Assembly: GCA_946415315.1 (NCBI GenBank)
Contig: CAMKRZ010000022.1
Span: 1 to 54,897 of the forward strand
Direction of reading: 5' to 3'
Length of the DNA stretch: 54,897 nucleotides
Origin: an uncultured Lachnoclostridium sp.
GTDB lineage: Bacteria > Bacillota > Clostridia > Lachnospirales > Lachnospiraceae
Both the position numbers and the translations under genes were made by a program. Shown here piece after piece: positions 1-54,897 of the stretch; the stretch's first letter is position 1, and every line of letters begins with the position of its first letter. The notes under the pieces are model-generated. The model was not told the origin of the DNA and searched no databases. It was given only the letters and a program-made list of their open reading frames with translations.

Positions 1-48
1 TCCCCCTTAGGTAGATTTTGGTATTTACCGTGTCTACCTCAGGGGGAT
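1..48. repeat. Inverted repeat at the window edge
   Basis: The first 15 bases and positions 34-48 are inverted repeats with one mismatch, around a 17-base loop. A strong RNA hairpin would form on either strand. No clear T-run follows the right arm, so a terminator for a gene lying to the left is possible but not shown. A short run of T occurs further on, near 68-73. Confidence 0.5.
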
Positions 49-165
49 CATATCAGAGCGGCAGCCCTTTTTTCTGTTCTTCGTAAAATGATGTCCCCTG
101 TGCCTCGATAGATTGAATCTATGGCCAACACGGGAAAAAGGATTCATGCGGACGCACAAAAACAG

Positions 166-194
166 TTGTCAAAACCATACTGCTGTGATATTTT
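166..194 (+). promoter_or_regulatory. Sigma-A-type promoter of the sulfhydrylase gene
   Basis: TTGTCA at 166-171 and TATTTT at 189-194 are separated by 17 bases, about 90 bases upstream of the start codon at 283. The leader between them and the gene shows no S-box or T-box signature that I can recognise. The -10 box is imperfect, so this is a moderate call. Confidence 0.5.
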
Positions 195-282
195 TATTCC
201 ATAGCGTTTTTCGCGGAGATCACCGCGGCGCATTGCATTTTACAAAGAGGCCGGACAAGAAACGGCCGGGGAGGTATTACAC

Positions 283-1554
283 ATGTCCAAGATTGAGACC
301 AAATGTATCCACGAAGGCTGGAAGCCCACGCAGGGTGAGCCGAGACAGCTTCCGATCTACCAGAGCACAACGTTCAAGTACGACTCGAGCGACGCCATGG
401 GCGCACTGTTCGACCTTGAGGCTTCGGGCTACTTCTACACCAGACTGCAGAACCCGACCAACGATGCCGTTGCAGCGAAGATCACGGCGATGGAGGGCGG
501 TTTCGCAGGCATGCTTACCTCCTCGGGACAGGCAGCAAACTTCTACGCGGTATTCAACATCTGCGAGTGCGGCGACAGTTTCCTCGCATCGACTGCCATT
601 TACGGCGGCACCTACAACCTCTTCGGTGTTACGATGAAGAAAATGGGCATCGAGTGCATTTTCTTCGATCAGAATGCTTCCGACGAGGAAATCGAGGCGC
701 TGATCAAGCCCAACACCAAGTGCATTTTCGGCGAGACGATTACGAACCCGACCGTGACGATCTTCGATATCGAGCGCTTCGCGAAGCTTGCTCACAAGCA
801 CGGCATGCCTCTCATCGTCGACAACACGTTCGCTACGCCGGTGAACTGCCGTCCGATTGAGTGGGGCTGCGACATCGTGACGCATTCGACGACGAAGTAC
901 ATGGACGGCCACGCGGTTTGCGTCGGCGGCGCTATCGTGGACAGCGGTAACTTTGACTGGGAAGCCAATGCAGAGCGCTTCCCGGGTCTCACGACGCCCG
1001 ACGAGTCCTACCACGGCCTCACCTACACGAAGAAATTCGGCAAAGCCGCTTACATCACCAAGGCGACGAGCCAGCTGATGCGCGACTTCGGTTCCATCCA
1101 GTCGCCGCAGAACGCGTTCTACCTCAACCTCGGCCTTGAGAGCCTTCCGCTTCGCATGGAGCGCCACTGCAGCAACGCCCTCGCGGTTGCGAAGTACCTC
1201 GAGAGCAACGACAAGGTTGCATGGGTTCATTTTGCAGGCCTCGAGAACGATCCGAACCACGCTCTCGCCGAAAAATACTGCCCGAAGGGCACGTGCGGTG
1301 TCATCGCCTTCGGCATTAAGGGCGGCCGTCAGGCTTCCATCGACTTCATGGACAGCCTCAAGTTCATCACGATCGTGACGCACGTTGCGGACGCGAAGAC
1401 CTGCCTTCTCCACCCGGCAAGCCACACGCACCGTCAGCTCACCGATGAGCAGCTCATCGAGGCAGGCGTTGCACCGGATCTCATCCGTCTCTCCGTCGGT
1501 CTCGAGAACATCGACGATATCCTCGCTGACCTGAAGCAGGCATTCGGGGAGTGA
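283..1554 (+). CDS. metY: O-acetylhomoserine aminocarboxypropyltransferase (sulfhydrylase)
   Basis: This 423-residue protein belongs to the PLP-dependent Cys/Met metabolism enzyme family and should make homocysteine from O-acetylhomoserine and sulfide in the cytoplasm. The N-terminal block SKIETKCIHEGWKP, the segment GYFYTRLQNPTNDA near residue 48 and the PLP-binding stretch HSTTKYMDGHAV are typical. The lysine of STTKY, residue 205, should form the Schiff base. Length matches bacterial MetY; cystathionine gamma-synthases are usually shorter. The ATG at 283 follows a GGGGAGG Shine-Dalgarno by 8 bases. It is a single-gene unit closed by a terminator. A methionine gamma-lyase activity is less likely but not excluded by sequence reading. 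Confidence 0.9.
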   Translation: MSKIETKCIHEGWKPTQGEPRQLPIYQSTTFKYDSSDAMGALFDLEASGYFYTRLQNPTNDAVAAKITAMEGGFAGMLTSSGQAANFYAVFNICECGDSFLASTAIYGGTYNLFGVTMKKMGIECIFFDQNASDEEIEALIKPNTKCIFGETITNPTVTIFDIERFAKLAHKHGMPLIVDNTFATPVNCRPIEWGCDIVTHSTTKYMDGHAVCVGGAIVDSGNFDWEANAERFPGLTTPDESYHGLTYTKKFGKAAYITKATSQLMRDFGSIQSPQNAFYLNLGLESLPLRMERHCSNALAVAKYLESNDKVAWVHFAGLENDPNHALAEKYCPKGTCGVIAFGIKGGRQASIDFMDSLKFITIVTHVADAKTCLLHPASHTHRQLTDEQLIEAGVAPDLIRLSVGLENIDDILADLKQAFGE

Positions 1555-1595
1555 TCGGGGAACCACATCTTTCTTATTATTTTCAGCAATAGTAG

Positions 1596-1632
1596 GCGCC
1601 CGCTCTGCTACGAGCGGGCGCTGTTTTATTTT
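1596..1632 (+). terminator. Rho-independent terminator of metY
   Basis: A perfect 10-bp GC-rich stem, GCGCCCGCTC at 1596-1605 with its complement at 1612-1621, closes a 6-base loop. It is followed by a T-rich tract, TGTTTTATTTT. It lies about 40 bases after the metY stop codon. Confidence 0.9.
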
Positions 1633-1712
1633 CTACATCCCATTTAGAAAAATCTCTGCGATCCTAACCACACCTTTGAGATCGTTTTTTATCTGAGAAT
1701 ATGGTTTACGCA

Positions 1713-1767
1713 TTGACAGCGACCTTGTGCTATGCTATTATTTAGGCGATTAAATTAGATGTCTAAT
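1713..1767 (+). promoter_or_regulatory. marR promoter with palindromic operator
   Basis: TTGACA at 1713-1718 and TATTAT at 1736-1741 have the ideal 17-base spacing. Immediately downstream, ATTAGATGTCTAAT at 1754-1767 is a perfect 6+6 palindrome with a 2-base centre, covering the probable transcription start region. MarR-family regulators usually bind such palindromes at their own promoter, so negative autoregulation of the marR-esterase operon is inferred. Confidence 0.75.
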
Positions 1768-1803
1768 CGAAAGATGCCTGTTTAACGAAAGGAGTATAGC
1801 CTT

Positions 1804-2274
1804 ATGCCGGATGACAACGAACTATTCTTTCGTGAAATGCTCTCGCTCTACTACGCGCACAGAGCTTACAACACTCGCTACTACGCCGCGCTCGGTCTGT
1901 CGTCGGGACAGCCGAAAGTGCTCAACGTCCTGTTCGAGGAAGAGGGTTACCTGCAGAAGGACCTCGCTGCGCGCTGCCGCGTAGAGCCGGCCACGATGAC
2001 ATCGCTTCTCGCGAAAATGGAGAAGCAGAACATGATCAAGAAGGAGACGGTCTACGTCTCCGGGGGAAAGCGGGCGTACGCCATTTACCTGACCGATCAC
2101 GGCCGCAAGCTGGCGCACCAGGTGGCGGAGAAGGCCGCGCAGGCCGATCGGATCGCGCTCGACGGGATGACCGAAGAAGAGGCCTCGCAGCTGATCTCCC
2201 TCATGAAAAAAGCACGCATCAACATCGAAGAAAAACTGGAAGGAACCTGGGAGGAGCACTGGAAATCATTATGA
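1804..2274 (+). CDS. MarR-family transcriptional regulator
   Basis: The 156-residue protein has the MarR winged-helix layout: an N-terminal dimerisation helix with an RAYNTRYYAALGLSSGQPKVL segment at about residues 20-40, the recognition helix region CRVEPATMTSLLAKMEKQ at about 58-75, a beta wing rich in Gly, Lys and Arg (VSGGKRAYAIYLTDHG), and a long C-terminal helix. The start follows the SD sequence GAAAGGAG. Its stop overlaps the start of the next gene (ATGA), so the two genes are translationally coupled. The palindrome at its promoter suggests autorepression. The inducing ligand is not evident. Confidence 0.88.
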   Translation: MPDDNELFFREMLSLYYAHRAYNTRYYAALGLSSGQPKVLNVLFEEEGYLQKDLAARCRVEPATMTSLLAKMEKQNMIKKETVYVSGGKRAYAIYLTDHGRKLAHQVAEKAAQADRIALDGMTEEEASQLISLMKKARINIEEKLEGTWEEHWKSL

Positions 2275-3335
2275 GACGACTGACTCTTTTGTTTGTAATT
2301 CTTGCCGCAGCAGCGATTCTCGTCGCCTGCGGAAAGTCCGGCAACGAGGACGGGGCCACCCCCACCGCCGCTGTCGAAGCAACACCGACGCCTACGGCTG
2401 ACAAGGACACACCGACACCGACGGAAGTGCCGGCGACCGATACCCCGACGCCTACACCGGAGCCTGAGGATCCGACTCCGACACCCACCATGGGGCCGCA
2501 CGCCAAGGTTGACACCCGCATTCCGACGGAATACTCCACGTATCGGCTGAAGAACTGCGGAACGATCGAGAAGATCGAATACGAGACCAAGGACTACCTG
2601 AACGATCAGGCAACCATCACCAAGCCGGCATATGTCTACCTGCCGCCGGATTACGATGAGACGAAGCAGTACAACGTGCTCTACCTGATGCACGGCATCG
2701 GCGGCGACGAGACCGAATGGGGCATGACCGGCATGACTTCCACAGTCAAGGCAATCATGGACAATCTTATCCGATACGGCGACATTGAGCCGTTCATCGT
2801 AGTCGCGCCCAACGGCCGCTCCTACTATGACTTCGCCAACAAGAACGGAGACTATTCCTCCTTCTACGTATTCGGGCAGGAGCTCCGCAACGATCTGATC
2901 CCTTACATCGAGAGCCATTTTGCGGTGTATCACGATGATGACCCGACCGCCGTGCGCGACCATCGCGCCATGGCAGGCCTGTCGATGGGCGGCATGCAGA
3001 CGATCAACATCGGCATGTGCGAGTGCCTCGACCTCATCAGCTGGTTCGGAACATTTTCCGCGGCACCGACTTCCTATGTCTCGAGCAAGATCGCCGAGAT
3101 CATCGGGAGCGAGCCTTTCGCGCAGTACAAGATCAACTACATGTACAATATCTGCGGTCTGCAGGACGGCACCGCGTACGGAAGCGCTTCCGCTGCCGCC
3201 AAGAACCTCCCGCAGTACACCGATAAGCTTGTCGACGGAGAGAATTTCATGTGGCAGGAGAAGAACGGAAACCATGATTTCGCCATCTGGTATTTAGGTT
3301 TCTACAACTTCGCGCAGCTGGCGTTCAGGCAGTAA
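2271..3335 (+). CDS. Secreted esterase lipoprotein (esterase D / CE1-like alpha-beta hydrolase)
   Basis: The 354-residue precursor has a lipoprotein signal peptide ending LVAC (lipidated Cys20). A low-complexity linker rich in Thr-Pro repeats (TPTP) runs to about residue 75, and an alpha/beta-hydrolase domain follows. The nucleophile elbow GLSMGG gives catalytic Ser238, and the C-terminal GNHDF gives probable His335. MHGIGGDETEW probably forms the oxyanion loop. The family includes feruloyl and acetyl xylan esterases and related serine esterases, so hydrolysis of an ester outside the membrane, perhaps on plant or host glycans, is inferred. Its start overlaps the marR stop, so MarR probably controls it. 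The linker length suggests presentation away from the membrane. The substrate cannot be read from sequence. Confidence 0.82.
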   Translation: MRRLTLLFVILAAAAILVACGKSGNEDGATPTAAVEATPTPTADKDTPTPTEVPATDTPTPTPEPEDPTPTPTMGPHAKVDTRIPTEYSTYRLKNCGTIEKIEYETKDYLNDQATITKPAYVYLPPDYDETKQYNVLYLMHGIGGDETEWGMTGMTSTVKAIMDNLIRYGDIEPFIVVAPNGRSYYDFANKNGDYSSFYVFGQELRNDLIPYIESHFAVYHDDDPTAVRDHRAMAGLSMGGMQTINIGMCECLDLISWFGTFSAAPTSYVSSKIAEIIGSEPFAQYKINYMYNICGLQDGTAYGSASAAAKNLPQYTDKLVDGENFMWQEKNGNHDFAIWYLGFYNFAQLAFRQ

Positions 3336-3363
3336 ACAACTTTTTCATGATAAGCACTCCAAA

Positions 3364-3396
3364 GGAGCCCGTTGCGCGGTTGCGCAGCGGGCTCTT
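3364..3396. terminator. Bidirectional terminator between esterase and aromatic operon
   Basis: The convergent esterase (+) and aroF (-) genes are separated by a hairpin whose outer arms GAGCCCG and CGGGCTC extend through TTGCGC and GCGCAG around a short loop. It is followed by CTTTC on the plus strand. It can serve the esterase and perhaps also the minus-strand operon. Confidence 0.7.
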
Positions 3397-3439
3397 TCAG
3401 CATGGCGGAAAATGATGTCCGCCCTCTCGTTTTTGTTTC

Positions 3440-4468
3440 TTACAGTTTTTCGGCGAGCTGCAGGATCAGCTGCTCCGTCTTCTCCCAGCCGAGGCACGGG
3501 TCGGTGATCGACTGTCCGAACACGGTGCCGTGGACATCCTGCTTGCCGTCCACGAGGTAACTCTCGATCATCAGGCCCTTCACAAGCCTGCGGATGTCCT
3601 CGTTGATGTTGCGGTTGTCGACAACCTCGTTCGCGATGCGGATCTGCTCGAGATACCGTTTGCCGGAGTTGTTGTGGTTCGTGTCAATGATGACCGCCGG
3701 GTTCGTGAGCCCCGACTCCGCATACGCGTCGCTCAGGCGAAGCACGTCCTCGTAGTGGTAGTTCGAAACGCTCTTGCCCGCGAAATCAAGGTATCCGCGC
3801 AGGATTGCATGCGCGTACTGGTTCCCCGCACTCTTGACCTCCCATCCGCGGTAAATGAACGTGTGTCCGTGTTGTGCGGCCTTGATCGAGTTGATCATGA
3901 CGGAAATGTCACCGCCGGTCGGATTTTTCATGCCGACGGGGATGTTCAGGCCGCTCGCAGTCAGGCGGTGCTGCTGATTTTCCACGGAGCGGGCGCCGAC
4001 TGCCACGTACGCCAGCAAATCAGAGAGGTAGCGATGGTTTTCCGGATAGAGCATCTCGTCCGCGCAGGTAAAACCGTAATCGGCGAGCGCCGAGCGGTGC
4101 AGTTCACGGATCGCGACGAGACCCTTGTACAGATCGGGCTTCTCGTCCGGGTCAGGCTGGTGCAGCATGCCCTTGTATCCCTCGCCCGTCGTGCGGGGTT
4201 TGTTCGTGTAGATACGCGGAATGATAATGATCTTGTCCTTCACCTGCTCCTGGATCCGGCACAGCCGGGAGATGTACTCGAGTACCGGATCGCGGTGATC
4301 CGCCGAGCACGGGCCGATGACCAGCAGGAACTTGTCGCTCTCGCCGTTGAACACGGCTTTGATCTCCTCGTCGCGCACCCTCTTGACCGCCGCCATCTCG
4401 TCCGAGACCGGGTACTCCGCCTTCACATCCTGCGGAATCGGTAATTTGCGGAAAAATTGCATGTTCAT
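3440..4468 (-). CDS. aroF: 3-deoxy-7-phosphoheptulonate (DAHP) synthase, type I
   Basis: The 342-residue enzyme condenses phosphoenolpyruvate with erythrose 4-phosphate, the first step of the shikimate pathway. Signature blocks are LVIGPCSADH near residue 50, RIYTNKPRTTGEGYKG, GARSVENQQHR, GMKNPTGG and DTNHNNSGK. This is the AroF/G/H type, which depends on divalent metal and is normally feedback-inhibited by aromatic amino acids. Here it lies last in the eight-gene aromatic operon although it catalyses the first step. GGAGG lies 9 bases before the ATG. The paralogue specificity (Phe, Tyr or Trp sensitive) cannot be told from the sequence by eye. Confidence 0.93.
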   Translation of the reverse strand: MNMQFFRKLPIPQDVKAEYPVSDEMAAVKRVRDEEIKAVFNGESDKFLLVIGPCSADHRDPVLEYISRLCRIQEQVKDKIIIIPRIYTNKPRTTGEGYKGMLHQPDPDEKPDLYKGLVAIRELHRSALADYGFTCADEMLYPENHRYLSDLLAYVAVGARSVENQQHRLTASGLNIPVGMKNPTGGDISVMINSIKAAQHGHTFIYRGWEVKSAGNQYAHAILRGYLDFAGKSVSNYHYEDVLRLSDAYAESGLTNPAVIIDTNHNNSGKRYLEQIRIANEVVDNRNINEDIRRLVKGLMIESYLVDGKQDVHGTVFGQSITDPCLGWEKTEQLILQLAEKL

Positions 4469-4526
4469 ATAGGATTTCCTCCGTTATCTCACTCTCGCCG
4501 GCAGTGCTGCCGGCCGTTACAGTCTC

Positions 4527-4563
4527 ATTTTTCGGAAAATGTCCCTGCGGGAGCCATTTTCCG
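4527..4563. repeat. Nested inverted CGNAAAAT motifs in the tyrA-aroF junction
   Basis: Three CGNAAAAT octamers lie within 37 bases. The palindrome ATTTTTCGGAAAAT is at 4527-4540. CGGAAAATG at 4533-4541 pairs with CATTTTCCG at 4555-4563, giving a perfect 9-bp stem, and the loop contains a further TCCC/GGGA pairing. The hairpin lies between the tyrA stop and the aroF start inside the operon, so it may stabilise mRNA or attenuate aroF. Confidence 0.7.
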
Positions 4564-4566
4564 CGG

Positions 4567-5427
4567 TCAAACCTTCTTGTCAAACCTCTTCCGACGCGCC
4601 GTCGAAAGTCTCATCATCTCGCGCATGCGGTCGCGGTCACCGCTCGCAATGCACTCTCGGAGCTCGTCGAAACTCGCGCGGTAGGCGTCCATTTCCCGAA
4701 GAAGAGCGTCCTTGTTGGCCAGGAACAGCTCACTCCACATCTCATCGTTGATGTTCGCGATGCGCGTCAGGTCGCGGAACGAGTCTCCGGTGTAGCGCTC
4801 GAGATCCGGCGCATCGCAGGCGCACATCAGCGAAACGGCGATGCAGTGCGTCAGCTGCGAGAGGAACGCGATCATGCGATCGTGGCCCGCCACATCGAGC
4901 ACCGAGATGTCCTTGCAGCCGAGCGTCTCACCGAGCGCCTTGCACATCGTGATCGCGCGCTCCGTGTTGGCTTCCGTCGGCACTACAATATAGTTCGCAC
5001 CGCGGAAAATGCGGTCGTCGCTGTATTCAATACCGCTCGACTCGCGACCCGCCATCGGGTGCGCTGCGATAAACTCCACGCCGCGCGGCAGCATTTCCTG
5101 TACCTGCTGAACCACGCAGCCCTTCACGCCCGTCACGTCCGTGATGATCGTGCCGGGGCGAAGCTTCGCGCCGTGCTCGCGGATCCACTCAAGGAACACG
5201 TGCGGGTACAGGGAAAATACGACCAGATCGGCCTCGCCGAGCAGCTCCTCGTCGACAAATGCGCTTCCGCGCTCGATCATTCCGTGCGCCACCGCGTAAT
5301 CAACGCTTTCCTGCCGTCTCGCAATGCCGGTCACTCGGTACCCCTGCCGCGACAGCGCCGTCGCGTAGCTGCCGCCCAAAAGGCCGAGGCCGACAATACA
5401 GATTCTTGTGTTTTTATCTAACAGCAT
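4567..5427 (-). CDS. tyrA: Prephenate dehydrogenase
   Basis: The 286-residue cytoplasmic enzyme should oxidatively decarboxylate prephenate to 4-hydroxyphenylpyruvate for tyrosine. The N-terminal Rossmann signature IVGLGLLGGSYA is at residues 10-21. The substrate-domain segments FIAAHPMAGRESSGIEY and AFLSQLTHCIAVSL are typical of TyrA. It is a stand-alone enzyme without a chorismate mutase or C-terminal ACT domain, so end-product control is more likely at transcription. The SD GGGAGG precedes the ATG. It lies between the GNAT gene and aroF in the operon. Confidence 0.92.
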   Translation of the reverse strand: MLLDKNTRICIVGLGLLGGSYATALSRQGYRVTGIARRQESVDYAVAHGMIERGSAFVDEELLGEADLVVFSLYPHVFLEWIREHGAKLRPGTIITDVTGVKGCVVQQVQEMLPRGVEFIAAHPMAGRESSGIEYSDDRIFRGANYIVVPTEANTERAITMCKALGETLGCKDISVLDVAGHDRMIAFLSQLTHCIAVSLMCACDAPDLERYTGDSFRDLTRIANINDEMWSELFLANKDALLREMDAYRASFDELRECIASGDRDRMREMMRLSTARRKRFDKKV

Positions 5428-5443
5428 AGTTCCTCCCTATATT

Positions 5444-5920
5444 TCACAGGATCGTCTCCATCCCGATCTTCTGCGGTTTCATCCCCATCGCCTCGTAAAA
5501 TTTCACGGCGCCGGGGTTACAAGTCCAAACGTTCAGCGTGAGGTTGTAGAACCCCTCCGCCTTCGCAAAATCCTTCACGTACTCATAGAGCGCACGACCG
5601 ACACCCTGCCCGCGGGCAGCCTCATCGACGCAGATGTCATCGATGTACAGCGTCCGTATCTCCGTCAGGACCGCGTCGCCGAGAATTTGTTTTTTCGCGC
5701 AAAAGGTATGCCCGACAACTGTCTCATTTTCCGAAACACAAACGAAGATCGGATGGCTGTCGTCCGCTATGATCGTGGCCAGTTCCTCCTCGTTGTACTT
5801 GGTCGCCGGCCCCTTGAACAGGTCCGGGCGGCCGTTATGATGAACCATGTCCACCTGCACGAGCAGCTTCATGATCCCTGGAATGTCACGCTTCTCCGCG
5901 CGCCTGATCGTATGCTCCAT
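5444..5920 (-). CDS. GNAT-family N-acetyltransferase
   Basis: The 158-residue protein has the GNAT acetyl-CoA binding motif A with ICVDEAARGQGVGRALYEY (Q/RxxGxG/A, about residues 96-114), and FYNLTLNVW and AVKFYEAMGM near the C terminus. GNAT enzymes acetylate amines of small molecules or proteins. The gene is embedded between aroA and tyrA with short gaps, so it is transcribed with the aromatic pathway. A direct role in that pathway is not established, and its substrate is unknown. The ATG follows GGAGAG. Confidence 0.85.
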   Translation of the reverse strand: MEHTIRRAEKRDIPGIMKLLVQVDMVHHNGRPDLFKGPATKYNEEELATIIADDSHPIFVCVSENETVVGHTFCAKKQILGDAVLTEIRTLYIDDICVDEAARGQGVGRALYEYVKDFAKAEGFYNLTLNVWTCNPGAVKFYEAMGMKPQKIGMETIL

Positions 5921-5935
5921 AATACTCTCCGTCGT

Positions 5936-7204
5936 TTACTCCGTCTCAACCATTATGCCGGCGCCCGCGATCACCCGGAAGAAATCGGGGTAGCTCTTCG
6001 CAACCGCCTCCGCGCCCTCGATCGCCCCGCCGGTCACCGTGCACAGAAGTGCCAGCGCCATGACGATCCGGTGATCGTTGTGCCCGCCGAGAATTCGTGT
6101 CGGGCCATGAAGCGCCTCGCAGGCAACCGTCACCTCGTTGGCTCCGACCGTCACCTCCGCGCCGAAGTTTGCCAGCTCCTCCGCCATCGCGGCCCCGCGG
6201 TCGCTCTCCTTGATCGCCAGCCGCGCTGTCCCCGTAAAATGAGCCCCTCCGTAGTACGCCGCCATCGCGAACAGGCACGGCGCCAGGTCCGGACAGTCCG
6301 AAACGTCAAATTCTTTCCGACCGTCTGCCATCTCATGCAGCATCTCGTAGTACACGCGGTCGCCCTGGCAGGTGTCCGCGGGAACGCCCGTGACAGTGAG
6401 GGGGGACGTTTCCTCCGCGAGCAACGCCAACGCCTCCAGAAATGCCGCGTTGGAGCAATCGCCCTCCACCGTGTACGCAAGATCCGCAAACCGGCTTCTG
6501 ACTGTTTCCGTTACCTCTTCCGACGTGTCCTTTGCATCCTCGGAAACTGCCGCCCCGGGGATCACAAACTCATTGCCCTCGCAACGCACCGACACCCCGA
6601 ACTCCCGAAGCACACTCGCCGTAATATCCGTGTAGGAGCGGCTCTCAAACGGCTCCGTCACCCGGATCCGGCTCTCCCCGTCCGCGAGCGACAGCGCCAG
6701 CATCAGCCCTGTGATGAACTGGCTGGAAATGTTGCCGACGACCTCGTAATCGCCGGCGCAAAGTCCGCCGCGAACCGTGATCTGCTGCCCATCGCGGACA
6801 AACAGCCCTCCTTGTATGTTACTGATTTCCTCGTAAATGCCGAGCGGTCGCTCCATCAGCCGCGGACTTCCCGTAAAATGAACCGTCTTCCCGGAGATCA
6901 TCGCGATCGGGATCAGAAACCGAAGCGTGCTCCCGCTCTCACGGCACGGAAGAACCGCCCCGTCGGGGATTCCCGCCGGCGTCAGCCCGCCGATCGCAAC
7001 CGTGTCCTCCGAAATCCGCTCGATCTGCGCACCCATCGCACGCAGGCAGTCGCAGGTCGCCGAGATGTCCTCCGACCAGGCCAGACCGGAGATCGTCGAA
7101 CGCTGCGACAGCGCTCCGCAGATCAGCGCGCGGTGCGCCACGCTCTTCGACGGCGGCGCACTCACGGTTCCGTGTGCTTTCGATGGAAAAATGCGAACCA
7201 GCAT
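5936..7204 (-). CDS. aroA: 3-phosphoshikimate 1-carboxyvinyltransferase (EPSP synthase)
   Basis: The 422-residue enzyme transfers the enolpyruvyl group of PEP to shikimate 3-phosphate. The N-terminal PPSKSVAHRALI stretch (residues 17-28), RESGSTLRFL near 89-98 and the C-terminal KESDR and GGHNDHRIVMA motifs are the substrate-binding signatures. The usual class I LFLGNAGTAMRP segment is absent: here it reads RESGSTLRFLIPI, which resembles the Gram-positive class. It is in the operon between aroEK and the GNAT gene, with SD GAGG 8 bases before the ATG. Confidence 0.93.
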   Translation of the reverse strand: MLVRIFPSKAHGTVSAPPSKSVAHRALICGALSQRSTISGLAWSEDISATCDCLRAMGAQIERISEDTVAIGGLTPAGIPDGAVLPCRESGSTLRFLIPIAMISGKTVHFTGSPRLMERPLGIYEEISNIQGGLFVRDGQQITVRGGLCAGDYEVVGNISSQFITGLMLALSLADGESRIRVTEPFESRSYTDITASVLREFGVSVRCEGNEFVIPGAAVSEDAKDTSEEVTETVRSRFADLAYTVEGDCSNAAFLEALALLAEETSPLTVTGVPADTCQGDRVYYEMLHEMADGRKEFDVSDCPDLAPCLFAMAAYYGGAHFTGTARLAIKESDRGAAMAEELANFGAEVTVGANEVTVACEALHGPTRILGGHNDHRIVMALALLCTVTGGAIEGAEAVAKSYPDFFRVIAGAGIMVETE

Positions 7205-7214
7205 ATCTCAAACC

Positions 7215-8495
7215 TCAACTCAAAACATTACTCAAAATCCGCTCCGCGATCTCCTCCGCCGTCGCTTCCCCCGCAACGGAAACGTCGCAGGTCGCGCAGT
7301 AGATCGGATACCGCTCACGATACCTCGCCTCCAGCGCTTCCCGATCGGTCGAGAGCGGTCTGCCGGGAGCCACCGCGATCGATTCGATCGGCCGGTCAAT
7401 GAAGAAAATGCAGCCGTTGCTCCTGAGATTGGCTACATTTTCCGGACGAAGGATCGCACCGCCGCCCGTCGCGATGACCTTGCCGCCCTGCGCGGACAGG
7501 TCGCGGATGACCTCCGCCTCCAGATTGCGGAACGCCTTCTCTCCCTGCGTGGCGAAGATCGTCGGGATATCGCACCCGCTCCTCCGGACAATCTCCTCGT
7601 CACAGTCGACGAACTCTCGTCCAAGCCGCGCCGCCACCAGCTTCCCGACGGTCGTCTTGCCGACGCCGGGCATGCCCGTGAGCACGACGGATTGCTTCTC
7701 GCCGCTGATCGTTCGGAAAATGCGCTCCGTCGCCGCCGTGATCTCCACCTCCGACCCGCTTCCGATGCCGCTGTAATCGCCCTCGTCGCAGACCGCGAGG
7801 AACTTCGCTGCTGCCAGCACCGCCTGCGCGACGAGCATGTACAGCCCGCCCGATGCAGGGATGCCGCGCTCCTGCGCCGCCATCACAAGACGGGTTCGAA
7901 GCGGATTGTAGATCGCGTCCGCGACGCCCGAAAGCTTCGGAAAAATCGCGAGATCCACCGGACTCGCGTCCCCGTTCGGGTACATCCCGACCGGCGTCGT
8001 GTTGATGATCACATCCGCGTCCGAGTGCTCCGCATAGGCTTCCTCGTATGTGATACAATCGTCTCGTTTTGCGCGGGATACACGGTTTACCGACACTGCT
8101 CCGAGCGACTTAGCAACCGCACGAGCCGTCTTGGACGTCCCCCCGGAGCCGAGGATCAGCACCTTTTTACCGGCGACCTCAATTCCGATTTTCCGAAGAA
8201 GTGCGACCATGCCGCCGAAGTCCGTGTTGTCTCCGATCAGGCGTCCGCCGTCGTTGACGATCGTGTTGACGGCCCCGATCGCACGCGCCCGCTCGCTCAC
8301 CTCGTCGAGGTAAGGGATCACGGTCTCCTTGTACGGGATCGTCACATTGATCCCGCGGAATTCACGCGCCTTGAGGAAGTCCCCGACCTCCTCCGGCAGC
8401 AGTTCCTTCAGCTCATACGCCGGAGCGCCGAGCTGCTCATGTATATCTTTCGAGAAGCTGTGTCCGAGCTTCCCTCCGATCAGTCCGAATTCCAT
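7215..8495 (-). CDS. aroE-aroK: Bifunctional shikimate dehydrogenase / shikimate kinase fusion
   Basis: The 426-residue fusion joins two consecutive pathway enzymes. Residues 1 to about 245 are shikimate dehydrogenase: GKLGHSFS at the substrate site, Lys56 of IPYKETV and GDNTD near 89-93 for catalysis, and the NADP loop LGSGGTSKT at 115-123. After a short linker, residues 265-426 are shikimate kinase with P-loop GMPGVGKTT at 274-282, DCDEEI, and ATGGGAI. It thus reduces 3-dehydroshikimate and phosphorylates the product. The kinase half is about 160 residues, normal for AroK, so both halves look complete. The SD GGGAG is 6 bases before the ATG. No separate aroE or aroK is present in the operon. 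Confidence 0.93.
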   Translation of the reverse strand: MEFGLIGGKLGHSFSKDIHEQLGAPAYELKELLPEEVGDFLKAREFRGINVTIPYKETVIPYLDEVSERARAIGAVNTIVNDGGRLIGDNTDFGGMVALLRKIGIEVAGKKVLILGSGGTSKTARAVAKSLGAVSVNRVSRAKRDDCITYEEAYAEHSDADVIINTTPVGMYPNGDASPVDLAIFPKLSGVADAIYNPLRTRLVMAAQERGIPASGGLYMLVAQAVLAAAKFLAVCDEGDYSGIGSGSEVEITAATERIFRTISGEKQSVVLTGMPGVGKTTVGKLVAARLGREFVDCDEEIVRRSGCDIPTIFATQGEKAFRNLEAEVIRDLSAQGGKVIATGGGAILRPENVANLRSNGCIFFIDRPIESIAVAPGRPLSTDREALEARYRERYPIYCATCDVSVAGEATAEEIAERILSNVLS

Positions 8496-8516
8496 AATTC
8501 ACTCCCGGATAATGTC

Positions 8517-9602
8517 TCACAGCTTTCCTTCCCCCGCCAGCAGATCCGCGATCACGATCGCCGTCATCGCATCCACTACCGCGCGCACACGGTGCACGAT
8601 GCACGGGTCATGGCGTCCCTTCGCGGCCAGCGTCGCGTCCTTCATCTCGCGGAAGTTGATCGTGTCCTGTTCCTTGCCGATCGTCGGCGTCGGCCGCACC
8701 GCGCAGCGGAACGTAACCGGCATCCCGTTCGTAAGTCCTCCGTTGATCCCGCCTGCGTTGTTCGACGTCGTCACCACGCGCCCTCCGTCCATGCGGAACG
8801 GATCGTTAGCCACACTGCCGCGCATTTTCGCAAGCCCGAAGCCCGCGCCGAACTCGATGCCCTTGATCCCCGGGATCGCGAACATCGCGTGTGCCAGGAG
8901 CCCCTCGACACTGTCGAAAAATGGTTCCCCTACCCCGACAGGCAGCCCTGTCACCGCCGTCTCCAGGATACCCCCGACACTGTCCGCGTCCGCCTTAGCC
9001 GCGAGGATCTCCTCGCGCATCGCCTCGCCGGCCGCCTCATCCAGCGCCGCAAAATCAAGCGTGTACAGTGTTTCCAGATCCTTCGTCAACTCCGCTCCCG
9101 CACCGAACGCGCGGTCCTTCACGCCCGCGATCTCCGCGATGTGGGTTCCGATACGGATACCCTTTGCCTGCAGCGTGGGCAGAAGCACAGCTCCCGCCGC
9201 CACGACCGCTGCCGTGATGCGGCCGCTGAAATGACCGCCTCCGCGAACGTCATTTTCCCCGTGATACTTCACATAAGCCGCATAATCCGCGTGGGACGGG
9301 CGGGCCAGCGACGCCATTTCACTGTAGTCGCCGGAGCGCGTATTCTGGTTCGGGATCGAGATGCGCACCGTGTCGCCGGTCGTGTACCCCTCGCTTACGC
9401 CGCTCCCGATCACGTACGGGTCCGTCTCGACGCGCGCCGTAGAGATCGCACCGCTCGGACGCCGCATCGTAAGGCAGCGGTCGATCACCGCCGTGTCGAC
9501 ACGCAATCCGGCAGGAAGACCCTCGATGACGCACCCGATCTCCGGTCCGTGGCTCTCGCCGTAGATCGTAACCTTGATCGTATTTCCGAATGTATCACTC
9601 AT
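8517..9602 (-). CDS. aroC: Chorismate synthase
   Basis: The 361-residue enzyme makes chorismate from EPSP using reduced flavin. Signatures are GESHGPEIGCVIEGLPAG near the N terminus, RPSHADYAAYVKY, GGGHFSGRITA, and the C-terminal SNNAGGINGG and AKGRHDPCIV blocks. Length is that of the bifunctional-independent bacterial AroC. AAAGGG precedes the ATG by 7 bases. It is followed at 21 bases by aroEK. Confidence 0.95.
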   Translation of the reverse strand: MSDTFGNTIKVTIYGESHGPEIGCVIEGLPAGLRVDTAVIDRCLTMRRPSGAISTARVETDPYVIGSGVSEGYTTGDTVRISIPNQNTRSGDYSEMASLARPSHADYAAYVKYHGENDVRGGGHFSGRITAAVVAAGAVLLPTLQAKGIRIGTHIAEIAGVKDRAFGAGAELTKDLETLYTLDFAALDEAAGEAMREEILAAKADADSVGGILETAVTGLPVGVGEPFFDSVEGLLAHAMFAIPGIKGIEFGAGFGLAKMRGSVANDPFRMDGGRVVTTSNNAGGINGGLTNGMPVTFRCAVRPTPTIGKEQDTINFREMKDATLAAKGRHDPCIVHRVRAVVDAMTAIVIADLLAGEGKL

Positions 9603-9632
9603 TCCGTATCCCTTTCTGTACCGCCAACGGCA

Positions 9633-10661
9633 TCACTGCTTCACAACCGTCAAAATCCGTCTCCGAAGCTGATCCGGTTCCATCCGGTAAAACTCAAAAC
9701 GTCCCGGCCATCCGCAGATAACCGTCATGATGGCGCTGCCCTCCGCTTTCTTGTCATGCGCACACAGCGCAAGCACTTCGTCCGGGTCACACGATGCCTC
9801 GTGCGGCAGCCCGAGCTTGTCTAGCACCGACAGCAGGCGCGGCCGGATCCGGTCTGCGCACAGTGCGACCATGCCGATCGCAACGCACTCTCCGTGGAGC
9901 AACTCCCCTCCGCATGCGAGCTCGATCCCGTGCCCGATCGTGTGACCGAAATTGAGCACGCGGCGCAACCCGCTCTCGCGCTCATCCTTCTCGACAACAT
10001 CTTTCTTGATCCGGATCGCGCGCTCGCAGATCACATCGAGGCTCTCGAACGGATCCTCATTTTCAAACAACTCAAACAGATTTTCGTCGCAGGTCAACGA
10101 CATCTTCAACGCCTCCGCAAGGCCGTTGGCCACCTGACGCTTCGGGAGCGTCGCAAGCGTGTCATGGTCGATGATGACCATTTTCGGCGGGTAAAATGCC
10201 CCCACGACGTTCTTCACACCCGCAAAATCGATCGCCGTCTTGCCTCCGACCGACGAGTCCACCTGGGACAGCACGGTCGTCGGGATATTGATCCAGTTGA
10301 TGCCGCGCATGTACAAAGCCGCCGCGAGGCCTGTCATATCACCGACTACCCCGCCGCCGACCGCGATCACACGGTCCTTGCGCGTCGCACAGAGCTCCAC
10401 AAGCTTCCGAAGGATCATCGTGAGTGAATCCATCGTCTTGTTCTCCTCGCCCTGCGGGAGCGTCAGGATCTCCGCCCTGCCGTTCGCCCTGCATGCCGCA
10501 GCCACAGTCTCCGCGTACTGCGCGGGAACACCGTCATCCGTCACGATCAGGGAGAGCTTGCCCGCGCCGCTCTCACCGATCAGTTCGCTGACCTTCGCGA
10601 GCGCGCCGCGCTCCATTATGATGTCGTACCCGCCGTCGCGGGTTTTCACCGGGATGATCAT
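9633..10661 (-). CDS. aroB: 3-dehydroquinate synthase
   Basis: The protein has the AroB fold signatures: GGGVVGDMTGLAAALYMRG (NAD and metal region), PTTVLSQVDSSVGGKTAID, and the metal ligands GHTIGHGIE. It cyclises DAHP to 3-dehydroquinate. I placed the start at the ATG at 10661 (342 residues) because GAGGAG lies 8 bases upstream. A GTG two codons earlier is possible but sits too close to that SD. The 3-dehydroquinate dehydratase (aroD or aroQ) is the only missing enzyme of the common pathway in this operon. Confidence 0.93.
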   Translation of the reverse strand: MIIPVKTRDGGYDIIMERGALAKVSELIGESGAGKLSLIVTDDGVPAQYAETVAAACRANGRAEILTLPQGEENKTMDSLTMILRKLVELCATRKDRVIAVGGGVVGDMTGLAAALYMRGINWINIPTTVLSQVDSSVGGKTAIDFAGVKNVVGAFYPPKMVIIDHDTLATLPKRQVANGLAEALKMSLTCDENLFELFENEDPFESLDVICERAIRIKKDVVEKDERESGLRRVLNFGHTIGHGIELACGGELLHGECVAIGMVALCADRIRPRLLSVLDKLGLPHEASCDPDEVLALCAHDKKAEGSAIMTVICGWPGRFEFYRMEPDQLRRRILTVVKQ

Positions 10662-10741
10662 CGTCACATCTCCTCGCTGCGCCTCATTTTCCGGCGCTGT
10701 TTCTCCGGACCGGCCTCACACCTTCGTCCGCTCTGCCGAAA

Positions 10742-11830
10742 TTACAATCGAATCTCTCTCTCGTAGCTGCCGAGCACTTTCAGATCGTTGCAGCATTCGC
10801 GAAGCGCGTTGAGCATCTGCTGTCCGGCCTCGCTCGCCACGTTGCCCTCGCTCTCCGCATAGAAGTAGTACTCCCACGCGAGATCCTTCCGCGGGCGGCT
10901 CTTCAGTGCCAGCAGGTTGAACCCGTACTCGCCGATGACATTGATCGCGCGACCGAGTGATCCTGCGGTATTTTTCACGGAAAATAACATCAGGAAGCGG
11001 CTGTCGTCCTCCCCTGGCTCGCGCTTCTCGCGCGTAAACACGGCAAATCGCGTCGTGTTGTTGCTGCTGTCGTTGATGTGGCTCTCGAGAACCTTCAGCC
11101 CGAACCGTTCCGCGGCCTCGCTGCTGCCGATTGCTACAAGATCGTGCCTTCCGGCCTCCGAGACCATTTTCGCGGCGACCGCCGTGTTGACGGCCTCCGT
11201 CGTTACAAAGCCGTGTCTCTCAAGGTAGTTCGCGCACTGTCCGAGCGCCTGCTCGTGGCTCACAACCGTCTTCACCTCGTCCATCGTCGTTCCCTTGACG
11301 GCGAGGAGGTTGTGAACGATCTCAACCTCATAGACGCCGGAGACGTATAATTTTCCGAAGTATGCGAGATCCAGAACACGGCCTACATCGCCGTTAAGGC
11401 TGTTCTCGATCGGCAGCACGGCGCAGTCGCAGGTGCCGTCCTCCACCGACCTGTAGGCCGCCGCAAAATCAGGGCACGCAACCGCAGTCGAGTCGGGGAA
11501 GATCTTCTCCGCGGCGATATTGGCAAATGCACCCTCAACGCCGCTGTATGCCACCCGAAGCCCGTCCATCAGGCGGTGCTGATAGCTCTTCGAGATTCCG
11601 ATGGTCTCGCGCAGGAAACTCACGTAGAAAGGCCGCAGCGACTCATCCCCGATGAGCCCGGCCTCCTCGCGCAGGATCTCCTCCTCGCGGGAGCGGTCCG
11701 TGATCGGCAGCCCGTGTGCCCGCTTGTACGCCGCGATCGTGCGCACCGCCGCCATCCGCTTCTCGAACACCTTCGCCAACTCGCGGTCCGCCTCGCTGAT
11801 TATCGCTCTTGCCTGTTCCAATTCCGTCAT
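10742..11830 (-). CDS. pheA: Bifunctional chorismate mutase / prephenate dehydratase (P-protein)
   Basis: Residues 1 to about 85 form an AroQ-type chorismate mutase helical domain (ISEADRELAKVFEKRMAAV). About 95-270 form the prephenate dehydratase with VAYSGVEGAFANIAA, LPIENSLNGDV and the catalytic NNTTRF. About 285-355 form an ACT regulatory domain (GSLGRAINVIGEYGFNL, then LKSRP) for phenylalanine feedback. The ATG at 11830 (362 residues) has GGAGAGG 8 bases upstream; a GTG at 11839 overlaps that SD and is rejected. It is the first structural gene of the operon, directly downstream of a Phe/Tyr-codon attenuator. Confidence 0.94.
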   Translation of the reverse strand: MTELEQARAIISEADRELAKVFEKRMAAVRTIAAYKRAHGLPITDRSREEEILREEAGLIGDESLRPFYVSFLRETIGISKSYQHRLMDGLRVAYSGVEGAFANIAAEKIFPDSTAVACPDFAAAYRSVEDGTCDCAVLPIENSLNGDVGRVLDLAYFGKLYVSGVYEVEIVHNLLAVKGTTMDEVKTVVSHEQALGQCANYLERHGFVTTEAVNTAVAAKMVSEAGRHDLVAIGSSEAAERFGLKVLESHINDSSNNTTRFAVFTREKREPGEDDSRFLMLFSVKNTAGSLGRAINVIGEYGFNLLALKSRPRKDLAWEYYFYAESEGNVASEAGQQMLNALRECCNDLKVLGSYEREIRL

Positions 11831-11935
11831 GAAATCCACCTCTCCGCAGCGCTTTGCCGCGTTTCGTCTCCCTTCGTCGCAACTCTCAGAACCGCTCCTT
11901 TCGTCGCGCTTCTGTGGTTTGGAAATTCTTCCGTA

Positions 11936-11987
11936 GAAAAAGTAAAAATCCGCAAAATCCCGAAATTGAACATCGGAACACGCGGAT
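11936..11987 (-). terminator. Attenuator terminator of the aromatic operon leader
   Basis: Read on the minus strand, ATCCGC (11987-11982) pairs with GCGGAT (11953-11948), and TTCCGA pairs with TCGGGA inside it. The stem is followed by TTTTTACTTTTTC. This is an intrinsic terminator located after the leader peptide and before pheA, so read-through must be regulated. The U-tract side includes one CGNAAAAT octamer (11951-11958). Confidence 0.82.
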
Positions 11988-11989
11988 CA

Positions 11990-12038
11990 GGACTGCTTAT
12001 TTGCTTGAATCACTCTTCACGAAGCAAACCGGCAGTCC
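11990..12038 (-). promoter_or_regulatory. Pause / 1:2 hairpin of the aromatic attenuator
   Basis: On the minus strand GGACTGC (12038-12032), inside the leader peptide gene, pairs with GCAGTCC (11996-11990). TTTGCTT then pairs with AAGCAAA within it, giving a 14-bp interrupted stem that spans the leader peptide stop codon. In classical attenuators this 1:2 structure forms when the ribosome is absent or released and leaves the terminator free to form. A ribosome stalled on the Phe/Tyr codons would sit upstream of it. I did not find the antiterminator pairing by eye. Confidence 0.7.
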
Positions 12039-12076
12039 ATGCAAAAATAATAAAAGTAAAAGCTTCTCATAAACAT
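12017..12076 (-). CDS. Aromatic operon leader peptide (Phe/Tyr attenuator)
   Basis: A 19-codon reading frame encodes MFMRSFYFYYFCMDCRFAS, with five Phe and three Tyr residues including the uninterrupted block FYFYYF. Its ATG at 12076 has the SD AAAGGAG 9 bases upstream, and it ends with TGA at 12019-12017. It begins about 50 bases after the operon promoter and is followed by a pause hairpin and an intrinsic terminator before pheA. Scarcity of charged tRNA-Phe or tRNA-Tyr should stall the ribosome in the block and prevent termination. It is analogous in role to PheL of enteric bacteria but I see no sequence relation. Confidence 0.88.
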   Translation of the reverse strand: MFMRSFYFYYFCMDCRFAS

Positions 12077-12135
12077 GCCTTTTTGCTCCTTTCGTCATTG
12101 TTCGCGCCGCGGGGGCGCAATGTTACCTGCGTCAC

Positions 12136-12164
12136 ATAATACCCCCGCGCGCCTGACTTGTCAA
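12136..12164 (-). promoter_or_regulatory. Promoter of the aromatic amino acid operon
   Basis: On the minus strand TTGACA (12164-12159) and TATTAT (12141-12136) are separated by 17 bases, a near-perfect vegetative promoter. Transcription should start near 12128, giving a leader of about 300 nt before pheA. The promoter is itself strong, so regulation probably lies in the leader. The 11840-12212 gap is fully accounted for by this promoter, the leader peptide and the two hairpins. Confidence 0.85.
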
Positions 12165-12212
12165 GAAAAAACGCACCGCACCCTGTATTTTCCGCATTCG
12201 CGCGGTTCATCC

Positions 12213-13271
12213 CTAGTATCCCTGGTAATAAGACTCCCAGCACATTTCCTCGTCGAGATAAAACTTTGCGCCCTCCTTCTCCTGTTCCTCCGTGAGCGAA
12301 GCAGGGACATACTTGAACGTCATCAACGTAGTCGCATCTTCCTTCGAGATGAGATTCCCTTTCTCGTCATATTCATAAGTATTATTGTCATACTCCGTGG
12401 GCGTGTTCTCGAATTCAAGCGTACTTTTGATTTTGCCATCTTCATAAGCGATTTGCTTTACTACTCGCCCTTCACTGTCGTAATAGTATTCCTGTTCTTT
12501 ATTTTCATTGCCCTCCCAGTCGTATTTCACCTCAATCCTGCTCCCGTCGTCGAAGTACTGAAACTCATAGATCAGATTGCCGTCAGAATCAAGATGCCGG
12601 ACAACCCGCCCCTTCTCGTCGCACTCACTCCTGTAGTATTTGTCATTGACATACGCGTTTCCGGATTCGTCCCACTCCGTCAACACCCAATTTATGTAAT
12701 GACCGTATACGTCGTATTCAATCTCTTCTCGGGCTCTGTCTCTTCCTGATAACCAATACGCGTGCAACAGCGTCTTCCGCCCGTTCTCATCATACAGGAC
12801 GGTTTTCGTAACCACCTTCTGCCCCGGTTTATCAGGATTCTCCTCCATCATCTCCGACTTGCGTAAATGACCCGAAGAGTCATAGGTATTCGTTTGCGTC
12901 TGACCTTCGTAGATTCCCGACAGAGTGACCAATGTATACGGTTCACCGTTCACGTACGGATAAGAGAACTCATACACCATCTGTTCCCATTCATCATCCG
13001 TATACCAAACCTTATACCTGCGCGTAGCTTTGGACCATCTTCCGAACTCATCGTATTCGAACGATACCGTCTCTTTTACTTCGTTATTGCTCTTATCCCG
13101 GGTGCAGATTTCACTCAACAGATATTTTTCCGAAGCCTCCTCTTTCTGTGCACTATCCGGCTTTTTCTCCGTATCTTTATTCGAACGAAGCACAATGATC
13201 AGCAAAAAAGCCAACAACAACGCGACACATACGCCGATTAACCAAAAGACTATCTTTCTCTCTCGTTCCAC
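12213..13271 (-). CDS. Membrane-anchored YD-repeat protein
   Basis: The protein has one N-terminal transmembrane helix (WLIGVCVALLLAFLLIIVL), a short charged linker, then about seven YD-type repeats (YDEFGRW, YDSSGHL, YDENGRK, YDVYGHY, CDEKGRV, YDSEGRV, YDEKGNL) in an extracytoplasmic domain. Such motifs occur in RHS/YD proteins and in small clostridial surface proteins; the function is unknown. I prefer the GTG at 13271 (352 residues) because AGGAGGAGG lies 8 bases upstream; an ATG at 13301 lacks that support. It is distantly similar in style to the three lipoproteins at 28.8-33.9 kb. It contains no CGNAAAAT motif, unlike its neighbours. Confidence 0.75.
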   Translation of the reverse strand: MERERKIVFWLIGVCVALLLAFLLIIVLRSNKDTEKKPDSAQKEEASEKYLLSEICTRDKSNNEVKETVSFEYDEFGRWSKATRRYKVWYTDDEWEQMVYEFSYPYVNGEPYTLVTLSGIYEGQTQTNTYDSSGHLRKSEMMEENPDKPGQKVVTKTVLYDENGRKTLLHAYWLSGRDRAREEIEYDVYGHYINWVLTEWDESGNAYVNDKYYRSECDEKGRVVRHLDSDGNLIYEFQYFDDGSRIEVKYDWEGNENKEQEYYYDSEGRVVKQIAYEDGKIKSTLEFENTPTEYDNNTYEYDEKGNLISKEDATTLMTFKYVPASLTEEQEKEGAKFYLDEEMCWESYYQGY

Positions 13272-13300
13272 GTAAACACCTCCTCCTGCGTTCCCGCACA

Positions 13301-13369
13301 CCCGTGTATTCTGTTGGCGCCCGCTTTCGAAAGCATGCTTTCGACGCGGTTGCCCCCAGAATACACGGG
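13301..13369. repeat. Long palindromic element between MATE and YD-repeat genes
   Basis: CCCGTGTATTCTG at 13301-13313 is perfectly complementary to 13357-13369. The interior contains the 16-bp palindrome CGAAAGCATGCTTTCG. The order GCATGC followed by CGGTTGCC inside an outer stem resembles the conserved parts of the two larger elements near dnaA, so this may be a shortened relative. There is no T-run, so it is not a classical terminator. Confidence 0.6.
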
Positions 13370-13383
13370 GATCGGGAGCCTTG

Positions 13384-14766
13384 TTACTCTTCCTTAACCA
13401 GGTTTTGCACCCATACGCCCTTCTTTACGAGCACAAAACCGATCGCGCACTTGATCAGATCAAGCGACTGCATGCACAGGTACAGATACACCACCGGAAT
13501 GCCCGTGTACTTGCTCAGCACGAACGCCACCGGCACGCAGACGCACCACAGGAACACGCTGTCGAACAAAAACGTGATGAACGTCTTGCCGCCCGTTCGC
13601 AGCGTAAAATAAGTCGCGTGCATGAAGGCGTAGATCGGCATGCACGCCGAACCGACGCGGATAAACCCGGTCGCCAGCGACTTCACCGAATCCGAGGTAT
13701 CGTACAACATCGGAAACAGCGGCGCAAGCGTGAACAGGATGGCGCCAAGCATCGCGCTGGATATCACGGAAAATGCGATCAGCTTCGTGTCGGTATCCCT
13801 CGCCTCCTCGAGTTCTCCGGCCCCGAGAAGCTGGCCGACCATGATGGCAACCGCGCTTCCCATCGCAATAAACACAACATTGAACAGATTCGTGATGGTC
13901 GATGAAATATTCAGACCCGCCACGGCATCCAAACCGCGGGACGAATACCGCTGGTTCAACACCGCCATACCAACCGACCACAGGATCTCGTTGGTCATCA
14001 ACGGAAGACCCTTGACGGAAATTTTCCCGGTGAGCGCGAGCGGAATCCGCAGACTTCGGTACAATCCCCTCGCAAACTTCATGCGCAGCGTATTCCAATG
14101 CGTCCAGAACATAACGATCCCCGCCTGCACAAACCGGCTGATCACCGTTGCAATAGCGGCACCGACAACGCCCAGTCTGGGAGCACCGAATTTTCCGAAA
14201 ATGAGCACATAATTGAGGCAGAGGTTCACGCCGACGGCAACCAGGCCCGCCACCATGGGAACCCGCGTCTCCCCGCACTCGCGGAGAGTGCTCGCGTAAA
14301 CTTCCTCGATCGCAAAAGGGATCATGCCGATCAGCATGATCGCGAGATAGTCCTTGCCGAACTGAAGCACCCGCTCCGGAGACTGGTCCGAATCGATATC
14401 GCTGAGGTAGAGATTCAGCAGTGGCTCGTTATAAAACACCAGCACCGCGATACCGACTGCGATAATTATCAGGCTGATAAATAATTTGAATCGGAACGTG
14501 TGGCGCACGCCCTCGTGGTCGCCCTTGCCATAGAACTGCGCCGCATAGATCCCGGGTCCGGCCATTGCCCCGAACAGCGCCAGGTACAGCACAAACAGGA
14601 GCTGATTCACAATGCCGACACCCGACATTTGCTCGGTCCCGACGCGCCCGATCATGATGTTATCTAGGAGGCTCACAAAATTCGAAATGCCGTTCTGGAT
14701 CATGATCGGTACCGCAACCGTCAGCACTTTCCTGTAGAAATTTCTGTCACCGATAAATCTGGACAT
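13384..14766 (-). CDS. MATE-family efflux transporter
   Basis: The 460-residue inner-membrane protein has about twelve hydrophobic segments and the two-fold MATE architecture: PIMIQNGISNFVSLLDNIMIGRVG in the first helices, QFYGKGDHEGVR after helix 3, and MGSAVAIMVGQLLGAGELEEARD at the equivalent position of the second half. MATE proteins export cationic drugs or metabolites with Na+ or H+. The start ATG at 14766 has AAGGTG upstream; a GTG three codons earlier overlaps that site. It lies 24 bases from the beta-propeller lipoprotein gene upstream. The substrate is not evident. Confidence 0.88.
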   Translation of the reverse strand: MSRFIGDRNFYRKVLTVAVPIMIQNGISNFVSLLDNIMIGRVGTEQMSGVGIVNQLLFVLYLALFGAMAGPGIYAAQFYGKGDHEGVRHTFRFKLFISLIIIAVGIAVLVFYNEPLLNLYLSDIDSDQSPERVLQFGKDYLAIMLIGMIPFAIEEVYASTLRECGETRVPMVAGLVAVGVNLCLNYVLIFGKFGAPRLGVVGAAIATVISRFVQAGIVMFWTHWNTLRMKFARGLYRSLRIPLALTGKISVKGLPLMTNEILWSVGMAVLNQRYSSRGLDAVAGLNISSTITNLFNVVFIAMGSAVAIMVGQLLGAGELEEARDTDTKLIAFSVISSAMLGAILFTLAPLFPMLYDTSDSVKSLATGFIRVGSACMPIYAFMHATYFTLRTGGKTFITFLFDSVFLWCVCVPVAFVLSKYTGIPVVYLYLCMQSLDLIKCAIGFVLVKKGVWVQNLVKEE

Positions 14767-14790
14767 GCAAAACACCTTGAATATATAAAA

Positions 14791-16509
14791 TTACTCGAGA
14801 ACAATGCCGTAAATCTTCTTGCCACGCGTTCCGACCACGATGGTGTTGCCGAAAACAGCGGGCGAAGCTTCAATGTTCTTGCCGAGGTTGATGGTCGATT
14901 TGAGGACACCGGTGCGGCCGTCCAGAAGGAACATGTTGCCGTCCGAGTCGCAGAGGATGATGTAGCCGTCGCCCTTCGAGTCGTAAACCGCAACCGGGCT
15001 GGACCAACTGTAGTACTTCATATCAACGCTCCAGACCTCGCCACCGGACTTCTTGTCCAGCGCGACCAGTTTGCCGTGCTTCTTGCCGCCCGTGCGCGCA
15101 ACGACAAAATACACGAGGTCGGAAATATTGTTCTGTCCGAGGCAGGCCGTAGCCTGGACGCCGCCCGAGACACCGTCCACCGTCTTGCACTCGTAGGTGC
15201 GCTTCCAGATGATCTCCCCGGTCGCAGCGTTGACCTTCATCACGGGAATCTCACCGCTGTCGTTCTTGTCCTTCGTCCAGTGCAGCGAAGTGGAAACATA
15301 GAGGTAAGCTGTGCCGTCTGCCGGATCGATCTCAAGAACCGGAGACGCATTGCTGTCATCCACCGAATCCTGCACCCAGACGAGCTGCATCGTGTTGAGA
15401 TCGATGCACATCAGATCCCCGCTGTTGTCGCAAGCATAGAGGTAATGGTCGTAAATGCAGGCCGACGACTCGATCCCGAGCCAGTACGTGGACTCGCCGG
15501 TACGGCTCGTCTCATAGTTCCATTTTACGACTTCGGACGGATTGATGGAAAGCGTCTTGCCGTCGTAGGACGTATTGAGTTTCGTCGTGTACAGGATTCC
15601 GTTCTCGCCGGGCTGGATCAGCGTATCAGTCGCCACATCGAAGAGCGGCGAGGAGTCAAATGCGCAGAATTTGCCGTTATCTTTGCGAAGAGAGAACGGA
15701 TCATCGTAGCCGTAATCGGCAATGACCTTGCCGCGGATCAGATCGACGATAAATGTGCGCGCCGAATCATCTCCCATGTCGTCCCCGGCGCCGACTACGT
15801 ACAGCGGCGTACCGTCCGGATACAGCGAACCGGTTCCCTTGATCGGAAAACCGAGGTTGATCTCGTCGCGAGTCGCCGAACCGTCCTCCAGATCGAGGAA
15901 GTATATATGCCCGTCCATGGTCGCGTAGATAACCTCGACCAGATCCGTCTTCTTGCGCTTGCTGTCGTAGAGATTCATGACCTGCTTGGTCTCTTCATCC
16001 CACTGTACCAGCAGGGGCTGCCCGGTCCATCCGCTGCCGGTCCACTCACCCTTCTTCACGCTCTTCTTAAGCTCTCCGGTCGTGATCTCCCACGCCTTCT
16101 TGAGCTTGTACTCGGTCATCACCGCCGTACCGTACGAAGCGCTCGAGCGGAAATTGTCCCCGCGGAACGTGATCACGCCCTTTACCTTCGAATAATTGCT
16201 GTTCGCAAAATGAATCTCATCCTGGCGAATATATCCGTCGATATCAATCCCGCCGTCGTCCCAGGACTTGGCGACATTCAGGTTGGTCTTAAAGCCGAAC
16301 ACCGACGGCTTGGTTGACTCCACGGGTACACACACGCCCGTCTCCAGCAGTTTCTGCGTCGTCGTCAGCGGCGTCGTGTTCAAAACCGGCGCCACCAGAT
16401 CGCCGGGCTTCGGCTCACTGAGCGGATCCCCGCAACTTGTGAGGCAGACCACAACTCCGATGATCACCGCAACCAGGGCAACCGCGCCCAATACAACCGA
16501 CTTTCTCAT
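14791..16509 (-). CDS. PQQ-like beta-propeller lipoprotein
   Basis: The 572-residue precursor has a lipoprotein signal ending LTSC (Cys26 from the ATG at 16509, chosen because GGGAGG lies 7 bases upstream). The rest forms repeated PQQ/WD40-like blades with motifs such as YATMDGHIYFLDLEDGS, YACDNSGDLMCIDLNTMQL, LVALDKKSGGEVWSVD and LCDSDGNMFLLDGRTG. Proteins of this kind are extracytoplasmic scaffolds or binding platforms; the repeats do not imply that PQQ is bound. It may be transcribed with the MATE gene. Precise function unknown. Confidence 0.8.
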   Translation of the reverse strand: MRKSVVLGAVALVAVIIGVVVCLTSCGDPLSEPKPGDLVAPVLNTTPLTTTQKLLETGVCVPVESTKPSVFGFKTNLNVAKSWDDGGIDIDGYIRQDEIHFANSNYSKVKGVITFRGDNFRSSASYGTAVMTEYKLKKAWEITTGELKKSVKKGEWTGSGWTGQPLLVQWDEETKQVMNLYDSKRKKTDLVEVIYATMDGHIYFLDLEDGSATRDEINLGFPIKGTGSLYPDGTPLYVVGAGDDMGDDSARTFIVDLIRGKVIADYGYDDPFSLRKDNGKFCAFDSSPLFDVATDTLIQPGENGILYTTKLNTSYDGKTLSINPSEVVKWNYETSRTGESTYWLGIESSACIYDHYLYACDNSGDLMCIDLNTMQLVWVQDSVDDSNASPVLEIDPADGTAYLYVSTSLHWTKDKNDSGEIPVMKVNAATGEIIWKRTYECKTVDGVSGGVQATACLGQNNISDLVYFVVARTGGKKHGKLVALDKKSGGEVWSVDMKYYSWSSPVAVYDSKGDGYIILCDSDGNMFLLDGRTGVLKSTINLGKNIEASPAVFGNTIVVGTRGKKIYGIVLE

Positions 16510-16529
16510 CGTAATCCTCCCTAGTTTCG

Positions 16530-16562
16530 TGAAAACGAGTCGGGACAAACGCCCCGACTCGC
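16530..16562 (-). terminator. Terminator of the transketolase gene
   Basis: CGAGTCGGG at 16536-16544 pairs with CCCGACTCG at 16553-16561. On the minus strand the stem is followed by TTTTC, downstream of the tkt stop. It lies just before the SD of the beta-propeller lipoprotein, which must therefore have its own or read-through transcription. Confidence 0.8.
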
Positions 16563-16585
16563 CAAAATGACCGGTTTATCAAGCC

Positions 16586-18571
16586 TTACAGCACGCTCTT
16601 CACGGTAGCAACTACATTTTCCGCAGTGATACCGAACTTCTTGAAGAGAACCGAAGCCGGAGCGCTCGCACCGAAACCGTGCATCGTCACATAGCCGCCG
16701 TCAAGGCCGACATATTTGCCCCAACCGAAGTCGCTGAGAGCCTCAACCGCAACGCGTGCGCGGACAGCCTTCGGAAGAACGCTCTCCTTGTACTCGTCGC
16801 TCTGCTCCTCGAAGATATCCATGCAAGGCATGCTGACAACGCGGGCATCGATGCCCTCTGCAGCGAGCGTTGCCTTTGCCTCAAGGCTGATGGAAACCTC
16901 GGAACCGCTTGCAATGATGATCGCATCCGGAACAGCCTTCGTCGAATCCTCAATGATGTAACCGCCCTTGAGAGCTTCCTTGGAGGAACCTGCGAGCTGA
17001 GGAAGGTTCTGTCTCGTCAGAACGAGCGCCGTAGGCGTCTCCTTGCTCGTAACTGCGCTGTACCATGCAGCAAGCGTCTCGGTAGCGTCTGCCGGACGGA
17101 ATACATGGAAGTTCGGCAGGGAGCGAAGCATTGCAAGCTGCTCGATCGGCTCGTGGGTAGGTCCGTCCTCGCCGACACCGATGGAGTCGTGCGTCAGAAC
17201 GAACGTGGTCGGGATGCGCATCAGAGCGGAAAGTCTTGCCATCGGCTTAACGTAATCGCTGAATACGAAGAACGTTGCGCAGTAAGCGCGGAGGCCGTGA
17301 AGCGTGAGACCGTTGCTGATCGCTGCCATCGCGAACTCACGAACACCGAAGTGCAGGTTGCGTCCGCTGTAATCGTCCTTGCTGAAGTCCGCGATCTCCT
17401 TCATCGCCGTCTTGTTGGACGGAGCGAGGTCAGCGGAACCGCCGATCAGGTTCGGAACCTTATTCTTAAGCTTGTTGAGAGCCCAGCCGCCGAGGTTTCT
17501 CGTAGCGTCTGCCTTCTCCTCATATGCCCAGTACTCTGCGTCGTCGATGAGAGGCTTCGCGATGTCCATGTTGAACTCATCGTCCCAAGCAGCCTTCATC
17601 TCCGGGAACTTCGCGCAGTAATCAGCGAAGAGCGCGTTCCACGCATCCTCATCCTTCGCATGCTCTGCCGCAAGCGCTTTGTAGTTGTCGTATACTTCCT
17701 CAGGTACGAAAAATGCTTCCTGCGAAGGCCAGCCGAGGAATTCCTTCATGGCTGCTACATTTTCCTCACCGAGAGGCTCACCGTGTGCGGAAGCCTTGCC
17801 CTGCTTAGCCGGGCAGCCGTAACCGATCTGCGTCTTCACGGTGATCATGGAAGGCTTCGTCGTCTCAGCCTTAGCAGCCTCGATCGCAGCAGCGATCTCC
17901 TCAAGGTTGTTGCCGTCCTCAACAACGAGCGTCTGGAAGCCCATTGCGCGGAATCTTGCCTGAACATCCTCGGTAAATGCGATGTCCGTGTTGCCCTCGA
18001 TACTGATCTTGTTGCTGTCGTAGAACACGATCAGCTTGGAGAGGCCGAGCGTGCCTGCGAGGGACATTGCCTCGTAGGAAACACCCTCCATCATGCAGCC
18101 GTCGCCGCCAAGCACGTAGGTGAAATGATCAACAACCGGATAGCCGGGCTTGTTGAACTTTGCAGCGAGATGAGCCTCAGCCATCGCCATACCGACTGCC
18201 ATACCCATACCTGCGCCGAGAGGGCCCGTCGTCGCCTCAACACCCTTGGTGTGGCGATACTCCGGATGACCCGGGGTCAGGGAACCGTCCTGACGGAACT
18301 GCATCATATCTTCCTTGGTCAGGCCGTAGCCGAACAGGTGAAGAAGCGAATAGAGAAGCGTCGAGCCGTGTCCGCCGGAAAGGATGAACCGGTCACGGTT
18401 CGGCCAATCGGGATTGGCGGGATTGTGCTTCATATGCTTTGCCCAAAGCTCATATGCAACAGCAGCAGAGCCGAGCGGAAGACCCGGATGACCGGACTTC
18501 GCCTTCTGGATCGCATCAGCCGCGAGAACGCGGATGGCGTTGACAGACATCGTATCGATCGATTTGCTCAT
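16586..18571 (-). CDS. tkt: Transketolase
   Basis: The 661-residue thiamine-diphosphate enzyme interconverts pentose-phosphate pathway sugars and supplies the erythrose 4-phosphate used by DAHP synthase. The N-terminal SGHPGLPLGSA, the ThDP motif GGDGCMMEGVSYEAMSLAG (GDG near residue 155), and the C-terminal half with THDSIGVGEDGPTHEPIEQL and FRPADA are characteristic. The frame stays open 143 codons further upstream but without SD or homology; the ATG at 18571 has CGGAGG 8 bases before it. It is monocistronic with its own promoter and terminator. Placement near the aromatic operon may be fortuitous. Confidence 0.95.
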   Translation of the reverse strand: MSKSIDTMSVNAIRVLAADAIQKAKSGHPGLPLGSAAVAYELWAKHMKHNPANPDWPNRDRFILSGGHGSTLLYSLLHLFGYGLTKEDMMQFRQDGSLTPGHPEYRHTKGVEATTGPLGAGMGMAVGMAMAEAHLAAKFNKPGYPVVDHFTYVLGGDGCMMEGVSYEAMSLAGTLGLSKLIVFYDSNKISIEGNTDIAFTEDVQARFRAMGFQTLVVEDGNNLEEIAAAIEAAKAETTKPSMITVKTQIGYGCPAKQGKASAHGEPLGEENVAAMKEFLGWPSQEAFFVPEEVYDNYKALAAEHAKDEDAWNALFADYCAKFPEMKAAWDDEFNMDIAKPLIDDAEYWAYEEKADATRNLGGWALNKLKNKVPNLIGGSADLAPSNKTAMKEIADFSKDDYSGRNLHFGVREFAMAAISNGLTLHGLRAYCATFFVFSDYVKPMARLSALMRIPTTFVLTHDSIGVGEDGPTHEPIEQLAMLRSLPNFHVFRPADATETLAAWYSAVTSKETPTALVLTRQNLPQLAGSSKEALKGGYIIEDSTKAVPDAIIIASGSEVSISLEAKATLAAEGIDARVVSMPCMDIFEEQSDEYKESVLPKAVRARVAVEALSDFGWGKYVGLDGGYVTMHGFGASAPASVLFKKFGITAENVVATVKSVL

Positions 18572-18709
18572 AATTAATTCCTCCGAGGAAAATTCTCCCT
18601 GCATTCTGCCCCTCGACACCGCCTTCGGGTATCTCTCGAAGCGTGCGTCAACGTACGACAGCGCGGCAGGGGCCGCGAACGCCCACAGCATGGGCGCATA
18701 CCTAGATGA

Positions 18710-18738
18710 ATAATACCATAACGGTACCTTCAATGCAA
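18710..18738 (-). promoter_or_regulatory. Transketolase promoter
   Basis: TTGCAT (18738-18733) and TATTAT (18715-18710) on the minus strand have 17-base spacing. A leader of about 130 nt follows, containing a small GCCCA/TGGGC hairpin. I recognise no known riboswitch in it. Confidence 0.65.
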
Positions 18739-18749
18739 GATGCGAACCG

Positions 18750-18775
18750 AAAAAAAGGGAGCCCTCCGTCCCCGG
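18750..18775 (-). terminator. Probable terminator of the gmk-rsmI operon
   Basis: On the minus strand a short GGAG/CTCC stem is followed by seven T residues, about 30 bases after the rsmI stop. The stem is weak and the terminator abuts the tkt promoter. Confidence 0.45.
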
Positions 18776-18801
18776 AAAACCCCCTGAAAGAACAGCCTGT
18801 T

Positions 18802-19638
18802 TCATTTTTCGAGCAAGGCCTGGTACACTTCCCTCTTTCCGATGCCGCGGTCCGTCGCAACCGCCTTCATCGCGTCCTTGCGGGGCATTCCCTGCGACTC
18901 GTACAGCGCCACATGTTCGGCGATGCTGAGTTCGCTCCATGCCGCCTGCTCCGCGCGTTCCGCTTCTTGCGGATCGACTCCCTCGATGACGATCACGCAC
19001 TCGCCCTTCGCCGGCTCGGCCTCATAGTGCGCCGCTGCCTCCGCAAGCGTCGCGACGAAGCGGCTCTCGTGCAGCTTGGTCAGCTCCCGTAAAATGCTCA
19101 CCCTCCGCCCGGCGCCGATCTCCTCCGCCAGCTCCGCCAGCGTCTTCGCCAGCCGGTGCGGCGCCTCGTACAGCACGATCGTGCGGGTCTCATCACGAAG
19201 CTCCGCCATCACACGCGAACGCTCCTTCTTCTCGGTCGGAAGGAACGCCTCAAAGCAGAATCGTCTCGTCGGCAACCCCGAGATCGTCAGCGCGGTCACG
19301 CATGCACACGCCCCCGGCACCGCGGTTACTTCCACGCCCGCCTCGAGCGCCATCCGGACCAGTTCCTCCCCGGGATCGCTGATTCCCGGCATGCCCGCGT
19401 CGGTGATCAGCGCGATGTTTTTGCCTGCGACCAGCATTTCCGTCAACTCCCGCCCCTTGTCAAAGCGGTTGTTGTTGTGATAGCTCGTCATCGGCGTATG
19501 GATCGCAAAATGTGTCAGCAACTTTTTCGAATTCCTTGTATCCTCCGCCGCGATCAGGTCAACCTCGGAGAGCACGCGGATCGCGCGCGCCGTCATATCC
19601 TCCAGATTGCCGATCGGCGTTGTCACCAGATATAGCAT
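18802..19638 (-). CDS. rsmI: 16S rRNA (cytidine1402-2'-O)-methyltransferase
   Basis: The 278-residue protein is a tetrapyrrole-methylase-fold enzyme that 2'-O-methylates C1402 in the 16S rRNA decoding centre. Signatures are the N-terminal LVTTPIGNLEDMTARAI, AEDTRNSKKLL, ITDAGMPGISDPGEELV and VPGACACVTAL, and the C-terminal helical extension ending GKREVYQALLEK. AGGAGG precedes the ATG. It is the last gene of gmk-holB-ricT-trmN6-rsmI, an arrangement of translation and replication housekeeping genes common in Bacillota. Confidence 0.93.
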   Translation of the reverse strand: MLYLVTTPIGNLEDMTARAIRVLSEVDLIAAEDTRNSKKLLTHFAIHTPMTSYHNNNRFDKGRELTEMLVAGKNIALITDAGMPGISDPGEELVRMALEAGVEVTAVPGACACVTALTISGLPTRRFCFEAFLPTEKKERSRVMAELRDETRTIVLYEAPHRLAKTLAELAEEIGAGRRVSILRELTKLHESRFVATLAEAAAHYEAEPAKGECVIVIEGVDPQEAERAEQAAWSELSIAEHVALYESQGMPRKDAMKAVATDRGIGKREVYQALLEK

Positions 19639-19646
19639 GTTTCCTC

Positions 19647-20510
19647 CTAAAACCCGTACAACTCCTTCACTTCGTCCGTGGTTTCTCCGCTTTCGTCAGC
19701 GAGAACCAGTGGCTTTTCCACCGTAAGCCCGCTCTTGCCTCCCCGTACGCATCCGAGAAGCACCAGATTCGGCTCCCTGTCGACCTGAGGGTGTACCATC
19801 CTCAGCCGTTTCGGCTCCAGTCCGTGCCGAACCAGCGTCGTGATCAGCTCTGCCAGCCGGAACGGCCGGTGCACCAGGTAGAAACGCCCGCCGGGCACAA
19901 GTACCGCTGCCGCTTCCCGCGCCACATCGTCAAATATGCACAGCACCTCGTGCCGTGCGATCGCCTTTGCGTCCGCCGGGTTCACAATGCCGTGACCGCC
20001 CGTCATATACGGCGGGTTGCAGGTTACCACATCAAATCGGGATCGTCCGAACTGCTTCGAGGCTTCCCTCAGATCGCCCTGTTCGATGCGGACGCGCCCC
20101 GCCACAGGGCGGTCGATCCGACCCTTCGGCGCCATACTTTCCGCAGATGCCTTGCTCTCCGCAGATGTCTCGTCTTTCGCGGTCTCCGTGCCACCTTCCC
20201 GCTCCGCTGCCTCCGCCTGAAGCTCGACGTTCATCGCCACGCTCCGGCACGCCATGTCGGCGCTCTCCGGCTGAATCTCCAGTCCGACTAACTCCGCAGC
20301 GTCCGTTTTCGCGGACAACAGCAAAGGCAGGATGCCCGTGCCCGTTCCCATGTCCAGACACCGCTCTCCTGCCCGTATTTCGCAAAATGCACTCAGCAGG
20401 ACGGCATCCACGCCGAAGCAAAACCGCCCCGGATCCTGGATCAGCCACAGATTGCTGCGCTGCAGATCAACCGCTCGCTCGCCGTCCTTCAGGTACTTCT
20501 CTACATCCAC
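19647..20510 (-). CDS. trmN6: tRNA1(Val) A37 N6-methyltransferase-like protein
   Basis: The 287-residue class I SAM methyltransferase has CLDMGTGTGILPLLL for SAM binding at about residues 51-65 and the N6-adenine motif CNPPY near 158. The family (TrmN6/YfiC, YabB in Bacillus) methylates adenine 37 of a valine tRNA. The start is GTG at 20510, with GGAAGG 10 bases upstream; no in-frame ATG fits better. Residues about 104-128 form an Ala/Glu/Ser/Lys-rich insertion of low complexity. It lies 8 bases before rsmI. Confidence 0.82.
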   Translation of the reverse strand: MDVEKYLKDGERAVDLQRSNLWLIQDPGRFCFGVDAVLLSAFCEIRAGERCLDMGTGTGILPLLLSAKTDAAELVGLEIQPESADMACRSVAMNVELQAEAAEREGGTETAKDETSAESKASAESMAPKGRIDRPVAGRVRIEQGDLREASKQFGRSRFDVVTCNPPYMTGGHGIVNPADAKAIARHEVLCIFDDVAREAAAVLVPGGRFYLVHRPFRLAELITTLVRHGLEPKRLRMVHPQVDREPNLVLLGCVRGGKSGLTVEKPLVLADESGETTDEVKELYGF

Positions 20511-20537
20511 GCGTCTGCCGCCTTCCCGCCTGTCGGC

Positions 20538-21497
20538 TCACTCGTCAAAATGATGCGTCTCCCGCTTCTCAAGCTGCTCCAGCTCGCGAAGATCTTCCTC
20601 GTCATCCCGTCCGTTCTCATTTTCATCACGGTACTTGCGCGAATTGTCTTCTTTCTTCTCGCCGCGGCGCTTGCGCGCATGAAACTTCAATTCCTCGACC
20701 GGATAGTCGCGCACTTCCTTCTCCTCGCCGTCCGCGCCGTTCACGTAGACCAGCACTTTCACGCGCTGCTTGAGAACGTTCAGATCCTTCACCTCACCGG
20801 TCAGGCCGTCCGCCGTCTTCACCGTGTCTCCGATGTTCGGCAGGCGGCTGTTGAGGTACTCGTACGCGTCCTCCTCATTTTTCAGGCAGCACATCAACCG
20901 CCCGCAGTTTCCGCTGATCTTCGTGGGGTTGAGCGAGAGATTCTGCTCCTTCGCCATTTTCACCGAAACCGGCGCAAAATCTGCCAGGAACGTGTGGCAG
21001 CACAGCTCACGCCCGCAGATTCCGATGCCGCCGCGCAGTTTCGTCTCATCGCGAACGCCGATCTGGCGAAGCTCGATGCGCGTATGGAACACCGACGCGA
21101 GGTCCTTGACCAGCTCGCGGAAGTCCACGCGCCCGTCCGCCGTAAAATAAAACAGTACCTTGCTGTTGTCGAACGTGTACTCGCAGTCGATCAGCTTCAT
21201 CTCCAGATTATGCTTTGCGACCTTCTCCGCGCAGACCACGAGCGCTTCCTTCTCCTTCTCGCGAAGGCGCGCCGCCTGCCGGTCGTCCTCGTCCGTCGCA
21301 ACGCGCTGCACGGCGCGAAGAGGCGCAACCACCTTGTCGTCGGTCACCTCGGTGCGCCCGCACACGACGTAGCCGTACTCGACGCCGCGCGCGGTCTCCA
21401 CGATCACGTGATCGCCCGCCTTGATCTCATAATCCAGCGGATCAAAATAGTAAACTTTTCCGGCGGTCCGAAACCGCACTCCGATGATTGTTGTCAT
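20538..21497 (-). CDS. ricT: RicT (YaaT) PSP1-domain protein
   Basis: The 319-residue protein carries the PSP1 C-terminal domain with the conserved GGIGICGRELCCHTFL and GNCGRLMCCLKNE cysteine motifs. In Bacillus, RicT with RicA and RicF binds iron-sulfur clusters and adjusts RNase Y activity, affecting sporulation and competence. The C terminus is a long charged tail rich in Arg, Lys, Asp and Glu. The ATG at 21497 is chosen; upstream in-frame sequence overlaps holB and lacks homology. It is in the usual place downstream of holB. Confidence 0.88.
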   Translation of the reverse strand: MTTIIGVRFRTAGKVYYFDPLDYEIKAGDHVIVETARGVEYGYVVCGRTEVTDDKVVAPLRAVQRVATDEDDRQAARLREKEKEALVVCAEKVAKHNLEMKLIDCEYTFDNSKVLFYFTADGRVDFRELVKDLASVFHTRIELRQIGVRDETKLRGGIGICGRELCCHTFLADFAPVSVKMAKEQNLSLNPTKISGNCGRLMCCLKNEEDAYEYLNSRLPNIGDTVKTADGLTGEVKDLNVLKQRVKVLVYVNGADGEEKEVRDYPVEELKFHARKRRGEKKEDNSRKYRDENENGRDDEEDLRELEQLEKRETHHFDE

Positions 21498-21529
21498 ATT
21501 GTCCTGCGCCTCCCGGCGCGTTCCTCCTG

Positions 21530-22534
21530 TTATTCGTTTCCTCCGGCAAACCGCTCCTGCCACCGCAGCAGAAACAGCCAGAACGCTGTCTCCATATTGA
21601 CGTTGACGACACGGTCGGCACGAATTCGCCCGATCTCCTCCTGCGTCGCCCACAGCGCCTCGAACCCGATGGCGTCCGCCTGGTCGCGGATTGCGTCACT
21701 CTCCTCGACAAACATCAGTCCGGCCTTCTCCCGGACCGCCTTATACATCAGCAGTTCGCGGATCCACACGAGGATCAGCCCGAGCACCGTCTCCTGCTTA
21801 TCCTTATCCTTCGCAAAATCCTTTGCAAATTCCGCCATGCGGTCCTCCCGCATTGTCGGCACCGCTTTCAGCATGGACACCGTCGTGTCCCGCTGCTCCT
21901 GAAACTCCTCCGACCGTGCGCACGCCGTCGCGACCCCGGGACATCCTCCGGAGTACACCGCGAGCATCCTCGCGCGGTAATCCGGCAACTGTTCGCGCGC
22001 CATCAGCCAGTCCGTCAGGTCCTTCTCCGGCACCGGCAGCATCGGCAATTCCACCGCTCTCGAGCGGATCGTCGGCAACAGCTCATTCGCATTCGTTGTG
22101 AGGAGCAGGATCACTGCGTATGACGGCGGCTCCTCCAGCGTCTTGAGGAGAGCATTTTGCGCTTCCTCATTCATCTTCTCCGCCTCGTCCACGATAAAAA
22201 TGCGGTACGGCCCGACCATCGGTTTCACCGGCACGACATTGCACAGCTGCTCCCGAATGTCTCCGACCGTGATCACCGTTTTCTCGTGTGTCACATATGC
22301 GACATCCGGCTGATTGCCGCTGTCCATCTGCAGGCACGAAATGCAGCTCCCGCACGGTTCCTCGCCGCCCTCGCGGCACAGAAGCGTAGCCGCAAACACG
22401 CGGGCGGTCAGCATTTTCCCGATGCCGTCCGGCCCGTCCAGAATATAGGCATGCGAGACACGCCCCGCGCGGATGCTCTCCTGCAGGTAATCGATCACCC
22501 GCCGGTGTCCAATGATGCTGCGGAATGTCTCCAT
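21530..22534 (-). CDS. holB: DNA polymerase III delta-prime subunit
   Basis: The 334-residue AAA+ clamp-loader subunit has a Walker A-like GPDGIGKML, the Cys4 zinc module (C-x8-C-x2-C-x2-C, LLCREGGEEPCGSCISCLQM), the DEAEKM Walker B-like segment, QNALLKTLEEPP, and the IRSR sensor/arginine-finger region. It works with tau and delta to load the DnaN clamp. It follows gmk by 9 bases. The C terminus is family-typical and poorly conserved. Confidence 0.93.
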   Translation of the reverse strand: METFRSIIGHRRVIDYLQESIRAGRVSHAYILDGPDGIGKMLTARVFAATLLCREGGEEPCGSCISCLQMDSGNQPDVAYVTHEKTVITVGDIREQLCNVVPVKPMVGPYRIFIVDEAEKMNEEAQNALLKTLEEPPSYAVILLLTTNANELLPTIRSRAVELPMLPVPEKDLTDWLMAREQLPDYRARMLAVYSGGCPGVATACARSEEFQEQRDTTVSMLKAVPTMREDRMAEFAKDFAKDKDKQETVLGLILVWIRELLMYKAVREKAGLMFVEESDAIRDQADAIGFEALWATQEEIGRIRADRVVNVNMETAFWLFLLRWQERFAGGNE

Positions 22535-22543
22535 ACCTCGTCT

Positions 22544-23152
22544 TTACTCCTCTTCTGCAACCTGCATCTCTCGCTCAACGGCCGCAATGACCAGCCGGAT
22601 GCAGGAACTGAACTGCCAGTTCAGGAAACGCAGCCGCGGGTTCATCCGTTCGATCACCTCCGGCGAAAAATCCTGCTCATCCGCCAGATAGCGCCGGCAA
22701 ACCTCCGCGAAATTCGGCTGCTCCTGCTTGCGCTCCCGCCAGATCGACCGCATCAACCGCTCCTCATCCTCCGTCTCCAGATAGATCGGTACGATCGCGT
22801 CCGCGTACTTTGTCTTCATCAGCGCAAAATACACCTCGGGCGTCGCGATCATGATCGAGTGTGCGCCGGATGCGTCAATCTGACCGTCATCCGCCGTAAA
22901 ATAATGCCAGTCCCCGACGACCACATGGTACGTCCGGCACTCCAGCACACGGCCTTCCTGCTGCATCCGCTGCATCTCATCGACCGTCACAAAATGGTAT
23001 TCCACCCCGTCCGTCTCGCCCGCGCGGATCGGCCGCGTCGTGTAGGGAACGATTTTCCGAAGGCGTCCGTCGAAATGCCGCAGCAGGGCTTCGCAGATGC
23101 TGTCCTTGCCGGTCGCGCTCTTGCCCATCAGCAGAAACAATTTATATCCCAT
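22544..23152 (-). CDS. Guanylate kinase-like protein
   Basis: The 202-residue protein has the P-loop LMGKSATGKDSICEAL (residues about 9-18), TTRPIRAGETDGVEYHFVT and ECRTYHVVVGDW, the hallmarks of a GMP kinase fold. The ATG at 23152 has GGAGG 8 bases upstream; a longer open frame upstream is unsupported. It is somewhat diverged from canonical Gmk (P-loop Ser/Ala changes), and occupies the place where many Bacillota have tmk before holB. It could be a paralogue with an altered nucleotide substrate. Confidence 0.8.
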   Translation of the reverse strand: MGYKLFLLMGKSATGKDSICEALLRHFDGRLRKIVPYTTRPIRAGETDGVEYHFVTVDEMQRMQQEGRVLECRTYHVVVGDWHYFTADDGQIDASGAHSIMIATPEVYFALMKTKYADAIVPIYLETEDEERLMRSIWRERKQEQPNFAEVCRRYLADEQDFSPEVIERMNPRLRFLNWQFSSCIRLVIAAVEREMQVAEEE

Positions 23153-23278
23153 GCCGGTTTCCTCCAAGCACATAACCACAGTAATTCCATGTCCTGAACG
23201 GCACGGTTGCCGCGACATGGCCGGCAGCGGTCCCCTCTCCCCGGAAAGCATTTTCTTCTTCCGTCACGACCGCATACC

Positions 23279-23311
23279 CGTAAAATAGTAGCACATTTTC
23301 CGTGAAAATGC
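23279..23311. promoter_or_regulatory. Inverted CGNAAAAT pair in the gmk-trmB divergent region
   Basis: CGTAAAAT at 23279 (+) faces ATTTTCCG at 23295 (-), and the latter begins the palindrome CATTTTC-CGT-GAAAATG at 23294-23310. On the minus strand a TACTAT box (23285-23290) overlaps the pair, which could be the gmk -10 element without a good -35. Whether the motifs act as an operator here is inference. Confidence 0.5.
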
Positions 23312-23421
23312 TATCCTTTTTCGCAATGTTGTGGTAACATCGGGAATGCCCACAGGGCTGGCGCGCCTCCGCGGCGATCGTCGTCGAACGCGCCGACAGA
23401 TTCCATAAAGGAGCTTGTTTT

Positions 23422-24075
23422 ATGCGTCTTCGCAACATTCCGGGAGCACGCGAGGAAATGCTCGTCAACCCGTTTATCGTACAGGATCCGGCGCGCCTGC
23501 AGGGCCGCTGGAAGAATGAATTCGGCAATGACCGTCCCATCCGCATTGAGATCGGCATGGGCAAGGGACAGTTTCTCCTCACCCTTGCACAGCGCAACCC
23601 CGACATCAACTACATCGGCATCGAAAAATACTCGAGCGTCCTCCTTCGCGCGCTCACCAAGCAGGAGGAGCTGCAGCTGCCGAACCTGCGCCTGATCCGC
23701 TACGACGCGGAAACCATCGACGAGGTCTTCGGCGAAGGCGAGGTGGACCGCATCTATCTGAATTTTTCGGACCCGTGGCCGAAGGACCGCCACACCAAGC
23801 GGCGCCTCACCTCGGACCGTTTTCTCGCCCGCTACGCAAAGATCCTTGCCGAGAGCGGGCAGGTGGAGTTCAAGACGGACAACGTCGACCTGTTCTACTT
23901 CTCGCTCACAGAGGCGGAAGCCAACGGCTGGACGCTTGCCTATGTGACACGCAATCTGCACAGCGAACCGGAGGCCGCGGACAACGTTACGACCGAGTAT
24001 GAGGACCGTTTTTCCGCCAAGGGAAACCCGATCTGCAAGATGGTGATCCGCCGCTCCGCGCCGTCGTTGAAATAA
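23422..24075 (+). CDS. trmB: tRNA (guanine46-N7)-methyltransferase
   Basis: The 217-residue SAM methyltransferase forms m7G46 in the variable loop of tRNAs. The SAM motif EIGMGKGQFL is at about residues 42-51, followed by YIGIEKYSSVLLRAL, LNFSDPWPKDRHTKRRL (catalytic DPWPKxRH) and TEYEDRF near the C terminus. The ATG follows AAAGGAG. It is directly upstream of tRNA-Lys, which has its own promoter. Confidence 0.95.
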   Translation: MRLRNIPGAREEMLVNPFIVQDPARLQGRWKNEFGNDRPIRIEIGMGKGQFLLTLAQRNPDINYIGIEKYSSVLLRALTKQEELQLPNLRLIRYDAETIDEVFGEGEVDRIYLNFSDPWPKDRHTKRRLTSDRFLARYAKILAESGQVEFKTDNVDLFYFSLTEAEANGWTLAYVTRNLHSEPEAADNVTTEYEDRFSAKGNPICKMVIRRSAPSLK

Positions 24076-24132
24076 ACAAAACCTTGATTTTTCCCTGCTT
24101 ATAAAAAGAAAACATTTTTCGAAAAAAAGTTG

Positions 24133-24161
24133 TTGACAAAGCCATGTCAATCGTGTATATT
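24133..24161 (+). promoter_or_regulatory. tRNA-Lys promoter
   Basis: TTGACA at 24133-24138 and TATATT at 24156-24161 have 17-base spacing and lie about 33 bases before the mature tRNA. The upstream tract GAAAAAAAGTTG is nearly identical to that preceding the rRNA promoter at 54785, suggesting a shared UP element for stable RNA genes. Confidence 0.85.
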
Positions 24162-24193
24162 AACTCTTGCGTTCGGAAAAACCGCATAGAAAT

Positions 24194-24266
24194 GCGCCTC
24201 TAGCTCAGTTGGTAGAGCACCTGACTCTTAATCAGGGTGTCCAGGGTTCGAGCCCCTGGAGGCGCA
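24194..24266 (+). tRNA. tRNA-Lys (anticodon CUU)
   Basis: A cloverleaf can be drawn. The acceptor stem is GCGCCTC with GAGGCGC and discriminator A. The D-arm has AGCTCAGTTGGTAGAGC. The anticodon arm CCTGA-CTCTTAA-TCAGG carries CTT, and the T-arm has GGTTCGAGCC. CCA is not encoded. Confidence 0.97.
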
Positions 24267-24373
24267 TCCAAAGGTCTCCATTTGACAGCTTGACTGTTGG
24301 GCGGGGGCTTTTCTTTTATCTGACACACCGGAGTGATGTATCCGGAACTTTCTTCGACAGGAGGTAGCTCTCC

Positions 24374-25543
24374 ATGATCACACTACTCTCGAAATTCTTC
24401 GTCCGCAGTGACCTCTCCGCGGAGCAGACGCGCACCGCATACGGCAAACTGTGCGGAATTGTGGGCATTTTCCTCAATCTGCTGCTTTTCGCCGGCAAAT
24501 TCTTCGCCGGTCTGATCAGCGGTTCCATCGCCATCACCGCGGACGCTTTCAACAACCTCTCTGACGCCGGCTCGTCCGTCGTCTCGCTCGTGAGTTTCCG
24601 GATCTCCGAACAGAAGCCCGACGCGCGCCATCCCTACGGGCACGGCCGCATCGAGTACCTCGCCGGACTGATCATCTCCGCGGTCATCATCGTCATGGCG
24701 TACGAGCTGATCAAGGACTCCATCGGCAAGATCATCCACCCCGAGGACACCGAGTGGTCCGTCACGATCCTCGTGATCCTCATCGCCTCGATTTTCGTAA
24801 AATGTTACATGGCCTTCTACAACTCCCGCCTCGGCAAGCGCTACAACGCCGCTGCCCTGCGCGCGACCGCGATCGACAGCCTGAGCGACTGCGCCGCGAC
24901 TACGGTCGTTCTGATCTGCACGATCCTCTCGCATGTGAAGGGCTGGCGCATCGACGGCTACGCCGGTCTTCTGGTTGGCGGCTTCATCCTCTTTGCGGGC
25001 ATCCGCGCCGCGCGCGAGGTCATCAATCCCCTGCTCGGCGAACCGCCGGAACAGGAGTACGTCGAACGCATTGAACATCTCGTGCTCGATTTTGACCCGG
25101 CCATCCTCGGCGTGCACGATCTCATGGTTCACGACTACGGCCCCGGTCGCCGCGTGATCTCGCTCCACGCCGAAGTTCCCGCAGAAGGGAATGTGCTGGA
25201 ACTCCACGATGTCATCGACAACCTCGAGCACAAGTTGTGCTCGGAGCTCGGCTGCGTGGCAACAATCCACATGGACCCCGTCGTCACAAGCGATTCCCGC
25301 GTCGATGAGCTTCGCTACCAGATCATCGACATCCTCGCTTCCATCAACGAGACGATCTCCATGCACGATTTTCGCGTGGTCTTCGGCCCATCGCACACGA
25401 ACCTGATCTTCGATATCGTGCTTCCGTTTGATTTTCCTCTGCCGGAGGACAACCTTCTCGCGGACATCGAACGGCTCGTACACGAACGCATCGGGCGGAC
25501 GTATTTTACGGTGATCCAGGTGGATCGCGCGGCCGTAAAATAA
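24374..25543 (+). CDS. CDF-family divalent cation exporter
   Basis: The 389-residue membrane protein has about six transmembrane segments and the cation diffusion facilitator motifs: SIAITADAFNNLSDAGSS in helix 2, HPYGHGRIEYLAG between helices 2 and 3, and DSLSDCAATTVVL in helix 5 for the metal site. A long cytoplasmic C-terminal domain of about 175 residues follows, longer than the usual CDF domain. It should export Zn2+, Mn2+, Co2+ or Fe2+ in exchange for protons. AGGAGG lies upstream. A small CCGGA/TCCGG hairpin at 24328-24346 precedes it, but I recognise no metal riboswitch. Confidence 0.9.
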   Translation: MITLLSKFFVRSDLSAEQTRTAYGKLCGIVGIFLNLLLFAGKFFAGLISGSIAITADAFNNLSDAGSSVVSLVSFRISEQKPDARHPYGHGRIEYLAGLIISAVIIVMAYELIKDSIGKIIHPEDTEWSVTILVILIASIFVKCYMAFYNSRLGKRYNAAALRATAIDSLSDCAATTVVLICTILSHVKGWRIDGYAGLLVGGFILFAGIRAAREVINPLLGEPPEQEYVERIEHLVLDFDPAILGVHDLMVHDYGPGRRVISLHAEVPAEGNVLELHDVIDNLEHKLCSELGCVATIHMDPVVTSDSRVDELRYQIIDILASINETISMHDFRVVFGPSHTNLIFDIVLPFDFPLPEDNLLADIERLVHERIGRTYFTVIQVDRAAVK

Positions 25544-25557
25544 GGACTCTCTCACTC

Positions 25558-25783
25558 GGACTGCGTCCGTGCGCCCGGCAGCCCTTCGCGAGCATAGCTC
25601 GCTCAGTGTGGGGTCGCTCGCGGACTGCGTCCGCTTGCTTAGCAGCCCTTCGCGAGCATAGCTCGCTCAGTGTGGGGTCGCTCGGCACTCGCTCGCGGAC
25701 TGCGTCCGCTTGCTTAGCAGCCCTTCGCGAGCATAGCTCGCTCAGTGTAGGGTCGCTCGGCACTCGCTCGCGGACTGCGTCCG
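25558..25783. repeat. 75-bp tandem repeat block (about 3 copies)
   Basis: Two nearly identical 75-bp units lie at 25622-25696 and 25697-25771. A shorter diverged copy precedes them (25558-25621) and the first bases of another follow (from 25772). Each unit contains two small palindromes, GGACTGCGTCC and GCGAGCATAGCTCGC. Because 75 is divisible by three, repetitive frames stay open on both strands, but there is no start site or known domain. The block follows the CDF gene directly. Confidence 0.9.
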
Positions 25784-25787
25784 CTCA

Positions 25788-25851
25788 TATATAAAAGAAA
25801 ACGGCTGGTCGTCGAAACAATGTTTCAACACCAGCCGCTTTCCTTTATATA
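25788..25851. terminator. Strong bidirectional hairpin terminator
   Basis: TATATAAA at 25788-25795 and GGCTGGT at 25803-25809 pair with ACCAGCC and TTTATATA on the right, giving a long hairpin with flanking A and T tracts suited to both directions. The remaining sequence to 26095 shows no gene; its right end has one CGNAAAAT copy at 26081. Confidence 0.8.
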
Positions 25852-26095
25852 CCGGCTCCGCCGGCACGAGTGCTCTCGCTTAGCAGCATGAAACCGTACT
25901 TCCGCTACCGGTTGAAGTTTTTTCGAAACGACTGCACCACAGAACGCCAATTGATCTTTTTTCATCTTGAACCGAAACGATAACGGATAACTAGTGTAAG
26001 AATAACGGTACTCCATCCGATTCCATGAACAAAAACCAAAGCTTCTCCTTTGAAGAAAAAAGTCCGGGGCAATCGCTCGACGGAAAATGAGTCAA

Positions 26096-26605
26096 TCACT
26101 CGGTGTACTCGAACGTCACCGTGCTGTTGACCAGGTCAAGCGCCGTCTGCGCCTTGGCGAGGCGGTTCGACACCTCATCGTACGCTGCCTGCGCCGCCGC
26201 GATGTCGTAATTTGCGTAACGATAGTCGATGATGTTGGATGCCGAGCGGAAGCCCGCCTCAACACGCTCCTTCGGCAGGCGCCGTTTCATCGCCGCAAGC
26301 CGGTTTCTCGTGTTGGTCAGCTGCGGGATGTACACGAGCATCGCATCGATGGTCATCCCGAAGCCCGGCACCTCCGTTGTCGCGTTAAACACGTTGAGGG
26401 CGTGCTTCAGCTTACGGATCTGCCCGGCGAGCAGCTCTTCCTCCTCACGTGTTTTCGCAAAATCGTACTCCGGCCGCACATCCTCGACGTTCTCGCTGAT
26501 GGCTGCCACAAACACTTCGCTCGCGCTTTCACGCACGCGAAGTGCCTCAAGGTCATCATTCAGTTTCCGCAGCATTTTCGCTGCCTCAGCAGATGTAAGT
26601 TTCAT
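26096..26605 (-). CDS. DIP1984-family (septicolysin-like) protein
   Basis: The 169-residue protein is almost entirely helical and charged, with LAGQIRKLKHALNVFNATT followed by MTIDAMLVYIPQLTNTRNRL and a C-terminal RYANYDIAAAQAAYDEVSNRLAKAQTALDLVN. This pattern matches my recollection of the DIP1984/septicolysin family, whose function is poorly known. It has no signal peptide. AGGAGG lies 6 bases before the ATG. It is a single minus-strand gene facing the repeat block. Confidence 0.6.
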   Translation of the reverse strand: MKLTSAEAAKMLRKLNDDLEALRVRESASEVFVAAISENVEDVRPEYDFAKTREEEELLAGQIRKLKHALNVFNATTEVPGFGMTIDAMLVYIPQLTNTRNRLAAMKRRLPKERVEAGFRSASNIIDYRYANYDIAAAQAAYDEVSNRLAKAQTALDLVNSTVTFEYTE

Positions 26606-26884
26606 GTTGTACCTCCTGATTTACGGCAAATACTCTGTCTGCCCGTCGGTGTACTCCGAAGGGAGCCTTTGAAAATACCACTCCTTTCGGCTCCTGTCAA
26701 GCACTTTTTTGAATTTTCCGTTTTTTCTGTCCGCACTGCGGTTTCTGTCCTTTCCGGCTCGTCTGTCCACTCCGTGTTTCTTCCCGTCGATGAAAACGGC
26801 GCGTCCACCCGCAAAACAGGTGGAAGGATCACTCCACTTGTGGTAAACTATATGCATACTTCAATGTGCGGGAGGATCATTTTC

Positions 26885-27760
26885 ATGATTGCAATCGTTA
26901 CAGGCGCCAGTTCCGGCATCGGTTATGAGGTGAGCGCGCAGCTGCGCGACGCCGGTTACACGGTCTACGGCATCAGCCGCCGCGAGGTTGCTCCGGAGGG
27001 TGTTACGGCACTGTGCGCGGACGTCTCCGATGAAACCGCATTGCGCGCCGCCGTGGATGAGGTGGCACGCCGCGAGGGCCGCATCGACCTGCTCTGTGCC
27101 AACGCCGGCATGGGCATCTCCGGTCCGGTAGAGTTCGCGAGTCCCGATGCCACGCGGAAAATCATGAACGTCAACTTCTTCGGGCAGGTGTACGCCGCGC
27201 AGGCGGTGTTGCCGTACATGCGCGCACAAAAGAGCGGCACCATTGTCTTCACAAGTTCCGTCGCCGCGCCGATCGCCATCCCGTACCAATCCTTCTACTC
27301 CGCGAGCAAATCCGCGATCAATTCGATTGCCCTCGCCCTGCGCAATGAGGTGCGCGAGTACAACATTCGCGTGAGCGTGGTCATGCCAGGTGACTCCAGC
27401 ACTGGCTTTACCGACGCCAGAGAAAAGCAGCACGGAAGCTCCTCCTTTGCTACAGCGAAAACTTCCGAGGCAGACGCAGCCGTCGCCACGGCAGAAACAT
27501 CCGTGCCGGACACAGCAACAAATACCGCTGCCACGACAAACTCCGCCTACCCGCGCTGCGACGCAGCCGTTGCCTCCATGGAGCGCGACGAGCGCGGCGG
27601 CATACCGCCTGCGAAGGTCGCTGCCGTCATCGTCAAAGCCGCGCGCAAGAAAAACCCGGCGCCTTTGTACGTCGCCGGGTTCAAATACCGCATTTTACTT
27701 GGATTGTACAATCTTCTTCCCGCCCGCGCCGCCGTGTGGCTCGTCGGAAAATTCTACTGA
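26885..27760 (+). CDS. Short-chain dehydrogenase/reductase
   Basis: The 291-residue protein has the classical SDR motifs TGASSGIG at residues 6-13 for NAD(P) binding, NAGMG near 80, and the catalytic YSASK. Between about residues 180 and 225 there is an Ala/Thr/Ser-rich insertion (for example TAKTSEADAAVATAETS) absent from typical SDRs, at the substrate-binding loop. The C terminus ends in hydrophobic helix material (LLGLYNLLPARAAVWLVG), so a membrane association is possible. ATG at 26885 has GGGAGG upstream; the open frame continues far upstream but is not coding. Confidence 0.87.
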   Translation: MIAIVTGASSGIGYEVSAQLRDAGYTVYGISRREVAPEGVTALCADVSDETALRAAVDEVARREGRIDLLCANAGMGISGPVEFASPDATRKIMNVNFFGQVYAAQAVLPYMRAQKSGTIVFTSSVAAPIAIPYQSFYSASKSAINSIALALRNEVREYNIRVSVVMPGDSSTGFTDAREKQHGSSSFATAKTSEADAAVATAETSVPDTATNTAATTNSAYPRCDAAVASMERDERGGIPPAKVAAVIVKAARKKNPAPLYVAGFKYRILLGLYNLLPARAAVWLVGKFY

Positions 27761-27769
27761 ATCGATCAA

Positions 27770-27800
27770 CGTCTTCCGCTGCAACGGAAGGCGTTTTTCA
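27770..27800 (+). terminator. Terminator of the SDR gene
   Basis: CGTCTTCCG at 27770-27778 pairs with CGGAAGGCG at 27785-27793 around a 6-base loop, followed by TTTTTC. It lies 9 bases after the stop codon. Confidence 0.85.
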
Positions 27801-27821
27801 TTCAGGAAACGCCGTTAACCA

Positions 27822-28808
27822 CTACATGACAAGCTCGAGCACGTGAATCACGAAACCGCCGTACACAAGACCGCCGATCAACAGCACCGCCAGGAAATAC
27901 TTTGCCTCCTTCGTATATAGGCAATAATTCCAATATTTACGCCCCACAGTAAAGAACAGGATCACACAGATAAGCGGGACTGCCATGATGATGATCTCAT
28001 AGATGCTGATCCGTGTAGCGATCGTGTCGACATAAAGGCTTGTATCAGCGCGAAAACTTTTGCCGTATTCTATCTGGAACGAGGAGATCTCTGTTTCCAG
28101 TTCACGGACAACATCGTTATCTGTCTTCCGGACGTACCCCTCCACCGTCACGCCGTTCTCGTCATTTGCATACCAGTCCGTAAAATTATCGTCGTACCAG
28201 GATTTGTCCGCGCGAATGACCGCGATCGACGAGAGATCCGCGGAAAGGACGAGGTAATAGTACTCTTTCGCTGTCGGAATGTAGTTCACTCTGTACGTCA
28301 TGGTAAGGTTTCCGGGCATCGCATAGAACGCCTGAAACTTTGTCCACGTTCCACTCTCATACGTGTATTTGTCGCCGTCCAGCGTCTTCATGTCTCCCTT
28401 GCGCGACAGCGTTATGATTCCGAGCACGCCGGCCACGCTCAGCGCTAGCACGATAAACGCCACACAGAAGATCGTTCCGATCTTCGCGGATTTCTTCGTC
28501 TCCTTCTTCTCCTGCTCCGGCTCCGGCAACGACGCATCCCTGATCACGATCGGCTCTTCCTCTAGCGGAAAATCAAACTCTCCCGGGCGATACGCCGATT
28601 CCGCGCCGACGGACTCCTCCGCATTCATCGTGTTTCCGATGTCCTCCGCGCTGTTTGCAACTCCTGCGTTTGCCTCATTTTCCGCATTCTCCGCGAGATC
28701 TTCGGTTCCTTTGGTCACCGCATTTTCCGCATCATCTGTGCTGTCCACATCTCCGATCTTCCCCGCGTATTCCGTGAACAACGGGTCCTCCCAGCTACGA
28801 TCATCCAT
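27822..28808 (-). CDS. Membrane protein of unknown function, end of the lipoprotein operon
   Basis: The 328-residue protein has an acidic, disordered N-terminal segment of about 105 residues rich in Glu, Asp, Asn and Ala. A transmembrane helix near 112-132 (IGTIFCVAFIVLALSVAGVLGII), an extracytoplasmic domain of about 130 residues, and two further helices near the C terminus (IIIMAVPLICVILFFTV and YFLAVLLIGGLVYGGFVIHV) follow. I recognise no named family. AGGAGG lies 7 bases before the ATG. It follows the three lipoprotein genes with a 15-base gap, so it is probably co-transcribed and may act with them in the envelope. Confidence 0.7.
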   Translation of the reverse strand: MDDRSWEDPLFTEYAGKIGDVDSTDDAENAVTKGTEDLAENAENEANAGVANSAEDIGNTMNAEESVGAESAYRPGEFDFPLEEEPIVIRDASLPEPEQEKKETKKSAKIGTIFCVAFIVLALSVAGVLGIITLSRKGDMKTLDGDKYTYESGTWTKFQAFYAMPGNLTMTYRVNYIPTAKEYYYLVLSADLSSIAVIRADKSWYDDNFTDWYANDENGVTVEGYVRKTDNDVVRELETEISSFQIEYGKSFRADTSLYVDTIATRISIYEIIIMAVPLICVILFFTVGRKYWNYCLYTKEAKYFLAVLLIGGLVYGGFVIHVLELVM

Positions 28809-28823
28809 TTTATTTCCTCCTAT

Positions 28824-30449
28824 TTAGCGCTCCCAATGCTCCCAAACCGTGTGTTCGGTGACTTCTTCCAGCCCTGACCTCAGATCTACTTCCTTCTCTT
28901 CGCAGAGCAACCCCTGCTCATTGAAAGTTTTGACCTGGATTCTCTCAACTTGGTATGATCCTTCTCCGCCTTCATACGTATATATATACTCGCGCGTCTC
29001 TGTTTTCCGCAGACGCCCCTCTTCGTCAAATTCCGGAATTACGCGGTCACGCGTTTCCTCGTTGCCGCTATCGCTGTCATAGTTGTAATCCTTCGAATCA
29101 AAGGTCACATCCACTGTGGTTGTCCGGTCATACATGTACGGAAGGGACACCTCTTTTATATCATTCGTGACGGACACAACACCGTCCGTGTTGTAATACT
29201 TTGTGATTGTCTGTGTCGTTTTTCCAAGCCCCGGCTGTTCCGAAACAATGGAGATGATTTCCTGCGTCAATTCTCTTTGTTCCGCTGTCGTTGTTCCGCT
29301 TTCTTCCCCGTCAGTTCTGATTTTATAACATAACGTCTTTGACTCATTGCCATTCTCGAAATACTCATATTCATCACTCACTGTATGTGTCTGCCTTCCG
29401 GACTGATCATAATACCGATACGTTTGGGCAATCTCCCTGCCGCTGTCATCTCGGTCAATCTCACACGTCATAAATAGATACGTTCCTCCGCTTTCATCCT
29501 CTTGATACCATTCATAAAACGATACGCTTTCGGCATATTCTTCAAATCTATAATCATAGTAATACCGATGCTGAATGACGCTGTTTTCTCTGTTATCGCC
29601 ATGCCGAAAAGTCTCCCAGTATCCGTCGGCCTCATATTGGAACGATTTCTCCCAATATCCTTCTGAAATCAATTGCGCGGTGTATCGAATGCACCGCCCT
29701 GACGCATCGTAATCCTTCTCCCCGAAATATTCATTCTGGCTTCCGCCAGTTTGATCTGACGTTAATTTCCATGCGCCGGTTCGGGACTGCGCATCATATG
29801 TTTCCTCGAACTGTTGCTCATCCCCGTTCAGCATCGCCGAAAGGATTGTATCTTCATCTCCGAATTCCATAAATCCTACGGTTTCCCCTGTTTCGGTTAC
29901 CGTTTGGATACTCGTAATTTGTTTCGTGTCCCCTTTATAGGCGATCTCTGTCCTCAATTCCCGTATTGACGGATCAACCGTGAAATCATACAAGCCCCAA
30001 TAGAAATACAGGAAATCATTCTCATACAGCACTTTATCTGCATACCTGTAGTCTTCCGGTAGTGCCAGTCCGCCCTCGGTCATCGGGTCATAACCGTCTT
30101 CCTGTTTCTCCTGAATCCGGATACGTCTCCCTAGCATGTCATACTCCACGGACGTTGTCCGATGAAACGACTCCCACTGCACTTCCTTCAGAAGATGTTC
30201 TCCCGTACTGTCAAAATACTCCTTCGTAATTTCCGTCACATTTCCGTCTTCATCGTATGTTTTCTGCGTGGTCTCCGTCCCCAGATTTTCGAATTCTTCG
30301 ACCAGTCTCCGTTTCGATTCATCTTCCGGATCGACGGAATACTCCCGAAAACCATATTCCGGCAGTTTCTTCTCCTGCTTTTCCTTTGCACAGCCGGTCA
30401 GGAACAGCATCGCTGCCACGAGCATTCCTGCTACAATGAATTTCCGCAT
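28824..30449 (-). CDS. YD-type lipoprotein A
   Basis: The 541-residue precursor has a lipobox LTGC (Cys20) and a long extracytoplasmic domain built of YD-like units (YDEDGNVTE, YDMLGRRI, YDASGRCI, FDEEGRLRK). The N-terminal block ending DSTGEHLLKEV and the C-terminal VWEHWER are shared with the two following paralogues. Function unknown; YD repeats usually form beta-rich surface structures. SD is GGGGGAAATAATAC before the ATG. Only 3 bases separate its start from the stop of lipoprotein B. Base composition is more AT-rich than in neighbouring genes, and it contains no CGNAAAAT motif. Confidence 0.72.
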   Translation of the reverse strand: MRKFIVAGMLVAAMLFLTGCAKEKQEKKLPEYGFREYSVDPEDESKRRLVEEFENLGTETTQKTYDEDGNVTEITKEYFDSTGEHLLKEVQWESFHRTTSVEYDMLGRRIRIQEKQEDGYDPMTEGGLALPEDYRYADKVLYENDFLYFYWGLYDFTVDPSIRELRTEIAYKGDTKQITSIQTVTETGETVGFMEFGDEDTILSAMLNGDEQQFEETYDAQSRTGAWKLTSDQTGGSQNEYFGEKDYDASGRCIRYTAQLISEGYWEKSFQYEADGYWETFRHGDNRENSVIQHRYYYDYRFEEYAESVSFYEWYQEDESGGTYLFMTCEIDRDDSGREIAQTYRYYDQSGRQTHTVSDEYEYFENGNESKTLCYKIRTDGEESGTTTAEQRELTQEIISIVSEQPGLGKTTQTITKYYNTDGVVSVTNDIKEVSLPYMYDRTTTVDVTFDSKDYNYDSDSGNEETRDRVIPEFDEEGRLRKTETREYIYTYEGGEGSYQVERIQVKTFNEQGLLCEEKEVDLRSGLEEVTEHTVWEHWER

Positions 30450-30452
30450 GTA

Positions 30453-32240
30453 TTATTTCCCCCGTTTATCCCAGTACTCCCACTCGGTAATGATTGTCGC
30501 GTTTACGCTTTTTATCTCCTCGCGGGATATGTGCAACCGTCCCTGCTCATCATACTCATTACGAAACACGGAACCTGCTTCACCAGTCGAATTGTCATAG
30601 TTTTCCTGCCATTCCAGTTCTCTCAACCGTCCTTCATCATCAAATTTCGACTGGATTGTTTTAACATTCAGTCCCCCATCCGAAATGACATACGAATATA
30701 AAACCCAGTTTTCTTCCTCGATGAAGGACGTAAACCAGGTATCGAGACCGGCAGCGGCCACCCCAAGGTCCTGCTTCGGCAGATCGTAATCATTCTGTAA
30801 TGCAATCGCGTTTGCCTCAGCAACCATGCTTCCTCTGTTGTTTGCCTCAGCAACCATGCTTCCTCTGTTCACGGAAAGCAGATCGTAATCATCCCGCATT
30901 GCCGCATAAATCTCTTCACCGGTCATTGTAATATGCAGGAGTTTACCTTTCTTTGACGGATCGTCATAATACTCATAGCGATCTTCCTTTTTGGTGTCCA
31001 AATGATATTCTCCTGCATCATACGAGCCTTCATAATATCGGGAAATAACTCCGTTTTCCGTATATTCGAACTCATAGATCATTGCATAACCGTCTGTTTC
31101 ATCCCAGTAATAGCGGACTGATATCTTCGTTAATTCCCCACCCTCCGCATACTCATATATCTCCTGCGTCTGTACGCGCAGGATTCCGTTTTCATCCTCC
31201 GTGTAATTTTCGCTGAACACTAAGAGGCCGTTTCCGGCATACTCTTTGTGTTTCAGAAGGTGTCTTTCAGGTTCTCCCTCTCCATTGACGAGGTACTCTG
31301 CCTCTTCCTGAATATAGCCGTCATCTTTATAGGAAAATGTTGTCTCGTATCGATAATTGGTATCACGATCGCCCGTGTCCCCCTGCTCCATCCGGTAATC
31401 CACACCATAGAAGTTGATACTCAGGCAGCGCCCTTCGGAATCATATTCCTTGACTCCCCGAAACGGCCCTTCATCCGTATTTCCACGAAATGTAGCCTTA
31501 TTTTCCGAAGGATCATAGATTTCTTCATACTGCAGATCTACCGCATGAACCGTCTCCTTCAGAACAACACCCCCGTCCCCGAGTTCCAGCTCAGCAATCA
31601 CAGTGTCCTGACTCATCGTGCGAAGACCTGTTATCTCCTCGGTATCTCCCCGATAGGAATATGTCGTTCTGATCTCCTTCACGCTCGGTTCCGTCATCAG
31701 CTGACCGAGGAAAAAACCATATGCGATATAACTCGGGATCCCGGTCAGACTATTGCTGCAGAACTCCTGATATTGTATCGGCAACGGCAGCCCGTTCGTG
31801 GAGACTCTCCAGCCTGCCACTTCCGAGTAGTTTTCCAAATATGTCTGCCCTTTCACGGTGTTTTCCGCGCCGGACTCCGCATCACCACATATCGTTTCCA
31901 CGATACAACGTCCCAGTGAATCATATTCCTTCGTTACGACTGTCACTCCGATCGTCCGGCTGATGTCTTTCAGCAGATGCTCCCCGGTTTCATCGAAAAA
32001 TGCGTGATACGTACTGATAAGCACTCCCAACTCATCGTAGGTATTGCGCACTGCCTCCGTGACAAGGTTTTCATATTCCTCCAGGAGTATCTTTTCCTTT
32101 TCTTTTTCCTCACGGTACCGGTATTTCTTATAGCCGTACGACCCGTTCGGACGAGTATCCTCTTCCTTTTTTTTCCTGCCGCAGGCCGTAAGCGACACCA
32201 CAAGAACCGCAAGGACAATCCATGCTACCGCTTTTCTCAT
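30453..32240 (-). CDS. YD-type lipoprotein B
   Basis: The 595-residue paralogue of lipoproteins A and C has lipobox LTAC (Cys20) and shares EEYENLVTEAVRNTYDELG, DETGEHLLKDI and YDSLGRCIVE with them. The ATG at 32240 has GGGGG 7 bases upstream, and a GTG one codon earlier is less likely. It contains a 10-residue duplication (NRGSMVAEAN) encoded by the 30-bp tandem repeat at 30811-30870. The C-terminal EWEYWDKRGK aligns with VWEHWE of the others. Function unknown, surface location inferred. Confidence 0.72.
   Translation of the reverse strand: MRKAVAWIVLAVLVVSLTACGRKKKEEDTRPNGSYGYKKYRYREEKEKEKILLEEYENLVTEAVRNTYDELGVLISTYHAFFDETGEHLLKDISRTIGVTVVTKEYDSLGRCIVETICGDAESGAENTVKGQTYLENYSEVAGWRVSTNGLPLPIQYQEFCSNSLTGIPSYIAYGFFLGQLMTEPSVKEIRTTYSYRGDTEEITGLRTMSQDTVIAELELGDGGVVLKETVHAVDLQYEEIYDPSENKATFRGNTDEGPFRGVKEYDSEGRCLSINFYGVDYRMEQGDTGDRDTNYRYETTFSYKDDGYIQEEAEYLVNGEGEPERHLLKHKEYAGNGLLVFSENYTEDENGILRVQTQEIYEYAEGGELTKISVRYYWDETDGYAMIYEFEYTENGVISRYYEGSYDAGEYHLDTKKEDRYEYYDDPSKKGKLLHITMTGEEIYAAMRDDYDLLSVNRGSMVAEANNRGSMVAEANAIALQNDYDLPKQDLGVAAAGLDTWFTSFIEEENWVLYSYVISDGGLNVKTIQSKFDDEGRLRELEWQENYDNSTGEAGSVFRNEYDEQGRLHISREEIKSVNATIITEWEYWDKRGK
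30811..30870 (-). repeat. 30-bp tandem duplication inside lipoprotein B
   Basis: Positions 30811-30840 and 30841-30870 are identical except for the last base. The unit is a multiple of three, so the duplication adds the ten residues NRGSMVAEAN without breaking the frame. It is absent from paralogues A and C at the corresponding place. Confidence 0.95.
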
Positions 32241-32304
32241 CACAAATCCCCCACTTCTGAATTCCGAAAAACACCCGCAAAATGAGATGCTGTTCCTGTC
32301 GTTG

Positions 32305-33918
32305 TTACTCTTCCCAGTGTTCCCACACCGTTATATCGGTTGCTCTGCCGGTCTCAAGGATCCTTCGTTTTTCACACAGCAATCCGTTCTTATCATATTG
32401 CTCGCTGAGAGTATACTCCCGGAAGTCTATATCGCCGAAGTCATTTTTGTAAGCCTCTAACCTCTTATCGGTCAGTGTCAGCAAATATCCGTCCTTGTCA
32501 ATTTCAGCGGTTATCGGTTCTTCCGTTTTCCGATCGTCATTCAGATCCCATGTCTGAGTATGCCCATAGCATACCCAGTTTTCCTTCGTATGATCACACA
32601 TGTCGGGCAGACAGACTTCATACGTCTTGTCGTATATACTGTCGATATTCCCGCTCACGATACCCCCGTTCGTGTTGACCTCGTACGGAGCGAATTGGGT
32701 TCGTTCAGTTATACGGATTTTCCCCAACGAAGCATCCGTGGAATATGTAACCTGCGTCGTCTCCATCAGTCTCCGCTCCTGCTGGGTTCCCGATACAGTC
32801 AGCTCCGTCCTGTATAAAAGGGTCTTGCCGTTTGCATCATCGTACTCCGTATCATTTCGGATCCCCCAGAGCAGATTGCCTTTTCCATCATACTTTTCCT
32901 CTATGTAAACCGTCTCTCTTCCGTCTCCATCGTATTCTCTCGATGTCCGCATGCGTAGTACCTGCTTGACTGAAAGTTGATCATATATTTCTCGCTCAAG
33001 TTCTCTCCCTGCATAATCATAGCGGTATCGTACCTCTTCGGTTTTTTCCCCTGTATCCTCAAAATACCGGATCGTTTCCAGAAAACTGTTTTCCTCATAC
33101 TGATACGTGTACTCTTCATATTCGGATAACATTGGATCATGTTTCGTGAACAAAACGCACCGGCCTTCCGAATCATACTTTCTCTCGCCGTAATACTCTA
33201 TCGTATCTTCTGAATAATTACGCCACGAACTCGACCGCGTCTCCGCATCATAGGTTTCCTCGTACCGCTGCAAACTTGCTTCCACCACTTCAGACAGTAC
33301 GATATCGCCCTCTCCGCGCTCCAACAAAGCAACAACCTTCCCGTCGCCGTCCCAGGTACATATTCCGGCAATCTCCTTCGTATCACCCCGATAGGTAAAC
33401 TCCGTGCGAAGTTCCCGTTTCGACGGACTCACAATGCGATCCCGGAAGTATGCATGCAAATGCTGGTAGGGTTTGTCCGTATATGTCCAATAAGCTAACG
33501 GCAAAGACAGTACGGTGGTTTCATCTCCGTGATCCGTACCGGGATAGTAGCCTTCCTCGTATTTTGCAAGCTCCACGATACACCGCCCCTGAAAATCATA
33601 CTCTCTGGATATCGTAACGCCGGCCTCCCGCCAGGTAACTACTTTCAGCAAATGCTCCCCGGTATCATCATAATAATACTTTGTCCGTTCCCCGACCGTC
33701 GTGACCGCCCCGTCACGAATGTACTTAATCAGTGTGCGTTCCGTTCCGCGGTTCTCGTACTCCTCCAGCAGCGTATACTCAGTCTCACCCTCCGGGTTGA
33801 CCGAGTACATCCTGTACCCGTACACGTCGAAGGATTTCTTTTTATCCTTCGGCTTCCCGCAGGCAACTGTCATCATCGCAACAGTCACTGCGAGAAAAAT
33901 GATCATTCTCTTTTTCAT
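32305..33918 (-). CDS. YD-type lipoprotein C
   Basis: The 537-residue precursor has lipobox TVAC (Cys20), then a domain related to lipoproteins A and B, with LLEEYENRGTERT, YYDDTGEHLLKVV and YDFQGRCIVE in the first 120 residues and ITVWEHWEE at the end. It is the first gene of the operon C-B-A-membrane protein. SD is GGGGGTG before the ATG. A TACAAT box lies just upstream on the minus strand, without a clear -35. No enzymatic motif is visible. Confidence 0.72.
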   Translation of the reverse strand: MKKRMIIFLAVTVAMMTVACGKPKDKKKSFDVYGYRMYSVNPEGETEYTLLEEYENRGTERTLIKYIRDGAVTTVGERTKYYYDDTGEHLLKVVTWREAGVTISREYDFQGRCIVELAKYEEGYYPGTDHGDETTVLSLPLAYWTYTDKPYQHLHAYFRDRIVSPSKRELRTEFTYRGDTKEIAGICTWDGDGKVVALLERGEGDIVLSEVVEASLQRYEETYDAETRSSSWRNYSEDTIEYYGERKYDSEGRCVLFTKHDPMLSEYEEYTYQYEENSFLETIRYFEDTGEKTEEVRYRYDYAGRELEREIYDQLSVKQVLRMRTSREYDGDGRETVYIEEKYDGKGNLLWGIRNDTEYDDANGKTLLYRTELTVSGTQQERRLMETTQVTYSTDASLGKIRITERTQFAPYEVNTNGGIVSGNIDSIYDKTYEVCLPDMCDHTKENWVCYGHTQTWDLNDDRKTEEPITAEIDKDGYLLTLTDKRLEAYKNDFGDIDFREYTLSEQYDKNGLLCEKRRILETGRATDITVWEHWEE

Positions 33919-33978
33919 AATTCACCCCCAGCATTGTATACCGGATCACGTCCAAGCTGCCTGCTGTCCGCAGTTTAC

Positions 33979-34010
33979 AAAAGCCGCAACTCTTGACAGA
34001 GCTGCGGCTT
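33979..34010 (-). terminator. Terminator after tRNA-Arg
   Basis: A 12-bp stem with one mismatch (33981-33992 with 33999-34010) has a 6-base loop. On the minus strand it is followed by TTTTG. It ends the tRNA-Arg transcript. Confidence 0.8.
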
Positions 34011-34023
34011 ACTACATTGTCGA

Positions 34024-34097
34024 CGTCCACGAGGGGATTCGAACCTCCGACCTACCGCTTAGGAGGCGGTCGCTCTATCCTACTGAGCTACGTGGAC
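34024..34097 (-). tRNA. tRNA-Arg (anticodon CCU)
   Basis: On the minus strand the acceptor GTCCACG pairs with CGTGGAC, discriminator G. The D-arm contains AGCTCAGTAGGATAGAGC, the anticodon arm CCGC-CTCCTAA-GCGG carries CCT, and the T-arm has GGTTCGAATCC. CCA is not encoded. Confidence 0.96.
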
Positions 34098-34523
34098 ATA
34101 AATGTGATTGTATTGCGGAACAGCTTCCGGTCTGCAATGAAACCATTATATACCAAACCACAAAAACTTTCCATATGAAATCTGTGCTCACCGGAAAATT
34201 CTGCTCATGCAGAGTTTCATTCGTCTTTTTCGGTGAAAACATGCATATAACGCATTACCATGTATTTTCATTTCAATCCATGTGTGAGATGCTTCCGATC
34301 GATCACCCGGCCTGTGCCCCATGGAAAAGCCCTGTGTTTCCTGGTGTCTTGCTTCTTTTCTCCGCGATAATTAGTAGCAATGAACACGAACTATACAATA
34401 TATTGCGATATATAATCGCCCTGTTTCGCGTTTTGCGTTGCGATTCGACCGAATATACGCGTTCTTACGCTGAAAAATTGCGTAACATAATGCGTTATTT
34501 CTGCATAAAGATTTTTGCGGTTC
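34098..34523. other. Intergenic AT-rich region upstream of tRNA-Arg
   Basis: This 426-base stretch contains no convincing gene. On the minus strand TATAAT at 34150-34145 is a probable -10 box for tRNA-Arg. One CGGAAAAT motif lies at 34192. The part from about 34370 to 34500 is AT-rich with short palindromic A/T runs. No small RNA structure was evident by eye. Confidence 0.5.
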
Positions 34524-35096
34524 TCAGCGGGCATTGAGCGCATCGCGCATGGAAACCGCCTCGTCGAGAACCTCTTTCTCCTCATCGGAGAGGATCACGA
34601 ACGTGTTGCCCTTGATGACTTCCTTCACATACGTATAGCAACCGTCGCGGTTGTGCATGCTGGTCATGATGAAACCGTCATTGTCATCATTGAGAAGACA
34701 CAAGCTGTAACTCAACTTGCCGCCCATCTCCGCAAATGCATCATATCGCTTGACCGCAATCTTTTTAAACGAAGTATCTCTTGCGTCCTCCAGGATCTTG
34801 ATCCGGGACACTGCGTCCGTAATCTGCGACTTGTTGGAATCAATCTCGCGGAACCTTGTCAGGATCCTGTCCTCCAGTGATTTTCCGTTGGCACCCTTCA
34901 TGAACTTTCGGTATTTTGTTGCCAGCTGATTGTACTTGGCTATCATCACGATGCTGAGCACAAACAGGATCGCCAGCATAACAAGCATCGCCAGAAGCAG
35001 ATATTCCGTATCGATTCCGAGACTCTCGAAAATGCCAAGCGGCAATTTCCTGACAATCCCGGCTGCTTTGACGCTCAGTAATATATCAGTAATCAT
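34524..35096 (-). CDS. DUF4446 family protein
   Basis: The 190-residue protein has an N-terminal transmembrane helix at about residues 33-54 (LLLAMLVMLAILFVLSIVMIA) and a cytoplasmic part with a coiled-coil-like segment followed by the conserved FAEMGGKLSYSLCLLNDDNDGF block. The family is typically encoded beside parAB in clostridia; its role is unknown, though the placement suggests a link with chromosome segregation or division. GGAGG is 4 bases before the ATG. Third gene of the parA-parB-DUF4446 unit. Confidence 0.85.
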   Translation of the reverse strand: MITDILLSVKAAGIVRKLPLGIFESLGIDTEYLLLAMLVMLAILFVLSIVMIAKYNQLATKYRKFMKGANGKSLEDRILTRFREIDSNKSQITDAVSRIKILEDARDTSFKKIAVKRYDAFAEMGGKLSYSLCLLNDDNDGFIMTSMHNRDGCYTYVKEVIKGNTFVILSDEEKEVLDEAVSMRDALNAR

Positions 35097-35137
35097 GTAT
35101 CCTCCACAATATCATCGGGAACTGCAATCGTTTTCGG

Positions 35138-36034
35138 TTACGGCGTAACGCCGAAGATCTCCATCAGCCGCTCAAACTCATCCAGGGAGAAAAACGATAC
35201 TTCAATCTTGCCGGTATTGCCTTCCCGACCGGTAATCGCGACTTTAGTACCCAAAGCCTGCTTCAGCTTTTCTTCATACCGGGCATATGCGCGTGCTACC
35301 GCCTCCGGTTCTTTCTTCTTCGGTTTATCTTCTTTCTTCGGCGCAAGCTGCTTCTTGACAAAACTTTCCGCTTCCCGAACACTCATTCCGTTGCTGACGA
35401 TTTTCTCAGCCGCCGCAACCTGACTCTCGGGGTCAGCAATGGCAAGAAGTGCTCTCGCATGTCCTGCGGAAAGCTCACCGCTGATCAGCAGCTCCTGAAC
35501 GCGATCTTCCAGCTTCAGAAGGCGAAGCGCGTTTGTAACCGTCGAGCGGTTCTTGGAAACACGTTCTGCAACCTGCTCCTGCGTCAGAGAATACTCTTCG
35601 ATCAACTTGCGATATGCCACAGCCTCTTCAATCGCATTCAGATTCTCGCGCTGCAGGTTCTCGATCAATGCTACTTCGTAGAGCTCCTGCTCGGAATAGT
35701 CGCGGATCAATACCGGAACCTTCTTTAAGCCTGCCTTCATTGCAGCGCGCCAGCGACGCTCTCCGGCAATAATCTCGTATGTCTTGTCCCTTTTGCACAC
35801 GATCAGCGGCTGAATGATGCCGTGAATTTTGATGGACTCAGCCAGTTCCTCGAGCGCATCCTCATCAAAAGCACGACGAGGTTGCTCGCGATTCGGCTCA
35901 ATGCTGGAAATCGGAAGCAATGTTTCACGTGAAACATTTTCCTCCTCCGGCTTTACCTTCTTCTCTATATCCTTATCAATTTTCTTGGAAATCAATGAAT
36001 CCAGTCCCATTCCGAGACCGCCACGCTTCGCCAT
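35138..36034 (-). CDS. parB: Chromosome partition protein ParB (Spo0J)
   Basis: The 298-residue DNA-binding CTP-switch protein loads SMC and organises the origin region. LGMGLDSLISKK starts the protein. The ParB/Srx domain has GIIQPLIVCKRDKTYEIIAGERRWRA with the CTP-binding GERRxRA motif, followed by the helix-turn-helix YRKLIEEYSLTQEQVAERVSKNRSTVTNALRLL and a C-terminal dimerisation region. The ATG at 36034 has AAAGGAG 5 bases upstream. A perfect parS site lies inside the gene and encodes NVSRET near the N terminus. Confidence 0.95.
   Translation of the reverse strand: MAKRGGLGMGLDSLISKKIDKDIEKKVKPEEENVSRETLLPISSIEPNREQPRRAFDEDALEELAESIKIHGIIQPLIVCKRDKTYEIIAGERRWRAAMKAGLKKVPVLIRDYSEQELYEVALIENLQRENLNAIEEAVAYRKLIEEYSLTQEQVAERVSKNRSTVTNALRLLKLEDRVQELLISGELSAGHARALLAIADPESQVAAAEKIVSNGMSVREAESFVKKQLAPKKEDKPKKKEPEAVARAYARYEEKLKQALGTKVAITGREGNTGKIEVSFFSLDEFERLMEIFGVTP
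35921..35936. promoter_or_regulatory. parS site inside parB
   Basis: TGTTTCACGTGAAACA is the perfect 16-bp palindromic consensus bound by ParB. It sits within the parB coding sequence, about 9.5 kb from dnaA. Confidence 0.97.
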
Positions 36035-36064
36035 GTTGGCTCCTTTCTTAATCAAGGCACATTA

Positions 36065-36865
36065 TTATTTCCGCAGAAGTTTCTTTCTCTTGACGAGTTT
36101 CTTGCCGTTTTGACGCAATACCTCGACCGCAAAATCGCGATATGATTGTGCCGCCAGGGACCTTTTATCGTAAAATGTGATCGGCATTCCGTAACTCGGC
36201 GCCTCTGCAAGCCGCACAGCACGCGGTATTACCGTTTTGTAAATCTGCTGGTTAAGGTTATGATAGACGTTCTCGACAACCTGAGCGGAAAGGTTCGTGC
36301 GGTTGTCATACATCGTGAAGAGCACTCCGTCAACCTGCAGGCGGCTGTTTGTGCGATCACGAATGATCTCGATCGTGTCCAGCAGCTGCTTCAGGCCTTC
36401 CAGGGCCAGGAATTCGCACTGAAGCGGAATAATTACTGCATCCGACGCAGTAAGCGCATTGCAGGTGAGCGTATTCAGAGACGGCGGGCAGTCGATAAGA
36501 ATGAAATCATATTGATCTTTCACCTTCTCAAGGGCATTGCTCAGGATAAAGTTTCTGTCATCGTACTCGACAACTTCCACTTCAGCACCGGCAAGATCCA
36601 GTGTTGAAGGGATAATATCGATTCCGATAAATCGTGTCTGAACAATACATTCGTTCACTTCCGCCTTACCGGTAAACAACTCGTACGAGGAAGTCTCCTG
36701 CTCGTCCTTGTTAACGCCAAGACTTGTCGTGGAATTACCCTGCGGATCGACATCCACAATCAGAACATTCATATTGTATTCCGCAAGGCAGGCCGCAAGA
36801 CTGACCGTAGTAGCCGTCTTTCCTACACCTCCCTTTTGGTTCGTAATGGAAATGATTTTTCCCAT
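36065..36865 (-). CDS. parA: Chromosome partition ATPase ParA (Soj)
   Basis: The 266-residue P-loop ATPase has the deviant Walker A KGGVGKTATT at about residues 10-19, DVDPQGNSTTSLG, and FILIDCPPSLNTLT. It works with ParB and parS in origin segregation and regulates DnaA in Bacillus. The ATG at 36865 has GGAGG 8 bases upstream. An extended -10 (TGATATACT, minus strand, around 36914-36922) just beyond the rsmG terminator is a likely promoter. parB follows after 30 bases. Confidence 0.95.
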   Translation of the reverse strand: MGKIISITNQKGGVGKTATTVSLAACLAEYNMNVLIVDVDPQGNSTTSLGVNKDEQETSSYELFTGKAEVNECIVQTRFIGIDIIPSTLDLAGAEVEVVEYDDRNFILSNALEKVKDQYDFILIDCPPSLNTLTCNALTASDAVIIPLQCEFLALEGLKQLLDTIEIIRDRTNSRLQVDGVLFTMYDNRTNLSAQVVENVYHNLNQQIYKTVIPRAVRLAEAPSYGMPITFYDKRSLAAQSYRDFAVEVLRQNGKKLVKRKKLLRK

Positions 36866-36927
36866 GAAGCAATCCTCCAAACAACTTACGCACATAAATT
36901 CAATGCAAGTCAAAGTATATCACAGAA

Positions 36928-36966
36928 TACAAAAATACGCCACTACAAGATGTGGCGTTATTTTTG
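36928..36966. terminator. Terminator between rsmG and parA
   Basis: ACGCCAC at 36937-36943 pairs with GTGGCGT at 36952-36958, with A/T-rich tracts on both sides (TATTTTTG on minus and plus). It ends the mnmE-mnmG-rsmG transcript and separates it from parAB. Confidence 0.85.
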
Positions 36967-36993
36967 TTCAAAAGCACCAAAGATATATTCTCC

Positions 36994-37722
36994 TCACATA
37001 AGCGGCTGTTTCATCGGTTTTCCGCCGCCGCGCGGATATTTTGTAGAGGTCTGCGTCTTTTTTCTTACGACAACCAGGTTGCGTCCGTACTCGCTGCAGG
37101 GGACCAGGAACTTCTCCTGTCGCTCAATGGTACCGCTCATAGCAAGGATTGCCTTGCCGGCCTCTGTTATTTCTTCGTCACTTTCCGCAGATTTGTAAGC
37201 GACCATTGCCCCACCGACAGCGACCAGAGGAAGGCACAACTCTGTTAAAGATGCCATTCTGGTAACCGCTCTGGAAACGCAGAGATCATATTGCTCACGA
37301 TAGTTTACCTGACGACCGAGTTCCTCAGCGCGACCGTGAACACAGTTCACATCTGTCAATTCCAATTCGCTGACTACCTGCTCAAGGAAGCGCACGCGTT
37401 TCCCGAGAGAATCCATCAGCGTGATCTTCCACTGCGGAAAGAAGATTTTCAGCGGCACGCCGGGGAAACCGGCGCCGGTTCCGACATCGACAACGTTCAA
37501 CGGCTTCGCAAGTTCACCTTCGGAGACAGCCTTCACCAAACAAAGACTGTCCAGCCAGTGCTTGACACAGACTTCACTGTACTCCGTAATCGCAGTGAGA
37601 TTCATAACGCGATTGACTTCGACCATCATCTCGTAGTACTGATGAAGTTGTTTCAGCTGAAGGTCTGAGCAATCAAGACCAAGCTCTTCCAATCCTTTCT
37701 TCAGTAATGAATCGTCGTACAT
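36994..37722 (-). CDS. rsmG: 16S rRNA (guanine527-N7)-methyltransferase
   Basis: The 242-residue SAM methyltransferase (GidB) modifies G527 in the 530 loop; loss gives low-level streptomycin resistance in other species. MNLTAITEYSEVCVKHWLDSL, VDVGTGAGFPGVPLKIFFP (SAM motif I) and LMDSLGKRVRFL are characteristic. The ATG at 37722 has GGAGG 4 bases upstream. It is the last gene of mnmE-mnmG-rsmG. Confidence 0.94.
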   Translation of the reverse strand: MYDDSLLKKGLEELGLDCSDLQLKQLHQYYEMMVEVNRVMNLTAITEYSEVCVKHWLDSLCLVKAVSEGELAKPLNVVDVGTGAGFPGVPLKIFFPQWKITLMDSLGKRVRFLEQVVSELELTDVNCVHGRAEELGRQVNYREQYDLCVSRAVTRMASLTELCLPLVAVGGAMVAYKSAESDEEITEAGKAILAMSGTIERQEKFLVPCSEYGRNLVVVRKKTQTSTKYPRGGGKPMKQPLM

Positions 37723-37836
37723 AGTTCCTCCGATAAAACAAACCACTTCAAGTGTAGGCAACATCGCCAACAATCCCCTCCTTCATCAGGCAGGAGGAGT
37801 CACGTACTCTTATCAATAAGCGCCGGTTTTTTCATA

Positions 37837-39744
37837 TTATGTTTCACGTGAAACATTGGCAAGCCAAACCAACAATACGGAAATGTCTGCCGGAGATACT
37901 CCGCTGATCCGCGACGCCTGGCCTACGTTAGCAGGACGCAGTTGTTGTAACTTCTGTCTTGCCTCCAGCCGCAGAGAAGGGATCGCTGTATAATCCAGAT
38001 CGGCAGGCAACACTCTCCGCTCCAGTTTTTTGAAGTGTTCCACCTGGAGTCGCTGGCGCTCAATGTAGCCCTCGTATTTGATCTCTATTTCTACTTGTTC
38101 TATAACATCTGCATCAAGCGGCTTTCGGTCGGGGTCGAGCGGTCCAAGCATGTCATACGTCATTTCCGGCCTGCGCAGTAGTTCTCCGAGCGATGTTCCG
38201 GTATGTATAATTGCAGTTCCGATGCTGTTTAAATATTCACAGACTTTTTCCGACGCGCCCAAAACCGTCTCATTCAGGCGCTGCAATTCTTCTGCAATAT
38301 TTTGCTTCTTCCGGAGGAACTTCTGATACCGCTCCTCCGAAATCAATCCGACCTCATGTCCGATTTCCGTAAGGCGAAGATCTGCGTTGTCCTGACGGAG
38401 CAACAAGCGGTATTCCGCACGGCTTGTCATCATCCGGTAAGGCTCTCTTGTCTCCTTGGTCACCAGGTCGTCGATCAGCACGCCGATGTACCCCTGCGAC
38501 CGATCGATCACAACCGGTTCCTTTCCCTGCAGAAGCCGCGCCGCGTTGATTCCCGCAATCAGTCCCTGAGCTGCCGCTTCCTCGTATCCGGAGCTGCCGT
38601 TGGCCTGCCCTGCGCTGAAAAATCCGTGGATCGACTTGCACTCAAGCGACGCCTTCAGTTGTGTGGCGTTGAGACAATCGTACTCGATCGCATATGCGTT
38701 GCGAACGATCTTCGCATTCTCCAGGCCGCGAATGGACCGGTACATGCGGATCTGCACTTCCTCCGGCAAACTGGACGAAAGCCCGGAGAGATACATCTCA
38801 TTCGTGTATTCGCCCTCCGGCTCAATGAACACCTGATGGCGGTCCTTGTCCGGAAAACGGACTACCTTGTCCTCGATCGACGGACAATACCGCGGTCCGG
38901 TTCCCTTGATATCTCCGGAAAATAAAGGCGAACGGTCGATATTTTCCCGGATTATTTCATGCGTATTTTCGTTGGTATATGTCAGATAGCACGGCACCTG
39001 TTCTCTCGCAATGTCCTCCGGCCGGTTTTCAAAGGAAAACGGCACGATCGGATCGTCTCCGAACTGCTCTGTCATAGCGCTGTAATCGATGGTACGACCG
39101 TCGATGCGCGCCGGCGTGCCGGTCTTAAACCGCATCACCTCAAGTCCTGCACGAACAAGCGAATCCGTGAGCATCGTCGCACGCGGAAGGCCGTTTGGTC
39201 CGGTAAACTGGCTGACCTCGCCGAAAATACATCTCGCATTCAGGTACACGCCTGAGCACAGGATCACAGCCTTGCACGGAAAAATGCCGCCGGACGCAAT
39301 CTTCACGCCGGTCACCTGCTTTGTCCCGTCGGGTAGACCTTCCCACAAAAGCTCTGCTACTTCCGCCTGCTTCAGAGTGAGATGATCCTGATTTTCCATC
39401 ACCTTGCGCATGGAAGCTGTATATCGCTGCTTGTCTGCCTGTGCGCGCAGCGAATGAACGGCAGGTCCTTTGGAAACATTGAGCATGCGGCTCTGAATGT
39501 ACGTCTTGTCGATGTTTCGTCCCATCTCCCCACCGAGCGCATCCAATTCGCGCACCAGGTGGCCCTTGCTCGTTCCGCCGATATTGGGATTGCAGGGCAT
39601 CAGCGCGATCGTGTCGGCGCTCACCATAAACACAATGGTCTCGCAACCGAGTCTTGCGCACGCCAACGCTGCCTCGCAGCCGGCATGCCCGGCCCCGATC
39701 ACGGCAACGTCATAAGATTCACAAAGGTACTCCGGTACATTCAT
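37837..39744 (-). CDS. mnmG: tRNA uridine-5-carboxymethylaminomethyl modification enzyme MnmG (GidA)
   Basis: The 635-residue FAD protein acts with MnmE to install cmnm5/cmnm-type groups at U34 of certain tRNAs. Signatures are [21 protein letters not shown] (FAD, residues about 13-33), [24 protein letters not shown]-like text, [15 protein letters not shown] and [13 protein letters not shown]. The C-terminal residues NVSRET are encoded by a parS site overlapping the stop region. Upstream GAGGAA serves as SD. It lies 88 bases after mnmE. Confidence 0.96.
37840..37855. promoter_or_regulatory. parS site at the 3' end of mnmG
   Basis: A second perfect TGTTTCACGTGAAACA palindrome overlaps the last codons of mnmG. 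It encodes NVSRET there, the same peptide as at the parB copy, because both are read in the same frame. Confidence 0.97.
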
Positions 39745-39832
39745 TGTCGTTCCTCACTAAAATGCGGCAACTCTTTCTGACAGGGCAGCGGAAATTCACT
39801 GTTTCCCGCTGTCATCACCGCATTAAAAAGCC

Positions 39833-41299
39833 TTATTTTCCGAGGCAAAACTCGCTGAAGATCATGTTTATGACATCCTCATCCGGCTGCTCCCCGAGAA
39901 TCGTGCCGAGCGTCTCATATGCAGCCGTAAGGTCGATCGTATAGAAATCCTCCGGCATTCCCGCGGCCATCGTTTCCCGAACTTTCTTCAGGCTGGTCTC
40001 CGCCTCAAGCAGAGCCTGTCGATGCCGCTCCGAGGTGATGACGCATTCTTCGTCCGCGGCAATCCGTTCCGCGAAAAATAAGGATGTGATGCGCTCCTCC
40101 AGCTGCTCCAGCCCCTCGTTCGTCTTTGCGGAAATGGTGATCGGCGCAAACATATTCTCATCGATGCGATCGTTTGTGTCCTCCTGCGACTGCTTCCCGA
40201 AACATTCGGCCATCATTGACTGCAGCGTCTCCGCGTCCGTCACGACCGGAAGGTCGGATTTATTCAACAGAGCGATCAGCGGTTTTCCCGCGCAGACCGC
40301 AAGAATAGCCTTGTCATCCTCATTGAGCGGCTCGGAACCATCGATCACCCAGAGGATCAGATCCGCCTCCGAAGCCGCCGTACGCGCACGCTCCACGCCG
40401 ATGCGCTCCACGGTATCTTCGGTTGCGCGTATGCCGGCAGTATCGACCAGAAGAAGCGTGATCCCACGCATGCGCACTTCCTCCATAAGCGTGTCGCGCG
40501 TCGTTCCGGGGATCTCCGTGACGATAGCGCGATCCTCACCGAGAAGCGCATTGAGAAGAGAACTCTTTCCGGCGTTCGGTCGCCCGACGATGACGGTCCG
40601 GATTCCTTCACGAATCCTGCGTCCGTCCTCCGCCGTGTCGATCAGCTTGCGGATCCGCCTGATCTGCCCTTCGGTCTGCCGCGTCATGACCTCGTCAAAA
40701 CCATCGAAAGTCAGGTGTTCCGGATCATCAAGCGTCGCCTCGATCTGCGCGATCTCCCGCAGGATTTCACCGCGGATCTGCGATATTTCTTCTCTCTCCC
40801 GGCCGCGCAACTGACGGACGGAATTGCGGAGAGCAAGATCGTTTTTCGCAGAAATGATACCGGCGACCGCCTCCGCCTGGCTGAGATCGATGCGGCCGTT
40901 CAGGTACGCTCTCTTCGTGAATTCCCCGGGCTCAGCGAGTCTTGCGCCGGCTTCCAGTACTGCCTCAAGGACGCGCTTTGTGACAAGCACGCCGCCGTGG
41001 CAGTCAATCTCGATCGTGTCTTCCCGCGTGTAGGTGTGCGGCGCTTTCAGCACGAGCATCAGCACTTCATCGATCGTGCGGCCGGTCTTCGGGTCAACAA
41101 TATAGCCGTAGTGAACCGTATGACTGTTGTACTGCGCGATGTGGCACTCGCTTTGACCGGTTTCACCCCTTGCGGCGCAAAATACTCTTCCGGCAACCGC
41201 AAATGCCTCCGGTCCGCTGATGCGCACAATGCCGATTCCGGAGGGCGACAAAGCGGTCGCGATCGCAGCAATGGTTTCATTTTCCGTAATTCTGGACAT
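39833..41299 (-). CDS. mnmE: tRNA modification GTPase MnmE (TrmE)
   Basis: The 488-residue protein has an N-terminal folate-binding domain (TIAAIATALSPSGIGIVRISG and HGGVLVTKRVLE), a helical domain and an inserted Era-like G domain: GRPNAGKSSLLN, DTAGIR, NKSD. The C terminus ends in the catalytic Cys motif FCLGK. It forms a complex with MnmG. A loop with QEDTNDRIDEN in the G domain makes it slightly longer than usual. The ATG has GGAGG 5 bases upstream, and a CGTAAAAT octamer overlaps that region. Confidence 0.96.
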   Translation of the reverse strand: MSRITENETIAAIATALSPSGIGIVRISGPEAFAVAGRVFCAARGETGQSECHIAQYNSHTVHYGYIVDPKTGRTIDEVLMLVLKAPHTYTREDTIEIDCHGGVLVTKRVLEAVLEAGARLAEPGEFTKRAYLNGRIDLSQAEAVAGIISAKNDLALRNSVRQLRGREREEISQIRGEILREIAQIEATLDDPEHLTFDGFDEVMTRQTEGQIRRIRKLIDTAEDGRRIREGIRTVIVGRPNAGKSSLLNALLGEDRAIVTEIPGTTRDTLMEEVRMRGITLLLVDTAGIRATEDTVERIGVERARTAASEADLILWVIDGSEPLNEDDKAILAVCAGKPLIALLNKSDLPVVTDAETLQSMMAECFGKQSQEDTNDRIDENMFAPITISAKTNEGLEQLEERITSLFFAERIAADEECVITSERHRQALLEAETSLKKVRETMAAGMPEDFYTIDLTAAYETLGTILGEQPDEDVINMIFSEFCLGK

Positions 41300-41375
41300 T
41301 GTCTCCTCCGTAAAATTCTCTGCTTACACGGGCACGGCCTTCTTCCCCGAAGTGATCAGGCATTCCCTCACAATA

Positions 41376-41410
41376 TCAAAAGAGGGAATTGCGTCCTCCA
41401 CAATTCCCTC
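41376..41410 (-). terminator. Terminator of the rpmH-yidC-khpB operon
   Basis: GAGGGAATTG (41382-41391) pairs perfectly with CAATTCCCTC (41401-41410). Read on the minus strand the stem is followed by TTTTG. It lies 22 bases past the khpB stop codon. Confidence 0.85.
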
Positions 41411-41432
41411 AAATTGCATCTCACGCAATTTC

Positions 41433-42473
41433 TTAGTTGTTGTTGTTTCCGTTCTGCTCACTCTGCGCCTTCTCAGCGGCTTTCGCCTCCTTGTACGCAG
41501 CGTAATCCTTCATGTAATCCTTGCTGTAATCCGACGAATCGGCATCGCTGTTGTAACGCTTCTGCGCACGATTGTCATAACGGTTGCCGTAGCCGCCGCC
41601 GTAACCGCCCTTGCCACCGCGGTTGCCACCGTAGCCGCCCTTGCCGCCGCGATTTCCGCCGTAACCGCCCTTACCGCCGCGGTTGCCGTAACCGCCTCTG
41701 CCGTAGCTGTTGCCGTAACGGTTGTTGTAACGGCGCTCCTCGTAAGGCGCGTCTGCGCGGAGCGTAACGATAACCTTGCGGTACGGCTCCTCGCCCTCGC
41801 TGTGCGTCTCGACATAACGGTCACCCTGCAGAGCAGCGTGAATGATGCGGCGCTCGTACGGATTCATCGGCTCAAGCGCAACATTGCGGCGCGTTCTGCG
41901 CACGCGAACTGCAATATTCTTTGCAAGATTCTCAAGCGTAGATTTACGGCGCTCACGATAATTCTCGGTATCCAGCTTGATCTTGTAGTACTGGTTGCAC
42001 GCGCGGTTAACCGCAAGGCTGGTAAGATACTGCAGTGCGTCCAGAGTCTGTCCACGCTTGCCGATCAGCGAACCCATGTCCGTGCCTTCGATATCGATAT
42101 AAATGTTGCCCTCTTCCTCGTTGACTTCCGCGGAAACCTCTGCGGAAAGACCCATCGCATCCAGGATCTTGCAGATGAAATCGACAGCAACATCGGTCGG
42201 TGCCTCGCCCGTAGCAGCCGAAACAGCAGCGTCTGCCGCATCGGAAACCTCACTGAGGATCTCCGCTGCGATATCGGCAGCATCACCTGCGGAAGCAGCT
42301 TCCGAAGCCTCATAACCGACACGAATCTTTACACTCTTGAAAAGGCCCAAAAAACCGCCCTTTTCTTCCTCAAGAACCTCTACCTGAAGCGTTTCCGCAT
42401 CACAGCCGAGTTCCTGAGCGGCCGCCGCTTTGGCGTCCTCCAGGGTCTTCCCTGTAAATTCCTTATATTCCAT
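41433..42473 (-). CDS. khpB: RNA-binding protein KhpB (Jag / EloR) with RGG-like tail
   Basis: The 346-residue protein has an N-terminal Jag domain (FTGKTLEDAKAAAAQEL, then GGFLGLFK), an Ala/Glu-rich linker, a KH domain (LIGKRGQTLDALQYL) and an R3H domain (ALEPMNPYERRIIHAALQ). KhpB works with KhpA in RNA binding and cell-wall growth control. Unusually, it continues for about 100 residues as a Gly/Arg/Tyr-rich segment with repeated GGYGGNRGGKGGYGG units resembling a eukaryotic RGG box, then a charged Asp/Ser/Lys/Ala end. The ATG at 42473 overlaps the yidC stop region. See findings. Confidence 0.92.
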   Translation of the reverse strand: MEYKEFTGKTLEDAKAAAAQELGCDAETLQVEVLEEEKGGFLGLFKSVKIRVGYEASEAASAGDAADIAAEILSEVSDAADAAVSAATGEAPTDVAVDFICKILDAMGLSAEVSAEVNEEEGNIYIDIEGTDMGSLIGKRGQTLDALQYLTSLAVNRACNQYYKIKLDTENYRERRKSTLENLAKNIAVRVRRTRRNVALEPMNPYERRIIHAALQGDRYVETHSEGEEPYRKVIVTLRADAPYEERRYNNRYGNSYGRGGYGNRGGKGGYGGNRGGKGGYGGNRGGKGGYGGGYGNRYDNRAQKRYNSDADSSDYSKDYMKDYAAYKEAKAAEKAQSEQNGNNNN

Positions 42474-42474
42474 G

Positions 42475-43869
42475 TCATTGATCCTCATCATTCTTCAAAA
42501 TGTTGGCGATTGCGGAGATTCCGGCATTACCATTGTTGTCCGCCGCTTTCTTCGTCAGATCGTCCTTCTTCTCCTGGCTGATACGCCCTGAATCATTGCG
42601 TTTGCCGGATTTGCCGGAATCACGGTTATCACTGTTTTTCTTACCGGAGGATCCGGAGGTATCAATGTTTGCGATCGAGCGGGTGCTTGACTTCGCGATA
42701 TTCGCCATGCCCGCATTTTTCGCATATACGCCGTATTTCTCGTTGCGTTCCGCAATCTTGGCCTCATTCTGAGCCACAATATCGTCGACGTTGTATTTGT
42801 CGAGATACTTGTTGATGGCCAGCTGCTGCACGATCTGAACGCCGCTGCTTACAACCCAGTAAATACCGACACCAATCGGCATGAACACACAGAACACACC
42901 GGACATAACCGGCAGGATCGTGGTCATTGCGCCCATTCCGGGAACAGCTTCCTGCTCACCATCCTTCTTGTCCTTGTTCTTGCCTGTTTTGTTCTGCGCA
43001 GCGGTAATCTTGCTTGTCGCAAACTGCAGTACAAAAGCAAGAATGGGAAGCAGGATTGCCGGAAAATGATATCCCGGCGCATCGAGAATACTGTACGACC
43101 AGAGACTGTTGATCTTCAGGATCTCATCGATATCACCCGCGTGGTCTTCCATCGCTTTCTTGAACGCATCAGACTGGGCAAGCTTGTTCCAGTTCTCCGC
43201 GCCTTCGATCGTGACTCCCTCGCGGAAATCCTTCCAGACCTGCGTGTTGTACACGGAAAAAATGTCAATCAGGTCCGTGGCCGTAAAATTCGTATCCGTG
43301 CTCTTTTTTGTACGGAGCGCAACCTTCTTCTCCGTATAGAACTCGTCGATTGCTTTTGTGATTATTTCGTCAGTGAAACCCTCCGCAGGATAGTTCTTGT
43401 CGATATTGACAATCTCCGTTCCCACGTTGTTGTAGAGCGCTTTCACGTCGGTCACATACGCCGGTATCGCATAGATCACGCGATACAGCGCGAACATGAT
43501 CGGAAGCATGATCAGCAGCGGAAGACACCCTCCGAAAGGACTGGAGCCGTACTTCTGATAAATTGCCTGCTGCTCCATGGTGTAGCGCTGCATTGCTTCC
43601 CGGTCACTACGATCGATTCCCTTGTATTTCTCCTGAAGCGCCTTGATCTCAGGCGTCATCAGAGCGGAAACTTTGGAAAATTTCTGCTGCTTGATCGTCA
43701 GAGGAAGCATCAGCATTTTCACTACGATCGTAAATACCACGATGCAAAGTGCAATGTTTTGGATGCCCATAGCGGCAACCATTTTGTAAATTGCATTGAG
43801 GATCATTCCCATGACCCAGGCGAAGGGCCGTAAAATGCCGGTCACCCTGGTCAGAAAAATCAAATTCAT
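42475..43869 (-). CDS. yidC: Membrane protein insertase YidC/SpoIIIJ
   Basis: The 464-residue inner-membrane protein has a first helix near residues 35-55 (ALCIVVFTIVVKMLMLPLT), and others such as FGGCLPLLIMLPIMFALYRV, FPAILLPILAFVLQFATS and PVMSGVFCVFMPIGVGIYWV. It inserts membrane proteins with or without SecYEG. The periplasmic part between helices 2 and 3 is enlarged (about 150 residues), and the C-terminal tail is long and basic with Ser/Lys/Asp-rich sequence. No lipobox is seen. GGAGG precedes the ATG at 43869. Confidence 0.93.
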   Translation of the reverse strand: MNLIFLTRVTGILRPFAWVMGMILNAIYKMVAAMGIQNIALCIVVFTIVVKMLMLPLTIKQQKFSKVSALMTPEIKALQEKYKGIDRSDREAMQRYTMEQQAIYQKYGSSPFGGCLPLLIMLPIMFALYRVIYAIPAYVTDVKALYNNVGTEIVNIDKNYPAEGFTDEIITKAIDEFYTEKKVALRTKKSTDTNFTATDLIDIFSVYNTQVWKDFREGVTIEGAENWNKLAQSDAFKKAMEDHAGDIDEILKINSLWSYSILDAPGYHFPAILLPILAFVLQFATSKITAAQNKTGKNKDKKDGEQEAVPGMGAMTTILPVMSGVFCVFMPIGVGIYWVVSSGVQIVQQLAINKYLDKYNVDDIVAQNEAKIAERNEKYGVYAKNAGMANIAKSSTRSIANIDTSGSSGKKNSDNRDSGKSGKRNDSGRISQEKKDDLTKKAADNNGNAGISAIANILKNDEDQ

Positions 43870-43885
43870 CTATGGTCCTCCTTCG

Positions 43886-44098
43886 TTACGGCACCGGGTC
43901 ATACCCTCCTTTGTGGAACGGGTGACACCGAAGGATCCGCCGTATGGCCAGATATCCTCCCTTGATGGCGCCGTACTTTTCAATGGCTTCCATTGCATAC
44001 TGAGAACATGTGGGCGTGTAAATGCAACAGGGCATCTTCTTAAGCCCCGACAAATGCTTCCGGTAAAACCGGATCATACCGATCAATACACGTTTCAT
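43886..44098 (-). CDS. yidD: Membrane protein insertion efficiency factor YidD
   Basis: The 70-residue protein carries the family block [21 protein letters not shown] and [24 protein letters not shown], rich in Cys, Pro and His. YidD assists YidC-mediated insertion. It starts within the rnpA stop region (ATGA-type overlap) and precedes yidC by 16 bases. Confidence 0.95.
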
Positions 44099-44424
44099 CT
44101 CGTAATCCCATGCAGTCCCGCGACATGCAGAACCGCCTCCGTGATCTCTGCCTGCGTCTTACCGACGCATGTTCTCCTGGCAATGACGATGAGGTCCAAC
44201 CCGTTGTTGAACCGTGCACCGTTAAGCCGCAAGCTCTCACGGATCAATCTGCGTACCCTGTGACGGACTACGCTGTTTCCGATCTTCTTGCTTGCGACAA
44301 TTCCTATTCGATTTTTCTCTGTACCGTTCTCTGCGACATACATCACGAGATATCGGTTTGCCCGGGAGTGGTTCGCGTCGTACACCGACTGAAACTCCCT
44401 TCCTTTTCGTAGCGATCCTACCAT
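44095..44424 (-). CDS. rnpA: Ribonuclease P protein component
   Basis: The 109-residue basic protein has the RNase P signature [31 protein letters not shown] near residues 36-66. It binds the catalytic RNA and 5'-leader of pre-tRNA. The ATG at 44424 has AAGGA 7 bases upstream; an in-frame ATG nine codons earlier is unsupported. It is between rpmH and yidD. Confidence 0.95.
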
Positions 44425-44572
44425 TTTTGTTTCCTTGTCCGGACACTGCAACTGCCTTCGCGTTACTTCTGCATGACAGTTTTCTCTCGGAAAATGCCCC
44501 TTTACGGGGTTTCTTTGTCTCTTCCGATCCTTCCTTTATCCGGAGAAAAGAGAAAGGTCACAATACTGCGAC

Positions 44573-44707
44573 CTAAGCGGAAATGCTGTGTCTGCCCTTA
44601 GCACGTCTTGCGGAAAGAACTTTTCTGCCGTTTGCAGTCTGCATTCTCTTGCGGAATCCATGTACTCTTGCATGGCTCTTTACCTTAGGCTGAAATGTCA
44701 TCTTCAT
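44573..44707 (-). CDS. rpmH: 50S ribosomal protein L34
   Basis: A 44-residue basic protein beginning [20 protein letters not shown] and ending GRHSISA, typical of L34. The ATG at 44707 has GGAGG 9 bases upstream. It is the first gene of the rpmH-rnpA-yidD-yidC-khpB operon. Confidence 0.97.
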
Positions 44708-44761
44708 GGCTTGTGTCCTCCTTCATCCCATACTAACCCATTGTAGAGTTGTGCGTTCCCT

Positions 44762-44790
44762 ATTATAGTGACTTTGTCAACCTTCGTCAA
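44762..44790 (-). promoter_or_regulatory. rpmH operon promoter
   Basis: TTGACG (44790-44785) and TATAAT (44767-44762) on the minus strand, 17 bases apart, lie about 50 bases upstream of the rpmH ATG. This is a strong vegetative promoter. Confidence 0.85.
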
Positions 44791-44813
44791 GCAGTTTTTT
44801 CCTGCCGTACTTT

Positions 44814-45003
44814 AAGAAAACCGGCACACTATGAACCTTTCTCCGCGGCGACCGTGTACTAAGAAAGCGTTTCACGCTCATATCAAACGTTGCTGCTCGC
44901 GAACTCGCTATGCTCAAACACACTCGCAGCAACGTTATTCACGCTCACGCTTTCTAAGGACACGTCGCATGCTGCGTGCGGCTCATAGTGTGCCGGTTTT
45001 CTT
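44814..45003. repeat. Structured palindromic element A (about 190 bp)
   Basis: A perfect 21-bp inverted repeat bounds the element (44814-44834 and 44983-45003). Inside it is an interrupted stem of 18 bp with two mismatches, and a perfect 10-bp stem ACGTTGCTGC/GCAGCAACGT around a loop containing ATGCTCAAACA. TTCACGCTCA occurs twice between the stems as a direct repeat. The whole can fold into one long cruciform or RNA hairpin. It is related to element B in the opposite orientation. The outer stem ends in CCGGTTTTCTT, which could also terminate transcription of either neighbour. Confidence 0.9.
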
Positions 45004-45109
45004 ATTTGTATGCAGGAATATACAGGATTAACGGATCATTCAGACATTGTATTTTCGGACCGATCAGGAAAGAATCATAAAGTATCAGCAGAATTCATCC
45101 GGCATTTAC

Positions 45110-45293
45110 GATTGGGCGAGATTCTGTGTCCTATGAAGCATGCAACGAGTCCTTATCGAGTGTGAACGCGAATAGGTGCGCTGCGAGGATGTTTGAGCAC
45201 AGCGAGTTTCGGAGCAGCGCACCTTGACATGAGCGTGAAACAGTCGATTAGTACTCGGTTGCCGCGAAATAGGACACAGAATCTCGCCCAATC
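45110..45293. repeat. Structured palindromic element B (about 184 bp)
   Basis: A perfect 25-bp inverted repeat (45110-45134 and 45269-45293) encloses an interrupted middle stem and a perfect 10-bp stem GGTGCGCTGC/GCAGCGCACC. Compared with the reverse complement of element A, the loops are nearly identical (GCATGC, GTCCTTA, TTTGAGCA-AGCGAGTT, ATGAGCGTGAAAC, GCCGCG) while all three stems differ in sequence but stay paired. That is compensatory variation. There is no transposase or target duplication that I can see. Confidence 0.9.
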
Positions 45294-45344
45294 ATATATC
45301 GGATCAATTTTGTTTCTTCCTTATATAAATGTGGGTGATTTTTG

Positions 45345-45373
45345 TTGCGAAAAACAGTGGGTTGTAGTATAAT
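45345..45373 (+). promoter_or_regulatory. dnaA promoter
   Basis: TATAAT at 45368-45373 has TTGCGA 17 bases upstream (45345-45350). It lies about 95 bases before the dnaA start. No DnaA box is obvious immediately around it. The rest of the 44708-45469 gap is filled by the rpmH promoter and elements A and B. Confidence 0.7.
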
Positions 45374-45469
45374 AAATTGTGCCTGTTTTTGGCTTTTATT
45401 TTACTAAGACCACAAAATGTAGGGTTAAGGCCTAAAACCCCGTGATTTTAACTTCTGGAGGCTTACAGT

Positions 45470-46846
45470 ATGTATTCTAAACAGCTCTTGGAAGACAATT
45501 GGGATAAAATTCTGGAACAGACCAGGATCGACTACAATATTTCGGTTGTTTCCTATCGCACCTGGCTGCTTCCTTTGAGTGTGTATGATATTGAGGATAA
45601 CATCCTTACGATAGTTGCCGAGAATCCGATCAACATGAACAGTCTGAACTTTATCCGGGATAAATACAGTCAGTTCATCCGCACCTCGATCATCGAGATG
45701 CTCGGCAGTGATTACGAGTTTGAACTGAACTTCATTTTGCGTTCCCAGGTGACCCGGATTGAAGAGGAGCGCCGCGAACAGCAGAACAAGCCGGACTCCA
45801 ATCTTCTGCACGGCAGCCAGCTGAATAAATTCACGTTTGATAATTTCATCGTCGGCGATAACAACAATTTTGCGCACGCTGCCGCTCTCGCGGTGGCGGA
45901 ACAGCCCGGTGAAGTTTACAATCCGCTTTTCATTTACGGCGGTTCCGGTCTCGGCAAAACGCACCTGATGTACGCGATCGCCAATTACATTTTACAGAGC
46001 AATCCGGGCCGCAAGGTTTTGTATGTCACCTGCGAGACATTTACCAACGATCTGATCATCTCGATCCGGTCCGGCGGTAATGCTACGGAAACCTTCCGCG
46101 AAAAATACCGCACGAACGATATTCTTCTGATTGATGATATTCAATTCATCGAGGGCAAAGAATCGATTCAGGAAGAATTTTTCCATACGTTCAACGAGAT
46201 GAAGGACAACGGTCGTCAGGTCGTGATCTCCTCGGATAAGAATCCGAAGGATCTCAAGATCCTCGACGAGCGCCTGCGTTCCCGCTTCGGCTGGGGCCTG
46301 ACCGTGGATGTCCAGCCGCCGTCGTACGAGACGCGCGTTGCCATTCTCCATGAGAAGAGTAAAAACAGTGCCATTCCGGTTTACGACGATGTTCTGGATT
46401 ATATTGCGCAAAATATCAACTCCAACATCCGTGATCTCGAGGGCGCGCTCACACAGGTCATTTCCATGAGCCGTCTTCTGAGAAAGCCGATCACTCTGGA
46501 TCTCGCCAAGGAGGCTCTCAAGGACAAGATTTCTCCAAACACGAAGAAGACTATCACACCGGAACTGATCATCAACGTCGTCGCGGAACATTACGCGATC
46601 ACCTCCGATCAGATCCGCTCCAAGATCAAGAGCCGTCCGATCGCCTACCCTCGCCAGGTAGCCATGTATCTCTGCAGAGAACTCACTTCTCTCTCATTCG
46701 ACGAGATCGGCACGCTGATCGGTGACCGCGATCATTCCACCGTTCACTATGCTTACAACAAGGTGGCCGAGGATATTCAGAAGGATGAATCCCTCTCCCA
46801 TACGATTGAAATCTTGAGGAGAAAAATCAATCCGGAAGAAGATTGA
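45470..46846 (+). CDS. dnaA: Chromosomal replication initiator DnaA
   Basis: The 458-residue protein has an N-terminal domain I, a linker, the AAA+ domain III with Walker A GGSGLGKTHLMYAI near 156-169 and Walker B LLIDDIQFI, and domain IV with the DNA-binding signature GDRDHSTVHYAYNK. It binds DnaA boxes and opens oriC. A GGAGG lies 8 bases upstream of the ATG. It is transcribed away from rpmH, as is usual at Gram-positive origins. Confidence 0.98.
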   Translation: MYSKQLLEDNWDKILEQTRIDYNISVVSYRTWLLPLSVYDIEDNILTIVAENPINMNSLNFIRDKYSQFIRTSIIEMLGSDYEFELNFILRSQVTRIEEERREQQNKPDSNLLHGSQLNKFTFDNFIVGDNNNFAHAAALAVAEQPGEVYNPLFIYGGSGLGKTHLMYAIANYILQSNPGRKVLYVTCETFTNDLIISIRSGGNATETFREKYRTNDILLIDDIQFIEGKESIQEEFFHTFNEMKDNGRQVVISSDKNPKDLKILDERLRSRFGWGLTVDVQPPSYETRVAILHEKSKNSAIPVYDDVLDYIAQNINSNIRDLEGALTQVISMSRLLRKPITLDLAKEALKDKISPNTKKTITPELIINVVAEHYAITSDQIRSKIKSRPIAYPRQVAMYLCRELTSLSFDEIGTLIGDRDHSTVHYAYNKVAEDIQKDESLSHTIEILRRKINPEED

Positions 46847-47239
46847 TCATGAATTTGTCAATACAATTTCGTGGATATTTGTAATCTGTTTGTGGATAAC
46901 CCGTGGATAAGCGGCATTTTTATGATCATTCCCTGTTGATACTTTTCGGATTGTATGTTGACAACCGATTATTTCTTCGGATAACCGATTTTCGGTCTGT
47001 TTATTTCTGTTTTATCCGATCCTGACAGACTTCCGGTTCTTCTGAAATCTGTCCGAACTATCCACACATGATCAACGTATCGATTCGGATAAGGATTCCC
47101 TGTATTTGCAAGGGAAAATGCACTTATCAACAAATCCACGCTGCCTACTACTACTTCGGTTATAATTCAATTTAAAAATCATAATAAAAGGCTTCGCCGT
47201 TTACGGTCTGCATTTATCAAAAAGAAAGGAACACGATCT
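46847..47239. other. Probable oriC with DnaA boxes (dnaA-dnaN intergenic region)
   Basis: A perfect reversed DnaA box, TGTGGATAA, lies at 46891-46899. One-mismatch boxes are at 46902-46910 (CGTGGATAA), 47058-47066 (CTATCCACA) and 47124-47132 (TTATCAACA). The surrounding DNA is AT-rich, and switch of gene strand from minus to plus occurs nearby. A TATAAT at 47161-47166 may be the dnaN -10 box. The exact unwinding site is not determined. Confidence 0.8.
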
Positions 47240-48346
47240 ATGGAAATCATCTGCAATCAGACACAATTGATCGGCGCTCTCAATGTGGCGCTCAAGGCGG
47301 TCTCCGCCAAGACTTCGTATCCGATACTGGAATGTCTCCTTCTTGAGACGGAGGATAATGCTGTCAGGATCACGGCCAACGATAATGACTTCTGTATTGA
47401 GACGGTCATTCCCGCAACGGTCAATAAGGTCGGACGGATTGCCATCAATGCCCGTATGTTTGCCGACCTGGTTCGCAAACTTCCGCCCAATGATGTCGTG
47501 ATCACCACGGATGATACGTTCGGTGTTTCCATTGTCTGCGGCAAGGCTCAGTTCGCGCTTCGCGGTCTCTCCGGTGAGGAGTTCCCGAAGCCGCTTGCGT
47601 ATGATAACACGAATCCGGTTGTCATCTCGCAGTTCACGCTCAAGGAGCTGATCCGCCAGACGATCTTCGCGATCTCTACCAACGAGTCGTCCCGCGTGAT
47701 GACCGGTGAGTATTTTGAGATTGACGGCAACCGTCTTCGCGTGACGGCTCTTGACGGCTTCCGTGTCAGCATTCGCAATGTGGAACTGCGCAGCAGCTAT
47801 GAGAAGCACAATGTCATCGTCCCCGGCAAGGTTCTCAACGAGATCGGGAAAATTCTTTCCGGTGAGATGGACGAGGATGTGCGCATTTGCTTCGACGACC
47901 GCAACATCATTTTCGAATTTGACAATACGATCGTGCATTCCCGCCTGATCGACGGCAAATACTTCGTGATCGATTCCATGATCAACACGGAATGCGAGAC
48001 GAGCGTGAAGATTAACCGCCGCGAGCTGATCGACTCCGTGGACCGTGCCAGTCTGTTTGTGAAGGAGACGGAGAAGAAGCCCGTTGTCGTGGAGATTTTC
48101 GAAAACTATATCACGGTGAGCATCAATACGCAGGCCGGAAGTATGTACGATGAGATCATGGCGGAGCGCGAAGGCAACGACATGCGCATCGGTTTTACGC
48201 CGAAGTTCCTGCTTGACATTTTGCGCGTGGTGGATGACGATGTCGTGACGCTGTTCCTGCACAACGCGAAGACGCCGTGCTTTATCCGCGCTAACGACGA
48301 CTCGTACATCTACATGCTGCTGCCGGTAAATATCGGCTCTCATTGA
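47240..48346 (+). CDS. dnaN: DNA polymerase III beta sliding clamp
   Basis: The 368-residue protein has the three-domain clamp pattern, beginning MEIICNQTQLIGALNVALKA and ending with the FIRANDDSYIYMLLPV block typical of bacterial DnaN. It forms a ring that tethers polymerase III. AAAGGA precedes the ATG. It is followed closely by yaaA and recF. Confidence 0.97.
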   Translation: MEIICNQTQLIGALNVALKAVSAKTSYPILECLLLETEDNAVRITANDNDFCIETVIPATVNKVGRIAINARMFADLVRKLPPNDVVITTDDTFGVSIVCGKAQFALRGLSGEEFPKPLAYDNTNPVVISQFTLKELIRQTIFAISTNESSRVMTGEYFEIDGNRLRVTALDGFRVSIRNVELRSSYEKHNVIVPGKVLNEIGKILSGEMDEDVRICFDDRNIIFEFDNTIVHSRLIDGKYFVIDSMINTECETSVKINRRELIDSVDRASLFVKETEKKPVVVEIFENYITVSINTQAGSMYDEIMAEREGNDMRIGFTPKFLLDILRVVDDDVVTLFLHNAKTPCFIRANDDSYIYMLLPVNIGSH

Positions 48347-48359
48347 CGGAGGAACGATT

Positions 48360-48584
48360 ATGACAGAGATTACCATCCGGGATGAATTTATCAAACTCGG
48401 CCAGGCGATGAAACTTGCCGGCCTGGTGGACTCCGGAGTCGAGGCGAAGGACGTGATCACTGAAGGTCAGGTCAAGGTCAACGGTGAGGTTGACACGAGA
48501 CGCGGGCGCAAATTGTATCCGGGGGATGTGTTCATTTTCCGCGGTAAGGAATATACGATCGCCGCGCGTCAGGATCGGAGTTAA
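48360..48584 (+). CDS. yaaA: S4-domain RNA-binding protein YaaA
   Basis: This 74-residue protein has the S4 fold sequence IKLGQAMKLAGLVDSGVEAKDVI and VKVNGEVDTRRGRKLYPGDV. It is the small S4 protein regularly found between dnaN and recF in Bacillota and is thought to bind ribosomal RNA. GGAGG lies 7 bases before the ATG. Its stop codon abuts the recF start. Confidence 0.92.
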   Translation: MTEITIRDEFIKLGQAMKLAGLVDSGVEAKDVITEGQVKVNGEVDTRRGRKLYPGDVFIFRGKEYTIAARQDRS

Positions 48585-51714
<3,130 letters not shown>

Positions 51715-51725
51715 GGGGATAATAC

Positions 51726-54317
51726 ATGGACGATATTAACGTAATGGACGAACATATTTTTGACCAGATCAATGACGTTGATCTTCGGAAAACGATGGAG
51801 AAATCCTTCGTGGAGTACGCAATGTCGGTTATCGCTTCCCGCGCGCTCCCCGATGTACGCGACGGTCTGAAGCCGGTGCAGAGACGTATTCTCCACGCGA
51901 TGAACGAGCTGAACAACGGACCCGACAAGCCGCACCGTAAATGTGCGCGTATCGTCGGTGATACGATGGGTAAGTACCATCCTCACGGTGACAGCTCCAT
52001 CTACGGAGCGTTGGTCTGCCTGGCGCAGCCGTGGAACACGCGCTACCCGCTCGTGGACGGTCACGGTAACTTCGGTTCCGTGGACGGCGACGGCGCTGCA
52101 GCCATGCGATACACGGAGGCCCGTCTCTCGAAGATCTCCGTTGAGATGCTTGCGGACATCAACAAGGACACCGTCGACATGGTGCCGAACTTTGACGATA
52201 CGGAGAAGGAGCCGGCGGTTCTTCCGGCGCGCTACCCCAATCTCCTGGTCAACGGTACGACCGGTATCGCCGTCGGTATGGCGACCAACATCCCGCCGCA
52301 CAACCTTCGCGAGACGATCGACGCGGTGATCCGCATCATCGACGACCGCATCGCCGGCGAGGAAACGACGATCGAAGAGATCATGCGCATCGTGAAGGGC
52401 CCTGATTTTCCGACGGGCGCGCAGATCCTGGGAACCCGCGGTATCGAGGAAGCGTACCGCACCGGCCGCGGCAAGATCCGCGTTCGCGCCGTCTCCACGA
52501 TCGAGCCGATGGACAACGGCAAGCACCGCATCATCGTGACGGAACTTCCGTACCTCGTAAATAAGGCCCGCCTGATCGAGAAGATCGCGGAGCTGCACAA
52601 GGACAAGAAGGTCGACGGCATCACCGATCTGCGCGACGAGTCCGACCAGAAGGGCATGCGCGTCGTGATCGAGCTGAAGAAGGAAGCCAACCCGACGGTC
52701 GTGCTGAACCATTTGTATAAGCATACACAGCTGCAGGATACGTACGGCGTGATCATGCTCGCCCTCGTGAACAATGAGCCGAAGGTACTCAACCTTCTGC
52801 AAATGCTCACCTACTACCTCCGCCACCAGGAGGAAGTCGTAACCCGCAGAACGAAATATGATCTCAACAAGGCCGAGGAGCGCGAGCATATCATGGAAGC
52901 TCTCCTCAAGGCGCTCGATTTCATCGATGAGGTCATCCAGATCATCCGATCCTCGAAGACGACGCCTGAGGCGAAGCAGCGCCTGATGGATCGCTTCGAT
53001 TTCGACGATGTGCAGGCGCAGGCGATCGTTGACATGCGTCTCCGTCAGCTGACCGGTCTGGAGCGCAGCAAACTCGAGGAAGAATTTGCCGCACTCGAGG
53101 CGAAGATCGCCGAGTATCGGAAAATTCTCTCGGACGAGAACGAGCTTCTCCGCGTCATCAAGACGGAAATCGCCGTGATCCGCGACAAATACGGCGATGA
53201 CCGCCGCACGTCGATCGGTTACGATGAGTTTGATTTCAACGCCGAGGATCTGATCCCCGACGATGCCGTGATCATCGCAATGTCCCGCAAGGGTTACATC
53301 AAGCGCATGAGCCCGGAGGCATTCCGCACGCAGAACCGCGGAGGCAAGGGCATCAAGGGCATGCAGACGATCGAGGAGGATTTCATCGAGCGGCTGCTGA
53401 TGACGACCAATCATCACAACCTTCTCTTCTTCACGAACCTCGGTCGCGTGTATCGCCTGAAAGCATATGAGATTCCGGAGGCTTCGCGCACCGCGCGTGG
53501 CACAGCGGTCATCAACCTGATCCAGCTGCAGCCGGAAGAGCGCGTAACGGCGATGATCCCGGTTCGCGACATGGGCGAGGACGGATACCTCTTCATGGCG
53601 ACGAAGCGAGGCATTATCAAGAAGACGAAGCTGTCGGCATTTGCCAATATCCGTAAACTCGGTATCATTGCGGTCACGCTCCGCGATGACGACCAGCTGA
53701 TCGATGTCAAGGTCACCAAGGATACCACGGAGCTGATGCTGATCACGAAGCTCGGCGCTGCAGTCCGCTTCAGCGAGAGCGACGTGCGCGCGACCGGCCG
53801 CAACGGTATGGGCGTGTACGGCATGCGACTGACGGAAGACAACGAGATCGTCTCGATGGTCGATACCTCCGAGGCGGAGCATGTGCTCTTTATCTCCGAG
53901 AACGGCTACGGCAAGCGTACCGCACCCGAGGAGTTCGCGCTGCATCACCGCGGCGGCAAGGGTATGCGCTGCTACAATGTGATCGACAAGACCGGTCCGC
54001 TCGTCGGCGCACGAATGGTTGACAACACCGATGAAGTCATTATGATCACGAACGAGGGTATCCTGATCCGGATCCCGGTTTCGGACATCAGCATTCTCGG
54101 CCGCAACACTTCCGGCGTCAAATGCATGAACGTCGACGCTGAGAGCGATATCCGTGTTGCGAACTTCGCCAAGGTTTGCGAGACGGAAGGGTTTGTGATC
54201 CCCGGAACGGAGGAGGCATCAGCCGAAGAAGCTTCAGATCCGGACAATGAAGCAACCGCAGAAGCGACGGACGCAGCTGAGTCTGATGCTGAGCCGGGCG
54301 AAGGCGGCGAAGAGTAA
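51726..54317 (+). CDS. gyrA: DNA gyrase subunit A
   Basis: The 863-residue subunit carries the catalytic Tyr129 ([10 protein letters not shown]), the [14 protein letters not shown] region at about residues 86-99, and C-terminal beta-pinwheel repeats with the GyrA-box-like [10 protein letters not shown]. The C terminus ends in an acidic Glu/Asp/Ala tail of about 40 residues. In the quinolone region the Ser83-equivalent is Ser90, while the Asp87-equivalent is Gly94; see findings. It lies 12 bases after gyrB. Confidence 0.98.
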
Positions 54318-54341
54318 TATAACCGAACAATCCGTACAATT

Positions 54342-54373
54342 CACGGGCGGCAGCGTTGCCGTCCGTGTTTTTG
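54342..54373 (+). terminator. Terminator of gyrA
   Basis: CACGGGCGGCA (54342-54352) pairs with TGCCGTCCGTG (54357-54367), followed by TTTTTG. It lies 25 bases past the gyrA stop. Two inverted CGNAAAAT octamers (54427 and 54468) flank a weaker A/T-rich hairpin further on. Confidence 0.85.
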
Positions 54374-54534
54374 TACGAAACAAGACCGGTGCGGATGAGC
54401 GTGACAGAGAACGTCTGCCGGGCTTTATTTTCCGAATAACCGGCCGAAAACACAGTATATTGTGTTTCGGAAAATGTACTACACAAGTCAGGGAAAATAT
54501 GCGTAAAACACGTGATTTTAAGGGAAAAAATGCC

Positions 54535-54628
54535 TTGACAAAGGTTGTCGGGTTTGCTATTATATTCGATGCACCACCTCAACGAGGCGGTGCGAATTTT
54601 CCGTAAAAACCAGTTTTTTACGGGCTTT
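54535..54628 (+). promoter_or_regulatory. tRNA-Ser promoter and two-hairpin leader
   Basis: TTGACA at 54535-54540 and TATTAT at 54558-54563 (17-base spacing) give a start near 54570. The leader then forms GCACC-CCTC/GAGG-GGTGC (about 54570-54593) and CCGTAAAAA/TTTTTTACGG (about 54601-54625) before the tRNA at 54661. The second stem includes CCGT adjoining a CGNAAAAT octamer (54596). This could be processed leader structure or a small independent RNA. Confidence 0.65.
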
Positions 54629-54660
54629 GCGAAATTCATGTTTGACAGGGATTTCAGCTC

Positions 54661-54748
54661 GGAGAAATACTCAAGAGGCTGAAGAGGCGCCCCTGCTAAG
54701 GGTGTAGGTCGCGTGAGCGGCGCGAGGGTTCAAATCCCTCTTTCTCCG
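54661..54748 (+). tRNA. tRNA-Ser (anticodon GCU)
   Basis: An 88-nt class II tRNA: acceptor GGAGAAA with TTTCTCC and discriminator G, anticodon arm with CTGCTAA carrying GCT, a long variable arm, and T-arm GGTTCAAATCC. CCA is not encoded. Confidence 0.96.
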
Positions 54749-54784
54749 CTTCAAAATTTCTTCCAGAAGTTTTGAAAAAAGTTG

Positions 54785-54813
54785 TTGACAGACGCGTAGG
54801 CTTGTGATATTCT
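54785..54813 (+). promoter_or_regulatory. rRNA operon promoter and leader start
   Basis: TTGACA at 54785-54790 and TATTCT at 54808-54813 have 17-base spacing. The A-rich tract GAAAAAAGTTG upstream is shared with the tRNA-Lys promoter. The leader after it contains CCTTGAAAACCGAACAG, a phrase common before Bacillota 16S genes. The 16S gene itself lies outside the window, so the operon is inferred. Confidence 0.75.
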
Positions 54814-54897
54814 AATCAAGCTGTCGCGGAAACGCAACAGCAGAACCTTGAAAACCGAACAGTGAAACAACCTTGAAATTCGTTTTGAAGTTTCTGG

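Follow-up and report, generated by a model that had tools for sequence, protein, structure and literature searches.

A divergent pair of long hairpins with conserved loops and exchanged stems beside dnaA of an uncultured Lachnoclostridium sp. suggests a little-known type of DNA element

Integron attC sites act as folded single-stranded DNA, in which the unpaired bases are conserved and the stems are variable, and they would work like the long hairpins reported here, although the tip, the loops and the arrangement of the latter are different. Other known repeats resemble these hairpins in other respects. REP sequences are palindromes of 20-40 bp according to the excerpt of PMC3733652, and REP/REPIN repeats, which occur with RAYT, share with our elements the organization as intergenic interspersed palindromes, often in inverted pairs; in contrast, our elements are far longer (~190 nt), have no association with Y1 and carry a tip common to several phyla. 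REP/REPIN palindromes also have a GTAG or CGTC foot, and GTAG was absent from the element consensus when read by eye. MITEs are likewise repeated and non-coding, and a paired unit found in Variovorax has inverted ends as they do, but no target duplication was seen by eye, no transposase with such ends was found and the element stems are not inherited as sequence. Template switching is described as homogenising the arms of inverted repeats in the excerpts of PMC8604942 and PMC7202029, and the quasipalindromes attributed to it have arms complementary in blocks, as our elements do; however, any imperfect palindrome is a quasipalindrome, whereas the elements have a recurring conserved tip and loop modules. 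The "intergenic dyad sequences" of Haemophilus influenzae (Read and Farley 1997, as cited in the excerpt of PMC4144887) fit in name, host and intergenic place, a likeness drawn from that description only. H. influenzae carries divergent pairs of the hairpin family, and its dyad sequences may be members of it.

The window, that is, the whole stretch of 54,897 nucleotides that was analysed, contains two such elements in opposite orientations. Element A (44810-45006) is read on the minus strand and its divergent partner, element B (45104-45299), on the plus strand; both were delimited by folding and by their alignment with each other, and scored 225.7 and 227.7 bits, respectively, against a covariance model of which they were the training sequences. 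They lie between the dnaA promoter and the start of a gene that we take to be rpmH from its N-terminal motif. In RNA folding, A formed one long hairpin of -105.2 kcal/mol (z -10.2) and B one of -107.6 kcal/mol (z -11.9), and in each case none of 200 shuffles was as good. The outer arm of A comprises, on the minus strand, 25 nt at 44813-44837 (the 3′ side on the element strand, towards rpmH), which are 96% complementary to the 5′ side at 44980-45004. The tips, recognized from the sequence and from conserved columns, are TGTTTGAGCATAGCGAGTTC in A (44901-44920, minus strand) and TGTTTGAGCACAGCGAGTTT in B (45190-45209, plus strand), with the triplet loops ATA and ACA, respectively, where GNA is usual. 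A spacer (45007-45103) separates the two elements at their 5′ ends, and the same divergent order was found in other close pairs. A matched reversed B at 75% across 130 nt, and this resemblance, like the folding, is far above chance. The analysis confirmed what an earlier note on this DNA had described from the letters, namely the position and opposite orientations of the two elements, their conserved unpaired blocks and their differing stems; no common outer ends of A and B are visible.

The same note had placed the elements at the chromosomal replication origin. A link to the origin is not supported, as the genome has four full copies, two of them elsewhere, and the DNA between A/B and the adjoining genes is free of DnaA boxes. 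Nor is an origin function via DnaA boxes supported: the exact box TTATNCACA is absent between rpmH and dnaA, and its single occurrence in the window, at 46891-46899 just past dnaA, is at chance level (0.74 expected). The T-rich stretch 3′ of B was also considered as an element tail and rejected, as it belongs to the native DNA upstream of dnaA and is also present in the element-free congener G005.

A DNA search and the covariance model trained on the two elements retrieved two more full copies from the window's own genome (G000), as well as matches in congeners, so that the outcome which the earlier note had named as refuting, a search finding only these two copies, did not occur. Copy C (C16:41448-41645) is placed beside a transporter-like gene and copy D (C20:28432-28623) after secA, the genes being named from their translations. 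Under strict filters, matches were present in 12 of the 61 genomes searched: the window's own, 11 of 21 congeners and none of the 39 others. One model match (L043), which looks like coding DNA and has no tip, was taken as false, and at G000:C4:95208-95224 the tip matched alone, without a good model score (E 5.3).

The genus alignment, made by sequence, comprised 19 elements, left from 22 matches after removal of two that were the antisense strands of the window's elements and of one cut off at a contig end (L049). Covariation was counted on the predicted structure, with the tip pairs left out, and was compared with shuffles and with slid structures. Pairing was found in 92.7% of 912 cells, against 77.5% in shuffles, and 39 of the 48 pairs had changed on both sides, against 18.5; none of 500 shuffles reached either value, and slid structures yielded only 10-21 two-sided changing pairs. 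The covariation therefore exceeds every control. In the inner part of the element, the unpaired columns were better conserved than the paired ones (entropy of 0.47 versus 0.68), and the longest near-invariant run of columns in the genus alignment corresponded to the tip. The earlier note had seen here selection for a fold, either as a noncoding RNA or as a single-stranded DNA structure. The covariation across the 19 elements strongly supports a fold that is conserved by compensatory changes in the stems; as to its nature, the noncoding RNA is disfavoured and a single-stranded DNA structure would fit better.

Covariation is commonly taken to prove selection on RNA structure, and a structured noncoding RNA, such as a leader or terminator selected on the transcript, would account for the strong covariation and for the stable RNA folds of A and B; nevertheless, this large natural family seems better explained at the DNA level. 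What discriminates between the two is the share of G.T pairs and of wobble intermediates, measured against a genuine RNA from these genomes. For RNase P of the same genus (16 rows used of 20 matches over the cut-off), an imperfectly matched control with rows more diverse than the elements and a predicted structure, G.T made up 13.2% of the standard pairs, against 4.0% in the elements, and the ratio of two-sided to one-sided (wobble) differences was 1.7:1, against 4.6:1. Among the two-sided differences, transversions accounted for 42% in the elements and 19% in RNase P, and A.C and G.T cells numbered 17 and 34 in the former and 6 and 213 in the latter. A second predicted element structure, with four more pairs, gave a G.T share of 6.0% and a ratio of 4.3:1. 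Stems that change without the wobble steps typical of RNA would fit DNA pairing or copying from arm to arm.

Isolated mismatches were also counted across 153 of 179 tip sites, the 26 with a low stem score being left out, and favoured the tip strand, with 211 G.T versus 113 A.C, 264 G.A versus 70 C.T, and 92 G.G versus 46 C.C. Part of this bias must come from the conserved internal loops, and a slight preference for the tip strand would equally suit an RNA. The orientation of the elements towards genes, on the other hand, revealed no preference: on the 3′ side of 118 elements, the gene was start-facing in 58 cases and stop-facing in 53, and was missing in seven, as judged from crude reading-frame calls after 25 of 143 elements overlapping a long frame had been dropped. 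The comparison with Rfam that the earlier note had called for retrieved no described family at gathering score, either for the elements in the window or for those at 18 other loci, and the only two matches with E up to 10 were at chance level. The few G.T pairs and wobble intermediates relative to RNase P, together with the lack of orientation towards genes, disfavour selection on a transcript, which we consider unlikely.

The history of the stems could be followed at sites shared among species, which preserve traces of the growth and rewriting of bacterial palindromes. On the rpmH side, an element occupies the same place in G000, G013, G014 and G020, a short distance beyond GTCAAGCA and a run of T, and the outer stems are unrelated; within the inner stem of A, five neighbouring pairs are altered together between G000 and G014. 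The corresponding site of G005 has no element, which could reflect a deletion instead of an empty site. In G013, ~45 nt of the 5′ arm are an inverted copy of native DNA from the rpmH promoter region, which the element-free G005 shares. Likewise, D follows the secA stop codon in both G000 and G019, with different outer stems, and the G019 stem includes the end of secA, of which only 5-6 nt are certainly native; in G014, G020 and G007, a short gap without an element separates secA from prfB (names from translations). The relatives of C in G005 and G013 (L020 and L029) adjoin the same transporter-like gene. C itself is embedded in tandem shells (G000:C16:41071-41813; L014:1124-1866), with 7.0 units of 60 nt in the 5′ arm and 3.9 units of 53 nt in the 3′ arm, and tandem shells were also present around an element of G019 (L040), with 4.1 units in the 5′ arm and 2.6 in the 3′ arm. 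From one clear case (G013) and these two arrays, we read fold-back copying as proceeding from the flank on the 3′ side into the 5′ arm. No fresh insertion was seen in the genus. As side observations, the shells make C a very long nested palindrome, and G013 and G014 share, on the dnaA side of the rpmH-dnaA intergenic region, a stretch of 60 nt that contains inverted repeats (AACAATTGTCGCAGCG...) and is distinct from B; remnants of B had been suspected in these two genomes, and the alignment did not bear them out.

These sites bear on two further explanations. In the first, no recognition is involved and template switching alone keeps the palindromes complementary. The homogenisation of arms known from the excerpts of PMC8604942 and PMC7202029 and the inverted flank copy of G013 agree with it, but it leaves aside both the conservation of the unpaired loops and a tip that is near-invariant across many phyla, and is thus most improbable. 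In the second, the hairpin is a DNA structure useful to the host, such as a fork pause, a nucleoid site or a border site, maintained by host selection. The loops kept in copies at sites common to different species are what it would predict, and against it stand the element-free sites in close relatives and the patchy distribution of the elements, which are found in 11 of 21 congeners and, by exact tip, in 12 of 299 genomes sampled from the window's phylum; we regard such a host function as quite unlikely.

The tip TGTTTGAGC(G/A)NAGCGAGTT was found on hairpins in several phyla, the folded strand being the one that bears it. In contigs representing one genome per species, at least 117 stretches had the exact tip, against about two expected from a 4^19 estimate, although variants such as those in A and B escape this exact pattern; among the matches listed, the tip bearers included Bacteroidota, Pseudomonadota, Bacillota, Patescibacteria and others. 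Stem scores were 25 or higher at 90 of the 117 tip sites listed and at only five out of 585 positions drawn at random from these loci. Each of the 26 named genomes selected for the tip bears it, in most cases more than once, and the exact tip was also found in 16 stretches of a viral collection. The internal loops and the tails, such as TTTCTTTGGTTACTTTC, vary by lineage, and the context of the tip in the window's genome resembles that in Lachnospiraceae records (L075, L094), which suggests membership of that family. In most copies the tip reads GC-GNA-GC, with GCATAGC in A and GCACAGC in B. The form GCGAAGC appears in excerpts of the literature on "extraordinarily stable" hairpins, and standard DNA energy parameters gave no special stability for the tip. 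In the open-access literature, six variants of the tip letters occurred in four papers, those listed having titles on other subjects, and no paper contained the tail letters; the novelty claimed here extends only as far as these searches and Rfam.

A tip common to several phyla makes a search for its reader directly possible, and the known mobilization of REP/REPIN by a Y1 (RAYT) transposase would provide one candidate. The elements are interspersed palindromes in inverted pairs, in part REPIN-like, and one Bacteroidetes family of Y1 genes is flanked by atypical secondary structures, according to the excerpt of PMC6006769. Y1_Tnp, however, was detected in three of 12 congeners with elements versus three of 10 without them, and in 13 of the 26 named tip-bearing genomes, and the flanks retrieved for 33 Y1 loci (26 plus seven) were free of the tip, although L196 has a bare 12-nt core. 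The Y1/REP transposase was rejected as a partner on these genome counts and flanks, and a REP/REPIN-like origin is very unlikely. No recurrent mobile-element gene or transposase adjoined the elements in 172 loci. The widest neighbour clusters, named by eye, consisted of ATPases of ABC transporters (11 loci) and of short-chain dehydrogenases (eight loci), followed by frames lying over the elements; the recurring neighbour families were thus common ones only, and no recognising factor was found among them.

In our reading, A and B probably belong to a family of interspersed, non-coding chromosomal DNA hairpins, often arranged as divergent pairs; fold-back copying would rewrite their arms, and a trans-acting factor would read their tip. 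The polymerase would switch template within the hairpin at the replication fork, and one arm, at times together with its flank, would be copied into the other, which would leave the arms complementary. Since fold-back copying should erase internal loops over time, recognition must be assumed: a trans-acting factor would recognise the folded single strand, keeping the tip and the loops, and the same recognition may also have let the elements spread. A conserved tip combined with stems rewritten on both arms speaks for a little-known class of DNA element and against a structured RNA. More tentatively, and as a possibility that we hold with some doubt, these could be selfish DNA hairpins, widespread and existing as folded single strands, with one tip read by one factor in many phyla and with stems copied locally from host DNA instead of being inherited.

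The divergent arrangement of A and B recurs widely. Among loci not picked as pairs, 22 of the 24 close pairs (1.5 kb or less) were divergent, with the 3′ ends outward as in A/B, the exceptions being L096 and L101, and adding the loci fetched as pairs brought the count to 36 of 38; some of these pairs are non-independent, coming from related species, and same-direction neighbours in G067 and G086 fall outside the count. In Variovorax, a paired unit of ~0.6 kb with sharp inverted ends was found at seven loci in two genomes (a further pair without a tail, L223, was kept outside the unit alignment). This unit has terminal inverted repeats and no coding sequence, and its recurrence at seven loci with sharp ends indicates that it has spread in Variovorax. 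The earlier note had named simple MITEs as the alternative, which may yet apply: units have spread in Variovorax, but target duplication was not visible by eye at the seven units and no transposase was found next to the elements. Carriage by phages or plasmids was considered and rejected: the unit matched six of 72,556 plasmid records, mostly in part, with a single record covering >80% of its length, and was absent from phage and E. coli genome records. A 53-nt piece of the Variovorax tail occurs at six places, at ~90%, in NC_014633.1 (Ilyobacter, Fusobacteriota), around 223997-224046. In a Burkholderiales locus (L164:14-1032), two inverted copies with like stems surround a 228-aa frame without a Pfam family, which is a possible cargo gene.
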